Part shown: positions 1 to 56,172 of the stretch, piece after piece
Numbering within the stretch: position 1 is the stretch's first letter
Layout: each line of letters opens with the position of its first letter
DNA from: Halobacteriales archaeon SW_7_65_23
GTDB taxonomy: Archaea > Halobacteriota > Halobacteria > Halobacteriales > Haloarculaceae
DNA: 56,172 bases
Assembly: GCA_003022725.1 (NCBI GenBank)
Contig: PXSQ01000088.1
Span: forward strand, 36,510-92,681
Direction of reading: 5' to 3'
Position numbers and translations under genes: made by a program
Notes under the pieces: model-generated
Databases searched by the model: none
Told to the model about the DNA's origin: nothing
The model's input: only the letters and a program-made list of their open reading frames with translations

Positions 1-519
1 CTCGGCGACGCGATCGGCTACCCGATCGACCTCGCCCGCGACGACGAGAGCGGGTTCCCGGACGACACCGACGCCTCCGGGCCGACGGTGATCACCGCGG
101 GCACGCTCGAACGGGTCGCCTCGTGGTACGACGACATCGTTCCCGGGGAGATGCGCCGCCGCCTCCGCCCGAACGTCGTGATCGGCGGCGTCGAACCGTT
201 CTGGGAGGACCACCTCTACGAGGCGCCCGGCAGCGTCGTCCCCTTCGAGGTCGGCGACGCCCGCCTCCACGGGGTCAACCCCTGCCAGCGCTGCATCGTC
301 CCCACCCGGGATCCCGACACCGGCGAATCGACGGCCGGCTTCCAGGAGACGTTCATGGAGCGGCGCCGCGACACCCTCCCCGAGTGGGCCAGCGAGGCCT
401 GGTACGACCACTACTTCCGCCTGATGGTCAACACGCGCGTCCCCGAACCGTCGTGGGGCGAGCGGATCGCCGTCGGCGACGAGATCTCCGAGCCCCTGCC
501 CGCGACGAGCGCCGAGTAA
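1..519 (+). CDS. MOSC domain protein, C-terminal part (gene enters from the left edge)
   Basis: The reading frame is open from base 1, so the true start lies outside the window. The visible 172 residues fit the C-terminal half of the MOSC (molybdenum cofactor sulfurase C-terminal) family, in the YcbX-like type with an N-terminal beta-barrel. The best landmark is the conserved cysteine stretch NPCQRCIVPTRDPDTG at about residues 94-109 of the visible part, which carries the putative cysteine ligand or sulfur-carrying residue of the family. Members are linked to molybdenum cofactor handling or to reduction of N-hydroxylated compounds; the substrate cannot be told here. The upstream neighbour is not visible and the next gene, an SDR protein on the same strand, follows after about 130 bases. 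Confidence 0.85.
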   Translation, partial: LGDAIGYPIDLARDDESGFPDDTDASGPTVITAGTLERVASWYDDIVPGEMRRRLRPNVVIGGVEPFWEDHLYEAPGSVVPFEVGDARLHGVNPCQRCIVPTRDPDTGESTAGFQETFMERRRDTLPEWASEAWYDHYFRLMVNTRVPEPSWGERIAVGDEISEPLPATSAE

Positions 520-620
520 CGGGGCGTCCGTGTCGTTGGTTTTTTGCGTGTGCTGCAGCGTGAGCTGTCGCTACCGGGTTCGCAGTGTCGGGGGCGTGGA
601 CCATCAGGCTGGAGCGCCGA

Positions 621-630
621 GATTTATGGG
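621..630 (+). promoter_or_regulatory. TATA-like box for the SDR gene
   Basis: The AT-rich core ATTTATG sits 27-31 nt before the ATG at 653, the usual spacing for a leaderless or short-leader haloarchaeal transcript. No upstream BRE was judged separately. Confidence 0.45.
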
Positions 631-652
631 GAGACGGCTCCCAGGGAGGAGT

Positions 653-1438
653 ATGGATCTCGGCATGGAGGGCAACGTAGCACTGTGCACAGCAGCGAGC
701 AGCGGCCTGGGGCTGGCGAGCGCGGAGGCGCTGGCCCGCGAGGGCGCACACGTGGCGATCTGTGGAACGACCGAGGAACACCTCGAAACGGCGGGCGAGC
801 AGCTCAAGGCGGCGGGCGACGGCGACGTCCTGGCCGTCGAGGCCGACATCACCGATCCCGACCACGTGAGCGCGTTCGTCGAGCAGACCGTCGACCGGTT
901 CGGCGGGCTCGACCACGTCGTCACCAGCGCCGGCGGCGTCCCGAGCGGCCCGTTCGTCGAGATGGACGACCGCGACTGGTACGGCGCCTACGACATGCTC
1001 GTGATGAGCGTCGTCTGGACCTGCCGCGAGGTCCGGCCACACCTCGAGGACTCCGACGCCGGCAGCATCGTCGCGATCACCTCCCGGACAACCCAGGAGG
1101 TGGCCGACGACCTGGTGCTGTCGAACGCCGTCCGCCGCGGCGTGGTCGGCCTGGTCAAGACGCTCTCCCGCGAGTTCGCGCCAGAGGTCCGCGCCAACAC
1201 GGTCCTGCCGGGCGCTCACGAGACGCCGCGCATCGAGGAACTGATCGAGCAGGCCGTCGAGCGCGGCGACGTCGCCGACTACGAGGAGGGGTACGCCGAC
1301 TGGGCCGACGGGATTCCCCTCGAACGGATCGGCGACCCGCAGGAGCTGGGCGACGCCGTCGCGTTCCTCTCCAGCGACCGGGCGAGCTACGTCAACGGGG
1401 CTGCACTCCCGGTCGACGGCGGCTCGCTGCGCAGCTGA
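653..1438 (+). CDS. SDR family protein with degenerate active site
   Basis: This 261-residue protein has the short-chain dehydrogenase/reductase fold: a glycine-rich nucleotide loop near the N-terminus (TAASSGLGLASA), a central NxAG-like segment (TSAGG) and the C-terminal YVNGAALPVDGG signature. The catalytic Tyr-xxx-Lys is missing; the aligned stretch reads LVLSNAVRRGVVG. That variant resembles the beta-ketoacyl-ACP-reductase-like SDR subgroup described as lacking a perfect catalytic tetrad, so it may bind NAD(P) without classical chemistry. I chose ATG 653 because the SDR similarity starts there, a purine-rich GGAGGA precedes it and a TATA-like ATTTATG lies about 27-31 nt upstream. A longer frame to 530 has no family similarity. 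Confidence 0.85.
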   Translation: MDLGMEGNVALCTAASSGLGLASAEALAREGAHVAICGTTEEHLETAGEQLKAAGDGDVLAVEADITDPDHVSAFVEQTVDRFGGLDHVVTSAGGVPSGPFVEMDDRDWYGAYDMLVMSVVWTCREVRPHLEDSDAGSIVAITSRTTQEVADDLVLSNAVRRGVVGLVKTLSREFAPEVRANTVLPGAHETPRIEELIEQAVERGDVADYEEGYADWADGIPLERIGDPQELGDAVAFLSSDRASYVNGAALPVDGGSLRS

Positions 1439-1560
1439 CCGACCGGTGGTTCGCCGGGCAGAGATCAGCTCAGTGGATCGGCGCTCCAGCGGACGCTGTT
1501 CGTGCTCGCTGACAACGGGGCGACGGTGCGACGTTCGACCTGAGCGGCCGGGCCGTCGAC

Positions 1561-3447
1561 GTGCCGGGACCGGTCGAGTTCCACCAGTTCGACGCGGCAG
1601 CGGCGCCGAGCGACGTGGCTGACGAGCTGGTGGGGATCACCCTCGACGCGATGCTCGCGGAGAGGCGGGACCGGCCGGAGCCGATCTCGCGAGGGCTCGG
1701 TCAGTACCTCGCCGTCGACGAGGACTGGACCGTGACCGACTGGGATCCGCGGCTCGCTGAGTGGACCGGCGTCGAGCCGGGGACGATCGTCGGCCGGAAG
1801 CTCTGGGAAGCGCTGCCGGATTGGGAGTCGTCGGTGTTCGCCGAGCGGTGCCGGGAGGTGATGGACACCCGGGAGTCGATCACGACGGATCTGTACCACG
1901 GACCGGGGGAGTGCTGGCTCGAGGTACAGATCCTTCCGTGGGCCGCCGGCGGACTCGAGTGTTTTCTCCGGGACGTCACCGAGTACAAGGCGGTCCAGAT
2001 CGAGGGGACCAGCGGCATCGAGAGCACGCTCGACCGCATCACGGACGCGTTCTTCGCGCTGGACAACCGCGAACAGTTCGTCTTCCTGAACAGCCGGGCG
2101 GAGTTCCTGCTCGACGTCGACGCCGACGAGGTGGAGGGCGAGCGGTTCTGGGACGAGTTCCCCGCGGCGGTGAGCACGACGTTCTACCGGGAGTTCAAGG
2201 GCGCGATGGAGACCCAGGAGCCGACGAGCTTCGAGGAGTACTACCGGCCGCTTTCCCGCTGGTTCGAGGTCAACGCCTACCCCGCCGAGGACGGGCTCTC
2301 GGTGTTCCTGCGGGACGTCACCGAACAGATCGAGCTCCAGCGGAAGCTCCAGGACCTCCACGACGTCACCCGTGAGCTGATCGTCGCGGAGTCGGACGTC
2401 GACATCGCCGCGGGGACCGTCGAGGCCGCCGAGGAGATCCTCGACTTCTCCCTGGTCACGGTCTGGCGACACAACGCCAGCACCGGGAAGCTCGATCCGC
2501 TGGCGTGGTCCCCGGCGATCGACCGACGGGAGACGGAAATGGAGCCGCTTGGCCCCGACAGCCGCTTCATCTGGGCCGTCTACGAGAACAGCGAGCGGCG
2601 CCACCTCGGGTTCGTCCCCGCGACGACCGCGACCTCCCACCACCCGGGGAAGGTCACCTCGGAGCTTCTGGTTCCCGTCGGGGAGTACGGCGTGCTCGGC
2701 GCCTACTCCGACGATCGGGATGCGTTCACCGAGACCGACGTCGAGCTGTTCCGGCTGCTCGCGAGCACGGTCGAGTCGGCGTTCGCCCGCACCGAACGCG
2801 AGCGGGAGATCGCCCAGCGCAACGAGCGGCTCAACGAGTTCGCCAGCGTCGTCTCCCACGACCTGCGCAACCCGCTGAACATCGCCGCCGCTCACGCCGA
2901 ACTCGCCCGCGACGTCGAGGACGACGAGGAACACCTCGACAAGATCGACGAGTCGCTCCACCGGATGGAGCGACTGATCGAGGATCTGCTCGCCAGGGCG
3001 CGCGGGGACCGCGACCTCGACCGCGAACCGGTCGACCTCGACACGCTCGCGTGGGAAGCCTGGGACGGCGTCGACACCGAGGACGCGACGCTGTCGCTGT
3101 CGGGTAGCGCGTCGCTGGACGCCGACCCCGGCCGCCTCACGCAGCTGTTCGAGAACCTCTTTCGCAACGCCGTGGAACACGGCGGCGAGGGCGTCTCGGT
3201 CCGGGTCGACACCTGCGAGGACGGCTTTTCCGTCGCCGACGACGGCCCCGGCATCCCCGCCGACGAGCGCGAACAGGTGTTCGAGCGGGGCGTCAGCAGG
3301 AGCGAGGACGGCACCGGCTACGGCCTCTCGATCGTCGCCGACATCGTCGAGGGCCACGGCTGGCGGGTCGAGGCGACCGAAAGTGCCGGGGGTGGCGCCC
3401 GCTTCGAGATCACGAACATCTACTCGCTGTCTGAATCGGATGACTGA
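1561..3447 (+). CDS. Sensor histidine kinase, PAS-PAS-GAF-HisKA-HATPase
   Basis: The protein has 628 residues and no membrane segment, so it is a soluble sensor. Domains in order: PAS at about 45-140, PAS at 155-258, GAF at 265-410, HisKA with the phospho-acceptor H433 in SHDLRNPL, and HATPase_c at about 510-620 with N box (FENLFRNAVEHGG), G1 box (DDGPGIP) and G2 box (GTGYGLSIV). It should autophosphorylate on H433 in response to an unknown cue; no response regulator gene is adjacent. GTG 1561 is the only initiator codon between the in-frame stop at 1510 and the first PAS. The preceding sequence looks coding in two frames, so the N-terminus may be truncated. The stop codon lies within the left arm of a palindromic repeat. 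Confidence 0.9.
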   Translation: MPGPVEFHQFDAAAAPSDVADELVGITLDAMLAERRDRPEPISRGLGQYLAVDEDWTVTDWDPRLAEWTGVEPGTIVGRKLWEALPDWESSVFAERCREVMDTRESITTDLYHGPGECWLEVQILPWAAGGLECFLRDVTEYKAVQIEGTSGIESTLDRITDAFFALDNREQFVFLNSRAEFLLDVDADEVEGERFWDEFPAAVSTTFYREFKGAMETQEPTSFEEYYRPLSRWFEVNAYPAEDGLSVFLRDVTEQIELQRKLQDLHDVTRELIVAESDVDIAAGTVEAAEEILDFSLVTVWRHNASTGKLDPLAWSPAIDRRETEMEPLGPDSRFIWAVYENSERRHLGFVPATTATSHHPGKVTSELLVPVGEYGVLGAYSDDRDAFTETDVELFRLLASTVESAFARTEREREIAQRNERLNEFASVVSHDLRNPLNIAAAHAELARDVEDDEEHLDKIDESLHRMERLIEDLLARARGDRDLDREPVDLDTLAWEAWDGVDTEDATLSLSGSASLDADPGRLTQLFENLFRNAVEHGGEGVSVRVDTCEDGFSVADDGPGIPADEREQVFERGVSRSEDGTGYGLSIVADIVEGHGWRVEATESAGGGARFEITNIYSLSESDD

Positions 3448-3531
3448 TCGTGATTATTGTGACTGTTTACCGGGTCGACCGCACGTCTTTCGGCGGTCGC
3501 CTCGGTAAGGACTCACAATAATCACGATCAG
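3444..3531. repeat. 88-bp near-perfect inverted repeat (palindromic element, copy A)
   Basis: Positions 3444-3462 (starting CTGATCGTGATTATTG) are the exact reverse complement of 3513-3531. The match continues imperfectly inward (3463-3472 against 3503-3512, both ending in TTACCG), and GACCGC pairs with GCGGTC in the loop. The result is one long hairpin that begins over the stop codon of the histidine kinase. The left 22 bases at 3451-3472 match 16570-16591 at 20 of 22 positions, so this is a dispersed repeat and not only a local terminator. A miniature inverted-repeat element or a bidirectional terminator are the main options. Confidence 0.8.
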
Positions 3532-3855
3532 AGGCGTTTGTTCCACTCCTCAACCGGTAATCGGGTCTCAGTCGCTTCAAGCAGTCGCGCCGAACCTGTC
3601 AATAGAACAAGGGTTGGTTCAGAATCACGGTTGGCCCTGTACCCGATGTTCTGGCTAGTTTCGACAGTTTTGGGATGTAACCCAACCGGTGCTTTTATAG
3701 GATATCCAGAATGATATTGGCTTGTCACGAGGCGCGGGCACTGAGAGAAAAGCGACAGTCACAGACCGTCGAGACGGGACGAATCGGCACCGAACCACAC
3801 AGCCGTGGGAGGGAGCAGACGCATCCACTCGATAGCAGTCAGACTTTCACAGACG
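3532..3855. other. Intergenic stretch, relatively AT-rich, with a candidate promoter
   Basis: No convincing gene is seen. A TATA-like GCTTTTATAGG lies near 3691-3701 and would give a transcript start around 3725 and a leader of about 130 nt for the downstream Ig-like protein. A reverse-strand frame at 3528-3728 (66 codons, starting MTSQYHSGYPIK) ends inside the palindromic element. It could be a gene remnant, but I cannot relate it to a family. Confidence 0.4.
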
Positions 3856-6213
3856 ATGCACGAACACGACACACGAGACAGGGACCCGGCCAAGGTGGGA
3901 ACCTGGTACGTAATCGAGACCGAACAGGGAGACAAACAACTCATCACCGAAGAAGAGTACGTTCGGGGTGAGTACGATGGCGCCGAGAAAGAGCTGACGA
4001 CGACGGAGGTGAGCGTCGCGAGCGACGGAACGAAGACTGCGGTGTTGGTCTCGGCCGATGGACAGTTGGGGAATCGGGACCTCCCGTCGGACGCGACAGC
4101 GACGATCTGGACTGGCACCTACGATGACAGTGGAACTGTCCCGTCAGGCGTTGCCAACGAAACGATCGACGTGACCGTCACGAAGGGAGGCAGCGAGGAG
4201 ACGTTCACTGTCGACACTGACAGCAACGGTTCTGCATCGGTGTCGTACGACCTCTCGGAGTCAGGTCGTGGTAGCGGGACCTACTCCGTCGAGGTCAGTC
4301 CACAGAGTCACGACAATCTCAGCGCGACGACTCAGTTCAACGCAGGCGTTCGAGTGAAATCGACAGCTGGATTTCGAAACACCATTCTGACAGGGAAAGA
4401 GTCGACGTTCTCGTTTCTTGCTCACGACGGTGACTCGGGGGTCTCCGGTGAGGACCTCGATCTGACCATCACGAAACAGAGCGACGGGAGTCAGGTCAAG
4501 CAAGTGACGAAGACGACGGATTCGGCCGGATTTGCGACGGTCTCGTTTACACCGTCCAGCAGGGACACCTACAACATCCAGGCGGTCCGAAACAACTCGC
4601 TCGTCGCGTCCGCGCAAACCGATGCTTGGCCGGCAATCTGCTGGAACGACTTCGATTTCCGCAACGCGCTCCGTGGCGCGACGAACACGTACGGCGGATA
4701 CATCATCACTGCGAACGGCCGCCTCTCGAACACAGACGTTACGATCACGTTCTACACAGACGCCACACGTGAGACCCAGTTCGCACAGAAGACGACGACG
4801 ACAGATTCGGGTGGCTTCTTCACCGTCGATTACACGGTTCCACCTGATTTCAGCGGGGGAACCCTCTATCCCGAGGCAGAAACGACAAATATCCAATCGA
4901 TTTCCCTCCAGCAGGGAAGGATCGGCGTCACCGACGTGTCGAGCGCCGATGTCGGGGACGGTGGCGGTGGTGGGGAGCAAGACCCCGTTGAATTAACTGC
5001 CACAGCCGACTCCCGGCGTGCACCAGGGGAAACGTTGACCGTCGACGTCTCCGCGACAGATGGCGACTCGCCGATCACCGGTCAGGACGTCGACCTGTAT
5101 CTGTCGTATGGTACCAATGGACCGCCACTCTACTCGACGACACTGACCACTGATACCTCCGGTGAGGCGACCGCCGCTGTACAACTCCCCGACGATACTG
5201 CCGACAACAGCAATGTCCGGGGCACGCTCGGTATGGAGTACAACGGAAATACGTACACAGCGTCGACGTTCACCTCCATCCGAGCGTATCAGATTGACTT
5301 TGATACTGATGAATTTAGAGTGGCGAGGGGGGAATCGGCAACCTTGACGCTCGATGTCACAGATGAAGCCACCGATCAGGGTGCAGCAGGAATTCCAGTC
5401 CAGTTCGATGCCCAGTACCTGTTCGCACAGGACGGGTCATTCGACACGGGGAGACTTGAGTCCGGGAGCGATGGGACAGATACACAGAGTGTGACCATAC
5501 CAAACGATATCGGCCACTGGGCACTCTTTAATAGAATCGATAGATACAATGGTACCAACGTCGGGAGGCAATTGACATTCGTCGGGAGTTTCGGAAATCT
5601 GCAGTTGACCGACGATACTCTGGTCGCTGGCGAGTCTGCGAATTTCGAATTCGATATACAAAACGATGCGACGCTGTACGGGATTGTCTTCGGAGAAACG
5701 CCGAGGAGGGCAGAACGACCGTTCGGAAAGGTTTTCCAGGGAACCAGTTTCTCGCTGCAGATTCCGCCGCAGTTCACGACGGGCGAGAACTTTTTCATCA
5801 ACGTGTATGCAATTGATGATCAGGGGCGGTTGTACTCAGGGTCCGAGTTCACTTCGATCGACCAGGACGCATCGCAGGCCCCGTCGGTCACGGCGCAAGG
5901 TGGATCGGCCGCTGTCGGTGGCGAAGTCACGATCTCTGTCGACGCGAGCGACGCCGCAAACGTCATCATCGAAAAGCTCTGGACCGACTGGACGATCGCG
6001 GGCCAGAGTACGGGGAGTGCAAACGTCGAGGACGCGATCTCCGAAACCGGACAGGTAGGAATCAGCTATGGCGCAACCCTGGACTCGATCTCACCGTCGC
6101 TCACGATTTCGCTGCCAGACCGATACATCGGCGGCGAGTACGAGGTAGACGTTATTGCACTCAGTGGGAACGGCAAAACGGCCGAGACGACCGCCACAAT
6201 CACGATCAGCTAG
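3856..6213 (+). CDS. Long beta-sandwich (Ig-like) repeat protein, unknown function
   Basis: About 785 residues from ATG 3856; an in-frame GTG at 3805 would add 17 residues. After a short N-terminal segment (GTWYVIETEQGDKQLITEEEY), the protein is a series of Ig-like modules with repeated phrases such as TDSAGFATVSF, TDSGGFFTVDY and TDTSGEATAAV. These are typical of big macroglobulin- or invasin-like bacterial Ig domains. A glycine run (GDGGGGGEQ) divides the halves. I see no signal peptide, Tat motif, lipobox or C-terminal anchor, which is odd for such a protein. Codon use is less GC-biased than in the neighbours, and the gene sits beside a palindromic repeat, which suggests horizontal gain. 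Function not recognised; adhesion or surface scaffolding is only a guess. Confidence 0.75.
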   Translation: MHEHDTRDRDPAKVGTWYVIETEQGDKQLITEEEYVRGEYDGAEKELTTTEVSVASDGTKTAVLVSADGQLGNRDLPSDATATIWTGTYDDSGTVPSGVANETIDVTVTKGGSEETFTVDTDSNGSASVSYDLSESGRGSGTYSVEVSPQSHDNLSATTQFNAGVRVKSTAGFRNTILTGKESTFSFLAHDGDSGVSGEDLDLTITKQSDGSQVKQVTKTTDSAGFATVSFTPSSRDTYNIQAVRNNSLVASAQTDAWPAICWNDFDFRNALRGATNTYGGYIITANGRLSNTDVTITFYTDATRETQFAQKTTTTDSGGFFTVDYTVPPDFSGGTLYPEAETTNIQSISLQQGRIGVTDVSSADVGDGGGGGEQDPVELTATADSRRAPGETLTVDVSATDGDSPITGQDVDLYLSYGTNGPPLYSTTLTTDTSGEATAAVQLPDDTADNSNVRGTLGMEYNGNTYTASTFTSIRAYQIDFDTDEFRVARGESATLTLDVTDEATDQGAAGIPVQFDAQYLFAQDGSFDTGRLESGSDGTDTQSVTIPNDIGHWALFNRIDRYNGTNVGRQLTFVGSFGNLQLTDDTLVAGESANFEFDIQNDATLYGIVFGETPRRAERPFGKVFQGTSFSLQIPPQFTTGENFFINVYAIDDQGRLYSGSEFTSIDQDASQAPSVTAQGGSAAVGGEVTISVDASDAANVIIEKLWTDWTIAGQSTGSANVEDAISETGQVGISYGATLDSISPSLTISLPDRYIGGEYEVDVIALSGNGKTAETTATITIS

Positions 6214-6572
6214 CGACTGTCGGTGCTGACCGTTTCGTCGCCGGCTTGTCCGCTGTCGCCTGCCGTCGAAATCCGGATATTCCCGCACAGAACACGAACG
6301 ACCTGCCGGACCCCGCCGACGAGCCTCCGAACGAGTCCTTCTCGCGGTGCGGTTCTGGAGTGGCGGCCTACGGTCTCCACAGTCGGGGTGACAGAGACCG
6401 CTGCTCGGGCCCGTGCGAACGTGGGAGCCGGTGGCGTGGCATCGGTCGCATGTCGAATCGTCTCCCTCGCCGAGTCAGCCCACTTCTCCAGCTCGCGACG
6501 CTGGGCTTCCAGCGAGTAGCTTCCGCGGTCGTGTTCGAACAAGATATTGATGTTCTTATATATCTTGTACAC
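6210..6572 (-). CDS. Hypothetical small protein
   Basis: This frame of up to 120 residues starts at GTG 6572. It begins with an aromatic and basic stretch, then SLEAQRRELEKWADSARETI, which would form an amphipathic helix, followed by a low-complexity basic tail. No family is recognised. It overlaps the end of the Ig-like gene by 4 bases in convergent orientation. An AT-rich TATATAAG motif lies inside the first codons, so the true start may be further in. A real gene is possible but unproven. Confidence 0.35.
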   Translation of the reverse strand: MYKIYKNINILFEHDRGSYSLEAQRRELEKWADSARETIRHATDATPPAPTFARARAAVSVTPTVETVGRHSRTAPREGLVRRLVGGVRQVVRVLCGNIRISTAGDSGQAGDETVSTDSR

Positions 6573-6618
6573 TTCGGGCAGTCAGTCACGTCGGACGATC
6601 TATCACATCCACCAGGTG

Positions 6619-6628
6619 ATTTATACCA
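6619..6628 (+). promoter_or_regulatory. TATA-like box upstream of the 61-codon frame
   Basis: GATTTATACC lies 25-34 nt before ATG 6653, the normal spacing for leaderless haloarchaeal genes. It is the main support for the small downstream frame. Confidence 0.4.
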
Positions 6629-6652
6629 CGAATGTATCAAATTGAGCCACAC

Positions 6653-6838
6653 ATGGCGAAGTCATCGGAGGAACTCTCCATTCAATCGAGCAAATCAACC
6701 ACGGAGATCCACGCTGCCGACGACGAAGCCACGGACTATGCCGACTCACACTGGCTCGAGCGCGCGACGCGTCCGCGCCAGCGAGCGACGGTCCGCTACC
6801 GGTCGGTCCAGCGCAGCAACAAAAGCGTCAGTTCGTAG
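6653..6838 (+). CDS. Hypothetical small protein (61 aa)
   Basis: The frame starts MAKSSEELSIQSSKS and has an acidic middle (IHAADDEATDYADSHW) and a basic tail. It resembles no family I know. Support comes from the well-placed TATA-like box at 6619-6628. The last 43 bases overlap the 3' end of tatC on the other strand, which weakens the case; the C-terminal part may be read-through of sequence constrained by tatC. Confidence 0.35.
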   Translation: MAKSSEELSIQSSKSTTEIHAADDEATDYADSHWLERATRPRQRATVRYRSVQRSNKSVSS

Positions 6839-7710
6839 AGGGCGATCATCGTCGCCACCACTACGAACGGCGCGAAGTTTGTCGGGTCGGGGCTGAACAG
6901 GAAGGCGACGCCGGCAAAGCCCGCCCAGAAGTACAGCCGCTTGTCGACGAGCCACTGCCTGGTGGTGACCCGCATCATGACGGCGAGCATCATGAACAGC
7001 GGGATCTGGAAGATGGCGGCGAACAGCCCGATCATCAGCAAGATTGTGTCGAACGTCTCGGTCAGCCCGAACGCGATCTCGGCGGCCTCCTCGGAGTAGT
7101 ACAGGAAGTACGTGAACAGGAACGGCAACACGAGGAAGTATGCGAACGCGACGCCGACAAGCGCGAGCAGCAGGCTGGTCGGCACCGACGAGAGGTAGTA
7201 CCGGCGCTCGTGGAGGTACAGCCCCGGGCGCATGAACAGGTACGACTGGTAGACGAATACGGGGAGCGCGACGATGAAGCCGACCAGCGAGGCGACCTTC
7301 AGGCGCGCGAGCAGCAGCGCGAGCGGGTGGTACACGCGGGGGCAGGCGGCGTCGCTGCCCTCCGGCAGCTCCCCGCCGACGGCCAGGTTGGCGCATTTCG
7401 AGCCGTCGCCGGGCAGAAACGAGTACCACAGGAAGTTGATCAGCCGGTCGGCGAAGGGGAAGGCGATGGCGCTGGCGATGGCCATGACGACGACGACCCA
7501 GGCGAGCCGGCGGATCATCTCCTCGATGTGCTCGGTCAGCGGCATCTCCTCGTCGTCGGGCGCGCCGCTGTAGCCGCTGTCGCTGGCGGGAGCACCGCTG
7601 TCGCTGGCGGGAGCACCGCCGTCGCTGGCGGGAGCCCCGATCCCGGGCTGGCCGGGGACGCCGTCGGGATCGGCGGTGGGCGTGTCGGCGGGCTCGTCCC
7701 CGTCGCTCAT
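6796..7710 (-). CDS. tatC: Twin-arginine translocase subunit TatC (single-unit type)
   Basis: The protein has 304 residues. A disordered acidic N-terminal tail of about 70 residues contains three copies of GAPAS(D)SG. The TatC body follows: MPLTEHIEEMIRRLAW leading to the first membrane helix, and about six helices in all. TatC recognises twin-arginine signal peptides in the membrane and, with TatA, exports folded proteins; in haloarchaea it carries most secreted proteins. ATG 7710 was chosen over the upstream 7761 start because the extra 17 residues look unstructured and no promoter supports them. The gene is divergent from the double-unit TatC, the usual tatCo/tatCt arrangement of haloarchaea. 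By that context this is the TatCo type. Confidence 0.92.
   Translation of the reverse strand: MSDGDEPADTPTADPDGVPGQPGIGAPASDGGAPASDSGAPASDSGYSGAPDDEEMPLTEHIEEMIRRLAWVVVVMAIASAIAFPFADRLINFLWYSFLPGDGSKCANLAVGGELPEGSDAACPRVYHPLALLLARLKVASLVGFIVALPVFVYQSYLFMRPGLYLHERRYYLSSVPTSLLLALVGVAFAYFLVLPFLFTYFLYYSEEAAEIAFGLTETFDTILLMIGLFAAIFQIPLFMMLAVMMRVTTRQWLVDKRLYFWAGFAGVAFLFSPDPTNFAPFVVVATMIALYELTLLLLRWTDR
7574..7636. repeat. Three tandem 21-bp units within tatC
   Basis: The units 7574-7594 and 7595-7615 are identical and 7616-7636 differs at two positions. They encode the repeated Ala-Pro-Ala-Ser-Asp-Ser-Gly segment of the TatC N-terminal tail. The in-frame 21-bp period suggests slippage expansion and probable length variation between strains. 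Confidence 0.85.
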
Positions 7711-7871
7711 TGTCTCCGGGTTGTCCGTCGGCTCTTGTAAGCCTTCTTTCTCGGGGCGCACCGGCGGCGACCGGAGCGCCGCGCAGTCGTGCGGTCAAGT
7801 CCCCCCAGGAGCGTTCGCTGTGCTCCCGGTATGAATAGATTGATAACCGACAGTCGGTAAGACCGGGGTAG

Positions 7872-10136
7872 ATGTCCGGCGCACTCGACGAGGACACCGC
7901 CCAGACGCTGGCTAGCGGCCGCCAGACAGTCGGCGGGATACTCAGCGCCGCACAGTCACATCTGAAGAAGGTGTTTCTCGTCTTCATCCTCTTTCTGATA
8001 CTCACCATCTGGGCGCTGCGGGCGTTCCTCTGGGACAAGCTCAAGCAGGACCTCGTGTACAAGCAGATGAGCGAGGAGGTGTCGGAGGTGACCGAGATCG
8101 TCGCGGTCACCCCCTTCGAGGTGATCCTGCTGCAGATCAAGATCGGCCTCGTCGTGGGGATCATCGCGTCGATCCCGGTGCTTCTGTGGTACAGCCGCGA
8201 CGCGCTCAGGGCGCGCGGGTTCTACCCCGACTCGAAGATCCCTCGCTGGAAGATCCTCACGTTCGTCGTGACGATCGTCCTGTTGTTCCTCGGTGGACTC
8301 GCGTACGGCTACTTCGCGTTTTTCCCCATCATGTTCAACTTCCTGGCGACGAACGCGGACCAGGTCGGGTTCAAACCCACCTGGTCGATCGCCATGTGGA
8401 CGGAGTTCATCCTCTTTCTGGGACTCTCCTTCGGCATCGCGGCCCAGCTCCCCCTGGCGATGAGTTCGGCTGCACGGGCGGGCGTCGTCAGCTACGAGAC
8501 GTTCCGCGACAAGTGGCGCTACGCCGTCGTCGTGATCTTCGTCTTCGGCGCGATGTTCTCGCCGCCGGACCCGTTCACCCAGATCATGTGGGGCGTGCCG
8601 CTCGTGTTGCTGTACGTGTTCAGCCTCGGCATCACGAAGCTCGCAGTGCTCTCCAAGCGGGCCGGCGAACAGGTACCGACCCGCGACGTCGCCCAGGCAC
8701 GCTGGAACCAGCTTGCCGGCGTATTCGTCCTGTCGGGTGCGGGGATGTACCTCTACCTCTTCGAGGGCGGCCTCGAGGAGACCAACGACCTGCTCGCGTG
8801 GATCGGCTCGGACTACCGCTTCCCCGGCGGGGGCCAGCTCGGCGCGTTCGGCCTCTCCCCGACAGCCGTCGGCATGCTGCTCACGGCGCTGGTCGCGCTG
8901 CTGATCACGGCCGTCGCACTGTTTTATCTCCGCCTCAAGGAGCTCGAGCGCCGGACAGGGGAGCTCGAGGAGGAGGCCGCGGCCGCCGAATCCACCCCCG
9001 GCGCGTCCGACGAGACGGCGGCAGGCGAGCAGGAGTCGGACCCGGAAGCGGGCGAGCCGGCGGAGATCGACATCGGCGCGATGAGCGCCCGGGCGATCGA
9101 GGCCGCGCCGCCGGAGGCGTTCCTCGAACTGAGCGGCGAGCGGGCGCTGCACTACGCCGAGCAGGCCGTCGAGAACGACAACCCCGAGAAGGCGCAGGCG
9201 ATCCTCGACAGCTTCGACGAGGCCGAGGAACTCGCCGAGGAGCGCGACGCCGAGGCGGAGGCGGAAGCTGAAGACGAGGAGGACGAGGGCAACGTCGTCA
9301 CCTCGACAGCCGCCGGGATGTTCGACGCGTTCAGCGAGGACGAGACCACCGAGGAGGACATCGGCGGCTACTACTACGACATCGCGTTCATCCTCGACTC
9401 GCTGACCTCGAAGGCGATCTGGATCGTCGCCACGTTCATGATCGTGCTCGCCGGGTCGTTCATGTTCCTGTACACCGGCGGGATCAAGACGATCAGGGAG
9501 ATCTTCTCGGCGAACATGCCCGAGGCGCTGTCGGATCAGCTGCAGATCGTCACGCTGCACCCCGTCGAGGCGCTGATCTTCATGCTGAAGTTCTCGACGC
9601 TGCTTGCGGCGCTGTCGATCCTGCCGATCCTCCTGTACTTCGCGTGGCCGGCCGTCGAGGAGCGCGGCATCACGACCGGCGACCGCAACGTCCTGCTCGT
9701 CTGGGGGTTCACGGTCCTCATCGCGCTCATGGGCGGGACGCTGCTGGGCTTCCTGTTCATCGCCCCGGGGGTCATCTCGCTTTTGGCCCAGGACGTCATC
9801 ACCTCCGACATGGTGATCGCCTACCGCATCAACAGCTTCGGCTGGCTGGTGATCTACCTGACTGTCGGGGTGGGGATCCTCGCGCTGATCCCCGCCACGC
9901 AGGTGCTGTTCCATCACGGCAACATCGTCTCCTATCGCCGGCAGCGCACGAGCTGGCGCGGCGTCGTCATCGGCTTCTTCGCCGCGGCCGGCTTCCTCTC
10001 GCCGTCGGGCGTATTCACGATGTTCATCGTCGCCATCCCCGCCTCGATCGCCTACGGCTTCGGGCTCGGGCTCACGTGGCTCCTCGCGAGCATCGGCAGC
10101 CGCACGCCACGGCGCCGCGGTAAAACTGCCGACTGA
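7872..10136 (+). CDS. tatC: Double-unit TatC translocase (two fused TatC domains)
   Basis: The 754-residue protein holds two complete TatC units in one chain: residues about 25-270 (with TPFEVILLQIKIGLVVGI and FSPPDPFTQ) and about 500-745 (HPVEALIFMLKFSTLLA and FLSPSGVFTMFIV). They are joined by two extra membrane segments near 330-350 and 510-530 and an acidic cytoplasmic linker rich in Glu and Ala at 360-490. This is the TatCt architecture known only from haloarchaea, where it is reported essential in Haloferax volcanii. It should form the Tat receptor with a TatA protein. It is divergent from the single-unit TatC with about 160 bases between the starts; no tatA gene is in the window. Confidence 0.93.
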   Translation: MSGALDEDTAQTLASGRQTVGGILSAAQSHLKKVFLVFILFLILTIWALRAFLWDKLKQDLVYKQMSEEVSEVTEIVAVTPFEVILLQIKIGLVVGIIASIPVLLWYSRDALRARGFYPDSKIPRWKILTFVVTIVLLFLGGLAYGYFAFFPIMFNFLATNADQVGFKPTWSIAMWTEFILFLGLSFGIAAQLPLAMSSAARAGVVSYETFRDKWRYAVVVIFVFGAMFSPPDPFTQIMWGVPLVLLYVFSLGITKLAVLSKRAGEQVPTRDVAQARWNQLAGVFVLSGAGMYLYLFEGGLEETNDLLAWIGSDYRFPGGGQLGAFGLSPTAVGMLLTALVALLITAVALFYLRLKELERRTGELEEEAAAAESTPGASDETAAGEQESDPEAGEPAEIDIGAMSARAIEAAPPEAFLELSGERALHYAEQAVENDNPEKAQAILDSFDEAEELAEERDAEAEAEAEDEEDEGNVVTSTAAGMFDAFSEDETTEEDIGGYYYDIAFILDSLTSKAIWIVATFMIVLAGSFMFLYTGGIKTIREIFSANMPEALSDQLQIVTLHPVEALIFMLKFSTLLAALSILPILLYFAWPAVEERGITTGDRNVLLVWGFTVLIALMGGTLLGFLFIAPGVISLLAQDVITSDMVIAYRINSFGWLVIYLTVGVGILALIPATQVLFHHGNIVSYRRQRTSWRGVVIGFFAAAGFLSPSGVFTMFIVAIPASIAYGFGLGLTWLLASIGSRTPRRRGKTAD

Positions 10137-10161
10137 CAGCGACGAGCGGTGGAGCGACACC

Positions 10162-10171
10162 GATTTTTAGT
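10162..10171 (+). promoter_or_regulatory. TATA-like box for hemB
   Basis: CGATTTTTAG lies 20-29 nt before ATG 10191, supporting a leaderless hemB transcript and the choice of that start. Confidence 0.5.
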
Positions 10172-10190
10172 GTCCGCCGCAATCGCCAAT

Positions 10191-11171
10191 ATGGACCTGA
10201 CACAGCGCCCCAGACGGCTGCGATCCGACGGGATCCGGCCGCTGGTGAGCGAGACGACCCTGGACGCGAGCAACCTGATCGCGCCGGTGTTCGTCGACGC
10301 GACGACCGAGACCCGGCAGCCGATCCCCTCGATGCCCGGCCACGAGCGCGTGCCGGTCGCGGAGGCGGTCGACCGCGTCGAGGAGATCCGCGAGACCGGC
10401 GTCGAGGCGATCATCCTCTTTGGCGTCCCCGAGTCGAAAGACGCCGAGGGGAGCCGCGCCTGGGTCGAGGACGGCGTCGTCCAGCGCGCCACCCGAGGGA
10501 TCACCGACGCGACCGACGCGTACGTCATCACCGACATCTGCCTCTGTGAGTACACCGACCACGGCCACTGTGGCGCGCTAGAAGCGGGGGCACGCGAGGG
10601 GGCGATCCAGACCGTCGACAACGACGCGACGCTGTCGTTGCTCGAGCGGATCGCCGTCTCCCACGCCGAGGCCGGGGCGGAGATGGTCGCGCCCTCGGGG
10701 ATGATCGACGGGATGGTCGGCGCGATCCGGGAGGGCCTTGACGACGCAGGCTACGAGCAGGTACCGATCATGAGCTACGCCGCGAAGTACGAGTCGGCGT
10801 TCTACGGCCCGTTCCGGGACGCCGCCGACGGCGCGCCCGCGTTCGGCGACCGCCGACACTACCAGATGGACCCGGCGAACGCCCGCGAGGCGAGCCGCGA
10901 GGTCGCGCTCGACGTCGAGCAGGGAGCGGACGTGCTGATGGTCAAGCCCGCACTACCGTACCTCGACGTCGTCTCGCGAGTCCGCCGGGAGTTCGACCGT
11001 CCTGTCGCCGCCTACAACGTCTCCGGTGAGTACGCGATGTTGCACGCCGCCGCCGAGAAAGGGTGGCTCGACCTCGAAGCGGTCGCCCACGAGTCGCTGT
11101 TGTCGATCAAGCGTGCGGGGGCGGACCTGATTCTCACCTACTTCGCCGAGGATATCGCCCACAGGCTGTGA
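10191..11171 (+). CDS. hemB: Delta-aminolevulinic acid dehydratase (porphobilinogen synthase)
   Basis: The enzyme condenses two 5-aminolevulinate molecules into porphobilinogen, the second common step of tetrapyrrole synthesis. The 326-residue length is normal. Visible marks are the zinc-site cysteines C117, C119 and C127 in [14 protein letters not shown], the first active-site lysine in [15 protein letters not shown] and the Schiff-base lysine in [14 protein letters not shown]. The three cysteines indicate the zinc-dependent class. ATG 10191 is preferred to the 10149 frame because the family begins here and a TATA-like box is correctly spaced. It lies just before hemL on the same strand, so two early heme and cobamide precursor steps are clustered. 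Confidence 0.96.
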
Positions 11172-11208
11172 CGGTAGCTTCATTCCGTCGGCAGACAAAC
11201 CCGTGGGT

Positions 11209-12549
<1,341 letters not shown>

Positions 12550-12551
12550 CC

Positions 12552-13397
12552 ATGGGCGAGGACGCCTCCGAGGAGCGCAACCTCTTTGCCCGCAGCCGGG
12601 AGTCCACCGCCGCATATGTGGCGAGTGACCTGGGCGTCGTCCGGGTCGACCTCGCGCCCGACCGGATCGGCGAGTTCTCGCTGGTCGAACGCTGCAACGC
12701 CCGCGGCGTCGCCGCCGGCGACGCGCTGGTCGCCGTCGCGACACCCGAAGGGGTACTGCTCGACCGCGGCGACGGGTTCACTGACCGCGGCTTTGACGAC
12801 GCTGTTGCGGTCGGCGTCGACGGCGGGACTGTGTACGCGGCGGCCCCTGGCGGCGAAATTGGGCGGCTCGACGCGTCAGCGGAATCTTCGGATAGCTGGG
12901 AGGCCGTCGGCACTGCCGGGGAGCCCCGGCGCTTCGACGGCGCGCTGCTGGCAGCCGGCGACGGCGTGTACCGGGTCGGCAACGGCCTGGAACCGCTCGG
13001 GCTGGGCAGTGCGGAGGACGTCGCAGCCGCCGGGCCGTACGCGGCGTTCGGGGATGGGCTGTTCCGCCGGACGGACGGCGACTGGCAACAGGAGTACGAG
13101 GGAGCGGCATCGATCGTTGCGGCCGATGGCGAGCGCGCTCACGCGGTCAGCAAGAGCGGGCTCCTCGAACGGGTGAGCGACGAGTCTGCGGGCGACGCTG
13201 CGCGCTGGGAACGGCTGGCGACGCCCGGGAGCGCGGTGCCTATCGACCTCGCGTATGGCGCCTGTCTGTACGCCGTTACGGCGGCCGGCGAGTTCCTGCT
13301 CGCGGCCGAGAAAGAGCAGGCGACGGACGGCCAGGGCGGCTGGCGCACCCGGACGCTCGGCGTTCGCGGCGTCACGGGGCTCGCCGTGCTGGGGTGA
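12552..13397 (+). CDS. Haloarchaeal beta-propeller-like protein (HVO_0234-like)
   Basis: The 281-residue acidic soluble protein is built of short repeated beta-strand units of the type GDGVYRVG, GTVYAAAPGGEIGRL and GLFRRTDGDW, spaced 40-50 residues apart, as expected for a propeller. It resembles the haloarchaeal family annotated as HVO_0234 family beta-propeller; this assignment is from memory. It starts 2 nt after hemL, so it belongs to that transcription unit, but a role in heme synthesis is only inferred. No signal peptide, so it should be cytoplasmic. Confidence 0.7.
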   Translation: MGEDASEERNLFARSRESTAAYVASDLGVVRVDLAPDRIGEFSLVERCNARGVAAGDALVAVATPEGVLLDRGDGFTDRGFDDAVAVGVDGGTVYAAAPGGEIGRLDASAESSDSWEAVGTAGEPRRFDGALLAAGDGVYRVGNGLEPLGLGSAEDVAAAGPYAAFGDGLFRRTDGDWQQEYEGAASIVAADGERAHAVSKSGLLERVSDESAGDAARWERLATPGSAVPIDLAYGACLYAVTAAGEFLLAAEKEQATDGQGGWRTRTLGVRGVTGLAVLG

Positions 13398-13596
13398 CGC
13401 CCCGCTCGCCATCCTTGGGTGACCGCAGGTGCGGATCGACACTGCTATTCCAATCGAGCGTGCACCATCGGTTCCGGATGTCACTGCGGGAGGTCCGCGA
13501 GGAGACGACTGTCGAGTGTCGGCTCACCGGCGTGTTCCACGCAGAGCGAAAGCGGTTCGTCACACGCCGTCGAAAACTGTGTTCCGGCAGTGGGAA

Positions 13597-13719
13597 TTAT
13601 GCGTTCTCGTCGACCACGTCGGGTTCGGCGTCTTTGCCACTGCTCCGGAATTTCTTCAGCGTCACGATACCGATGACCACTGCGACGGCTGCGAGGAGGG
13701 TTTTCTTTGCTTTGCCCAT
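13597..13719 (-). CDS. Small single-span membrane protein (40 aa)
   Basis: This frame encodes 40 residues: MGKAKKTLLAAVAVVIGIV opens with a basic cap and a hydrophobic helix (about residues 7-20), followed by a LKKFRSSGKD basic patch and an acidic tail. The layout fits a single-pass membrane peptide with N-terminus and C-terminus on either side. Codon third positions are mostly G or C, as in real genes here. Reverse-strand TTAAGTATT at about 13741-13749 lies 22-30 nt upstream of the start, a good leaderless promoter. Function unknown. Confidence 0.6.
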   Translation of the reverse strand: MGKAKKTLLAAVAVVIGIVTLKKFRSSGKDAEPDVVDENA

Positions 13720-13739
13720 ACCGAACAATCGGTTCAACA

Positions 13740-13750
13740 ATACTTAACAG
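13740..13750 (-). promoter_or_regulatory. TATA-like box for the 40-aa membrane protein
   Basis: Read on the reverse strand the motif is TTAAGTATT, centred about 26 nt before the ATG at 13719. Confidence 0.4.
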
Positions 13751-13824
13751 TTTCAGAATCGTCGTCCAGTGCGACGGGCTGCAGTCGGCCTACCGCTATG
13801 GAATCGCGTGTTGTGCGTTTCAGC

Positions 13825-13877
13825 CCGTGAAACCAACGATATTGGGGCCCTAGTGCTGAAAATAATCACGCACGACC
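13825..13877. repeat. Palindromic-family repeat, partial copy C
   Basis: CCGTGAAACC at 13825-13834 and GTGCTGAAAATAATCAC at 13853-13869 recur at 16621-16630 and 16648-16664, with 10 of 10 and 16 of 17 identities and a spacing differing by one base. The left inverted arm seen in copies A and B is not detectable, so this looks like a decayed or half copy. Confidence 0.65.
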
Positions 13878-13995
13878 GTATGAGTAGTGCTTCGGTTGAA
13901 GCAGTGTGCCAGCGAGCGAATCCCTGCAACCACTTTCCAGCTGTTGCCCGGTCGACGCAAAAGAACTTTCTCGTTCGCAGTAATTCCGATAGCGC

Positions 13996-14634
13996 ATGAG
14001 AGTGATCCTCGACTACGGTGGCGTCCTGGTCGAGCACGTCGACGAACGGGAGCATGCCCATCTACTCGGCGTGTCTTCGGATCAGGAGCCGTACCCAGGG
14101 TGGCTGGCCTACTACCTGTTCCGAGCAGGCTTTCTCAACACGCAGGACCAGTACATCGAACTGTTGTCGACGCTCACCGGCGCACCTGCGGCGGACTGCG
14201 TCGAATACGTCACCCAGACGTGGCTCGATCCCGAGTTCCCGGCCGAGCACAGGGAGATTCTTGCCGAGTTAGCCACCCAGCATTCCCTGGTGCTGTTCAG
14301 CAATATGGCGAAACCCTGGGTCGAAACAGTACTCCAGCAGCACGACGTCGATCACCTGTTCGATTCGCTGGTTGTCTCAAGCGAGATCGAACGGCCAAAA
14401 CCCCATCCAAGAGGGTACATTCTCAGTATGGAAGACGCAGACGGCGAGGTCGTGATGGTCAGCGACGAGTGTAACGAGGATCTCCTGATGGCCCAGTGTC
14501 TCGGTATAACGACGGTCTGGCTCGAAAATACCGACGAAGAGCCGTACCGCCAACCCGAGTACACGATCGACGATCTCGAGTCCCTCGGGCCAGTTCTCAG
14601 GGAGCATGTAACAGAGTCACGTCCGAGTGGATAA
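13996..14634 (+). CDS. HAD superfamily hydrolase
   Basis: The 212-residue protein carries the four HAD motifs: I, DYGGVL with nucleophile D6; II, LFSNM; III, the lysine in RPKPHP; IV, VSDECNEDLLMA. Motif I has Gly in place of the usual second aspartate, as in the YihX/epoxide-hydrolase-like branch (DxGGV). The helical cap lies between motifs I and II. It probably hydrolyses a small phosphorylated substrate; which one cannot be said. It is a lone gene between a repeat-containing spacer and a convergent regulator. Confidence 0.85.
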   Translation: MRVILDYGGVLVEHVDEREHAHLLGVSSDQEPYPGWLAYYLFRAGFLNTQDQYIELLSTLTGAPAADCVEYVTQTWLDPEFPAEHREILAELATQHSLVLFSNMAKPWVETVLQQHDVDHLFDSLVVSSEIERPKPHPRGYILSMEDADGEVVMVSDECNEDLLMAQCLGITTVWLENTDEEPYRQPEYTIDDLESLGPVLREHVTESRPSG

Positions 14635-14721
14635 GCAGAGGTGTCGACGTTCGTCGGTAAACCCGCCCTCACGGTCATCGTCCTGGTCTGAGAGTGGAAA
14701 CTGTCGAAAGCGGCGTGGGCG

Positions 14722-15321
14722 TCACTCAGGGTCGTACTCGAGCAGATCCGGGCTCTGTTCCGCGAGCCTGGCGGCGCCCTCACCGAAGGAGTCGGCGTAG
14801 CGGACGAGCAACAGGAGCACCGTCTCCGGGTTCTCGACGGCGTAGCCGTCCTCCCGGGAGAGCAGGCCAGCCGACTCCAGTTGGCTCCCGTACTTGCTCA
14901 CCGTCGAGCGGGAGACGTCCAGCCGGGCGGCGACCTCGCTCGCGCTCGCGTCGTGATCCTCCAGCAGCGCCACGAGCATCCCGCGTGGGGTCTCGCGCCG
15001 CAGGTAGCCCAGCGCCACCTGCTCGAACTCCGAGAACCGATCAGCGGGGAAAAACCGCCGGTAGTCGCCGTCCTTTCGGCTCTCGACGGCGCCCTCGCGT
15101 TCGAGGCGGCGGAGGTGGTGCTGGGTCTCGCCAGTCCCGAGTTCGAGGTCGTCACGGATCTTCGAGAAGTGTGCGCCGGGCGTCGCCGTCAGGTACCCGG
15201 CGAGGGCGTCGGGGGCGTCGCTCTCGCTCGCCCCCGCGATCTGGACCAGCGGGCTCGCCGCCCCGAGTGCGGCGAACCGACGGAGCGTCGTCCGTTTCGA
15301 CTGGTCGATGTCCCCGTCCAT
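14722..15321 (-). CDS. Transcriptional regulator with two winged-helix domains
   Basis: From ATG 15321 the protein has 199 residues. Residues about 40-95 form a first winged helix (TPGAHFSKIRDDLELGTGETQHHLRRLEREG) and residues 115-165 a second (DHDASASEVAARLDVSRSTVSKYGSQLESAG). Tandem wHTH proteins of this shape are common haloarchaeal DNA-binding regulators. An upstream ATG at 15336 would add five residues, but the reverse-strand TATA-like ATTTTACGTTTA near 15342-15353 is best spaced for 15321. The gene ends close to the HAD gene and is preceded by the SPFH gene on the same strand. No ligand-binding domain was seen; targets unknown. Confidence 0.85.
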   Translation of the reverse strand: MDGDIDQSKRTTLRRFAALGAASPLVQIAGASESDAPDALAGYLTATPGAHFSKIRDDLELGTGETQHHLRRLEREGAVESRKDGDYRRFFPADRFSEFEQVALGYLRRETPRGMLVALLEDHDASASEVAARLDVSRSTVSKYGSQLESAGLLSREDGYAVENPETVLLLLVRYADSFGEGAARLAEQSPDLLEYDPE

Positions 15322-15437
15322 TAACACAATGGACACACGGTAAACGTAAAATGTCTTCGCTCGACTCGAAACGTCCCCTTACCTGCGTGCGATGCCACAA
15401 AAAATAGCCCCGGTCGGGTACCGCTCCTGGCGGCCGA

Positions 15438-16502
15438 TCAGGCGCTGTCGCCGTCGATGTCGAAGTCCTCGGGGCTGTCGTCGATGATCTCGTCGGGATC
15501 TTTGATGTCGGCGCTCGTCTCGCCGTGCTTGACGGCCTGGGCTTCTTCCTCCATCTCGTCGAAGTCGACGACGTCGAAGTCGAGGCCTTCGAGGACGTGG
15601 CCGTTCTCCTTGGCGTCGCTGCCCTGGAGGTGTTTGCCGTACCGGCCCACCAGCGACGTGAGCTCCTGTGGCAGGACGAACTTCGTCGACTCGCCCTTGC
15701 CGATCTCCTCTAAGGTTTCCATCCCGCGCTCGATGACGGCGCGCTCGCCCATCGACTCGGCGGATTTGGCCCGCAGCACGGTCGAGATGGCGTCACCCTG
15801 TGCTTCGAGGATCTGGCTCTGCTTTTCACCCTGCGCGCGGATGATGTTGGACTGCTTGTCACCCTGGGCCTGCTCGATCGCACTGCGACGTTCACCCTGG
15901 GCCTCGAGGATCATCGCACGGCGGCGGCGCTCGGCGGACGTCTGCTGCTCCATGGCCTGCTGGACGTCCTTCGAGGGGTTGACCTCGCGGACCTCGACGC
16001 TCTCGACGCGGATCCCCCACTCGTCTGTCGGCTCGTCCAGTTCCGTCCGGATCTTGGCGTTGATCTCCTGGCGCTTGTTCAGCGTGTCGTCGAGTTCCAT
16101 GTCGCCCAGCACGGCACGGAGCGTCGTCTGTGCGAGGTTCGAGACGGCACGCTTGTAGTCGTCGACCTCGAGGAACGCCTTCTTGGCGTCCATCACCTTG
16201 ATGTAGACGACGGCGTCGGCGGTGACCGGCGAGTTGTCCCGCGTGATCGCTTCCTGCCGCGGGACGTCGAGCGTCTGGGTCCGCATGTCGAACGTGTACG
16301 TTTTGGTCACGAACGGCAACACGAAGTTCGGCCCCGGCTCCAGCAGCCCCTGGAACTTCCCGAAGCGTGTGTACGCTCGCTTCTCGTACGCCCGTACGAT
16401 TACGATACTCTGGTACGCCGTCACCACTGCGATCAGGAACAGGATCACCGCGATGATCGATCCTGGGTTCGGCGTCTGTAGTAGAACGTCGGGGAGCATC
16501 AC
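15438..16502 (-). CDS. SPFH/Band 7 (stomatin-like) membrane protein
   Basis: The 354-residue protein has one N-terminal membrane helix (about 15-33), then a Band 7 domain beginning RAYEKRAYTRFGKFQGLLEPG and a long coiled-coil region with repeated AQGE/DKQS units around residues 195-235. A conserved glycine- and leucine-containing segment (FVLPQELTSLVGRYG) follows, and the protein ends in an acidic tail. Such proteins form ring or cage-like membrane assemblies that scaffold proteases or lipids. The usual partner, an NfeD protein, is not adjacent. ATG 16499 is a possible alternative start. Confidence 0.92.
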   Translation of the reverse strand: MMLPDVLLQTPNPGSIIAVILFLIAVVTAYQSIVIVRAYEKRAYTRFGKFQGLLEPGPNFVLPFVTKTYTFDMRTQTLDVPRQEAITRDNSPVTADAVVYIKVMDAKKAFLEVDDYKRAVSNLAQTTLRAVLGDMELDDTLNKRQEINAKIRTELDEPTDEWGIRVESVEVREVNPSKDVQQAMEQQTSAERRRRAMILEAQGERRSAIEQAQGDKQSNIIRAQGEKQSQILEAQGDAISTVLRAKSAESMGERAVIERGMETLEEIGKGESTKFVLPQELTSLVGRYGKHLQGSDAKENGHVLEGLDFDVVDFDEMEEEAQAVKHGETSADIKDPDEIIDDSPEDFDIDGDSA

Positions 16503-16569
16503 ACCCGAGTTTTGGATTCTCTACTGAAAAGTGTTTGTCCACAGTTTCTCGCGAACTGGCGCCTGATAG

Positions 16570-16672
16570 TGATTGTTGTGACTCTTTACCGCCGGGTATT
16601 CGTTAGACGCCAGTTCCGGGCCGTGAAACCGCCGCTATTGCGACATGGTGCCGAAAATAATCACAACAATCA
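16570..16672. repeat. 103-bp inverted-repeat element (palindromic family, copy B)
   Basis: TGATTGTTGTGA at 16570-16581 is the exact reverse complement of 16661-16672. The left end continues as CTCTTTACCG and matches copy A (3451-3472) at 20 of 22 bases. The right half shares CCGTGAAACC and GTGCCGAAAATAATCAC with copy C. Because it links A and C, it shows that all three belong to one family. No coding capacity. Confidence 0.75.
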
Positions 16673-16695
16673 AAGAATTACAGCCACCAGTATGA

Positions 16696-16709
16696 GTCCG
16701 ACAGTATGA
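16696..16709. repeat. Right-end fragment of the 110-bp TIR element family
   Basis: GTCCGACAGTA followed by TGA matches the right ends at 50450-50463 and, with one mismatch, 54727-54740. No matching left end was found nearby, so it is a truncated copy. Confidence 0.5.
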
Positions 16710-16749
16710 GGCGGGCTGGGAGGCCCCGGAGCCGCAGTGTAATTGAGCG

Positions 16750-16875
16750 CTACTCGTCATCGAACGCCTCGGGGAGGAACGGCCCGACCCCCTCGTGGAC
16801 GAACTCGACGTAGGCCCGCCCCACACCCCGATCACAAGCGATAAGCGCCGACCCGGTGAACGTCCAGCCGAGCAC
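16750..16875 (-). pseudogene. Coding-like remnant or very small gene
   Basis: On the reverse strand an open frame ends in [20 protein letters not shown] plus an acidic end and a TAG stop. It has GC-rich third positions and looks like the C-terminus of a globular protein. The only initiators are GTG codons at 16875 and 16884, within the start region of the GAPDH gene on the other strand. No family is recognised. It may be the last 41 codons of a gene whose front was lost, or a tiny gene. Confidence 0.3.
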
Positions 16876-17910
16876 ATGATCCACGTGGGTGTCAACGGTT
16901 ACGGGACGATCGGCAAACGAGTCGCCGACGCGGTCCGCGCACAGCCCGACATGGAAGTAGTCGGTGTCGCCAAGACCCGGCCGAACTTCGAGGCCTCGAC
17001 GGCGGTCGAGAAGGGGTTCGACCTCTATGCGGCCGTCGCAGAGCGCAAGCCGCGGTTCGCGGAGGCGGGCATCGACCTCGCTGGGGACGTCGAGGAGCTA
17101 GTGGCGGAAAGCGACGTCGTCGTCGACGCCTGTCCATCCGGGATCGGCGCCGAGAACGCTGCGATGTACCGCGAGCACGACACGCCGGCGCTGCTGCAGG
17201 GCGGCGAGGACGCCACCGCTGTCGACGCGAGCTTTAACGCCCGGGCGAACTACGACAGCGTCGCCGACGCCGACCTCGTGCGGGTCGTCTCCTGTAACAC
17301 GACGGGGCTCTCACGGCTGATCGCCCCGCTGCGGGAGGCCTACGGCATCGAGAAAGTCCGCACGACGCTGGTCCGCCGCGGCGGCGACCCCGCCCAGGCC
17401 GGCCGCGGCCCGATCAACGACATCCTGCCCGACCCCGTCACGCTCCCTTCCCACCACGGGCCGGACGTCAACACCATCTTCCCGGACCTCGCCATCGACA
17501 CGCTCGGGCTGAAGGTCCCCGCGACGCTGATGCACGTGCACAGCGTCAACGTCACGCTCGAAGACCCCCCTGCGGACGCCGACGACGTGCGCTCGCTGCT
17601 GGAGGGGGAGCGCCGGATGTTCGTCATGCCGGAGTGGCTGGGGCTGGACGGCACCGGCGCGATCAAGGAGCTCGCCCAGGACAGCGGCCGTCCGCGGGCG
17701 GACGTCTGGGAGAACTGCGTCTGGGGCGAGTCGATCACCCTCGAAGGCGACGACCTCTACCTGTTCCAGGCGATCCACCAGGAATCCGACGTCGTGCCGG
17801 AGAACGTCGACGCGATTCGCGCGCTCACGGGCGCCGCCGACCGCAAGGAGAGCATGGCGAAAACCGACGAGGCGATGGGCCTCGTCGAGCCGCTGAGCCC
17901 GTCGCGGTAA
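16876..17910 (+). CDS. gapB: Type II (archaeal) glyceraldehyde-3-phosphate dehydrogenase
   Basis: The 344-residue protein is the archaeal phosphorylating GAPDH, which interconverts glyceraldehyde-3-phosphate and 1,3-bisphosphoglycerate with NAD(P). The N-terminal nucleotide loop is [17 protein letters not shown] and the catalytic cysteine lies in [12 protein letters not shown]. In haloarchaea this class is generally gluconeogenic while a bacterial-type enzyme serves glycolysis; the gene symbol follows that usage and is tentative. ATG 16876 begins directly with the nucleotide fold; the 27 residues offered by an earlier start are not family-like. It stands alone on this strand. Confidence 0.93.
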
Positions 17911-17965
17911 ATTCGCGGCTCATCCGGTGACCTTCACGGTACAACGGCGGCAACGCGACTCGGTT

Positions 17966-18530
17966 TTACTTGTCGGGGTACTTCGGCTCGCGCCGCTCCG
18001 CGCGGTCGAGCGCGCGCTCGACGACCTCGGGGATGTCTCCGGAGAAGACGTCGCCATGGCCGGCGTACATCCGTTCGACGGTGTCGGGCATCCGGTCGAG
18101 CAGTTCGCGGATGCTCTCGATGAGGCGCTCGCGGGACTGGCCGGGGTAGTCGGTCCGGCCGAAACTGCCGTCGTCGAACGCGCCGTCATTGTACACGACG
18201 ATGTCGCCGGAGAACAGCGACTGCTCGCCGACGAGCGAGACGTGGTCGTCGGCGTGACCCGGCGTGTGGACCACCTCACAGCGTTCGTCACCGATCACCA
18301 CCTCGTCGCCGTCCGAGAGTTCGTGGGTTCGCTCCGGGTGGTTGCCGAACGCGTAGCAGTCGGTGTCGAACCGGTCGAGGACGGCGTCCAGCTCGGCGAC
18401 GTGATCCGAGTGCTGGTGCGTGAGCGCCGGCCATCGCCCCGGCGTCGACGAGCGTCGGCTCCTCGCCCAGTGCGAGGTACGCGTTGCAGGTGAACAGTTC
18501 GGCGTCCGCAGTGACTGTGAGGATATCCAT
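17966..18530 (-). pseudogene. MBL-fold hydrolase gene broken by an internal deletion/frameshift
   Basis: The first part, from ATG 18530, reads MDILTVTADAELFTCNAYL and then EEPTLVDAGAM, the normal beta-strand start of a glyoxalase-II-like metallo-beta-lactamase protein. At about 18425-18445 the homologous frame changes. The second part begins ALTHQHSDHVAELDAVLD and runs on normally with HTPGHADDH, FSGDIVV and MYAGHGDVF. Family members have about 20-30 residues between the DAG strand and the THxHxDH motif; here almost none remain. A loss of some 50-60 bases with a frame change explains this, unless the sequence has an error. Metal ligands are all present but are not in frame with the N-terminus. 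Confidence 0.75.
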
Positions 18531-18716
18531 GCTCGAACGGTCGCCCGCATCGGGCTTGAAACTACTCCCGATCATAGACAGCCGGCGCATCGGAAACCCA
18601 GATCCGGGCGCCGTCTGGCAGTCGAAAACAGTGCTTACGGCCGCCGGCGCCGCTCGTGTTCTATCGCTTACATTTTCCGAGTGATTTTTCCGTTGGGATA
18701 TGCAACTATTACCTGT

Positions 18717-18896
18717 ATGGGGTTCGGGAGCTACGACGAATCGGAACAGGAAAGCCAGGATTACGACGCTGATTTTGATGATGATGACGGCGTATCGACA
18801 GCGGAAAACGAGCACGACGGCGACGTCGAATTCGAGTTCACTGCCTCGAACGACGAACTCCTCGACAGGCTACAGGACATCAAAGAGAACACGTGA
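18717..18896 (+). CDS. DUF5786 family protein (59 aa)
   Basis: The small, very acidic protein starts MGFGSYDESEQESQDYD and ends with FTASNDELLDRLQDIKENT. Both ends match the haloarchaeal DUF5786 family as I remember it. The middle is an Asp/Glu-rich linker and the C-terminal 20 residues would form a helix. ATG 18717 gives the family length, and the TATA-like GATTTTTCC at about 18682-18690 is suitably placed. No function is known. DUF99 follows on the same strand after 84 bases. Confidence 0.8.
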   Translation: MGFGSYDESEQESQDYDADFDDDDGVSTAENEHDGDVEFEFTASNDELLDRLQDIKENT

Positions 18897-18980
18897 CCCG
18901 GTAGCTGCGGGTGCGAACCGTCCCCGGATCGGCTGCACGGCCGCGTGTGGTCGTCGCCGGACCCACTCGCACCTGCCGGT

Positions 18981-19541
18981 ATGAAACCCGGGGTTCGTGC
19001 CCTCGGCATCGCCGAGTCATACCGGGGCGATCGGAGCACGCTGGCCGGCGCCGTCGTCCGAGCGAATCGGGTCGTCGACGGCTTCGTGTTCGGCTCCTGC
19101 ACTGTCGGTGGCACGGACGCCACCGACGCGATCATCGACCTTTTCGACAGGCTGGGCCGACCGGACGTCAGCTACGTCCTCGTCGCGGGCATCGCGCCGG
19201 CGTGGTTCAACGTCGTCGACCTCCATCGACTTCAGGAGGCGACCGGCCGTTCTGTACTGTCGGTGACGTTCGAGGAGAGTGCAGGACTGACCGACGCGAT
19301 CCGCGACGCCTTCGAGGGCGACGCCCGCCGCCGGCGGCTCGGCACCTACCGTGCGCAGCCGGACCGCCGGCGAGTGGCCGTCGACGACGGGACGGTATTC
19401 GTCCGTAACGTCGGCGTCGACGACGCGACCGCAGCGGAGGTAGTCCGTGCGTTTACGCCCGAGGGCGAGCGCCCGGAACCGGTCCGCGTCGCTCGCCAGG
19501 CGGCGCGGGCGGCTGACGAGTATCGCCACGGGGACGACTGA
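18981..19541 (+). CDS. DUF99 family protein (endonuclease V-like fold)
   Basis: The 186-residue protein matches the archaeal DUF99/UPF0215 family, distantly related to endonuclease V and so to the RNase H fold. Marks are the N-terminal KPGVRALGIAESY strand, the GFVFGSCTVGGTDATDAI segment and YVLVAGIAPAWFNVVDL. The catalytic role of the family is not established. ATG 18981 was chosen because it begins the conserved strand. An MFS gene begins 69 bases later on the same strand. Confidence 0.85.
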   Translation: MKPGVRALGIAESYRGDRSTLAGAVVRANRVVDGFVFGSCTVGGTDATDAIIDLFDRLGRPDVSYVLVAGIAPAWFNVVDLHRLQEATGRSVLSVTFEESAGLTDAIRDAFEGDARRRRLGTYRAQPDRRRVAVDDGTVFVRNVGVDDATAAEVVRAFTPEGERPEPVRVARQAARAADEYRHGDD

Positions 19542-19609
19542 TACTGGTGGCTGTACGTACCTGGAGCCGATTCGATCCCTTGATGGGGCAGCGCGCCAAC
19601 TGACCGGCT

Positions 19610-20800
19610 GTGTCACGTCGTCAGTTGTTCGGCTCGCTGTGTGCGATGGCGTTTCTGGTCAACCTCGCCAGGATCGTGTTCGCGCCGCTGCTCCAGCCTG
19701 CTGCGGGAGATTTCGGGGTGACAGCGGCGTCGCTGGGCGTCGTCACCAGCGGGGCGTGGCTCGGGAGCGCCGCCCCCCGGCTGCCGACGGGCTACCTGCT
19801 CACGCGCCTGCCGCGCCACTACGTGATCGCAGGGACGGGAGCGCTGCTGGTCGTTACGTCGGCGTTCACGGGCCTTGCGGGGTCGGTACTCCATCTGACC
19901 GCCGGCGCGTTCCTGATGGGAGTCTCCAGCGGCATGTACTTCATCGCAGCCAACCCCCTGGTGAGCGAGCTGTTCCCCGACCGCGTCGGGTCGGCGCTCG
20001 GCGTCCACGGCACAGCGGCACAGCTCTCGGCCGTCGGCGCGCCGCTGGTGCTGGGGGCGATCCTCGTGGTCGGCGACTGGCGGACGACGTTTTTCTGTAT
20101 CGCCGCGGTCGCGGCCCTGTCGACGCTGGCGCTTTTGATCGCGGCCCGCCGGACCGCGCTCCCCGAGGCCGGCGCGGCCGACCGGAGTCTGCTTGCGGCC
20201 GGCCGCGAGCAGTGGCCGCTCATCCTCACCGGCATCGCCTTCATCGGCGCCGCCGGCTTCCTCTGGAACGCGCTGTTCAACCTCTACGGCGACTACCTCG
20301 CCGTCGCAAAGGGGATCGACCCGGGGACCGGCCGGCTCCTGCTCTCGCTGATGTTCGCGGCCGGCGTCCCCGCCTTTCTCGTCACCGGGCGCCTCGCCGA
20401 CGCGGTGCCCAACGTGCCGCTGCTGCTCGGAATCGTCGGCACGTTCTGTCTCTCCGTGTTCGCGCTGACGCTCGTCGAGGGGTTCCTCCCGATCGTCGTG
20501 CTCAGCGTCGTCATCGGCTACGTCGTCCACTCGCTGTTCCCGGCGATCGACACCTACATGCTGTCGGGGCTGCCCGACAGACACCGCGCCAGCGCCTACT
20601 CCCTGTTCTCTTCGTCGATGATGCTCGTCCAGGCACTTGGCTCCGGGGTCGTCGGTACCGCCGTCGCGGGTGGGCTCGGCTACAACGTCGCCTTCCAGGG
20701 GATCGCCGCCGGCGTGAGCGTCATCGTCGCCTCGCTGTTCGTTCTCTACCGCACCGACCGGCTCCCTGCTGGCGGGATCCCCGGGGAGACGCCGGCGTGA
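19610..20800 (+). CDS. MFS transporter
   Basis: The 396-residue protein has twelve predicted membrane helices and a short central loop near residue 190. The usual MFS loop 2-3 motif appears only loosely (GAWLGSAAPRLPTGYLLTRLP). It starts with GTG directly before the first helix (SRRQLFGSLCAMAFLVNLAR). The substrate is not evident; the sequence looks closest to general uptake/efflux MFS proteins in the nitrate/cyanate-like branch, but that is a weak impression. The next gene on the strand begins about 120 bases later. Confidence 0.85.
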   Translation: MSRRQLFGSLCAMAFLVNLARIVFAPLLQPAAGDFGVTAASLGVVTSGAWLGSAAPRLPTGYLLTRLPRHYVIAGTGALLVVTSAFTGLAGSVLHLTAGAFLMGVSSGMYFIAANPLVSELFPDRVGSALGVHGTAAQLSAVGAPLVLGAILVVGDWRTTFFCIAAVAALSTLALLIAARRTALPEAGAADRSLLAAGREQWPLILTGIAFIGAAGFLWNALFNLYGDYLAVAKGIDPGTGRLLLSLMFAAGVPAFLVTGRLADAVPNVPLLLGIVGTFCLSVFALTLVEGFLPIVVLSVVIGYVVHSLFPAIDTYMLSGLPDRHRASAYSLFSSSMMLVQALGSGVVGTAVAGGLGYNVAFQGIAAGVSVIVASLFVLYRTDRLPAGGIPGETPA

Positions 20801-20922
20801 CCGGGCTGTGTGCCCGCGTGCGCCGCGACCGTGCGGGCCCTCGTGCGGTCAGGTCGGTACGGCCGGCGTGTCCGGAAATCCTGGTGCGTAAGCGTTTACT
20901 GCACCGCCGGAGTAATCGCTCT

Positions 20923-21375
20923 ATGGCCGACTGTCCACTCGCCGACGAGTGCCCCAGTTTCAGCGAACGGATCGAAGGGATGGGGTGCCAGCACTACGGG
21001 GACCGCGGGGGTGCGGAGTGGTGCAACCACTACAACCAGCCGATCGAGGATCTGAAGTCCCAGCCCGTCAAGCCGGGCGAGGAGGTAATCATCGAGGTCG
21101 AGGACATCCACGAGAGCGGCGCGGGCGTCGGGCGCACCGACGACGGGTTCATCATCATGGTCGACGGCGTCCTGCCGCCGGCCCGGGCCCGCGTCGAGGT
21201 GACGAAGGTCCGCTCCAACCACGCGCGCGCCGAGGAGCTCAAACGCCTCCCCGACGAGGAGGCGGACGGCGAGGCCGACATCGACGAGGAAGCCGAGGCC
21301 GACGACGGGGAGGCGGGCGAGGAGAGCGAGGATGACCCGCGGCTCGGCAGCCGGGACAACTTCTGGGGAAATTGA
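20923..21375 (+). CDS. TRAM domain protein with N-terminal cysteine cluster
   Basis: Of 150 residues, about 50-108 form a TRAM domain (GEEVIIEVEDIHESGAGVG and GVLPPARARVEVTKV), an OB-like RNA-binding fold found in tRNA-modifying enzymes and in archaeal TRAM-only proteins that may act as RNA chaperones. Before it are four cysteines (C4, C10, C22, C34) in a short region with His, probably a zinc site. The C-terminal third is a long Glu/Asp tail. Haloarchaea carry several TRAM-only genes; the attached cysteine module is a distinct variant. Confidence 0.85.
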   Translation: MADCPLADECPSFSERIEGMGCQHYGDRGGAEWCNHYNQPIEDLKSQPVKPGEEVIIEVEDIHESGAGVGRTDDGFIIMVDGVLPPARARVEVTKVRSNHARAEELKRLPDEEADGEADIDEEAEADDGEAGEESEDDPRLGSRDNFWGN

Positions 21376-21479
21376 CGGCGGACCGACGGCGACACGGATC
21401 ACTGTTCGGCGACCTCCTGAACTCGATTTCAGCACTCGATCACCACTGCTGCGTTACGGAAATTCCGTTCAGCAAACGC

Positions 21480-22205
21480 CTATAGGTACGCCGCGTCCCA
21501 GCGGCTCGGTTTCCGGTCGTTGCCGCAGCTATCACACTGGATCCGGCCCATCGAATCCATCGCGTTGGCGAACCGCTCGCATTTCCCACACCAGTAGCCG
21601 TAAATGTCGGTCGCCGCCTCGTCGGTGTAGGCCACGTGGAACGGCGCGAGCGATCCCTGCTCGGTGGTGTTGTGGTCGAGGTAGACGGACTGCCCGTCGA
21701 CATCGAGCTGTTCGAGCCCGCTCTCCTCGAGTTCGGCGTACACGTTCTCGACGTACGGCTCGCCGTCGATCTCGACCTCCTCCTCGCCGACCTTCTCCAG
21801 CCCCTGGCGCTCGTAGAACGCGTTGCCGTCGGGGTTGTCCGCGAGCACGCGCCCCTGGATCGTCGGCGCGCCGCGGTCTTCGAGACGCTCGCGGGTTTCC
21901 TCGAACAGCTGTTCGCCGTACGATTCCGCCCGGTAGTCCGGATCGACGTGGAGCCACCGCAGCTCCGCCGTCCCGTCCTCCCGGATCGAGCTCTCCGAGA
22001 ACCCGACCGTCTGCTGGTCGGACTCCGCCACGAGTAACAGCTCGTCGTCGGCGTCGAGGATCTCCCCCAACCGGGCCTCCCCGTACCACTCCTCGATGGC
22101 TCCCGCGATCGCTTTCGGTTCCAGCGAGTACGAGGCCTGTAACGACCGTCGAGCCACGTCCCTGATTGCCGGACGATCCTGAGGCTCCGCTTCGCGGACG
22201 TTCAT
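21480..22205 (-). CDS. GNAT N-acetyltransferase with C-terminal zinc ribbon
   Basis: Residues 1-165 form a GNAT domain: MNVREAEPQDRPAIRDVAR start, acetyl-CoA strand ELRWLHVDPDYRAESYGEQL with a diverged R/QxxGxG/A loop, and NPDGNAFYERQGLEKVG. Residues about 200-241 add a C4 zinc ribbon (YWCGKCERF and IQCDSCGN). The ribbon probably provides nucleic acid or protein binding; the acetylated target is unknown. The start at 22205 has TATA-like ACTTTATGG at about 22229-22237 on the reverse strand, consistent with a leaderless mRNA. Confidence 0.88.
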   Translation of the reverse strand: MNVREAEPQDRPAIRDVARRSLQASYSLEPKAIAGAIEEWYGEARLGEILDADDELLLVAESDQQTVGFSESSIREDGTAELRWLHVDPDYRAESYGEQLFEETRERLEDRGAPTIQGRVLADNPDGNAFYERQGLEKVGEEEVEIDGEPYVENVYAELEESGLEQLDVDGQSVYLDHNTTEQGSLAPFHVAYTDEAATDIYGYWCGKCERFANAMDSMGRIQCDSCGNDRKPSRWDAAYL

Positions 22206-22270
22206 ACCTCCCCTTCGACCGGGTTTGCCATAAAGTTACACCAGGACTGTTTCCGGTACTGAACAAGTTC

Positions 22271-22280
22271 GGTATATATC
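22271..22280 (+). promoter_or_regulatory. TATA-like box upstream of the small-ORF and HD gene unit
   Basis: GGTATATATC is one of the best TATA-like matches in the window. A transcript starting about 25 nt later would carry a short leader before ATG 22317. Confidence 0.5.
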
Positions 22281-22316
22281 TGGACGAATAGTCGCATATT
22301 ACCCAACGAGGAAGAC

Positions 22317-22454
22317 ATGTCATGCTCGGGAACCCGCCCGCGGTGGATCACTCCCAGAGCGTCGAGAGAGCAGACACCCGAGCCTACCGACAACGTAGCG
22401 ACGGTGCGTGGCTGTCGTAACGCTAAAGAGTCGAACATGCCTTCTTACAGGTAA
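22317..22454 (+). CDS. Possible small protein (45 aa) upstream of the HD gene
   Basis: The frame starts MSCSGTRPRWITPRASREQ and ends NAKESNMPSYR before TAA. Codon third positions look coding, and GGTATATATC at 22271-22280, about 37-46 nt upstream, is a strong TATA-like box. It would share a transcript with the HD-domain gene that follows. No family recognised. The opposite strand is also open here, so coding is not certain. Confidence 0.4.
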   Translation: MSCSGTRPRWITPRASREQTPEPTDNVATVRGCRNAKESNMPSYR

Positions 22455-22489
22455 CATGAGCAATGCACGTCTCGGTTGGAGGTGGTCTT

Positions 22490-23161
22490 GTGGGTGTTGA
22501 GATACGCGAGTCGCCCGTCTCGGCGGAGGAGTTCGCAGAGATGGAGCGGTTCGTCCACGACTATCTCGCTGCAAGCGTCGCCAACGAGGACGAGGGCGGA
22601 CGGATGCGGTGGTACCCGTGGCACTCCGCGGAGTACCGGTTCAACCACATCCGGAACGTGGTCGACCTCGCGGAGGAGATCGCCGAAGCGGAGGGCGCGA
22701 ACGTCGACGTGACGCGCGTCGCCGCCCTCTTTCACGACATCGCCAAACTCGAGGTCGATCAGGACATCCACGCCGAGGAGGGCGCTCGCATCGCGCGGGA
22801 GTATCTGGAAACCCAGGCCGAGTACCCCCGGTCGTTCGTCGACCAGGTGTGCCGGTCGGTCAAGGAGCATTCCTACCAGGGCGACATCGAGGACCTGGCC
22901 CTGGAGACGCAGTGTCTCGTCGAGGCCGACATCCTCGACAAGGTCGGCGCCAACGGCGCTGCCCTCATGCTGTTGCGGATGGGCTATGAGTCCCGCACGC
23001 ACATGGACGCCGCGGAGATGGTCGGCCGCGTCATCGAGCGCGGCCAGGAGGCCAAAGAGCGCGTCCGGAGCCAGACGGCGATGGATATCGCCCACCGCCG
23101 GCTGAAGCGCGTCCGCTGGTTCCAGGAGTGGCTCGAGGCCGAAGTCGCCGGCGTCGAGTGA
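22490..23161 (+). CDS. HD domain phosphohydrolase
   Basis: From GTG 22490 the protein has 223 residues. The HD metal site is visible: histidine in HSAEYRFNHIRNVV, the HD pair in AALFHDIAKLE, a later EHSYQGD histidine and the aspartate in VEADILDKVGANG. Such proteins hydrolyse phosphate esters, often of nucleotides; substrate unknown. I prefer GTG 22490 because GGAGGTGG lies 5 nt upstream; ATG 22463 would add nine poorly conserved residues. A 14-codon frame from ATG 22456 ends at TGA 22498-22500, overlapping this start, so translational coupling is possible. Confidence 0.85.
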   Translation: MGVEIRESPVSAEEFAEMERFVHDYLAASVANEDEGGRMRWYPWHSAEYRFNHIRNVVDLAEEIAEAEGANVDVTRVAALFHDIAKLEVDQDIHAEEGARIAREYLETQAEYPRSFVDQVCRSVKEHSYQGDIEDLALETQCLVEADILDKVGANGAALMLLRMGYESRTHMDAAEMVGRVIERGQEAKERVRSQTAMDIAHRRLKRVRWFQEWLEAEVAGVE

Positions 23162-23842
23162 TCACAGCAACGATCCGATCCCGTCCCAGAGGAAAAACAC
23201 CCCGAAGCCGGCCAGCACGAGCGCGCTGGCGGTCGCGACCAGCGGCGCGAACGCGTCCACCCGGCGGCGCCCTGCGACGAGCGCCCCCGGGAAGCCGATG
23301 ATCCAGACGACGATGCCGCCGAAGAGGCCGGCCAGCAGCGCGGGGCTGCCGGTCGCGACCACCATCGTCCCCGCTAGCGCGTCGCCGGCGAACGGGACGT
23401 ACGAGAGCACGTCGATCTCGCCGGGTTTGAGCAGGCCCACCCCGACAGTCAGCCAGAAGAGGATCTGGTAGGGATTAGTTAACGCGAGTACGAACGCCTT
23501 CTGGAAACCTTTGCCAGCCTCCGTCTCGCCCTCGCCGGTCAGCGTCGCCTCGGCGTTTCTGGCCGCGCCGACCGCGAAGTACAGCATCAGCACGCCGCCG
23601 GCAGTCACCATGCCCGCCCGCAGCGTCGGGAACCGCTCGATGACGGCGACGACGCCGATCAGCGCGAGTACGAAGAATACGGCGTCGGCCAGCATCGCGC
23701 CCAGCCCGGCTCTGAACCCCGCGCCCCAGCCGCGGACCACGCTCTCCTCGGCGATGATCGCGTTCATCGGCCCCGGCGGTGCGGCGAGCGCCAGCCCGAA
23801 CACCATCCCCGCGGCGAACGTCACGACCGTCTGAACGACCAC
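23162..23842 (-). CDS. LysE family exporter
   Basis: The 226-residue membrane protein has the LysE/RhtB start GMVFGLALAAPPGPMNAIIAEE and about six helices. The cytoplasmic loop near residues 95-115 (ATLTGEGETEAGKGF) precedes ALTNPYQILFWLTVG. The family exports amino acids or similar small molecules. The long upstream extension of the frame is a shadow of the next gene. GTG 23842 has a TATA-like GTTTTTCATGG 21-31 nt upstream, supporting a leaderless start. Its stop directly abuts the convergent HD gene stop. Confidence 0.88.
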   Translation of the reverse strand: MVVQTVVTFAAGMVFGLALAAPPGPMNAIIAEESVVRGWGAGFRAGLGAMLADAVFFVLALIGVVAVIERFPTLRAGMVTAGGVLMLYFAVGAARNAEATLTGEGETEAGKGFQKAFVLALTNPYQILFWLTVGVGLLKPGEIDVLSYVPFAGDALAGTMVVATGSPALLAGLFGGIVVWIIGFPGALVAGRRRVDAFAPLVATASALVLAGFGVFFLWDGIGSLL

Positions 23843-23906
23843 ATCTGCTGTTCGGTTCTTCCCATGAAAAACGTGGCCAATCGGCGGTGAGGTCCGCCGC
23901 TCGCGG

Positions 23907-24182
23907 TCAGGTCTCGTCGACCCGTTCGAGTTCGAACGGGCCGGGGTCGTCGACGAGTTCCGCGATCCGCTCGCGCGCCGCCGTCGGTGAGTCGGCGACC
24001 ACGACCAGCCCGTCCACGCCGGGGTCGCCGCGGGCGCGATACGCCGCGGCGTCGGCGAACTCCGTCGCGTAGGTGCGCAGCGTCCCCCGCACCTCGCGTT
24101 CGAGCTCCGGCAGCGAGAGGTCACCCTCCTCGTACTCGGACAACGCCTCCTCGATCGTCCGCAGTGTGGCGATCCGGTCCAT
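23907..24182 (-). CDS. Conserved small haloarchaeal protein (91 aa)
   Basis: The acidic protein starts MDRIATLRTIEEALSEYEEG, contains LERE VRGTLRTYATEFAD-type helices and ends with GVDGLVVVADSPTAARERIAEL, an alpha-beta layout. It looks like a conserved haloarchaeal hypothetical protein, but I cannot name its domain with certainty. It begins 15 bases after the mcm stop on the same strand and is likely co-transcribed with mcm; a role linked to replication is only a context guess. Confidence 0.75.
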   Translation of the reverse strand: MDRIATLRTIEEALSEYEEGDLSLPELEREVRGTLRTYATEFADAAAYRARGDPGVDGLVVVADSPTAARERIAELVDDPGPFELERVDET

Positions 24183-24197
24183 GCGAGCACCCGCCGA

Positions 24198-27100
24198 TCA
24201 CGTCGTCCGCAGGTGGTCGGTCTTGGGTTCGTACACTTCGCCCTTCTGTTTCAGTTTGTCGATCTCGTGTTCGGCTTTTGAGTGGTCCATCCCCTGCTCC
24301 TCGGCGCGCTCGATGATCACGTCCACGGGCGCGCCCTCGTCGTACTCCTCCTCGATCGTCTCGATCAGCGTCTTGATGCTCTTGATCCGGTCGCGCTGGC
24401 TTTTCGAGGTCCCCGTCTCGATCATGTCGGCGTCGAGTTCCCCCGTCTCGGGGTCGAGCCCGATGTCCTCCAGGCAGTACTGGGCGATGTCGATCGCCCG
24501 CTGGGCGTCGTCGGCCTCGACGGTATCGGAGAGCCGCACCCGCGCGCTCGCCTCCGCCAGCCGCACCAGCGCCTCCAGCTTCCGGGCCGTGACCGGCACC
24601 GGCGCGTCCTCGGCCTCGCCCCGCGTGCGGAGCTTCACGTAGTACTCCTGGATCTCGTCTTTGGCCTCCTCGGTCATCGTCGGGTAGCAGTTGCGCTTCG
24701 CGTACGCGACGTACTTGCGCAGTAGTTCGGGGTCGATCGTCGGCGCGACGTCCTCGGTCACCCGCTCGACCTCCTCCAGGCTGTAGTTCGAGGTGCTGGT
24801 CTCCTCGCGGTGGGTGTTCAGCTCCCCCGCGTAGTTCGTCTGCAGGATGTGTTCGGCCAGTTCGGCGTCTTTCTCCTCGTCGGGCTGGTCGGTGACAGTG
24901 AAGATCAGGTCGAACCGCGAGATCAGCGGCGGCGCCAGGTCGATCTGCTCGCCGATCGGCTCGTACTCGTCGAACCGGCCATAGGTGGGGTTGGCTGCTC
25001 CGAGGAGTGAACAGCGCGACTTGAGTGTGGCGTTAATCCCTGCCTTGGAGACGCTGATTGAATTGTGCAGGACGACGCCCTGGCTGACGAACGTGTTGGT
25101 CGGTTCGACCGTGACGTCGTACACCCACTCGCAGGCGTACTCGCCCTCGTTGGGCACGGTTTCGACGTTCGTCACACGGTAGTACCGGAGTGACGTCCGT
25201 TCTTCGAGTGCGTCGATCCGTCGCTCGGCGGCATCGAGCGCCCCCCGAACCACGTCCCGTGCCTGCTCGGCCAGCGTTTCCCTCCGTCTCTCGTCGTAGC
25301 CGCCGCTCTCGGCGTAGTGGATCGAGCTGCTGGTTTCGCCGTCGATGTCCTCGGCGAGCCGCCGTCCCGACCAGTCGATCGCCGCCCGGATGTCGGCGAG
25401 TTCCTCGGCGCCGTCGAGCGACTGTCTCACCTCGTCGACCCGCTCCCGAAGCGTCGCCAGCTCGTTGCGCACTGTCTCTACTTGCACGCCGTACTCCTCG
25501 TCGAGGTTTGGTTTGAACTGACCGGTGAGCCGGAGGCCGAGCAGCCGTCGTAGTTCCCTGAGCTCCCGCGCTGCGCTCGTCGGGAGTACGTCGTGGTGGC
25601 GCCGCGTTTCGTTGCTCCGCTCGACGAACGCCCGTGCGTCGTCGTGACGGGGGTCGGCAGGGTCGACGACCTGTTCGACGAACTGCTCGGTCGAGTCACC
25701 CATCACATACGTCTTCCAGGAGTCTTCGGCTGTGTCATGGTGAATGCGGGACGCCACACCGATCTTGGTGAGCGCGTCGGCGTAATCCTCCGCGAGGCCT
25801 TCCGATGCTGTCGAGAACGACATCGCCTCGCTCTCGACACCACCGTCGCCCGCGAATGCTCCGACGAGGAACCGGCGAATGACTCCCTCGGAGGCGCCGA
25901 GAACTGCTGCCGGAATCCGCTTCTCGCGGGCCGTGTGCATTACTTCCGGAAAGTTCGATTCGAACCAGCGGTAGAGCTTCGTCGAGGTCCAGCATTTGGT
26001 GACTGTGCCCGCTGCGTTCGTGTGCTCGCTGTTTTTCATCCCGAACACCGACGACATCAGCCGGTCCATCCGCATGAGCAGCCGCTCGTCCTGGTTCGAG
26101 AAGCCGATCTCGTGGGACGATCCGGCGTAGGAGTGCCCCTCCGCGACGAGGAACCCGAGGATTTCGCCGAGGGCGGGCGAGAGTTCCGCCGGCAGGTCGA
26201 CGTCCTTCTCCTTGCCGACCTGCGTCTCGCCGTCGAGGGAAACGGGCTGCGCCGAGTTCGGGAGTTTCCGGGGCGCGGGGACGAACGCACCCTCATCAAT
26301 CGCTCGCGCCTCGACAGTGCCGACACCGCCGTCGTCCTCGACGAACATCGGATGCTCGGGGGTGACGAGGACCTCCCGGCCGTTCGAGAATTCGACGCGG
26401 ACGAACTCCTCCGGTGCTTCGTGGCGGCTCACCCGGTCGACGTCGGTCTTGCGGACATCGTTACTCTCCAGGTCGACCGTGTGCACCCCCACGTCCTCGA
26501 CTGGCAGAATTTCGCAGTCGACGCCGTCGACGACGCTGTCGGGAGCCGCCGCCATCTTCCCGTCGACGAACTCGCCGATCTCCACCCGTCGGCCGTCCGC
26601 GAGCAACACCTCCGAATTCGGGTGGTAGGACTGCTGTTCGAGCGCTTCGTGCATGGCGCTTTGGTCCTCAGAATTGTGGATAACCATGCCGTTTGCGACA
26701 AAATTGTGTGTCCCCTCGACGGTGAGATCGTAGACAGAAGAGTCCGTGTCATTCTCCGCGGAAACCGCCTCGACTGACACAACCCGACAAGAGGTGACCT
26801 CGTCGTGGTGGTCGCCTCCGTTCGGAGACACCGAATCGGCTGTGGTCGTCATCCCACCATCGGTCACGGAGTGTCGTTCGGCATCTGGGACGTAGACATA
26901 GTCTCCCCGGTCGAGTGCTGTGGCCGGCTTCGTCGCACGTTTTCCGTCAACATGCACGATGAACGGATGATCGGCGGTGGTAGTTACTGAATCACCAGAC
27001 TCGAGTGTGACACGATACAGTGTATCCGGTGAACGGTATTCGTGGACTGCGGTGACAGCGCGGCGTTCGATCGTTCCAGCATCGGTCATCGTGTGCACCT

Positions 27101-29999
27101 CCGCGTCCACGCCCCGGATCGTCCGACCGTTTTCGAGTTGTTCTATCGAGCCAGACCGTTCCCACTCGGTCGCAAACTCCTTGATCGGCTTCTTTCCACC
27201 CGGCGTGTGAACAAGCGTATCACCAGTCACGCACCGCATCTTGTCCAGTTCGTCCACTGCGGCGATCCCCTGGTCCGCGAGCACGAGTGCGCCGGCTTCG
27301 AGCGTCCACTGCTGACCCTCGGCGAAGTCATCGCGAACGGCCGCAGCGGTGTTGTGGGTGACGATCCCGTTGCCAACGAAGTTGTGCGTCCCGGGAACGG
27401 TGAGGTCGAACACCTCCTTCAGCCCGGTGTCGGTCGCTGTCACGACCTCGTCCCAGCGGAGCGAGGCGTCGACCGTTTCTTCCACGATGGGTTCCACCGA
27501 CCCCAGTTCTCTGGATTCGAGGATCGATCGCGCGCGGTCCCGTCCGGGATCTGCACCGCCAACGAGATTGTTGTGGAACTGCCCAGCCGGCCCCTCAGCA
27601 GTCGCCAGCACCCCGCCGATCGGGAGCCGTGCACCCCGACGGTCCGTCTCACCGACGAGCGTCGCCAGTTTCTCCGCTTTCTCTTCGAGACGGAACCCGA
27701 TGGCCTCCGCGTACCTGTCGATGTCCTCCCCGTAAATTTCGACAAAGTGCTGGACGTGCTTCGATTCGATTACGTACCCGTCAGCACGTTCGGACGTTCC
27801 CCGGCGGTCCCGCTCCCGGCGGATCGCCCGGACACCGTACGTTTCGAGCATGAGCTGCAGCTGACGGGCCAGCTGGTCACTGATCGTCGAGAGAAGCACG
27901 CTCGACCCGCCGGTATCGCGCTGGGATACCGACCCGTCCGCGTCCATGAGGCCCCGGAGGAACGAGTCGGCGTGCGCTGCGGTCGTCAGCTTCGGGTCGA
28001 GTGCCAGGGAGTCTTTCGGCGTTTCCATGCCGGCGTTGGCGAACAGCCGTGCGATGGTTGCACTGTGAATCCTGATACAGGGTACTTTCTCCTCCTGATA
28101 CTCGATTGTGACTTCCTTGTCGAACTTCTCCGCGACAATGTCGATTGCGTTCTGGAGGATCGTCTCGTCGCTGTTCGAGATGCGGACACAGCCTCGGTTC
28201 CCGTCACGGCGATCGAGGCGGATGTCCCCATCACCGAAAACGAGCCCGAATAGATACAGCAGATCGGCGTCGAACGTTTCCGGGATTGTGATGCTATCAC
28301 CGTGCCGCAGCATGAGGCGTTCAAACGCGATGTCCTCATGGGAGAGTCCGGTTGCGTCGAGAATTCGGTCGAGTTTCTTCAGGGGAACGTGCCGATTCGA
28401 CAGGTGATCGTAGATGAAATCCTCCGACAGATCGAGCGCGGCAGCGGCATCACGAAGCGTCCCGAACTCTTCGTAGAGCGCTTCACGAACCCGTTCCAGG
28501 GACGCGTCTGCAAGCTCCACTTTTTCCTCGGTTAGTTCGAGGAACTCCCGGACCGGGACGCACTCACGGTCGAGGGGCTCCTGTACGTCGTAGGCTGGGA
28601 CGGCGACGTGATCCCCTTCGGTTACGTCTGCGATGTCTGTCCACTCGATGCCGTTCTCGCCACAGACCAGCACTGGCGTCCTTCGCGACGCCTCGAGCTG
28701 TTTGCCGTGTCTGGTTTCGATCCGGCGGCACGGCTTTTGGGGCATCCGCCAGACGTGCGACGCCTCCCGCTGTTCGACCGTTCCGCTCTCGCGATCGAAG
28801 GTACATAGCTCCGTTCGGTACTCGCTGGCTGTTTCGGCCTCGACTGGGTCCGGCAGTTTCGTTTCTACGATGTCCCTGATTTCACGAAATCCGTCTGACG
28901 TGTGGACGAGGGTATCACCAGTCACACAGAGCCCAGCAGCACTACTTCCCTTCCCCGATGTGTACACCGAACGGGGCGCGATATTGTTAATATATTGAAG
29001 TAAAGCCGACTTTCCGGTACCCGGATCCCCCACCAGGAGAATATGCAGATCGCCCCGGGTCCGGGATTCGTCGGGGAGGAACTTCGTGACGCCGGAGAAG
29101 AGCTGGAAGATCATTGCCCGTTTCTCCATCTCGAAGCCGTAGATCGAGGGGGCGATGGCACCCTCCATCTGCTCGTAGATGTCCGGCGTGTTCGACAGTT
29201 CGACGATCTCCTTTTTGTCCTCGTCAGTGATGTCCATCTCCTCGAACTGCTCGTCCTCGATCTCGACGGTCATCCCGTCCATGTAGATGTCGAACATCGG
29301 CGACTTCTCGCGGTCGCCGCCCTGCTGTTCGAGCTTGAGAATACCGGAGACGGAGACGTGGTCGCCGGCGGTCACCTCGCCGGTGATGTCGTCCTCGATG
29401 TTGGCGTCGATGTTCTGGGGGGTCTCGCCGCCGCGCAGCCCCTCCGGAGACTCCTGGACGCGGAGCTTCTGGGCGTCGATGAACTCCGACTGGTCGTAGT
29501 TGATCCGGAACGGGCCCTGGCGTTCACAGCCCTGGCACTCGTGGGGCTCTTGGAAGTCGCCGTCCTGGGGGATGCGGGTGAGCGTGCCACAGCGCTGGCA
29601 TTCGAAGGCCGCCGTCGTGATCTTCGGGCGGACGTCGGTCGCCTTCCGGACGATCCCCTGGACCTGGATCAGCATGCCGCGGTGGTCCGAGCGGATCGCA
29701 CGGATGTCGGTCGTCTGGGGCAGGTTGTGGACCCGGACGTGGGCCTGCCCGAGCGAGACGTCAACCGGGAGGTCGTACAGCCGCAAGGCCTCCTCGGCGT
29801 ACTCCAGGAGCTGGGTGGGCTTGTTCCGGAAGTCGTCGGCCAAGTCCGGATCGAACCGGTAGAGGTCCTGCCAGTCGACGTACAGCGACTTCTCCTCGTT
29901 GGGGTACTTCTGGGCCAGTTCCCCGATCTCGTTGCGGTAGTAACTCCTGTAGAACTCCTCGAAGCTGTCGATCAACTCGGTGTCGTCCGCGCGTGCCAT
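24198..29999 (-). CDS. mcm: Replicative helicase MCM precursor with three inteins
   Basis: The precursor has 1933 residues. Removing three inteins leaves 697 residues, the normal haloarchaeal MCM size. Exteins are 1-357, 884-922, 1110-1123 and 1647-1933. MCM is the hexameric 3'-5' helicase that unwinds origins and forks. Visible parts: N-terminal domain with zinc finger (CQRC and CQGC), Walker A GDPGTGKS just before intein 1, Walker B region AAVDELDKM ending at intein 2, MHEALEQQ, arginine-finger motif SRFDLIF and a C-terminal winged helix. All inteins interrupt the ATPase core, so splicing is required for activity. The single ORF has no frameshift. Confidence 0.97.
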   Translation of the reverse strand: MARADDTELIDSFEEFYRSYYRNEIGELAQKYPNEEKSLYVDWQDLYRFDPDLADDFRNKPTQLLEYAEEALRLYDLPVDVSLGQAHVRVHNLPQTTDIRAIRSDHRGMLIQVQGIVRKATDVRPKITTAAFECQRCGTLTRIPQDGDFQEPHECQGCERQGPFRINYDQSEFIDAQKLRVQESPEGLRGGETPQNIDANIEDDITGEVTAGDHVSVSGILKLEQQGGDREKSPMFDIYMDGMTVEIEDEQFEEMDITDEDKKEIVELSNTPDIYEQMEGAIAPSIYGFEMEKRAMIFQLFSGVTKFLPDESRTRGDLHILLVGDPGTGKSALLQYINNIAPRSVYTSGKGSSAAGLCVTGDTLVHTSDGFREIRDIVETKLPDPVEAETASEYRTELCTFDRESGTVEQREASHVWRMPQKPCRRIETRHGKQLEASRRTPVLVCGENGIEWTDIADVTEGDHVAVPAYDVQEPLDRECVPVREFLELTEEKVELADASLERVREALYEEFGTLRDAAAALDLSEDFIYDHLSNRHVPLKKLDRILDATGLSHEDIAFERLMLRHGDSITIPETFDADLLYLFGLVFGDGDIRLDRRDGNRGCVRISNSDETILQNAIDIVAEKFDKEVTIEYQEEKVPCIRIHSATIARLFANAGMETPKDSLALDPKLTTAAHADSFLRGLMDADGSVSQRDTGGSSVLLSTISDQLARQLQLMLETYGVRAIRRERDRRGTSERADGYVIESKHVQHFVEIYGEDIDRYAEAIGFRLEEKAEKLATLVGETDRRGARLPIGGVLATAEGPAGQFHNNLVGGADPGRDRARSILESRELGSVEPIVEETVDASLRWDEVVTATDTGLKEVFDLTVPGTHNFVGNGIVTHNTAAAVRDDFAEGQQWTLEAGALVLADQGIAAVDELDKMRCVTGDTLVHTPGGKKPIKEFATEWERSGSIEQLENGRTIRGVDAEVHTMTDAGTIERRAVTAVHEYRSPDTLYRVTLESGDSVTTTADHPFIVHVDGKRATKPATALDRGDYVYVPDAERHSVTDGGMTTTADSVSPNGGDHHDEVTSCRVVSVEAVSAENDTDSSVYDLTVEGTHNFVANGMVIHNSEDQSAMHEALEQQSYHPNSEVLLADGRRVEIGEFVDGKMAAAPDSVVDGVDCEILPVEDVGVHTVDLESNDVRKTDVDRVSRHEAPEEFVRVEFSNGREVLVTPEHPMFVEDDGGVGTVEARAIDEGAFVPAPRKLPNSAQPVSLDGETQVGKEKDVDLPAELSPALGEILGFLVAEGHSYAGSSHEIGFSNQDERLLMRMDRLMSSVFGMKNSEHTNAAGTVTKCWTSTKLYRWFESNFPEVMHTAREKRIPAAVLGASEGVIRRFLVGAFAGDGGVESEAMSFSTASEGLAEDYADALTKIGVASRIHHDTAEDSWKTYVMGDSTEQFVEQVVDPADPRHDDARAFVERSNETRRHHDVLPTSAARELRELRRLLGLRLTGQFKPNLDEEYGVQVETVRNELATLRERVDEVRQSLDGAEELADIRAAIDWSGRRLAEDIDGETSSSIHYAESGGYDERRRETLAEQARDVVRGALDAAERRIDALEERTSLRYYRVTNVETVPNEGEYACEWVYDVTVEPTNTFVSQGVVLHNSISVSKAGINATLKSRCSLLGAANPTYGRFDEYEPIGEQIDLAPPLISRFDLIFTVTDQPDEEKDAELAEHILQTNYAGELNTHREETSTSNYSLEEVERVTEDVAPTIDPELLRKYVAYAKRNCYPTMTEEAKDEIQEYYVKLRTRGEAEDAPVPVTARKLEALVRLAEASARVRLSDTVEADDAQRAIDIAQYCLEDIGLDPETGELDADMIETGTSKSQRDRIKSIKTLIETIEEEYDEGAPVDVIIERAEEQGMDHSKAEHEIDKLKQKGEVYEPKTDHLRTT
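25062..26630 (-). other. MCM intein 3 (523 aa, with LAGLIDADG endonuclease)
   Basis: Spans residues 1124-1646, between MHEALEQQ and SISVSKAG. It starts with Ser (SYHPNSEVLLADGR) and ends YDVTVEPTNTFVSQG...LHN before Ser. Block B is normal (VLVTPEHPMFV). The endonuclease motifs are LGFLVAEGHSY, with Glu at the catalytic Asp position, and LVGAFAGDGGV. It is unlike inteins 1 and 2 in its ends and so was acquired separately. Confidence 0.9.
26673..27233 (-). other. MCM intein 2 (187 aa, mini-intein)
   Basis: Spans residues 923-1109, inserted directly after the Walker B segment DELDKMR. It begins CVTGDTLVHTPGGKKP, has a normal block B (VTTTADHPFIV) and ends VYDLTVEGTHNFVANG...IHN before Ser. There is no room for, or trace of, a homing endonuclease, so it is a mini-intein. 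Its ends closely resemble those of intein 1. Confidence 0.92.
27351..28928 (-). other. MCM intein 1 (526 aa, with LAGLIDADG endonuclease)
   Basis: Spans precursor residues 358-883, between ...KGSSAAGL and TAAAVRDD. It starts with Cys (CVTGDTLVHTSDG, block A) and ends VFDLTVPGTHNFVGNG...THN (blocks F and G) before Thr. Two DOD motifs, LFGLVFGDGDI and LRGLMDADGSV, look intact, so the endonuclease may still be active. A helix-turn-helix-like segment (GTLRDAAAALDLSEDFIYDHL) precedes them. The block B position reads LEASRRTPVLV, lacking the usual TxxH histidine. Confidence 0.92.
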
Positions 30000-30191
30000 T
30001 CAGTGAACCCGAGATAGTTCCCGCTCCCTCAAAAAGGGTAGGAAACCCCGCACTGGAACTGAAACGAGGGGGTGTGGGGGGTCTCTCGCTGGCAGTGGTG
30101 CTTTGGACAGGAACTTCTGGTGCCGTGACAGGGAAACCCCATCGGTGCGCTCGGCTCCCACAACTCTTGCGGCTCGCTATTGAGGGGAGAG

Positions 30192-32306
30192 TTATCTCTC
30201 GTCCTCGTGCTGATCTGTGTGATCGGTAATGACTGCGATGACGCGTTCGATTTCGCTGTCGCTAGTTACGGGGGCCGCGTTGACTGACAACCACCGGAGA
30301 CTGCCGTCGGCCACCCTGATACCCATCTCGTACTCGTAGAGTGGCCTGCCGGTCTCGATCACCCGCCGGAACGGGAGGTCCGCTGCCGGAATCGGGTTGC
30401 CTGCCGCGTCGACGATCTCCCACTCGGGATCGTCGTATTCACGGTTTGTAATCTCGGATTTGCTGAGACCGAGCACCTCTTCGGCGCGGTCGTTTGTCCG
30501 GACGAAGGCACCGCTCGAATCGAGGATCGCGATGCCGACGGGGCTCGTCTTGAGGAGGCGTTCGAACCGCTCGCGCTCCTGCTGGAGTTGCCGTTCACGC
30601 TGCTTTCGGTCGGTGACGTCCCGCGTCGCGCCGACGAGGCGTACCACCGATCCGTCCTCGACAACTGGTGACAGTTTCGTCTCCCAGCATCGTTGCTCGC
30701 CGTCGATCGGGATCACCTCCTCGTATTCGATGGTCTCCCGGCGCCGGACGCACTCGCTGTACCGCGCCTCGATCTCAGCTCCCACCTCGTCGCCAACGAT
30801 TTCCCGGGGCGTCTTTCCCTGGATATCCGCGGTCGAAAGACTGGTCAACTCCTCGTAGGCCTCGTTCACACGCTCAACCAGAAACTCCCCGTCGGTGACG
30901 TTGATCAGGAACATCGCGTCCTGAGCCTGCTCGCAAATGGTCTCGGCTTGCGCCAGTTTCTGTTCGCGCTCTTTGCGGCTGGTAATGTTTCGAAGGATGG
31001 TCAAGTGCTGACCGGGGACAATATCACTGACGGCAGTGTATTCCACAACTTTCTCTACACCTCTCGCAGTTACCAGCGTGTATGTGTCTCGCCTCCGCTC
31101 GTCTGCTTGCACCTCCTCCCAACTTGCCAAGACAGTATCCTCGTCGGCGACGAACTCCTCGATCGACCGCCCGTGAAGTTCCTTCTTGCTGAGGCCGAGC
31201 AAATCCGCAAAACTCTCGTTGACCTCGATGTAACGGCCATCGTCATCGATGATAGCCATCGCGTCGAACGCCTGCTTGAAGACGGCCTCAAACCGATCCT
31301 GCTCGCGGTGGAACTTGTCGAGCAGTGTCTTGTCGTCCACAACCTCGGCAGGAGCCGACTGACGTGGAAGCCTGACGGTGACCCGGCTGCCAGCATCGGT
31401 GACTTCGGTGTCAATCGAGCCGTCGTGGTTGGTGACGATATAGTAGGACAGCCAGAGTCCCAGACCGCTTCCGTGCATGAGTTTGGATTCCGAGCCAACT
31501 TGGAGCACGGCCCGTTCCTGCTCTGGAAGCCCTGGGCCATCATCGCTGATGGTGAGTGAAACGACGTCGGCGGAGGTTTCGATCGATACCGTCACAGTGG
31601 GTTGCATGCCGGCGTGCTTGGCAGCGTTCTCGATGAGTTCCTCCAAGGCTGTCCGCACCGTCGGCCTCGCCTCGATGAACACTTCATTGGGGCACTCAAC
31701 AGTGACGGACGCGGATGGATGGTTCTGCGCGACCTGCCGGATTACGTTCTCGACCAGTGACGTGAGTTCAACCGGCTGCCGGTCGGGATTACTATTGACG
31801 ATCGACTCGATGTCCCGGGCAGTATCGGCCAACTCTAGGAGGTCGTCGATCTTGTCAACTGCTGCCACATTGATCGGATGATCCTGGGGGGGGTCCTCAA
31901 GCATCTCCAAGTGTGCGCGAACGACGTTGAGGTCGTTTCGAAGATTGTGGCGAAGCACCCGACTGAAGACTGCGACAATCGAGGCCTGTCGGACTGTCTC
32001 CGCTCTCGATTGTTTGAGATTTTGGACAACGACGTGTGTCCCGATGACACCGACCCCGAACGATCCGATGACAACAGCCTGGAGTGTGGTGGTGAATAGA
32101 TCCATTACCGTGCTCTGGATTCCGATCCACTCGATGGTTGAGAGTGCCATCCACACGCTGGCCAACCCTGTGGTGAAAATGAACGCCAGCCAAAATAACT
32201 GGTCGATCCCTTGATCACGGGTTTGTTGGAGTCCGATTCCGACGGCAACGAGGAATCCAACAGTCGCGCCGAAATCGAACAGCGAGATAAACGCCTCGGA
32301 AGCCAT
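30192..32306 (-). CDS. Membrane histidine kinase with kinase core before three PAS domains
   Basis: The 704-residue protein has three N-terminal membrane helices (about 8-28, 37-58, 74-96), then a HisKA region with H120 in RVLRHNLRNDLN and HATPase_c (N box EELIENAAKHAG, G1 DDGPGLP, G2 HGSGLGLWLS) ending near residue 315. Three PAS domains follow at about 335-455, 460-585 and 590-700. In most kinases sensor domains precede the core, so the order is reversed. The 103-aa membrane protein gene lies 2 bases upstream, suggesting a two-gene sensor unit. No response regulator is adjacent. Confidence 0.9.
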   Translation of the reverse strand: MASEAFISLFDFGATVGFLVAVGIGLQQTRDQGIDQLFWLAFIFTTGLASVWMALSTIEWIGIQSTVMDLFTTTLQAVVIGSFGVGVIGTHVVVQNLKQSRAETVRQASIVAVFSRVLRHNLRNDLNVVRAHLEMLEDPPQDHPINVAAVDKIDDLLELADTARDIESIVNSNPDRQPVELTSLVENVIRQVAQNHPSASVTVECPNEVFIEARPTVRTALEELIENAAKHAGMQPTVTVSIETSADVVSLTISDDGPGLPEQERAVLQVGSESKLMHGSGLGLWLSYYIVTNHDGSIDTEVTDAGSRVTVRLPRQSAPAEVVDDKTLLDKFHREQDRFEAVFKQAFDAMAIIDDDGRYIEVNESFADLLGLSKKELHGRSIEEFVADEDTVLASWEEVQADERRRDTYTLVTARGVEKVVEYTAVSDIVPGQHLTILRNITSRKEREQKLAQAETICEQAQDAMFLINVTDGEFLVERVNEAYEELTSLSTADIQGKTPREIVGDEVGAEIEARYSECVRRRETIEYEEVIPIDGEQRCWETKLSPVVEDGSVVRLVGATRDVTDRKQRERQLQQERERFERLLKTSPVGIAILDSSGAFVRTNDRAEEVLGLSKSEITNREYDDPEWEIVDAAGNPIPAADLPFRRVIETGRPLYEYEMGIRVADGSLRWLSVNAAPVTSDSEIERVIAVITDHTDQHEDER

Positions 32307-32308
32307 TG

Positions 32309-32620
32309 TTACGGACTCTCCAGCGATGAATTGGACTGTGAAGATTGAGCAACACGTCTTCGGTGGATGTATGCACCCACCCCGCTTGCGACACCCGCGC
32401 CAAAGTAACCGATGCTGTGCTCAATAAGATTGAGTCGTCCAGGCCAAAGCAGATGTTCGAGGTTCGTGGTAACGGCTCCAATCAGAAGGCATCCATATGC
32501 GACAACGCACCAAGTGGGTACGTCCCGGTAATACATTGCGACGGGAATCAGCGACGCGAGGCCGACCACCAAAATCACCAGTTCTGCTGGGTCAAGACCT
32601 CCGAGAATACTCGTCGGCAT
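32309..32620 (-). CDS. Small membrane protein (103 aa), partner of the histidine kinase
   Basis: The protein has three hydrophobic segments (about 12-30, 37-52, 66-85), a short loop TNLEHLLWPGRLNLIEHSIG and a polar C-terminus. Its stop lies 2 bases before the ATG of the histidine kinase, so they are co-transcribed and likely translationally coupled. The membrane segments may complete the kinase sensing module. AAATTTAAC at about 32644-32652 on the reverse strand is a possible promoter. Family not recognised. Confidence 0.75.
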   Translation of the reverse strand: MPTSILGGLDPAELVILVVGLASLIPVAMYYRDVPTWCVVAYGCLLIGAVTTNLEHLLWPGRLNLIEHSIGYFGAGVASGVGAYIHRRRVAQSSQSNSSLESP

Positions 32621-33075
32621 AGTAGTGATTTACTCGCCAATGATGTTAAATTTCATGAGAAGGCTGAAAATTAGACAATTGTTCAACTTGTACCCTTCAG
32701 CTCAGATCCGTCGAGTCAATCGAATATCACCCGGCAGTTTTTCGCGCTACAGTGGGCCGTGCTGGCGTTATCGCTGGCGATGTTCGAATTCACTGGGCTT
32801 CTCAACAGTCGGGTCCTCCTGGAGATGGTCGCGCTGAGAGTCAGCATCTGGCCGCACATACAAAGTGATCACCACGTTCAGCGTGGGACATCGGTTCCGC
32901 CGCCAGCTGCTGTGCACGATACGTGCCCTCCATCTTGTACGACCCTTGCGATAGTTCTCGGATAGTACACAACCGAATCTGTAGGTTCTCTTGCTAATCA
33001 TCATTAATCCGCCAGGATGCGGCGTGTGTGGGCGGCAGAAACAGGCTGTTTGCGACGGCCCGTACAACACACCCG
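32621..33075. other. 455-bp spacer with no convincing gene
   Basis: The left part (32621-32700) is AT-rich and holds the promoter of the kinase operon. The rest contains short fragments that look weakly coding in different frames, for example reverse-strand YRAQQLAAEPMSHAERGDH near 32870-32930 and forward QFFALQWAVLALSLAMFEFT near 32738-32797. None forms a plausible gene. It may be decayed coding sequence. Confidence 0.5.
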
Positions 33076-34182
33076 TTACCCCTTGAACTCGTCTTCCCAG
33101 CGGAAGACGCCGTCGCGCTGGATGGTCTCGCCGTCGACTTCCATGCGGGTGCCCTCGGCGCGCATGTCGGTGATGAGGTCCGTGTGGACGGCGCTGTCGT
33201 TGCCGTCCTCGCTCTCCGGGAGGTTGGCGTCGTAGGAGCGGCCAAGCGCCATGTGGACGGTGCCGCCCAGCTTCTCGTCGAAGAGGATCTGGTCGGTCAC
33301 GCGATCGATGCCGCGGTTCATGCCGATCCCGAGTTCGCCGAGGCGGCGCGAGCCCTCGTCGGTCTCGATGATCGTCCTCAGCACGTCCTCGCCCTCTGTG
33401 GCCTCCCAGTCGACGACGACGCCGTCCTTGAACGCGAGGTGGGCGTCACGGACGCGCTTGCCGCGGATCGTCATCGGGATGTCGAACACCACCTGGCCGG
33501 CGGTGTCCCGCGGCGCCGTGAACACCTCGCCGCTGGGGAGGTTGTGCGAGTCGTAAGCGACGCTCGCGGCGCTGTTGACCGCCGTCCGGTTCTCGATAGA
33601 GAGTGTGAGATCGGTCAGATCGTGCTCCTTGAGAACCCGGACCTCGCTGCCCTCGTCGAGGATGGTTTTCAGCCGGCTCATCTCCTCGGCGAGGCTCTCC
33701 CAGTCCCGGAGGATGGCGTCGTAGACGAAGTCGGTGTACGCCTCGAAGCTCATCCCGGCCTGCTGGGCCATCGCGCGGGTGGGGTGGACTGTCGACACCC
33801 AGTCGGTATCCATCCGGAGTTCGCGGATCTTCCGGCTGGCCTGGGCGTGGCGCCGCTGGGTCTCGTCGGAGACGTCCGCCTGCTCGGTGGTGTTGCGCGT
33901 CCCGCGTAACGAGAGCACCACGTCGGCGTGCTCGTACAGCGCCACCTCGAACTCGGGATCCGATTCGAACGCGCCGCTGTGGGCGCGCAGGTACGCTCGG
34001 TCGAGTTCGTCCGAGTCGTAGGTGGCGAGCATGTTCGCGTCGCGCTCGCCGAGACGCCTCGCGACCGCTACCCCCAGGTCGTGGGCGCCCTCGCCGACCG
34101 ACAGGACGACGTCGTCGCCCGCGTCCACTCGGGCGCTCCAGTCCACCAGGATTTCGGCGTGGTTGTGAATCCGCTGATCCAT
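33076..34182 (-). CDS. Aminopeptidase, M29 family
   Basis: The 368-residue protein fits the thermophilic aminopeptidase T / PepS (M29) family of dinuclear metallo-exopeptidases. Visible landmarks are NLPSGEVFTAP with a metal-ligand Glu, LGELGIGMN with the next Glu, DEKLGGTVHMALGRSY with His and Tyr, and the C-terminal HTDLI with His and Asp. ATG 34182 (MDQRIHNHAEILVDWS) is the family start; an upstream ATG adds 21 unrelated basic residues. It should act in cytoplasmic peptide turnover. The MFS gene on the same strand ends 39 bases upstream. Confidence 0.9.
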   Translation of the reverse strand: MDQRIHNHAEILVDWSARVDAGDDVVLSVGEGAHDLGVAVARRLGERDANMLATYDSDELDRAYLRAHSGAFESDPEFEVALYEHADVVLSLRGTRNTTEQADVSDETQRRHAQASRKIRELRMDTDWVSTVHPTRAMAQQAGMSFEAYTDFVYDAILRDWESLAEEMSRLKTILDEGSEVRVLKEHDLTDLTLSIENRTAVNSAASVAYDSHNLPSGEVFTAPRDTAGQVVFDIPMTIRGKRVRDAHLAFKDGVVVDWEATEGEDVLRTIIETDEGSRRLGELGIGMNRGIDRVTDQILFDEKLGGTVHMALGRSYDANLPESEDGNDSAVHTDLITDMRAEGTRMEVDGETIQRDGVFRWEDEFKG

Positions 34183-34220
34183 GGGCTGGCTTCCGCGCCC
34201 CCGCCTAACGGTTTTTCCCT

Positions 34221-35495
34221 TTAGAACTCGACGCTGGGCAGCCACTGCCCCGTCTCCCGGCGGACGCCCGCGAGCAGCACCCCGATCGCCAGCAGCGGCA
34301 GCGCGGCACAGGCGAGATACACCGGCGAGAAGCCGACGGCGTTGACGACCGGGAGGGAGACGACCGGGCCGAGGCCGCCGCCGACATCGCCGAACACGTT
34401 GTTGGTCCCGACGGCGCGTCCCATCCGCTCGTCGGGGGTGAGATCGGCCAGCAGCGCCATCAGCGGGCCGCTGGTGCCGCCCTGTCCGGCGCCGATGCAG
34501 ACGCAGGAAGCCACGAGCGCTTCCGGCGAGCGCGCGCGGGCCAGCAGGAGGAAGCCGGCGGCAGTCACCAGCAGGAAGACGAGCAGCGTCGGGACGCGCG
34601 ACCCCCGGCGGTCGCTGACGTAGCCGCCGAGGAACATGAACCCGGCAGCGACGACGACGGTGATCGCCATGAACACGCCCGAACTCCCCTGGGGCCCGAG
34701 CCCGAACGCGCTGATGCCCCGTTCGGGTAGCACCAGCACGAGCGTCGAGAACAGTGCCCCGACGTAGACGAAAAAGACGGCGAAGTTGACCGTGCCGACG
34801 GTCAGCGCCGGGGTCGTGGTGTCGACGTCCCAGGGCTTCACCGAGCGGTGATGGTCGCCCTCGACGTGGGTTTCGGGAATGAGCAGGAACGCGACAGCGC
34901 TGGCGACGAAGGCGAACACCGTCGCGGTGCCGAACGCGGCGATCGTCCCGCCGAGTTCACTGACGACGCCGCCGAGCACGAGGCCGGTAGGGAACCCAAA
35001 GAGGACGCCGCCGCGGATCAGCCCCATGTTCGCGCCGCGGGAGCCGCCGTCGCTGACGTCCGCGGCGATGGTGAACGCCGTTGCGAACACGGCCGCGCTG
35101 CCGACCCCCCAGAGGATCCGGGCGACGATGAACCACCCCTCCGGGAACGGCGCGAGCATCGCGATCACGTACCCCGCGGTGGCGACCCCCTGGACGACCA
35201 TCCCGGCGACCATCGGCGTCCGCGTCCCGACGCGGTCGACCAGCACGCCCGCCGGGGCGTTGGCGACCAGCCGCGAGAACCGGTTGGCCGAGAGGATGAC
35301 GCCGACGAGCAACGGCGAGATGCCCAGCACGGCGCCGAGGTTCGGCAGGATCGGGAAGATGACGCCGCCGCCGAAGCCGATGAAGAAGGTGCTGGCGATC
35401 ACTGCGCCGATGACGACGTACTGCCCGCCCGCGCCGCCGGCGCCACCCCGGAGCCGCGAGAGGCCGGGGAGCCGCGGGAACAGCGAGGCGACCAC
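34221..35495 (-). CDS. MFS transporter
   Basis: About 424 residues and twelve helices, with the loop 2-3 motif seen as NAPAGVLVDRVGTRTP and a second copy YVSDRRGSRVPT in the other half, as in drug/proton antiporters. The substrate is unknown. The start is uncertain: GTG 35495 and TTG 35513 are both available after the TATA-like GGTATACA near 35537-35544; ORF sequence upstream of the promoter is not credible. Divergent from the AAC(3)-like gene. Confidence 0.85.
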   Translation of the reverse strand: MVASLFPRLPGLSRLRGGAGGAGGQYVVIGAVIASTFFIGFGGGVIFPILPNLGAVLGISPLLVGVILSANRFSRLVANAPAGVLVDRVGTRTPMVAGMVVQGVATAGYVIAMLAPFPEGWFIVARILWGVGSAAVFATAFTIAADVSDGGSRGANMGLIRGGVLFGFPTGLVLGGVVSELGGTIAAFGTATVFAFVASAVAFLLIPETHVEGDHHRSVKPWDVDTTTPALTVGTVNFAVFFVYVGALFSTLVLVLPERGISAFGLGPQGSSGVFMAITVVVAAGFMFLGGYVSDRRGSRVPTLLVFLLVTAAGFLLLARARSPEALVASCVCIGAGQGGTSGPLMALLADLTPDERMGRAVGTNNVFGDVGGGLGPVVSLPVVNAVGFSPVYLACAALPLLAIGVLLAGVRRETGQWLPSVEF

Positions 35496-35663
35496 GACGA
35501 CTGACGCCTGCAAACTGACTGTACAGTGTCGTGCCTGGTGTATACCGGTTGTGTTCTGTCTCCGGACGCCAGCGCGTGGATCGGTCCTGCTATGGGGCTT
35601 GCCGCGGGACATCGCATCTCACACGTCCACGAAGCTTATGGCCGGCGGCGGACACGACGGCCC

Positions 35664-36479
35664 ATGAGCGAGACGCTTCCTGAAGACCGGTCGGACGAGC
35701 CGATCACCGTCGAGTCGATGACGAGCGACCTCGGCGACCTCGGCGTCGACAGCGGGGACACGGTGCTCGTCCACGGCTCGCTGTCGTCGCTGGGCTGGGT
35801 CTGTGGCGGCGCGCCGGCCGTCGTCGACGCCCTGCTGGCCGCGGTCGGCGAGGACGGCACGGTCGTGATGCCGACCCACTCGCCCGGCAACCGCGACCCG
35901 ACGAACATGGGCGCCCCGCCCGTGCCCGAGTCGTGGTACGAGACGATCCGCGAGCAGATGCCGCCGTACCGCCCCGACGTGACGCCGACCCAGGGGATGG
36001 GCGCCATCGCCGAGTGCTTCCGCTCCTATCCGGCGGTGCGCCGGAGCTCTCACCCCCAGCACTCCTTCGCCGCCTGGGGTGCCGACGCCGAGTTCGTCAC
36101 CGGGAGCCACTCGCTCGATTACTCGCTGGGCGAGGAGTCACCGCTCGCCCGCGTGTACGACTGCGACGGGCAGGTGCTGTTCCTGGGGACGACGCACGCG
36201 ACCAACACCTCGTTCCACCTTGCGGAGTACCGCGGTGACCTCGACATCGAGACGATGTCGAGCTGTAGTGCGGTGCTGGTCGACGGCGACCGCGAGTGGG
36301 TGAAGTGGGAGGATCTCGCCAGCGACGACAGTGATTTCCAGGAGTGTGGTGACGCCTTCGAGCGCGAGCATCCCGACGCCGTCGCGACGGGGCGGGTCGG
36401 CGTCGGCGCGTCGAAACTCATAGACCAGCGCCGGCTCGTCGACTTCGCCGCCGAATGGTTCGCGGCAAACCGGGAGTAA
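35664..36479 (+). CDS. AAC(3)-like N-acetyltransferase
   Basis: The 271-residue protein has the antibiotic N3-acetyltransferase (YokD-like) fold: LVHGSLSSLGWVCGG start, TPTQGMGAIAECFR, the conserved SSHPQHSFAAWG segment and HATNTSFHLAEY near the active site. Known members acetylate aminoglycosides with acetyl-CoA, but haloarchaeal ribosomes do not make this a likely natural role, so another amine is probably the substrate. ATG 35664 is preceded by AGCTTATGG at about 35633-35641, a well-placed TATA-like box; the upstream 46-residue extension is not family-like. Confidence 0.88.
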   Translation: MSETLPEDRSDEPITVESMTSDLGDLGVDSGDTVLVHGSLSSLGWVCGGAPAVVDALLAAVGEDGTVVMPTHSPGNRDPTNMGAPPVPESWYETIREQMPPYRPDVTPTQGMGAIAECFRSYPAVRRSSHPQHSFAAWGADAEFVTGSHSLDYSLGEESPLARVYDCDGQVLFLGTTHATNTSFHLAEYRGDLDIETMSSCSAVLVDGDREWVKWEDLASDDSDFQECGDAFEREHPDAVATGRVGVGASKLIDQRRLVDFAAEWFAANRE

Positions 36480-36521
36480 GTACCCGACCGCCGCGTCAGC
36501 GTCACGTGCGGAACGCCCGCG

Positions 36522-37145
36522 TCAGAACCATGCGAGGAATGCGACGCCGAACAGCACCTGCGGGATCAGCACGAGCCCGAAGACCGGACCGCTCCAGTCC
36601 AGCACCGTCCGGCCGTCCAGCGGGCCGAACGGGATCATGTTGAACACGCCGAGGAACACGTTGATCAGCACGCCCATCCGGCAGAGCTCCGCGACGAACC
36701 CGCCGCCCGCAATGAGGAAGCCAGCCAAAAACAGGACGGCGAGCCCGGCGTTCGTGACGGGGCCGGCGACGGCGACGATCCCGTTCTGTCGCTTGGTGAT
36801 CCGGCCGCGGTGGTAGACGGCGCCGGGTGCGGCGATCAGGAAGCCGGCGACGCCCGAGGCGATCGCGAGTCCGAGCATCGAGTAATCCGCGCGGAAGGCG
36901 GCGAGCTGTCCGAAGCGGATGGCGACGACCTTGTGAGCGAGTTCGTGTAGCAGAAAGCCGGTGCCGACGGTCACGAGACTCCTCGCGAACAGTGGCCCGA
37001 GGCTCCTGACGTACTCGGCGGTCAGTCCTTCGGAGAACTGGATCGGTTCGAGAAACAGCGTGAACGCCAGCGCGAGCGCGAGCCAGGCTACGGTGAGGTC
37101 GCGCAGTTCCGACCGTGCGAAGCGGATGCCTGCTACTTGAAACAT
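36522..37145 (-). CDS. Site-2 protease family membrane metalloprotease (M50)
   Basis: The 207-residue membrane protein has the zinc motif HELAHK in a helix near residue 67 and the second motif NMIPFGPLDGRTVLDW near the C-terminus, where Asp is the third ligand. About five to six helices are present. Site-2 proteases cut membrane-bound substrates, often regulators. The gene starts 4 bases after the stop of the TraB-family gene, so both are in one operon, which suggests a shared role in membrane protein processing. Confidence 0.9.
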   Translation of the reverse strand: MFQVAGIRFARSELRDLTVAWLALALAFTLFLEPIQFSEGLTAEYVRSLGPLFARSLVTVGTGFLLHELAHKVVAIRFGQLAAFRADYSMLGLAIASGVAGFLIAAPGAVYHRGRITKRQNGIVAVAGPVTNAGLAVLFLAGFLIAGGGFVAELCRMGVLINVFLGVFNMIPFGPLDGRTVLDWSGPVFGLVLIPQVLFGVAFLAWF

Positions 37146-37149
37146 GATG

Positions 37150-38727
37150 TTAGGTCAGCGTGTCCCAGATCAGCCGCGCACTCCGGGCTGCCCCGTCGAG
37201 CATCAATTCGCCGAGGCCGCCGATCCCACCGACGTCGGCGGCGAAGTACGGCAGAAACACCGTCGCGAACAGGACGCTCGCGATGAAGCTCCCGACGTTG
37301 GTCAGCGCGACGACGAGGATCAGCCGGAAGGTGGGCACCTCGTCGCGCATGCGCTTGAGCAGCTCCAGGATCGGCGTCTCCTCGTCGGCCAGCATCTCGT
37401 TGAGTTTGCTGATGTCGCCGACGTTCACCTTCGTGTACCGGAGTTCGACGTAGCCGGCGAACCAGCCGGGCGCGAGCAGCGGGTTGACGCTCGTCAGCCA
37501 CGCCACGGCGCCGCCGACGCCCGCGCTGGTCCAGTGAGCGCCCGCCAAAAGCGCCAGTCCCGCGGCGATGATCCCGTTGACGAGGAACCACGCCACGAAC
37601 AGCCGGAGCAGCCAGAAGTTCTCGACGCCGGCCATCGCCAGCAGCACGAAGAAGGCGAAAAAGCCTACCGTGAGCGCGTAGCCGACGGCCTTGTACAGCA
37701 CCGACGCCACCCGGCTCCCTTCCACGTCGCCGACCAGCGACTCCGCGGGTGGCAGCGTCTCGGGCGCGTCGAGGTAGCGCTCGATCCCCTCGCGGTGGCC
37801 CGCGCCGACGACCGCGACCACGTCGTAGCCCGCGTCCCGGAGCGCGATCAGCCGGTAGGCGATGTAGGCGTCGCGCTCGTCGATCAGCGCCTCGGCGCCG
37901 CCCGGCGAGAACCGCCGAAACTCCTCCATCATCGCGGTCACGACGTCGGCGTCCGTGAGCCGGTCGAGGTCGATCTCTTCTTGGGTGTCTACGTCGCCGG
38001 CCGCCCTGACGAGCAGGGCGCCGATGGGCACGCCGACGGCCACGGCGATCAGGCCCCCCACGAGCAGCGTGTCGGCAAAGCCCGCCAGCGTCCCGATGAG
38101 GCCGCCGACGATCGGAATCCCGAGGTCGGCGCCGATCCCGGCGGGGACGAGAAACGGCCCGGCGACGACCCCGGCGATGAAGGCGATAAACAGCCCGACG
38201 AACATGCCGAGGCTCAACCCGACCGTCCAGGGACCGCCCATCTCGACCAACAACGCCGCGACGATCGAGAGCTTCTCGCGGCGGCGCATCCGCGTCCAGA
38301 GCCGCCGCACCGTCTCCTGGATGTCCCGGTCGACCAGCGCGACGCCCGACCCCACCGACTCGGCTTTCTCGATGGCGGCCATCATGTCCGCGCCCGGTTC
38401 GATGTCGAACCGGTCGCCCAGCCGCGCTTGCACGTACGAGAGCATCCAGTAGGCGAGAAACTGGTAGACGGTCTTGCCCGAGATCAGGTCGCCGGCCTCG
38501 ATGTCGTCGGGCGTCTCGCCGTTCATCCGCTTGTAGCGGGTCTCGTCGAGTTCGACCGCGACCACGTCCGGCCGCCGTTCCTCGATCGTCCGCTCGACCT
38601 CCTCGACGCTGTCCCGGGAGACGTGTGCGGTCCCGACGACGGTCACGGATCCCTCTCCGGAGGCCGATTGCGGCGCGACAGCCGTCTCCTCGGCCGGGAG
38701 TACGTCCTCGGAGTCCCCCTCGCTCAT
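37150..38727 (-). CDS. TraB/GumN family membrane protein
   Basis: The 525-residue protein has an N-terminal TraB domain: VTVVGTAHVSRDSVEEVE, VVAVELDETRYKRM, ALVDRDIQET and, later, VVAVVGAGHREGI, with conserved GTAH and GxGH histidines resembling the Tiki/EreA metal-site family. Membrane helices interrupt it (about 165-235) and dominate the C-terminal half. The founding member PrgY limits pheromone activity, and related folds are proteases, so peptide processing is plausible. It is upstream of and coupled to the site-2 protease gene, and divergent from the bactofilin-like gene. Confidence 0.88.
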   Translation of the reverse strand: MSEGDSEDVLPAEETAVAPQSASGEGSVTVVGTAHVSRDSVEEVERTIEERRPDVVAVELDETRYKRMNGETPDDIEAGDLISGKTVYQFLAYWMLSYVQARLGDRFDIEPGADMMAAIEKAESVGSGVALVDRDIQETVRRLWTRMRRREKLSIVAALLVEMGGPWTVGLSLGMFVGLFIAFIAGVVAGPFLVPAGIGADLGIPIVGGLIGTLAGFADTLLVGGLIAVAVGVPIGALLVRAAGDVDTQEEIDLDRLTDADVVTAMMEEFRRFSPGGAEALIDERDAYIAYRLIALRDAGYDVVAVVGAGHREGIERYLDAPETLPPAESLVGDVEGSRVASVLYKAVGYALTVGFFAFFVLLAMAGVENFWLLRLFVAWFLVNGIIAAGLALLAGAHWTSAGVGGAVAWLTSVNPLLAPGWFAGYVELRYTKVNVGDISKLNEMLADEETPILELLKRMRDEVPTFRLILVVALTNVGSFIASVLFATVFLPYFAADVGGIGGLGELMLDGAARSARLIWDTLT

Positions 38728-38744
38728 CGTGGCTCCCTATCCAC

Positions 38745-38758
38745 CCCCGCTTTACAAG
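38745..38758. promoter_or_regulatory. TATA-like box in the TraB/bactofilin divergent spacer
   Basis: CTTTACAAGG lies about 24-31 nt before GTG 38776, in a spacer of only 48 bases. It supports GTG 38776 as the leaderless start of the bactofilin-like gene. Confidence 0.4.
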
Positions 38759-38775
38759 GGTTTCGAGGCGACCGC

Positions 38776-39275
38776 GTGAGTGACGTGGAGATGCTCAGCG
38801 GCGGCAACGACGTCGCCTCGACGACGGTGCGAACATCAACGGCGACATCATCGCCGAGGGGAACCTGGCACTCGACGCCGGCACCAGCGTCGACGGAGAC
38901 GTCGATGTCATTGGCGGCGTCGACATCGACGGGAACTCCTGGATCGAGGGGTCGGTCGACGCGACGGGGGACGTCACCCTCAACTCCGAGGGGTCCGGCC
39001 CGGTGACCGTCGGCGGCAAAATCACGACGGAGGGCAACGTCAACGTAGAAGGCGGCTCGACCGTCGAAGGGGATATCGAATCGACGAACAGCGGGACGAT
39101 CGACGTAACAGATGGGACGGTCCTCGGTGCTCTGGCGACCCAGGAGGATGTCGATGTCGACAGTAGTGATATCCAGGGACACGTGTACGAGGACAACGGC
39201 TTCTCTTGCAGCAGTTCGACGATCAACGGCCAGAACTGCGGTTCGTACGCGCCCCAGGATTACGACGATTATTGA
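38776..39275 (+). pseudogene. Bactofilin-like (polymer-forming) gene with a frameshift near its start
   Basis: From about 38826 to 39275 one frame encodes regular short beta repeats of the type INGDIIAEGNLALDAGTSV, VDGDVDVIGGVDIDG and GNVNVEGGSTVEGDIES, typical of polymer-forming beta-helix proteins, ending in a Cys-containing tail and DYDDY. That frame has no initiator before GTG 39003. The natural start, GTG 38776 (VSDVEMLSGGNDV), lies in another frame, which switches at about 38812-38828. A single lost base would explain this. Either the gene is inactive, it is recoded, or the sequence has an error. Confidence 0.7.
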
Positions 39276-39406
39276 CCTGCGTTGTCACTTCTGGCTCGCC
39301 GGTCCCCTGATACGGACTACTCTGACCCGTTCCGGGACTGCATCACAGAACAGGCAGGGCCCGAGATTACCCAGGCGAATCTGTGGCGGCACAATCTCAA
39401 CAGTCG

Positions 39407-39625
39407 CTATTCCTCGGTCGGCGGATGCCAGAAGATGCCGTCACCGATCGCCGCACAGCACGCTGCGGCCCCGACGCCGACGGCGAACGCGTGGCGGTCG
39501 AACAGCTGCACGCCGAGCGCGTACCCGGCGACGAACAGCAGCGGGAGGGCCGTGAGGATGACGTCCGCTCGCGTGAATCCGCCGAGCCACCCGGCGACAC
39601 GTCCCACGGGGTCGGTCTGGCTCAT
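39407..39625 (-). CDS. Small membrane protein (72 aa)
   Basis: The protein starts MSQTDPVGRVAGWLGGF and has two hydrophobic segments (about 23-40 and 47-62). The ATG overlaps the stop of the upstream RHH gene (ATGA), so translation is coupled. It may anchor or be controlled with the RHH protein. No family recognised. Confidence 0.7.
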   Translation of the reverse strand: MSQTDPVGRVAGWLGGFTRADVILTALPLLFVAGYALGVQLFDRHAFAVGVGAAACCAAIGDGIFWHPPTEE

Positions 39626-39822
39626 TCCATGTACCCCAGGTCCCGCAGTTTCTGTCCGATCAGGCGGGCCTCCTCGTCGCTGATAGCGTCTTCGGACTCC
39701 ATCTCCCGGACGACCAGGTGCTTGACGAACTCCTTGACCGACCCGAACGGCTCGTCCTCGATGTACACCTCCACGTCCTCGACGAACTCCTTGCGCAGTG
39801 AAATCGTCGTGTACTCGGCCAT
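39622..39822 (-). CDS. Ribbon-helix-helix DNA-binding protein
   Basis: The 66-residue protein opens with a beta-strand MAEYTTISLRKEFVEDVE followed by two helices, the ribbon-helix-helix pattern of CopG- or antitoxin-like regulators. The remaining part (SEDAISDEEARLIGQKLRDLGYME) is helical. A TATA-like CTTATAAGC at about 39842-39850 lies 20-28 nt upstream. ATG 39828 is an alternative start two codons earlier. It overlaps a small membrane protein gene, an arrangement reminiscent of toxin-antitoxin pairs, but no toxin fold is visible. Confidence 0.78.
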   Translation of the reverse strand: MAEYTTISLRKEFVEDVEVYIEDEPFGSVKEFVKHLVVREMESEDAISDEEARLIGQKLRDLGYME

Positions 39823-39841
39823 ACCCACAGTACCGGCTCCA

Positions 39842-39850
39842 GGCTTATAA
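39842..39850 (-). promoter_or_regulatory. TATA-like box for the RHH operon
   Basis: The palindromic CTTATAAGC motif is followed at normal distance by the RHH start on the reverse strand. Being symmetrical, it could also be read forward, but the next forward gene is 100 bases away. Confidence 0.5.
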
Positions 39851-39951
39851 GCGTTAATTACATTTAATTACCACCGTGCAGTGCGGGAGGTCGGGCGCGC
39901 AGATCCCTGGCGAAGGGTCTTTGTCCGCCAGCCTCCAACCGCGGGCTATCG

Positions 39952-41394
39952 ATGCGCACACCGCCGGACGCTGACCGTGATGGGGGAGCAGAATCGGGTC
40001 GGGACGGGACGGGGAGCACGTCGGACCGGGACGGGAGCGAAACCACGTCGAGACGCGAGTACCTCGCGGGTCTGGGCGCGGCGGCCGGCCTCACGGGCGC
40101 CGGGATCGCCGGCGGGCTCGCGGGCTGTGTCGAGTTGCCGACGACGCAGGTGACCTACGACCTCGACCAGGAATCGTTCGACCCGCCGTCGCTACCGTAC
40201 GATCAGACGTATCCGGACGACGAGGACGTCACGATGTTCCGCCGCGGGCTCCGGCGGTTGGGCTACTACCCCGGCGAGACGGTGCCGGACGCAGTGACGA
40301 CGAACTGGGAGCGACCGACGAACCTCCGGTGTCACAACGCCGCCAAGGCGAGCCCGCTGGTCGCGCCGGGCGGCGACACCGTCCTCGTCCCTGCCGACAC
40401 CGGAAAGATGCACGCTGTGACGCCGAAGGGCGAGCACCTGTGGACGACCGAAACTCCGGCGACCCGGCAGGGCTTTCATGCGACGCCGGTGATCGTCGAC
40501 GGTGTCGCCTACCTCGGCGGCTACGACGGCGCCAACGTCAACCAGGACGCCGGGATGTACGCCTTCGACGTCGAGACTGGCGAGGTGCTGTGGCGGACCG
40601 AGGAGATGCACGGCTCGGTCGCCATCGGCTCCAGCGCGGGCTACTGGGACGGCTATCTGTTCGTGATCGTCGAGCACCGCTATCCCCGCCAGAAGGGCGA
40701 ACTCTGGGTGTTCGAGGCCGAGTCCGGCACGCCCGTGTTCTCCGACGACCGGATCGACGGGATGCCCCACCCGACGGTCGCAATCTACCCCGAGTACGAG
40801 CGCCTCCTGACGGGGTCGAACGACGGTCTCGTGTACTGCTGGGAGTTCCCCTCACTGGAGTTCGCCTGGAGCTTCGAGACCGATGCGGAGGTGAAGGGGC
40901 CGATCGCGCTGTACGACGGCGCCGCGTTCGTCGGCTCCTGGGACTCGAACTGCTACCGCCTCGACGTCACCGACGGCAGCGAGGACTGGTCGTTCGAAAC
41001 CGGCGGGATCGTGATGTCCGCGCCCGCAGTCGACCCCGAGAGCGGGATCGTCTACTTCGGCAGCGACGACTGGCACATCTACGCGCTCGACGCGGGGACG
41101 GGCGAGGAGGTGTGGTCGACCGACGTCGGCGGGCGCGTGATGGGTGCGCTCACCGTCACGTCGGACGCGGTGCTCGCGGGCACGACCGCCGGCGAGGTCG
41201 TCGCGCTGGAGAAAGACACCGGCGACCTCCGCTGGTTCGTCGAGACCCGAGGGCAGGCGACCAGCGCACCGGTCCCTCACGACGGCCGCATCTTCGCCGC
41301 CGAGCGTGCGGTCATGTCCGGTTGCTGGGACGAGGATTCGCCCGAGGAGGTGCAGGCTCCCGGGCACACCTACTGTCTGGTCGACGCGGAGTGA
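39952..41394 (+). CDS. Tat-exported lipoprotein with PQQ-type beta-propeller
   Basis: The 480-residue protein has a long N-terminal tail, a twin-arginine signal (SRREYLAGLGAAAGLTG) and a lipobox LAGC at C59, so it should leave by the Tat system and be lipid-anchored on the cell surface. The mature part is a PQQ-like eight-bladed propeller with repeats of the type YAFDVETGEVLW, YALDAGTGEEVW and VALEKDTGDLRW. Cofactor-binding residues of true PQQ dehydrogenases were not identified; many haloarchaeal members are thought to be structural or binding proteins. A paralogue at 41655-43061 faces it. Confidence 0.88.
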   Translation: MRTPPDADRDGGAESGRDGTGSTSDRDGSETTSRREYLAGLGAAAGLTGAGIAGGLAGCVELPTTQVTYDLDQESFDPPSLPYDQTYPDDEDVTMFRRGLRRLGYYPGETVPDAVTTNWERPTNLRCHNAAKASPLVAPGGDTVLVPADTGKMHAVTPKGEHLWTTETPATRQGFHATPVIVDGVAYLGGYDGANVNQDAGMYAFDVETGEVLWRTEEMHGSVAIGSSAGYWDGYLFVIVEHRYPRQKGELWVFEAESGTPVFSDDRIDGMPHPTVAIYPEYERLLTGSNDGLVYCWEFPSLEFAWSFETDAEVKGPIALYDGAAFVGSWDSNCYRLDVTDGSEDWSFETGGIVMSAPAVDPESGIVYFGSDDWHIYALDAGTGEEVWSTDVGGRVMGALTVTSDAVLAGTTAGEVVALEKDTGDLRWFVETRGQATSAPVPHDGRIFAAERAVMSGCWDEDSPEEVQAPGHTYCLVDAE

Positions 41395-41416
41395 GGACGG
41401 TTGCCCGGCAATCAGT

Positions 41417-41587
41417 TTAGGGTCGCCCGCCGGCCACGCCGCTCCCGATCGCCGCCTCGCAGTCGTTGCAGGCGACGACGTAGAACCGTTTTGAGGCCTT
41501 GAAAATCCCGACGTTCGAGTCCATGTCGACGAAGTCGATGTCTGACTGATCTAAAATGTCGCTGTCACATTCAGGGCAGTGTACCAT
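41417..41587 (-). CDS. Small zinc-ribbon protein (56 aa)
   Basis: The protein begins MVHCPECDSDILDQSDIDF and later has VVACNDCEAAIGSG, two CxxC pairs spaced 34 residues apart, a classical zinc ribbon. Short C4 ribbon proteins of this kind are common in haloarchaea and usually bind nucleic acid or partner proteins. It sits between the two facing propeller lipoproteins and on the strand of the second one, about 67 bases after that gene. Codon use looks fully coding. Confidence 0.82.
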   Translation of the reverse strand: MVHCPECDSDILDQSDIDFVDMDSNVGIFKASKRFYVVACNDCEAAIGSGVAGGRP

Positions 41588-41654
41588 ACCGACTGCTTGG
41601 CGAAGGCGCGGAAAATAGTTGTGGTGATGTCACCTTCCGCCGGTGGGCCCGCCG

Positions 41655-43061
41655 TCACTCGTCCGGCGTGAGGCAGTACGCGTGGCCGGGCTCTTCCATG
41701 ATCGTCTCCTGGTCGTCGTCGTAGTAGTTGGAGTAGACGGCGCGTTCCGCGTAGTAGATGTTGCCGTCGACGGGCCGGGCACCGCTCGTGACCCGGCCGC
41801 GGTTCGGGACGCGCCAGATCCGCTCGCCGGTGTCGGCGTCCAGCGCGTACAGGTGGGTGTCGTACGAGCCCGCCATGATCGTCCTGTCGGCGAGCGACAG
41901 CGCGCCGATCACGCGCCCGTGGACGTTCTCCCGCCAGAGCGCATCGCCGCTCGCGGCGTCCAGCGCGTACACGTAGCCGTTGTCGCTGCCGAAGTAGACG
42001 ATCCCTGCCTCCGGATCGACCGCCGGGTTGGACATGATCGAGCGGCCCGTGTCGAACGCCCAGACCCCCTCGCCGGTTTCGAGGTCGATGCAGTGGACGT
42101 GGTTGTCCCAGGAGCCGACGTACCCCCGGCCGTCGTAGGCCGCGACCGTCCCCTTGATCTCCGCGCCGAGGGTGAACTCGCCGCCGGCCTTCTCCTGGCC
42201 GGTCGGGCCGCCCTCCGGGCCGGCCTGGTACGACCAGGCGAACTCCAGCGCCGGATACTCCCAGCAGTACACCTTGCCGTCGTTGGACCCGGCGAAGATC
42301 TTCCCGGCGTCGCGGTCGATCGTCGGCGAGGGGTGGGGCTGGCCCCACATGCGGTCGTCGTGCCAGATCGGCTCGCCGGCCTCGGGGTCGATCGCCCACA
42401 GCGCGCCCGAGGAGGGGCTGCCGTACTCGACGATGAAGTAGAGGACGCCGTCGTGGTAGGCCGGGCTGGAGCCGACTGCGAGCGTCCCGTTGAGCGTCGC
42501 AGGCTCGATCTTCCACTCGATTATGCCGGTTTCGACGTCCAGCGCGTACATGGCGCCGTCGTAGCCGCCGATGTAGGCGGTGTCGCCGACAACCGTCGGC
42601 GAGCCGTGAAAGCCCAGCTCCGTCGCGTCGGTCAGCGTCGCCCACTGCTTGCGTCCCGCCGGGTTGTACGCGTCGACCCAGCCGCTGTCGCCGGCGAAGA
42701 TGATCCGATCGCCGTCGAGCGTCGGCATCGGCGTCGACTTCGCGGCGGTGTGGCCGACGACGTTCGTCGGGAATGCCCAGTTTTTCGACACCGACCGCGG
42801 CACGGTCTCGTCCGGATAGTACCCCTGGCGCCGGAGGTTCGCCTGGAACATGTTCACGTCCTCGGGGTAGCTCTCGTCCGCACCGGGGTTGTTGTCGACA
42901 GTAGGCTCGCTGTTCTCCTCGGTGCCACCGAGCTGGAGCTGGGCACAGCCCGCCAGCCCGAGGGCGCCAGCCCCCGCGACGGCGCCGAGCAGCCGGCGTC
43001 TCGACGGCGTGATGGTCACGTTCCCTGAAGGCGTCGGGGTCGGATCGTCGGAGGGGTTCAT
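41655..43061 (-). CDS. Tat-exported lipoprotein with PQQ-type beta-propeller (paralogue)
   Basis: The 468-residue protein carries the Tat signal SRRRLLGAVAGAGALG and lipobox LAGC at C39. The propeller shares marked segments with the forward paralogue: LRR-GYYP-ETVP near the start, IGGYDGAMYALDVETG, GSNDGKVYCWEYPALEFAWS, PAVDPEAGIVYFGSD and the C-terminal EEPGHAYCL. It probably arose by duplication with inversion. An insertion around residues 260-285 (GPEGGPTGQEKAGGEFTLG) is absent from the other copy. Surface-anchored; ligand unknown. The small upstream frame at 43063 ends 1 base before its start. Confidence 0.9.
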   Translation of the reverse strand: MNPSDDPTPTPSGNVTITPSRRRLLGAVAGAGALGLAGCAQLQLGGTEENSEPTVDNNPGADESYPEDVNMFQANLRRQGYYPDETVPRSVSKNWAFPTNVVGHTAAKSTPMPTLDGDRIIFAGDSGWVDAYNPAGRKQWATLTDATELGFHGSPTVVGDTAYIGGYDGAMYALDVETGIIEWKIEPATLNGTLAVGSSPAYHDGVLYFIVEYGSPSSGALWAIDPEAGEPIWHDDRMWGQPHPSPTIDRDAGKIFAGSNDGKVYCWEYPALEFAWSYQAGPEGGPTGQEKAGGEFTLGAEIKGTVAAYDGRGYVGSWDNHVHCIDLETGEGVWAFDTGRSIMSNPAVDPEAGIVYFGSDNGYVYALDAASGDALWRENVHGRVIGALSLADRTIMAGSYDTHLYALDADTGERIWRVPNRGRVTSGARPVDGNIYYAERAVYSNYYDDDQETIMEEPGHAYCLTPDE

Positions 43062-43062
43062 T

Positions 43063-43365
43063 TCAAGTACCGAACAGTACGCCGGAGCCGATGAAAAGGC
43101 TCACGATGCTCTGTGGCAGGTTCGCAGAGTCGAAGTCGATTCGAAGTTCGTCAGGATCATCTCTTTCCCATCCGAGGCTCCCCGTATGACGACGCTGCTG
43201 CTCGCCGCCACCGGTGCCGGCGTCCACGCCGAACCGATCGCCGGTGTCGTGTTGTCGGCCATTCGGTCGTGAACGCACCCCGTGGTCAAGCCCCGGGCCA
43301 GTCGCCTTGTACCGCCTGTACACTCCGGCTCCGCGGAGATAAACCTCAACATACTGCCGCTTCAC
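43063..43365 (-). CDS. Hypothetical protein upstream of the propeller lipoprotein
   Basis: The frame encodes up to 100 residues and ends DELRIDFDSANLPQSIVSLF plus a hydrophobic tail (IGSGVLFGT), 1 base before the lipoprotein ATG. That junction suggests coupling. The middle (RSRPNGRQHDTGDRFG) looks less natural, and another frame of the same strand from ATG 43263 is also open, so a frameshift is possible. GTG 43323 would fit the TATA-like GGTTTATCTC near 43339-43348. Treat as tentative. Confidence 0.4.
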   Translation of the reverse strand: MKRQYVEVYLRGAGVYRRYKATGPGLDHGVRSRPNGRQHDTGDRFGVDAGTGGGEQQRRHTGSLGWERDDPDELRIDFDSANLPQSIVSLFIGSGVLFGT

Positions 43366-43424
43366 TACGCCAGCTTGAATAGCCTGGAACTGCGACTCTC
43401 AGCAAACGATCGGTCCCTCCCCGC

Positions 43425-44387
43425 ATGAGACAGAACCTCCGCATAGTCGCCCTCGCCCTCCTCTGCGTCCTGGCGATCGGGGTTGCAGCGGCGACGCTGA
43501 GCTCGACGGTCGACCCCGGCGACGGTGACGGCTCCGGCTCGGGTTCCGGTAGCACCGGCCCGGGCACGGGTGACGAGCCGGACCTCGACTCCTCTTCCAG
43601 CGACGAGCTCCAGGAGACGGGCGGCGGGGAGCCCGAGCAGCAGTGGGAGTACTGCTACGAACCGCTGGACGAACAGCCGATCTACGTGCTGCTGTTCGGC
43701 GTGCCGGTGATGGCCGGGATGATCGTTAGCCTGTTCGCCGACGGGCGCCGCGGGTTCGCGGCGGCGATGTTCATCTTCTGGCCGGCGCTGATTCTCGTGC
43801 TCATCCTCACCGCCGGCTGTGAGCCGCCGCCGAGCCAGCAGGCAGCCGAGGACGCGGTCAACAGCACGCAGGAAGCCGTCTCGTCGGCGAGCGGCGACGG
43901 GGGTGACGACCGCACGTTCACCGCCCCGATGTCGCTGATCGTACTCCTGCTGTTGGTCGCCTCCGTCGGGATCGTCGCCGCCGTCCTGCTGCGGTCCGAC
44001 GGCGAGGAGGCCGACGAGCTCCGCGCCGAGCCCGACCTGGACGGCGAGGCGCGCCGGGCGGCGATCGGCTCCGCCGCCGGCGAGGCCGCCGACCGGATCG
44101 AGGACGACGCCGACCTCGGCAACGAGGTGTACCGCGCCTGGGCGGAGATGGCCGGGCCGCTGCCGGTCGACCAGCCCGAGACGAGCACGCCCGCGGAGTT
44201 CGCCGACGCCGCGACCGACGCCGGCATCGATCCCGGCGACGTCGGGGAGCTGACCGACCTCTTCGAGGAGGTCCGGTACGGGACCGCCGAGGCGACCGCC
44301 GAGCGCGAACAGCAGGCGGTCGCGGCGCTGCGCCGCATCGAGCGCCATTACGCCGACTCAGCCCCGGGGCGTGATTCGGATGCGTAG
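43425..44387 (+). CDS. DUF4129 domain membrane protein
   Basis: Of 320 residues, 1-25 form a signal or anchor helix, followed by a Gly/Ser/Asp linker. Two membrane segments lie at about 86-103 and 107-125, with another at 168-186, and a cytoplasmic DUF4129 domain is near 225-315 (NEVYRAWAEMAGPLPVDQPETSTPAEFA-type pattern and FEEVRYG). DUF4129 proteins occur with DUF58 and MoxR ATPases and with transglutaminase-like proteins in cell envelope functions. It overlaps the start of the next gene and heads a four-gene unit. Confidence 0.88.
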   Translation: MRQNLRIVALALLCVLAIGVAAATLSSTVDPGDGDGSGSGSGSTGPGTGDEPDLDSSSSDELQETGGGEPEQQWEYCYEPLDEQPIYVLLFGVPVMAGMIVSLFADGRRGFAAAMFIFWPALILVLILTAGCEPPPSQQAAEDAVNSTQEAVSSASGDGGDDRTFTAPMSLIVLLLLVASVGIVAAVLLRSDGEEADELRAEPDLDGEARRAAIGSAAGEAADRIEDDADLGNEVYRAWAEMAGPLPVDQPETSTPAEFADAATDAGIDPGDVGELTDLFEEVRYGTAEATAEREQQAVAALRRIERHYADSAPGRDSDA

Positions 44388-45060
44388 GCTGGACGTGCCG
44401 ACGATCGCCGGCCTCCTCCTGTTCCTCGTGGGGATCGGACTGGTGATCGACTCGGGGCTGATCAGCGGAGGCGTGTCGGCGTCGCTGGCGGACTACATCG
44501 GCGTGCTCGCGCTGCTGGGAGCGTTGCTGGTCGTGCGGGTTGGGCTACTGGCCGACCGATCGAGCCCGGAGCCGCCGACCACAGAGACGAAAGCGGAGCT
44601 GCCGGTGCCCGGCACAGAGGTCGACGACCTGCTCGCGAAGATCGACGCGAACCCGCTGGATCGCCTCGAGGAGAACGCCGAACTCCGCGAACGGCTGCGG
44701 ACGATCGCCGCCGCGCTGTTTTCCGACATGTACGGCGTTCGCGAGGCGGCAGCCACCGAGGCGCTGGCGGCGGGGACGTGGACCGACGACCCGCACGCAG
44801 CGGCGTTTTTCATGGGAGAGTACCCCGAGTGGGCGCCGTTGCGGCTGCGGCTGCGCGACCGCGCGACGTTCACGCGGACGCCGCCCTCGATGCAGGCCGA
44901 ACACGTCGTCTCCGAACTGCTCGCGGTCGTCAACGGGGACCACGACCACCTCCACCAGGCGCCTGTCGCCGACAGGGCCGACTCAGCGGCTGACGGCCAG
45001 GCTGTGGCGGACGCCCCGCTTGAGACGCAGTCGGAGCCTGACGGAGGGGTCGACGGATGA
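44380..45060 (+). CDS. DUF7269-like membrane protein
   Basis: The 226-residue protein has two N-terminal membrane helices (about 8-27 and 40-58) and a soluble helical domain with LEENAELRERLRTIAAALF and WTDDPHAAAFFMGEYPEW. This is the member normally found between DUF4129 and DUF58 genes in haloarchaea; the DUF7269 name is from memory. ATG 44380 overlaps the preceding gene by 8 bases, and GTG 44371 is an alternative. Its stop overlaps the DUF58 start (ATGA). Confidence 0.78.
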   Translation: MRRLDVPTIAGLLLFLVGIGLVIDSGLISGGVSASLADYIGVLALLGALLVVRVGLLADRSSPEPPTTETKAELPVPGTEVDDLLAKIDANPLDRLEENAELRERLRTIAAALFSDMYGVREAAATEALAAGTWTDDPHAAAFFMGEYPEWAPLRLRLRDRATFTRTPPSMQAEHVVSELLAVVNGDHDHLHQAPVADRADSAADGQAVADAPLETQSEPDGGVDG

Positions 45061-46454
45061 GCGAGTCCGCCAGGACTGCTGACGGCGGCGAGGGGAGCGA
45101 ACGGCAGGCGGTCGACGGCCCGTCTGTGGCTGCCGGGTCCGGCGACGCCGCGGGACGCGAGCGGCGCGAGCAGGTTCCCGCGACGCTGACGGACCGCCAC
45201 GACACCGATCGTTTGCGGATCGTCGGCGCGGCCGTGCTCGTGGCCGTCGGGGCCGCGGCGCTGCTGCAGAGCCCGGGGCTGTTGCTGGCGTCGGTCGTCG
45301 GCGTCGGCGTGCTGGCCTACCGCCAGGCGTCGACGGTCGAGTCGCCCTCACTGGCGGTCGGCCGCTCGATCAGCGACCCCGACCCGGAGCCGGAGGACGT
45401 CGTCACCGTCGAGACGACGATCACGAACGTCGGCGAGCGGACGCTGACGGACTGCCGATTCGTCGACCGCGTGCCGGCGGAGCTGTCGGTCGTCGACGGC
45501 TCGCCCCGGCGCGCGACGATGCTCCGGCCTGGCGAGTCCTGCACGCTCACCTACGACGTCGAAGCCCAGCGCGGCGCCCACGCGTTCGAGGGCGTGTACG
45601 CGGCCGTGAGCGACCCCGCGGGGACCGTCGCGAACGAGTACGCACTCGAGGCGCCGGACACCATCCGCTGCTCCCCGCGCGCCCAGCCGATCCGGAGCAC
45701 GCTGCTGCGGTCGATGACGACGCCGTACGCCGGCCGGCTGGCGACGGACAAACCCGGGGAGGGGCTGGAGTTTCACGCCACCCGCGAGTACCGCCCCGGC
45801 GACGCGCTGCGGCGGATCGACTGGAACCAGTACGCCTCGACCGGCGAACTCGCGACGCTGCAGTTCCGCACCGAGCGCGCGGCCTCGGTGGTCGTTATCG
45901 CCGACGTCCGGCCGTCGTCGTACGTCCGCGCGGGCTCGGACGACCCCCACGCCGCCGACCGGTGCGTCGAGGCGGCCAGCCGGCTGTTCGTCACGCTGCT
46001 CGAGGAGGATCACCGCGCTGGTATCGCGACGTTCGGCCCGGACTACTGGCTCGCGCCGAACGCCGGCACCGACCACCGTCACCGGGCGCTTTCGGCGTTC
46101 GGCACCGAGCCCGCGCTGTCGCCGTCCCGGCCCGAGGGGACCTACCCCGTCCGGCTCCGGCTGCGGTGGCTCCGCCGCCGGCTGCCGTCGGACGCGCAGG
46201 TAATTCTCTGTACGCCGCTTCTGGACTGGTCCAGCGAGACGGCGGTGCAGGTGCTGGAATCGCACGGCCACGAGGTGACGGTCGTCTCGCCCGATCCGAC
46301 GGGGACGGACACGACCGGCGAGCGCGTTGCCCGGCTGGAGCGGCGCAACCGGATCAGGGACGTCCACCAGCTCGGCGTGCCGGTCGTCGACTGGGCGACC
46401 GACGAGTCGCTCGACATCGCGCTGGCCCGCGCGGCGCGGGGGTGGTCGCGGTGA
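45057..46454 (+). CDS. DUF58 domain protein
   Basis: The 465-residue protein has two helices at about 55-87, a CARDB-like beta domain (about 115-190: VTVETTITNVGERTLTDC) and the DUF58 domain with EYRPGDALRRIDWNQYASTGEL and a von Willebrand-like strand VVVIADVRPSSY. DUF58 proteins work with MoxR AAA+ ATPases in assembling envelope or metal-centre complexes. It is translationally coupled to the DUF7269-like gene. No MoxR gene is adjacent here. Confidence 0.9.
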   Translation: MSESARTADGGEGSERQAVDGPSVAAGSGDAAGRERREQVPATLTDRHDTDRLRIVGAAVLVAVGAAALLQSPGLLLASVVGVGVLAYRQASTVESPSLAVGRSISDPDPEPEDVVTVETTITNVGERTLTDCRFVDRVPAELSVVDGSPRRATMLRPGESCTLTYDVEAQRGAHAFEGVYAAVSDPAGTVANEYALEAPDTIRCSPRAQPIRSTLLRSMTTPYAGRLATDKPGEGLEFHATREYRPGDALRRIDWNQYASTGELATLQFRTERAASVVVIADVRPSSYVRAGSDDPHAADRCVEAASRLFVTLLEEDHRAGIATFGPDYWLAPNAGTDHRHRALSAFGTEPALSPSRPEGTYPVRLRLRWLRRRLPSDAQVILCTPLLDWSSETAVQVLESHGHEVTVVSPDPTGTDTTGERVARLERRNRIRDVHQLGVPVVDWATDESLDIALARAARGWSR

Positions 46455-46484
46455 GTGCGCGGGTCGAGCGGGCGTGGGGGTTCC

Positions 46485-47017
46485 GATGAGCTCACAGCAG
46501 CAGGCGCGGACGAACAGCGAGCCGCCGACTGACGACGCGGCGTCGCTCGCGTCGGCGGCTGCCGACGATATGGAGCTCGGGGAGGCACAGGAAGAGGACG
46601 GCCCGGAGCCGGCTGCTGGCGATCGCGCCGGCCGGGTTCGGGGCCGGCCTGCTGGTGCTCGGTGTCTTCCAGGGGAGTGATCGGGGTGTTTTCGCCGGAA
46701 GCGCCCTGCTGTTCGGTGGGTTGGTGCTCGGGGGTGTCCAGGGTGCCCGCCCGCCGGCGCTGTTGCTGGCTGCGGTGGGCGTGGCGATCGCCTACGACGC
46801 GGGGCAGTACGCCGTCACGCTCGGAACGCAGCTGCGGGCCGGTGCGCCGACGCATCGGGCTGAGTTGGTCCACGTCGGCGCGACTGCGACCGTCGTGACT
46901 GCGACTGCCGGCGTCGGCGCGCTCGTGTTTCGGGTGGGGGCAGGCGGGCAGCCGAGTACCGCGCTCGTTGCGCTGCTGCTCGCGACTGTCCTGTTCGTCT
47001 GGGCGCTACTCCGGTGA
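46485..47017 (+). pseudogene. Small membrane protein of the DUF58 operon, apparently frameshifted
   Basis: ATG 46485 starts a plausible polar N-terminus (MSSQQQARTNSEPPTDDAAS), which in its own frame runs into an unlikely end at 46680. From about 46600 a different frame encodes RLLAIAPAGFGAGLLVLGVF and four further hydrophobic segments, ending FVWALLR at 47017. Joining the two gives a normal five-helix membrane protein of the kind (DUF7519) that closes this operon elsewhere. A single-base change between about 46570 and 46625 is needed. Inactive gene or sequence error. Confidence 0.65.
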
Positions 47018-47111
47018 AGTACTCGCCGACACCTGGAATCGACGTCAATAGCTGCGTCTCCTCCAGAGACGCAGCAAAAAACCCCGCCAGCCACAAAACC
47101 AACCGCCGTTC

Positions 47112-48374
<1,263 letters not shown>

Positions 48375-48400
48375 ATGGCTGGAGCTATCGTACCCGGATG

Positions 48401-48412
48401 TAAATTTATGCC
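48401..48412 (-). promoter_or_regulatory. TATA-like box for icd
   Basis: CATAAATTTACA on the reverse strand lies about 27-38 nt before the icd ATG at 48374. Confidence 0.5.
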
Positions 48413-48534
48413 GTTTTTGCCGTCGAATCGCACCAGGAACGGGGCTGGTTCCCGAACGTTCGTGTGTCAGTCGTTCATACCTGTCACTTCCTGGACACTC
48501 TCGGTCGCGGCGCTGATTACTGTGAGTCGAAAAC

Positions 48535-48545
48535 CGTTATTAAAC
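48535..48545 (+). promoter_or_regulatory. TATA-like box for the aspartoacylase-family gene
   Basis: GTTATTAAACG is 20-30 nt before ATG 48565, consistent with a leaderless transcript. Confidence 0.5.
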
Positions 48546-48564
48546 GTACCCGCTATGAAGGGGT

Positions 48565-49470
48565 ATGAGGCTGATCGAGCGTGGGTCCGGGTCGCCGCGG
48601 GTCGCAGTCGTGGGTGGGATCCACGGCGACGAGCCCGCCGGCGAGGCTGTCGTCGAGCGGTTGATCGCGGATCTCAAGGTGGACGCGGGCACCGTCCAGC
48701 TCGTGATCGCAAACGAGCCGGCACTCGAAGCCGACGAGCGGTTCACCGAGACGGACCTCAACCGCGCGTTCCCTGGCGACCCCGACAGCGACGACTACGA
48801 GGCAGTGCTAGCGACGCGGGTGATGCAGGTGTTGCAGGGCGCCGACGCCGTGCTGGCGATCCACACCTCCCGGAGCGTCCCGCCGCCGTTCGCCATCTTC
48901 AGCGAACTCACCGACCCGGTCCGACGGACAGTGACGGCGCTGCCAGTCGAGTACGTCGTCGACGCGGGCGACCTGCGCTCAACGACGATGGACTCGATGG
49001 TCCCACACACCGTCAGCATCGAGGCCGGCAAGCAGGGCAGCGACGAGGCCGTCGAGTTCGGCACCGAGTGTGCCTACGCGTTCCTGCGCGCCCACGGCAT
49101 CCTGCGGGACAGCGAGCCGACGTTCGCCCCCAAGCAGATCGTCAGAGCCATCGAGGAGGTACCGAAAAGTGGCGGCGACCCACACCTCTACTACCACAAC
49201 TTCGAGGCGATCCCCGCCGGCGCGGTGTTCGCCGAGGACGACGAGTACACCCACCGCGTCGAGTCGGCGGGGATCGTCCCGATCCTCGCCAGCGAGGACG
49301 GGTACGACGACATTTTTGGCCTGTACGGGGAGTTCGACGACACCCTCGACCCGCCCGAGGAGGCGAACGTCGCTCAGCGCACGACCGACAGGACCGAGTC
49401 CGGCGGGAACGTGGCGCGAACCGAGGCCGAGGAGAGCGTCGGCACCTCTCCCGAAGCCGATGGAAGTTAG
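48565..49470 (+). CDS. Succinylglutamate desuccinylase/aspartoacylase family protein
   Basis: The 301-residue protein is a zinc carboxypeptidase-like amidohydrolase: AVVGGIHGDEPAG supplies the HxxE zinc ligands, DLNRAFPGD the substrate arginine and AIHTSRS the third ligand. The C-terminal 50 residues are a disordered polar tail. It should cleave an N-acyl amino acid or similar amide. It precedes an isoaspartyl peptidase gene after 24 bases, so an amide-hydrolysis gene pair is likely; the natural substrates are not known. Confidence 0.88.
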   Translation: MRLIERGSGSPRVAVVGGIHGDEPAGEAVVERLIADLKVDAGTVQLVIANEPALEADERFTETDLNRAFPGDPDSDDYEAVLATRVMQVLQGADAVLAIHTSRSVPPPFAIFSELTDPVRRTVTALPVEYVVDAGDLRSTTMDSMVPHTVSIEAGKQGSDEAVEFGTECAYAFLRAHGILRDSEPTFAPKQIVRAIEEVPKSGGDPHLYYHNFEAIPAGAVFAEDDEYTHRVESAGIVPILASEDGYDDIFGLYGEFDDTLDPPEEANVAQRTTDRTESGGNVARTEAEESVGTSPEADGS

Positions 49471-49494
49471 TTGATCGCCGCCGCAGGGCGGCAC

Positions 49495-50352
49495 ATGCAG
49501 CTTCTCGCACACGGTGGCGCAGGCGGCGATCCCAACGACGCGGAGACGCGACAGCAGCAGCTCGACAGCGCCGTCGAGGCAGGCGCGGATGCCGGCGCTG
49601 ACGGCCCCGAAGCGGCCGTCGTAGCGACCGTCCGGGAACTGGAGTCGAGCCCGCGGTTCAACGCGGGCGTCGGCAGCACCGTCCAGAGCGACGGGGTCGT
49701 CCGGACCGACGCCGGGCTGATGCGCGAGGACGGGACTGCGGGCGCGGCCTGCTCGATGCCCGGCGTCGAGCACGCGGTCGATGTCGCCCGCGTCGTGGCA
49801 CACGAGACGCCGCACGTCCTCGTCTCCGGGGAAAACGCCATCGCGCTCGCCGACGCCTTCGACGTCGCGACCGACCGGGACCTCTGGACCGAGCGCACCC
49901 GCAAGTGCTGGCGCGAGATCGACCCGCCGGGTAGCGACGACCGGCGCGAGCACCTCCGGTGGGTTCGCGAGCAGTTCGGCGGTTTCGATACTGTGGGCGC
50001 CGTCGCCGTCGCGGGTGATCGCCTCGCCGCCGCGACATCGACTGGCGGCCGATGGTATGCGCTCGCGGGCCGCGTCGGTGACGTGCCGCAGGTCGGCGCC
50101 GGCTTCTACGCGACCGAGCACACGGCCGTCAGCGCCACCGGCGCTGGCGAAGCTATCGCCCGCTTCGGCCTTTCCCGATGGGTCGCCGACGCTATCGAAG
50201 ACGGCGCTGACCCGGCCGCGGCGTGCGAGCGCGGGATCGAGGCGTTCGAGGCCGCGACTGGCGACATCGCCGGCGTGATCGCCGTCGACCGCGAGGGTCG
50301 CACCGGCGAGGCGTTCAACTCCGACTCGATGCAGACCGGCAGTTCCGGGTGA
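49495..50352 (+). CDS. Isoaspartyl peptidase / plant-type L-asparaginase
   Basis: The 285-residue protein is an Ntn hydrolase that self-cleaves to expose a threonine. The start MQLLAHGGAGGDPND, the ARFNAG-like SSPRFNAGVGS, the cleavage site GFDTVGAVAVAGD with the nucleophile Thr, and ATSTGGRWYALAGRVGDVP are all visible. It removes isoaspartyl damage or hydrolyses asparagine derivatives. ATG 49495 is preferred over TTG 49471. The final TGA forms the left flank of a 110-bp inverted-repeat element. Confidence 0.9.
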   Translation: MQLLAHGGAGGDPNDAETRQQQLDSAVEAGADAGADGPEAAVVATVRELESSPRFNAGVGSTVQSDGVVRTDAGLMREDGTAGAACSMPGVEHAVDVARVVAHETPHVLVSGENAIALADAFDVATDRDLWTERTRKCWREIDPPGSDDRREHLRWVREQFGGFDTVGAVAVAGDRLAAATSTGGRWYALAGRVGDVPQVGAGFYATEHTAVSATGAGEAIARFGLSRWVADAIEDGADPAAACERGIEAFEAATGDIAGVIAVDREGRTGEAFNSDSMQTGSSG

Positions 50353-50461
50353 TACTGTCGGACGTAACTCTGTGTCACATCGTGACACTCTCCTGGCTGT
50401 ATTCGCACGGGTGAACGGCTGAACGTGACGCGTGACTCCACGAAATTACGTCCGACAGTAT
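50352..50461. mobile_element. 110-bp MITE-like element with 16-bp terminal inverted repeats (copy 1)
   Basis: ATACTGTCGGACGTAA at 50352-50367 is the exact reverse complement of 50446-50461. The core between TGA trinucleotides (50350-50352 and 50461-50463) is 108 bp. The left TGA is the stop codon of the isoaspartyl peptidase gene. A second element of the same length, with the same first 22 bases, is at 54629-54738. No coding capacity, so it would need a transposase from elsewhere. Confidence 0.8.
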
Positions 50462-50533
50462 GAGCAACGGCGAACCAGGCGCCCGGCCGCGGAGAACGGT
50501 ACCTCTTTTGTCCCCTCACGCAAAAGGCGGGGT

Positions 50534-51427
50534 ATGAGCGCTGACGTGGACCTGGACGAGGAGAAATACGAGAAACACCGCGAGGCGGGAGAGATCGTCA
50601 TCGAGGTGCGGGCCGAGGCGGTTGACCGCATCGAGGTCGGGGCGAGCCACCTCGAACTCGCGGAGTGGGTCGAGAGGCGGATCCGGGAACTCGGCGGGAA
50701 GCCGGCGTTCCCGATGAACATCTCCATCGACGAGGAGGCCGCCCACGCGACGCCGGGCGTCGACGACGACGAGACGTTCGGCGAGGAGATGATCAACGTC
50801 GACATCGGCGTCCACGTCGACGGCTGGATCGCCGACACCGCCATCACGGTCGACCTCTCCGGGCAGGACGAACTCGTCGAGGCCTCCGCGGAGGCGCTTG
50901 ACGCCGCCATCGAGATGATCGAACCGGGGATCAACACGGGCGTGCTCGGCGACGTCATCGGCCGCACCATCGAGGGGTACGGCTACAACCCCGTCGTGAA
51001 CCTCACCGGCCACGGCCTGGGCCACTGGGAACAGCACACGACGCCGAACATCCCCAACCGGAAAGTCTCCCAGGGCGTCGAACTGGCGGTCGGCGACGTC
51101 GTCGCCATCGAACCGTTCGCCACCGACGGCGGGGGCAAGGTAAAGGAGGGCAGCGACGAGGAGATCTTCGCCCTCGAATCGGAGGGGTCGGTCCGCGACC
51201 GCAACGCCCGCCAGGTCCTCGACCAGGTCACCGAGGAGTACCGCACGCTCCCCTTTGCCACCCGGTGGCTCGACGCCGACCGCACCGGGATGGCGCTGCG
51301 CCGCCTCAAGCGCGAGGACATCGTCCACGGCTACTCCGTTCTCAAGGAGGAGGAAGGCTGTTACGTCAGCCAGAAGGAACACACCGTTATCGTCACCGAG
51401 GACGGCTGTGAAGTGACGACGCGGTAA
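50534..51427 (+). CDS. map: Methionine aminopeptidase, type II
   Basis: The 297-residue enzyme removes the initiator methionine from new proteins. Metal ligands of the pita-bread fold are seen in NVDIGVHVDGWIADTA (two Asp), GHGLGHWEQH (His), AIEPFATDG (Glu) and CYVSQKEHTVIV (Glu). The helical insertion typical of type II lies in residues about 185-240. ATG 50534 is the family start; the extended frame runs into the inverted-repeat element. The element therefore sits 70 bases upstream and may carry or separate its promoter. Confidence 0.95.
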   Translation: MSADVDLDEEKYEKHREAGEIVIEVRAEAVDRIEVGASHLELAEWVERRIRELGGKPAFPMNISIDEEAAHATPGVDDDETFGEEMINVDIGVHVDGWIADTAITVDLSGQDELVEASAEALDAAIEMIEPGINTGVLGDVIGRTIEGYGYNPVVNLTGHGLGHWEQHTTPNIPNRKVSQGVELAVGDVVAIEPFATDGGGKVKEGSDEEIFALESEGSVRDRNARQVLDQVTEEYRTLPFATRWLDADRTGMALRRLKREDIVHGYSVLKEEEGCYVSQKEHTVIVTEDGCEVTTR

Positions 51428-51541
51428 TCCACGGATCGGCAGGAATTCCGCGAATTTCTTGAGAACTTCGACCGTTTTCCGAAAAGGGTCGGCAAACCGA
51501 TCCGTAACTGTGCCAATTCGACTACGATACGACGTGAAAGA

Positions 51542-51628
51542 ATGTCGAGTGAAAACGGTGACCGGCCCGGCGAATCGCGGTCCCTGATGGGTGTCAACGG
51601 CTTGCATTACCCCATCAGAAAGTATTAA
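51542..51628 (+). CDS. Possible micro-ORF (28 aa)
   Basis: The frame starts MSSENGDRPGESRSL and ends LHYPIRKY before TAA. Codon third positions look coding. Its last codons overlap the TATA-like palindrome of the argG leader. No family recognised and no clear promoter, so it is only a candidate. Confidence 0.3.
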   Translation: MSSENGDRPGESRSLMGVNGLHYPIRKY

Positions 51629-51631
51629 TAC
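51621..51631 (+). promoter_or_regulatory. TATA-like box of the argG leader transcript
   Basis: AGTATTAATAC contains the perfect palindrome GTATTAATAC. It lies 24-34 nt before ATG 51655, placing the predicted transcript start at or next to that ATG. Confidence 0.5.
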
Positions 51632-51654
51632 GTCGGTCAGATAAAGAAGGGGTA

Positions 51655-51744
51655 ATGAGACAGACCTGCGGCGCCGACGCGAGCAGATCCGGCAGCCCAG
51701 GCTCTGGCCGCCTCCTTCTCGTGCGACCACGACCGGGCCGGTAA
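51655..51744 (+). CDS. Arginine-rich leader ORF (29 aa) upstream of argG
   Basis: The frame MRQTCGADASRSG... ends in LLLVRPRPGR and has six arginines in 29 residues. Four of them use AGA or CGA, codons rarely chosen in GC-rich haloarchaeal genes. A TATA-like box at the right distance predicts a leaderless start exactly here. A GGGCC-GGTAA-GGCCC hairpin spans the stop codon. It sits 112 bases before argG, so an arginine-sensing leader is a tempting inference; attenuation of this kind is not established in archaea. Confidence 0.4.
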   Translation: MRQTCGADASRSGSPGSGRLLLVRPRPGR

Positions 51745-51792
51745 GGCCCTACTTAGTTTCATCCCCACGACGTACGTACCGCAGCTAATCGC

Positions 51793-51833
51793 CGCCCACC
51801 GTCGGGTTCTGGGGCGGGCATTACGCACCCGAC
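51793..51833 (+). promoter_or_regulatory. Overlapping hairpins before argG
   Basis: GTCGGGT (51801-51807) pairs perfectly with ACCCGAC (51827-51833). CGCCC (51793-51797) can pair with GGGCG (51812-51816). The two cannot form together, a layout like alternative leader structures. A weak TATA-like CATTACGC lies in the same stretch and could instead drive argG directly. Confidence 0.35.
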
Positions 51834-51856
51834 ACTCACAACACCACACGATATCC

Positions 51857-53101
51857 ATGCCAGAACACACGAAAGTTGCACTCGCCTTCTCCGGCGGGCT
51901 CGACACCACAGTCTGCGTCCCGCTGCTCGAAGAGGAGTACGGCTTCGACGAAGTAATCGGCGTGACGGTCGACGTCGGCCAGCCCGAGGCGGAGTTCGCC
52001 GAGGCCCGCGAAACCGCCAACGCGCTCGGAGTCGAACATTTCGTGGTCGACGCCCGCGAGGAGTTCGCCGACCTCTGTCTGAAGTCCGTCACCGCAAACG
52101 CGACCTACCAGGGGTACCCGCTCGGGACAGCACTCGCGCGGCCGGTGATCGCCGAGGCGATCCTCGACGTCGCCCTCGAGGAGGGCTGTGACGCGCTCGC
52201 GCACGGCTGTACCGGCAAGGGCAACGACCAGCTCCGGTTCGAGGCCGTCTGGCGGGACTCGCCGCTTGAGGTGATCGCGCCGGTCCGCGAACTCGGCCTG
52301 ACCCGCGAGTGGGAAAACGAGTACGCCGCCGAACAGGGCCTGCCCGTCGAGGGCGGGTCGGAAGGCCGCTACAGCATCGACTCGAACCTCTGGAGCCGCT
52401 CGATCGAGGGCTCGGAACTCGAAGACCCCTCGACGATCCCCGAGGACGACATCTACGAGTGGACGGACAACCCCGGCGGCGTCGAGTCCGAACTGGTTGA
52501 GCTCGCCTTCGAGAACGGAACTCCGGTCACTGTCAATGACGAGGCGCTGGGCGCGGTCGAACTGATCGAAACGCTCAACGCCCTCGCCGGCGCCCACGGC
52601 GTCGGCCGCACCGACATGATGGAGGACCGGATGCTCGGGCTGAAGGTCCGCGAGAACTACGAGCACCCGGCGGCGACGGTGCTTTTGACGGCCCACGAGG
52701 CGCTGGAGGGCCTCGTACTGACCCGCGAACAGCGCGAGTTCAAACAGCAGGTCGACCAGCAGTGGTCCTGGAAGGCCTACCAGGGGCTGATCGACGCGCC
52801 GCTGATGAAAGCCCTCGAAGGGTTCATCGACGCCACTCAGGAGCGGGTGACGGGCACCGTCACGGTCAAGCTGGAGGGCGGGCACTGCCGCGCGGTCGCC
52901 CGTGAGAGCGAGTTCGCGGTGTACAGTGAGAGCGCCGCCTCATTCGACGAAGGCACCGTGACGGGTAGCATCACCCAGGAGGACGCCACGGGCGTCGCCA
53001 AGTACCACGGGTTCCAGTCCCGCCTGGCCAACAGCAAGGTGAGTCCCGACGCGGACGACGCGGAGACCGAATCGACAGAGACCCCCGAGAAACCCCACTG
53101 A
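51857..53101 (+). CDS. argG: Argininosuccinate synthase
   Basis: The 414-residue enzyme joins citrulline and aspartate with ATP to give argininosuccinate. The PP-loop AFSGGLDTTVCVPLL is at the N-terminus, and ALAHGCTGKGNDQLRFE and YSIDSNLWSRSIEGSELEDP follow as expected. The C-terminal 20 residues are an acidic extension. argH follows after a single base, so both are one operon. It is preceded by an unusual leader region. Confidence 0.97.
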   Translation: MPEHTKVALAFSGGLDTTVCVPLLEEEYGFDEVIGVTVDVGQPEAEFAEARETANALGVEHFVVDAREEFADLCLKSVTANATYQGYPLGTALARPVIAEAILDVALEEGCDALAHGCTGKGNDQLRFEAVWRDSPLEVIAPVRELGLTREWENEYAAEQGLPVEGGSEGRYSIDSNLWSRSIEGSELEDPSTIPEDDIYEWTDNPGGVESELVELAFENGTPVTVNDEALGAVELIETLNALAGAHGVGRTDMMEDRMLGLKVRENYEHPAATVLLTAHEALEGLVLTREQREFKQQVDQQWSWKAYQGLIDAPLMKALEGFIDATQERVTGTVTVKLEGGHCRAVARESEFAVYSESAASFDEGTVTGSITQEDATGVAKYHGFQSRLANSKVSPDADDAETESTETPEKPH

Positions 53102-53102
53102 G

Positions 53103-54629
53103 ATGACCAGCCACGACGAGGACCCCGAGGAGACCGAAGACGGCGCGACCGCGGCGTCCGCCGGCGGCGACCACGCCGCCGACAAGGGCGTCGTCCGCCG
53201 AGAGCGATTCAGCGGCGGGCCCGCCCGGGCGTTTCTCTCCTCGCTGGCCGCCGACGAGCGCATCTTCGCGGCCGACCTGGCGGTCGACCGGGCCCACGTC
53301 GTGATGCTGGCCGAACAGGGAATCATCGGAGCGGACGACGCCGCGGCGATCCTGGCGGCGCTCGACGACGTCGAGGCGGCGGGCCACGGAGCACTACCGG
53401 ACGGCGAGGACGTCCACGAGGCGATCGAGACGGCAGTGATCGACCGCGTCGGGCCCGCGGGCGGCCGCATGCACACCGCGCGGTCGCGCAACGACGAGGT
53501 CGCGGCCTGCATCCGCTACCGCCTGCGCGAGGACCTGCTCGCGACCGTCGGGACCGTCGTCGAGGGCCGCGAGACGCTGCTCGACGTGGCCGCCACCGAG
53601 ACGGAGACGATCATGCCGGGGTACACCCACCGCCAGCCCGCCCAGCCGACGACGGTCGCCCACTGGGTGTGCTCCTACGAGTCGGCGCTCGCCCGGGACA
53701 CCGAACGGCTGCTGGACGCATACGGCCGGGTCAACCGGTCGCCGCTCGGCGCGGCAGCGTTCGCCGGGACGAGCTTCGACATCGACCGCGAGCGCACCGC
53801 CGAGTTGCTCGGATTCGACGGGATCGTCGAGAACTCGATGGACGCGTCGTCGGCGCGGGATTTCCTGATGGAGACGTCCGCAACAGTTACGGGCCTGGCG
53901 ACGACGCTCGCGGGCCTGTCGACGGACGTCGTCGAGTTCGCGAGCGACGGGTACATCGACCTGTCCGACGACTACGCCTCGACGTCGAGCATCATGCCCC
54001 AGAAGAAGAACCCTGACACGCTGGAACTGGTCCGGAGCCGCGCGGGCGACGTCGCATCGGGGCTCTCGGGGCTGGTGACGACGCTCTCGGGGCTGCCCCG
54101 GGCGTACAACCGCGACCTGCAGCGGGCGACCGGCCACGCCTGGGACGCCGTCGACGCCGTCCACGAGGCCGTCCCGGTCGCCGTCGGCGCCGTCGCGACC
54201 GCCGACTGGCCCGCCGAGACACTCGAAGCGGCCGCTGGCGACGGGTTCGCCACCGCGACCGGCGTCGCAGACCGCCTCGCCGTGGCCGGCATCCCGTTCC
54301 GGACCGCCCACGAACTCGTCGCGCGCGCGGGCGACCTGGCCGACGGCGGCAACCCCGGCGTCGAGGCGATCGACGAGGCCTGCCGCGAGGTGCTGGGCGA
54401 ACCCTTAGAGGCTGTCGCCGACGTCGCGGCGATCGAATCGGCACTTGACCCCGTCGAGAACGTAGCGATGCGCGATTCGCGCGGCGGACCCGCACCCGCT
54501 GCGGTCGAGGCGCACCTCGACCGGACGCGCGAGGGCGTCGCCGCCGACCGCGAGACGCTTGCGGGTCGCCAGAAGCGGATCGAGGACGCCGAGGAGGCGC
54601 TCGATGCGGAGGTGTCGAGCTATGTCTGA
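53103..54629 (+). CDS. argH: Argininosuccinate lyase
   Basis: The 508-residue enzyme splits argininosuccinate into arginine and fumarate. The fumarase-superfamily signature SSIMPQKKNPDTLELVRS is intact, as are MHTARSRNDEVAACIRY and PGYTHRQPAQPTT. The N-terminal 30 residues are an acidic, disordered tail. Its TGA stop is the left flank of the second 110-bp inverted-repeat element, which separates argGH from lysW. Confidence 0.97.
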   Translation: MTSHDEDPEETEDGATAASAGGDHAADKGVVRRERFSGGPARAFLSSLAADERIFAADLAVDRAHVVMLAEQGIIGADDAAAILAALDDVEAAGHGALPDGEDVHEAIETAVIDRVGPAGGRMHTARSRNDEVAACIRYRLREDLLATVGTVVEGRETLLDVAATETETIMPGYTHRQPAQPTTVAHWVCSYESALARDTERLLDAYGRVNRSPLGAAAFAGTSFDIDRERTAELLGFDGIVENSMDASSARDFLMETSATVTGLATTLAGLSTDVVEFASDGYIDLSDDYASTSSIMPQKKNPDTLELVRSRAGDVASGLSGLVTTLSGLPRAYNRDLQRATGHAWDAVDAVHEAVPVAVGAVATADWPAETLEAAAGDGFATATGVADRLAVAGIPFRTAHELVARAGDLADGGNPGVEAIDEACREVLGEPLEAVADVAAIESALDPVENVAMRDSRGGPAPAAVEAHLDRTREGVAADRETLAGRQKRIEDAEEALDAEVSSYV

Positions 54630-54738
54630 TACTGTCGGACGTAACTCTGTGCAATGGCAAGACACGCAAACCGGGGTATTCACACGTTTCAGCACGGTTC
54701 CGCGGTGGAAATCCCCACGCACTCACGTCCGACAATAT
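54629..54738. mobile_element. 110-bp MITE-like element with 16-bp terminal inverted repeats (copy 2)
   Basis: ATACTGTCGGACGTAA at 54629-54644 pairs with 54723-54738 with two mismatches. The size is exactly that of copy 1 and the first 22 bases after TGA are identical; the interior differs strongly. Again the left TGA (54627-54629) is a stop codon, here of argH, and TGA recurs on the right (54738-54740). Confidence 0.78.
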
Positions 54739-54796
54739 GAGTTCCACGGCACGCCCGGCGGACGCGCAGCGCCACGGCCACCACGACCGATCCCAC

Positions 54797-54844
54797 GATC
54801 CCCGCCAGGGGATCGAACACAATTCTGATATGAGAAATCAGAAT
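54797..54844. other. Two hairpins between argH and lysW
   Basis: GATCCCC (54797-54803) pairs with GGGGATC (54808-54814) around a four-base loop. ATTCTGAT (54822-54829) pairs with ATCAGAAT (54837-54844) around a seven-base loop. They may end the argGH transcript or form part of the lysW leader. No T-run follows the first hairpin. Confidence 0.5.
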
Positions 54845-54916
54845 ACGGCAGTTCTGTCGGCGTTCGAACGCTCTTAGACGGTAGTTCGTCGTTTAATTTC
54901 CACTATGAATTCGATG

Positions 54917-54926
54917 AATTTAAGTG
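54917..54926 (+). promoter_or_regulatory. TATA-like box for the lysW-argX operon
   Basis: ATTTAAGTGG lies 26-35 nt before ATG 54952. The whole stretch 54885-54926 is AT-rich, and another TTTAATTT is at about 54892-54899. Confidence 0.45.
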
Positions 54927-54951
54927 GATGTAGCGTCGAGAGACAGGTACG

Positions 54952-55116
54952 ATGACAGACTGCATCGAATGTGGGGCGGACCTGACCCTGCACGAGTCGC
55001 TCGAGATCGGAGAGATCATCGACTGTGGCACCTGCGGGGCCGAGCTCGAAGTGATCGACACGGATCCCGTGGCGCTGGACACAGCGCCCGAGCTGGAGGA
55101 AGACTGGGGTGAGTAA
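54952..55116 (+). CDS. lysW: Amino-group carrier protein LysW/ArgW
   Basis: The 54-residue protein has two zinc-binding pairs (CIECGADLTLHES and CGTCGAELEV) and ends in the invariant EDWGE, whose terminal glutamate carries the substrate through an isopeptide bond. In archaea this carrier replaces N-acetylation in arginine and/or lysine synthesis. Placement right after argGH and before the ATP-grasp ligase points to arginine synthesis. The start follows a TATA-like box at leaderless distance. Confidence 0.95.
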   Translation: MTDCIECGADLTLHESLEIGEIIDCGTCGAELEVIDTDPVALDTAPELEEDWGE

Positions 55117-55149
55117 GCGCATGCGGGAGACAGCCAGGGGGACCGACCG

Positions 55150-56049
55150 ATGAACGTCGGAATGCTGTACTCGCGGATCCGGAAAGACGAGAAGCTCCTG
55201 CTCGCGGAACTGCGCGACCGCGGCCACGCCGTCGAGAAGATCGACGTCCGCAAACAGTCGTTCGGCCTCTCGGAGCCGCCGGCGGCGTTCGAGGACGTCG
55301 ACGTCGTGCTCGACCGGTGTCTGGCGACCAGTCGGAGCCTGTACGCGACACGGTTTCTGGACGCCTACGGGATTCCGGTCGTCAACAGCTCCGCGACAGC
55401 CGAGGTGTGCGCGGACAAGGTGAAAAATAGCCTGGCGCTAGCGGGCGCCGGCATCCGGACGCCGCGGACGGAGGTCGCGTTCACCAGCGACGCCGCCCTG
55501 GAGATCGTCGAGCGCTTCGGCTACCCCTGCGTGCTGAAGCCGGTCGTGGGCTCCTGGGGGCGCCTGATGGCGAAGATCGACTCCCGCTCCGCTGCGGAGG
55601 CGATCTTCGAGCACAAGGAGACGCTGGGCCACTACGAGCACAAGGTGTTCTACGTTCAGGAGTTCGTCGAGAAGCCGGGCCGGGACATCCGCGTGCTGGC
55701 CGCGGACGGCGAGCCGATCGCCGCGATGACCCGGCACTCGGATCACTGGCTGACCAACGCCGCCAGGGAGGCCGAAACGTCGGCGTTCGAACTCGACGAC
55801 GAGGCCGGGGAAATCGTCGCCGCGGCCAGCGAGGCGGTCGGCGGCGGCCTGCTCGGCGTCGACCTGATGGAGCTCGAGGGCGACGACGACCCGGGCTACA
55901 CGGTCCACGAGGTCAACCACACCGTGGAGTTCAAGGCGCTGAACGAGGCCGTCGACGTGGATGTGCCCGCGGCGGTCGTCGACTGGCTGGAGACCACCGT
56001 CGAGGACGGCCACTCGCCGACGGAGACCAGCGTCGGGGCACACTCATGA
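55150..56049 (+). CDS. argX: Glutamate--LysW ligase ArgX (ATP-grasp)
   Basis: The 299-residue ATP-grasp enzyme attaches the alpha-amino group of glutamate (or alpha-aminoadipate in LysX) to the C-terminal Glu of LysW. Visible parts: N-terminal MNVGMLYSRIRKDEKLLLAEL, CVLKPVVGSWGRLMAKI for ATP binding, HKVFYVQEFVEKPGRDIRVL, and the metal-binding VHEVNHTVEFK. The E-V-N-H-T variant at the substrate end is in line with ArgX-type members, and the argGH neighbourhood supports glutamate as substrate. The next gene overlaps its stop (ATGA). Confidence 0.93.
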   Translation: MNVGMLYSRIRKDEKLLLAELRDRGHAVEKIDVRKQSFGLSEPPAAFEDVDVVLDRCLATSRSLYATRFLDAYGIPVVNSSATAEVCADKVKNSLALAGAGIRTPRTEVAFTSDAALEIVERFGYPCVLKPVVGSWGRLMAKIDSRSAAEAIFEHKETLGHYEHKVFYVQEFVEKPGRDIRVLAADGEPIAAMTRHSDHWLTNAAREAETSAFELDDEAGEIVAAASEAVGGGLLGVDLMELEGDDDPGYTVHEVNHTVEFKALNEAVDVDVPAAVVDWLETTVEDGHSPTETSVGAHS

Positions 56050-56172
56050 GCGCACAGGGAGTGACGACGGCCACGCGGGGAACAACCGTGGAGACGCCGG
56101 GAGTGACGACGCCGGGAGTGACGACGCCGGGAGTGACGACGCCGGGAGTGACGACGTCGGGAGTGACCACGT
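56046..56172 (+). CDS. Start of next arg gene (probably argC), cut by the window edge
   Basis: ATG 56046 overlaps the argX stop. The 42 visible codons read MSAQGVTTATRGTTVETPG followed by repeats of PGVTT, with no recognisable domain yet. In haloarchaeal clusters argX is normally followed by argC, the LysW-glutamyl-phosphate reductase, so that identity is inferred from order alone. The N-terminal repeat is unusual for ArgC. Confidence 0.55.
   Translation, partial: MSAQGVTTATRGTTVETPGVTTPGVTTPGVTTPGVTTSGVTT
56094..56172 (+). repeat. Tandem 15-bp repeat, at least five units
   Basis: The unit ACGCCGGGAGTGACG occurs at 56094, 56109, 56124 and 56139 without change. A fifth unit at 56154 has two substitutions (GTC for GCC and a final C), and the array may continue past the edge. 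Each unit encodes one Pro-Gly-Val-Thr-Thr (the fifth has Ser for Pro), so it keeps the frame. Confidence 0.9.

Follow-up and report, generated by a model that had tools for sequence, protein, structure and literature searches.

Short inverted-repeat elements that duplicate TNA and are over-represented at stop codons in haloarchaeal genomes are very probably MITEs of one superfamily

Small mobile repeats (SMRs) have been described in Haloquadratum walsbyi, namely SMR-A (HqIRS42, 43 and 55) and SMR-B (HqIRS40 and 41), and their mobilisation has been termed 'enigmatic' (PMC3119063). As described there, SMR-A elements measure about 110 bp and HqIRS41 about 80 bp; the inverted ends of SMRs are prominent, their copy number is high, and they insert into other mobile elements, with a preference for PATE/IS605 palindromes and no target duplication reported (PMC3119063). 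A different group, NuwaII of the eukaryotic PHIS superfamily, is reported to have the target C|TNA|G and a probable 3-bp TNA duplication, with most TIRs starting with GG and autonomous candidates of about 4.7 kb (PMC4482050). Conventional IS5-like MITEs are short and non-coding, have terminal repeats and a target duplication, and are moved in trans. REP/REPIN and other palindromic repeats are likewise short, high in copy number, hairpin-forming and mostly intergenic.

Two inverted-repeat elements were analysed in a window of 56,172 nucleotides from Halobacteriales archaeon SW_7_65_23, together with related elements in its own and other haloarchaeal genomes. The elements show the behaviour of MITEs and, as judged from the published description, come closest to the SMRs, with which they share the sizes, the inverted ends, the high copy number and the insertion into other mobile elements. 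Unlike the SMRs, as these are described, they duplicate TNA and are over-represented at stop codons (PMC3119063). With NuwaII they share the target and the 3-bp duplication, which is probable in that group (PMC4482050). The short non-coding form, terminal repeats and target duplication of IS5-like MITEs are also present, and movement in trans is presumed, but the parent IS was not found here, and two length classes and an unequal arm base 16 set the elements apart. Like REP/REPIN they are short, high-copy, hairpin-forming and mostly intergenic; unlike these, they carry ends of the transposon type and generate a target duplication. It is very probable that the two repeats belong to a single haloarchaeal superfamily of non-autonomous DNA transposons (MITEs), which duplicate TNA and are served by a transposase in trans. 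The original prediction likewise took them for MITEs, a reading supported by their copy number and terminal repeats, by the target duplication and the empty sites, and by nesting. At the level of sequence, the high copy number, the TNA duplication, the empty sites, the two length classes, the arm asymmetry and the stop excess of paired copies are all established.

Copy 1 (50353..50460, + strand) and copy 2 (54630..54737, +) are both 108 bp long and identical in their first 22 bases. A check of the sequence confirmed that both predicted elements are real, of equal length and alike in this 22-base start, but the predicted size of 110 bp (50352-50461 and 54629-54738) was too long, because one base of each TGA had been included. 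The terminal inverted repeats match at 15 of 15 positions in copy 1 and at 13 of 15 in copy 2, and the whole window contains six end-like matches with three or fewer mismatches, against 0.85 expected. The interiors of the two copies differ because they belong to different subfamilies. With copy 1 as the reference, 43 of the 45 108-bp copies in its own genome are at least 96% identical and form the main subfamily; copy 2, which is 63% identical to copy 1, is one of the two outliers and represents a divergent subfamily.

As predicted, TGA is present outside all four ends, at 50350..50352 and 50461..50463 for copy 1 and at 54627..54629 and 54738..54740 for copy 2 (all +). Gene calls and Pfam matches also agree with the claim that the stop of the upstream gene is preserved, since the left TGA is in both cases this stop codon. 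Copy 1 follows an Asparaginase_2 family gene (49471..50352, +; Pfam Asparaginase_2), and copy 2 follows the argininosuccinate lyase gene argH (53103..54629, +; Pfam Lyase_1 and argininosuccinate lyase C-terminal domain). Downstream of them lie, respectively, an M24 metallopeptidase gene (50534..51427, +; family match) and a LysW-like carrier gene (54952..55116, +; gene call and family match).

End matches with two or fewer mismatches number 213 in the own genome (116 forward and 97 reverse), whereas the reversed-pattern control gives one (0 forward and 1 reverse), and 45 of the 50 paired copies are 108 bp long. A generic element scan detected 68 elements in 462,612 bp, whereas 120,412 bp of sequence yielded none once shuffled. 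Generic scanning gave 33 families with mostly unrelated interiors, yet the modal length is 77-80 or 105-109 bp in 30 of the 33, and arm base 16 is unequal between the two ends in all 30 families of these two length classes. In G001, on both strands up to about 0.66 Mb, the ends pair at 77-78 bp, the exceptions being lone ends, one 73-bp pair and one 113-bp pair. Several unpaired ends coincide with the end of a contig or with a gap (a run of N) and were therefore not counted as real truncations. The sole match of copy 1 in plasmids is 30 nt long and at chance level, no exact TACTGTCGGACGTAA pairs were found in two scans of viral contigs, and no elements were found in the scanned Haloquadratum plasmid PL47; among the 392 genomes sampled, none was recognised as that of Haloquadratum walsbyi (best match 52%).

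A comparison with relatives, suggested along with the original prediction, revealed empty sites for both copies, each carrying a single stop triplet; the prediction had named a lack of such sites as evidence against it. Copy 1 is absent, and a single TGA is present, in G107 and G104, where the protein is 95% and 84% identical, respectively; the element is also absent in the 12 other genomes of the same genus in which the gene end was read. Copy 2 is absent in 12 other genomes of the genus (3 of 18 being unreadable), and G104 and G107 have a broken copy, likewise at the stop codon of argH. As judged from these gene ends, copy 1 is a recent insertion, and copy 2, the broken form of which is common to two relatives, is older.

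The predicted preference for TGA proved too narrow. Flanks other than TGA exist among the copies elsewhere, which by the criterion given with the prediction speaks in part against a duplication of TGA, yet a duplication of TNA is seen: identical TNA flanks are found in 36 of the 50 paired own-genome copies (20 TCA, 11 TGA, 4 TAA and 1 TTA) and unmatched flanks in 14. A target of TGA only was rejected, the duplicated triplet being TNA. TCA is TGA read on the opposite strand. The context of insertion is palindromic, TnC|TNA|GnA. In the proposed mechanism, a transposase supplied in trans, which we infer to be a DDE-type enzyme in the style of IS5/PHIS, would recognise the 15-bp ends and make cuts staggered by 3 bases in the palindromic C|TNA|G, thereby duplicating TNA. 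Because TGA and TAA are themselves TNA, the stop codon would survive: insertion there would copy it to both sides and leave the upstream protein unchanged. Insertions within genes would presumably be removed by selection.

That each element is inserted at a stop codon, as originally stated, is true of both window copies, but among non-coding (non-CDS) paired copies in nine genomes only 47 of 125 coincide exactly with a called stop. This is nevertheless a large excess over the null, in which stops account for 641 of the 8409 empty TNA sites outside CDSs (7.6%; OR 7.3, p ~1e-20). The direction is the same in every one of the nine genomes and for either length class. The p values are 2e-9 in the own genome, 9e-6 in G061, 6e-4 in G001, 0.011 in G141 and 0.015 in G051, while the other four genomes are not significant alone (G062, 0.067; G132, 0.089; G022, 0.095; G104, 0.11). 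Two annotated records, in which the stops are taken from the annotation and are independent of the gene caller used here, also contain such sites. In pLC1Hm-01, of which 200 of 224 kb were scanned, two of the four 78-bp copies found begin at the very next base after a CDS (12941 after a CDS end at 12940, and 70887 after one at 70886), and in Salinirubellus the CDS at 321998 has its stop directly next to a right end.

The additional surplus at the stop codon itself may reflect target choice, selection or both. We give an even chance to selection only, under which any C|TNA|G would be hit, insertions in genes and promoters would be purged, and the stop would merely be where tolerance begins at the 3' edge of a gene. 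Consistent with this, none of the 1130 TNA sites in the 60 nt before stops is used, and use declines with distance, from 68 per 1000 TNA sites at the stop to 25, 16 and 12 at 1-20, 21-60 and 61-150 nt after it. Target context also accounts for part of the excess, as the null in the own genome is 10.4% when PWM-weighted and 7.8% when unweighted; however, the excess survives the weighted null (19 of 60 at stops, p = 6e-6). Similarly, a looser comparison of TGA/TCA at the stop and downstream, in which the downstream class also takes in sites within neighbouring genes and at the stops of these, is compatible with selection only (OR 1.5, p = 0.12), but the cleaner one, against the next 20 nt, is not easily so (OR 2.8, p = 0.001; for TGA/TCA only, OR 2.4, p = 0.007). 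Active targeting, in which the transposition complex would prefer stops, for example via the transcribed 3' end of a gene or a bound host factor, is a less probable source, although it would fit the uniform direction of the excess. The gradient continues downstream of the stop, and orientation relative to TGA is unbiased (40 vs 42, 15 unclear). Moreover, unpaired own-genome ends are at a called stop in 3 of 50 cases, not above the null (only one flank is scorable, and many of these ends are gaps or contig ends), and a candidate host factor or transposase is lacking.

The excess at the 3' edge of genes might also be expected of a gene-end device, that is, a terminator, a processing site or a hairpin stabilising the 3' end of mRNA, retained at stops as useful. 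In nearly all of the 22 family representatives that were folded, the arms form a stem, but such folding follows from the ends being inverted anyway. The terminator function offered as the original alternative is unsupported: terminator-like sites number 0 in both copies and 2 in the region, against 2.5 in shuffles, there is no Rfam match, and no bias of orientation is seen. As most copies lie away from stops and close relatives are without copy 1, a device of this kind is unlikely. The hairpins, and the failure of the PF01609, PF13586 and opposed-end searches to find a partner with the same ends, would suit REP/RAYT-like elements, folded and moved by a resident single-strand (HUH/Y1) transposase. 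Such an origin is highly improbable in view of the clear 3-base duplication, since IS605-type transposons are described, where that paper treats them, as making none (PMC3119063).

A full-length IS with the same ends, to which the original prediction had looked, was not found among the genomes and Pfam matches examined, a search that covered two Pfam families and partly incomplete genomes. In none of the 30 PF01609 matches inspected, out of 39 in ten genomes, is the transposase flanked by opposed TACTG ends, and PF13586 is absent in all ten. G001, over the extent given above, has no end pair of IS length, and four other genomes have no opposed ends at IS distance beyond those already paired as short copies. 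Long TNA/TIR scans gave chance-like pairs and pairs of short-copy ends, five regions being checked end by end and the remainder by end sequence only. Among the first 100 of the 213 own-genome matches listed, C8:52846-54094 is the only opposed pair at IS distance that does not consist of short copies; it was rejected as an autonomous element, as the ORF inside it looks, by eye, like that of a regulator. One possibility is that the transposase is an orphan protein, resident and with no ends belonging to it.

The two length classes, at about 78 and 108 bp, are 30 bp apart. This corresponds to some three turns of the helix, or to the length of DNA around a single archaeal histone dimer, and may point to transposition being measured by a nucleoprotein ruler. 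Tentatively, the elements could be ruler-length haloarchaeal MITEs with two obligatorily different ends, adapted to stops as a renewable safe harbour in which TNA duplication rebuilds the codon. No report of MITEs enriched at stops or of these haloarchaeal families was found in searches of the open-licence literature. The three rules of TNA duplication, two length classes and unequal arm base 16 would define a widespread class of archaeal mobile DNA, tied to a testable form of harm avoidance, insertion at stops that are rebuilt on landing. This class may also account for the 'enigmatic' repeats of Haloquadratum, and because its lengths are fixed, the idea of a transposition ruler can be put to a direct test.

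The superfamily elements are nested in or in contact with each other in 13 of 110 cases. In the window, the right-end fragment predicted at 16696-16709 is real but does not stand alone, being one part of a stack of broken elements (16567..16706, +). The stack starts at 16567 with the 5' end TAGTGATTGTTGTGA of a third family, followed by a right end of the TACTGGTGGCTGTA family (16678-16692), TGA and GTCCGACAGTA (16696-16706), directly after which TGA occurs again.

The window holds two short inverted-repeat elements, as originally predicted, but each measures 108 bp rather than 110 bp: copy 1 lies at 50353-50460 and copy 2 at 54630-54737. Both have TGA outside both ends, and on the left this triplet is the stop codon of the preceding gene, an Asparaginase_2 gene for copy 1 and argH for copy 2. 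With up to two mismatches allowed, the 2.63-Mb draft genome has 116 + 97 matches to TACTGTCGGACGTAA, whereas the reversed pattern has 0 + 1. The stretches of this genome that were examined contain 50 paired copies, of which 45 are 108 bp long and the others 75, 82, 100, 100, and 107 bp, together with 61 unpaired end matches (≤ 3 mismatches), which include chance matches and several of which sit at gaps or contig ends. The identity to copy 1 is at least 96% in 43 of the 45 copies of 108 bp (mean 98%), which suggests that they have spread recently; copy 2 is a member of a divergent subfamily. Six contigs (C6, C19, C31, C46, C47, and C58) have an element no more than about 150 bp from their end, and these repeats seem to break the draft assembly. 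Copy number is patchy within the genus, with no matches in five genomes of 98-99% completeness and 41 to 180 in four drafts, the present one included.

The flanking triplets match in 36 of the 50 paired copies (TCA/TCA in 20, TGA/TGA in 11, TAA/TAA in four, and TTA/TTA in one) and are unmatched in 14. Because the duplicated middle base varies yet agrees on both sides, the target duplication is TNA; TGA, which had been proposed as the target, is thus one of the duplicated triplets but not the only one. The matched sites are palindromic, with C at -2 in 41 of 72 symmetrised positions and T at -4 in 33 of 72. For the NuwaII elements, which belong to the PHIS superfamily, PMC4482050 reports a probable TNA duplication of 3 bp in C|TNA|G, and it relates them to IS5. 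PF13586 is absent in ten genomes, and in none of the 30 loci examined, out of 39 PF01609 matches, is the transposase enclosed by opposed TACTG ends. The mobilisation of the small mobile repeats (SMRs) of Haloquadratum is called enigmatic in PMC3119063.

The empty sites sought in relatives exist for both copies. At the site of copy 1, the element is missing from two genomes of the same genus, G107 (protein 95% identical) and G104 (84%), where the gene ends in just one TGA; nor is there an element in 12 further same-genus genomes in which the gene end could be read, where the stops vary. Copy 1 is therefore recent. For copy 2, among 18 same-genus genomes, the element is present in its own genome and broken at the same argH stop in G104 and G107, so that it is older than the split of these three; 12 lack it (the stop being TGA in 11 of them and TAA in the other), and three are unreadable.

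Cut-and-paste movement in trans at C|TNA|G would copy the stop codon upon insertion at TGA or TAA, while insertions within genes would be lost. Stop copying and loss from genes would leave the upstream protein intact, and special targeting would not be needed. With genes called by a home-made six-frame codon model, a called stop forms the flank in 16 of 51 paired copies of the main end type in this genome versus 3 of 50 unpaired ends. For all families in this genome, 19 of 60 are at stops, where the null predicts 7.8%, or 10.4% when weighted by target context (p 6e-6), and five relatives from five genera, one of them the same genus, add 19 of 52 non-CDS insertions. When the elements of nine genomes were removed in silico, 135 of 136 points could be classed: 47 insertions are at stops, 78 in other non-coding sequence, and 10 in called genes, where the TNA sites, occupied ones included, number 688, 7846, and 15,289 (stop versus other non-coding, OR 7.3, p 1e-20). 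The excess is not significant in G132, G104, G062, and G022 taken alone (p 0.07-0.11). Per 1000 TNA sites, insertions number 0 (0/1130) over the last 60 nt ahead of the stop, 68 at the stop itself, and 25, 16, and 12 at 1-20, 21-60, and 61-150 nt after it; only the relative rates are meaningful, since the stretches were picked for containing elements.

Selection may lie behind the excess at stops. Insertions are, however, more frequent at stops than in the 1-20 nt that follow (OR 2.8, p 0.001; TGA/TCA only, OR 2.4, p 0.007), which suggests something beyond stop copying and loss from genes, but the difference varies with the treatment of neighbouring genes: when their sites and stops are kept as downstream, the TGA/TCA value falls to OR 1.5 (p 0.12). 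A terminator role at gene ends, the alternative in the original prediction, found no support: the window copies have no terminator-like site and no Rfam match, and there is no orientation bias (40 to 42, 15 unclear). Annotated records provide a check independent of our gene caller. In plasmid pLC1Hm-01, BLAST gives 11 places resembling the 78-bp element, and a scan of 200 of its 224 kb gives four 78-bp copies, two directly after annotated stop codons; in a Salinirubellus plasmid, a 25-nt right-end match, with no paired element there, lies directly against an annotated CDS at its stop codon.

The two copies belong to a larger set. A generic scan (identical TNA flanks, 13 of 15 terminal bases matching, 40-220 bp apart) gives 68 elements in 462,612 bp, whereas 120,412 bp of mononucleotide-shuffled sequence yield none. 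A family scan that includes relatives (ends limited to TA[CG][TG]G, with 11 of 15 bases matching, over 40-160 bp) gives 153 elements, which fall into 33 families by interior sequence. Modal lengths are 77-80 bp in nine families, 105-109 in 21, and 68, 87, and 160 in one each; single copies deviate too (e.g. 82-102 and 114-149 bp). Most interiors are unrelated to one another (the median best identity is 0.38, versus 0.36 shuffled), but some families are of common descent, because 38 of 210 pairs lie above the 99% level of the shuffled set. A central hairpin is conserved in the 78-bp class, whose core is present in 32 of the order's 392 genomes and 10 of 95 genera (maximum 82 forward matches in one genome), with 0 control matches in the table. 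At 20 loci fetched from the core search, the scan finds a TNA-flanked element in 13, all of 78 bp; in five more the core lies between ends or flanks that are damaged yet can still be recognised, and in two it does not.

Arm base 16, behind the 15-bp repeat, is unequal between the arms in all 30 families of both length classes (random pairing would give 9.6 equal, and 0 of 20,000 pairings were as low), as is base 18 in 28 of 30 (21 of 20,000), figures that are optimistic because the families are only partly independent. At base 17 the arms agree in 25 of 30, mostly with T, and base 16 is C on one arm and G or T on the other in 25 of 30. This asymmetry may be read as two functionally different ends. 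The kind of element, a MITE or small mobile repeat, is already known; the accessible parts of the literature searched hold no prior report of the TNA rule, of two length classes, of base-16 asymmetry, or of the cross-genus stop excess.

Other elements are also seen in the window. An 80-bp hairpin-class element with TCGTGATTATTGTGA ends (3448-3527) has TGA on its left and TCA on its right, and thus no matched duplication. Lone ends of other families lie at 13866-13880 (minus strand, TACGGTCGTGCGTGA) and 19542-19554 (plus strand, TACTGGTGGCTGT). At 16567-16706 the ends of three families are stacked, two at successive TGA triplets, which is repeated insertion beside an earlier element. Elsewhere, two stretches show clean nesting inside a 107-bp element (L194, 3001-3218; L197, 2938-3154): the inner elements, of 108 and 107 bp, have duplications of their own. 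At the start of contig C8 (L073, match at 129), an element end lies beside an IS605-type palindrome, as judged by eye; the SMR-A of Haloquadratum is described beside such palindromes.
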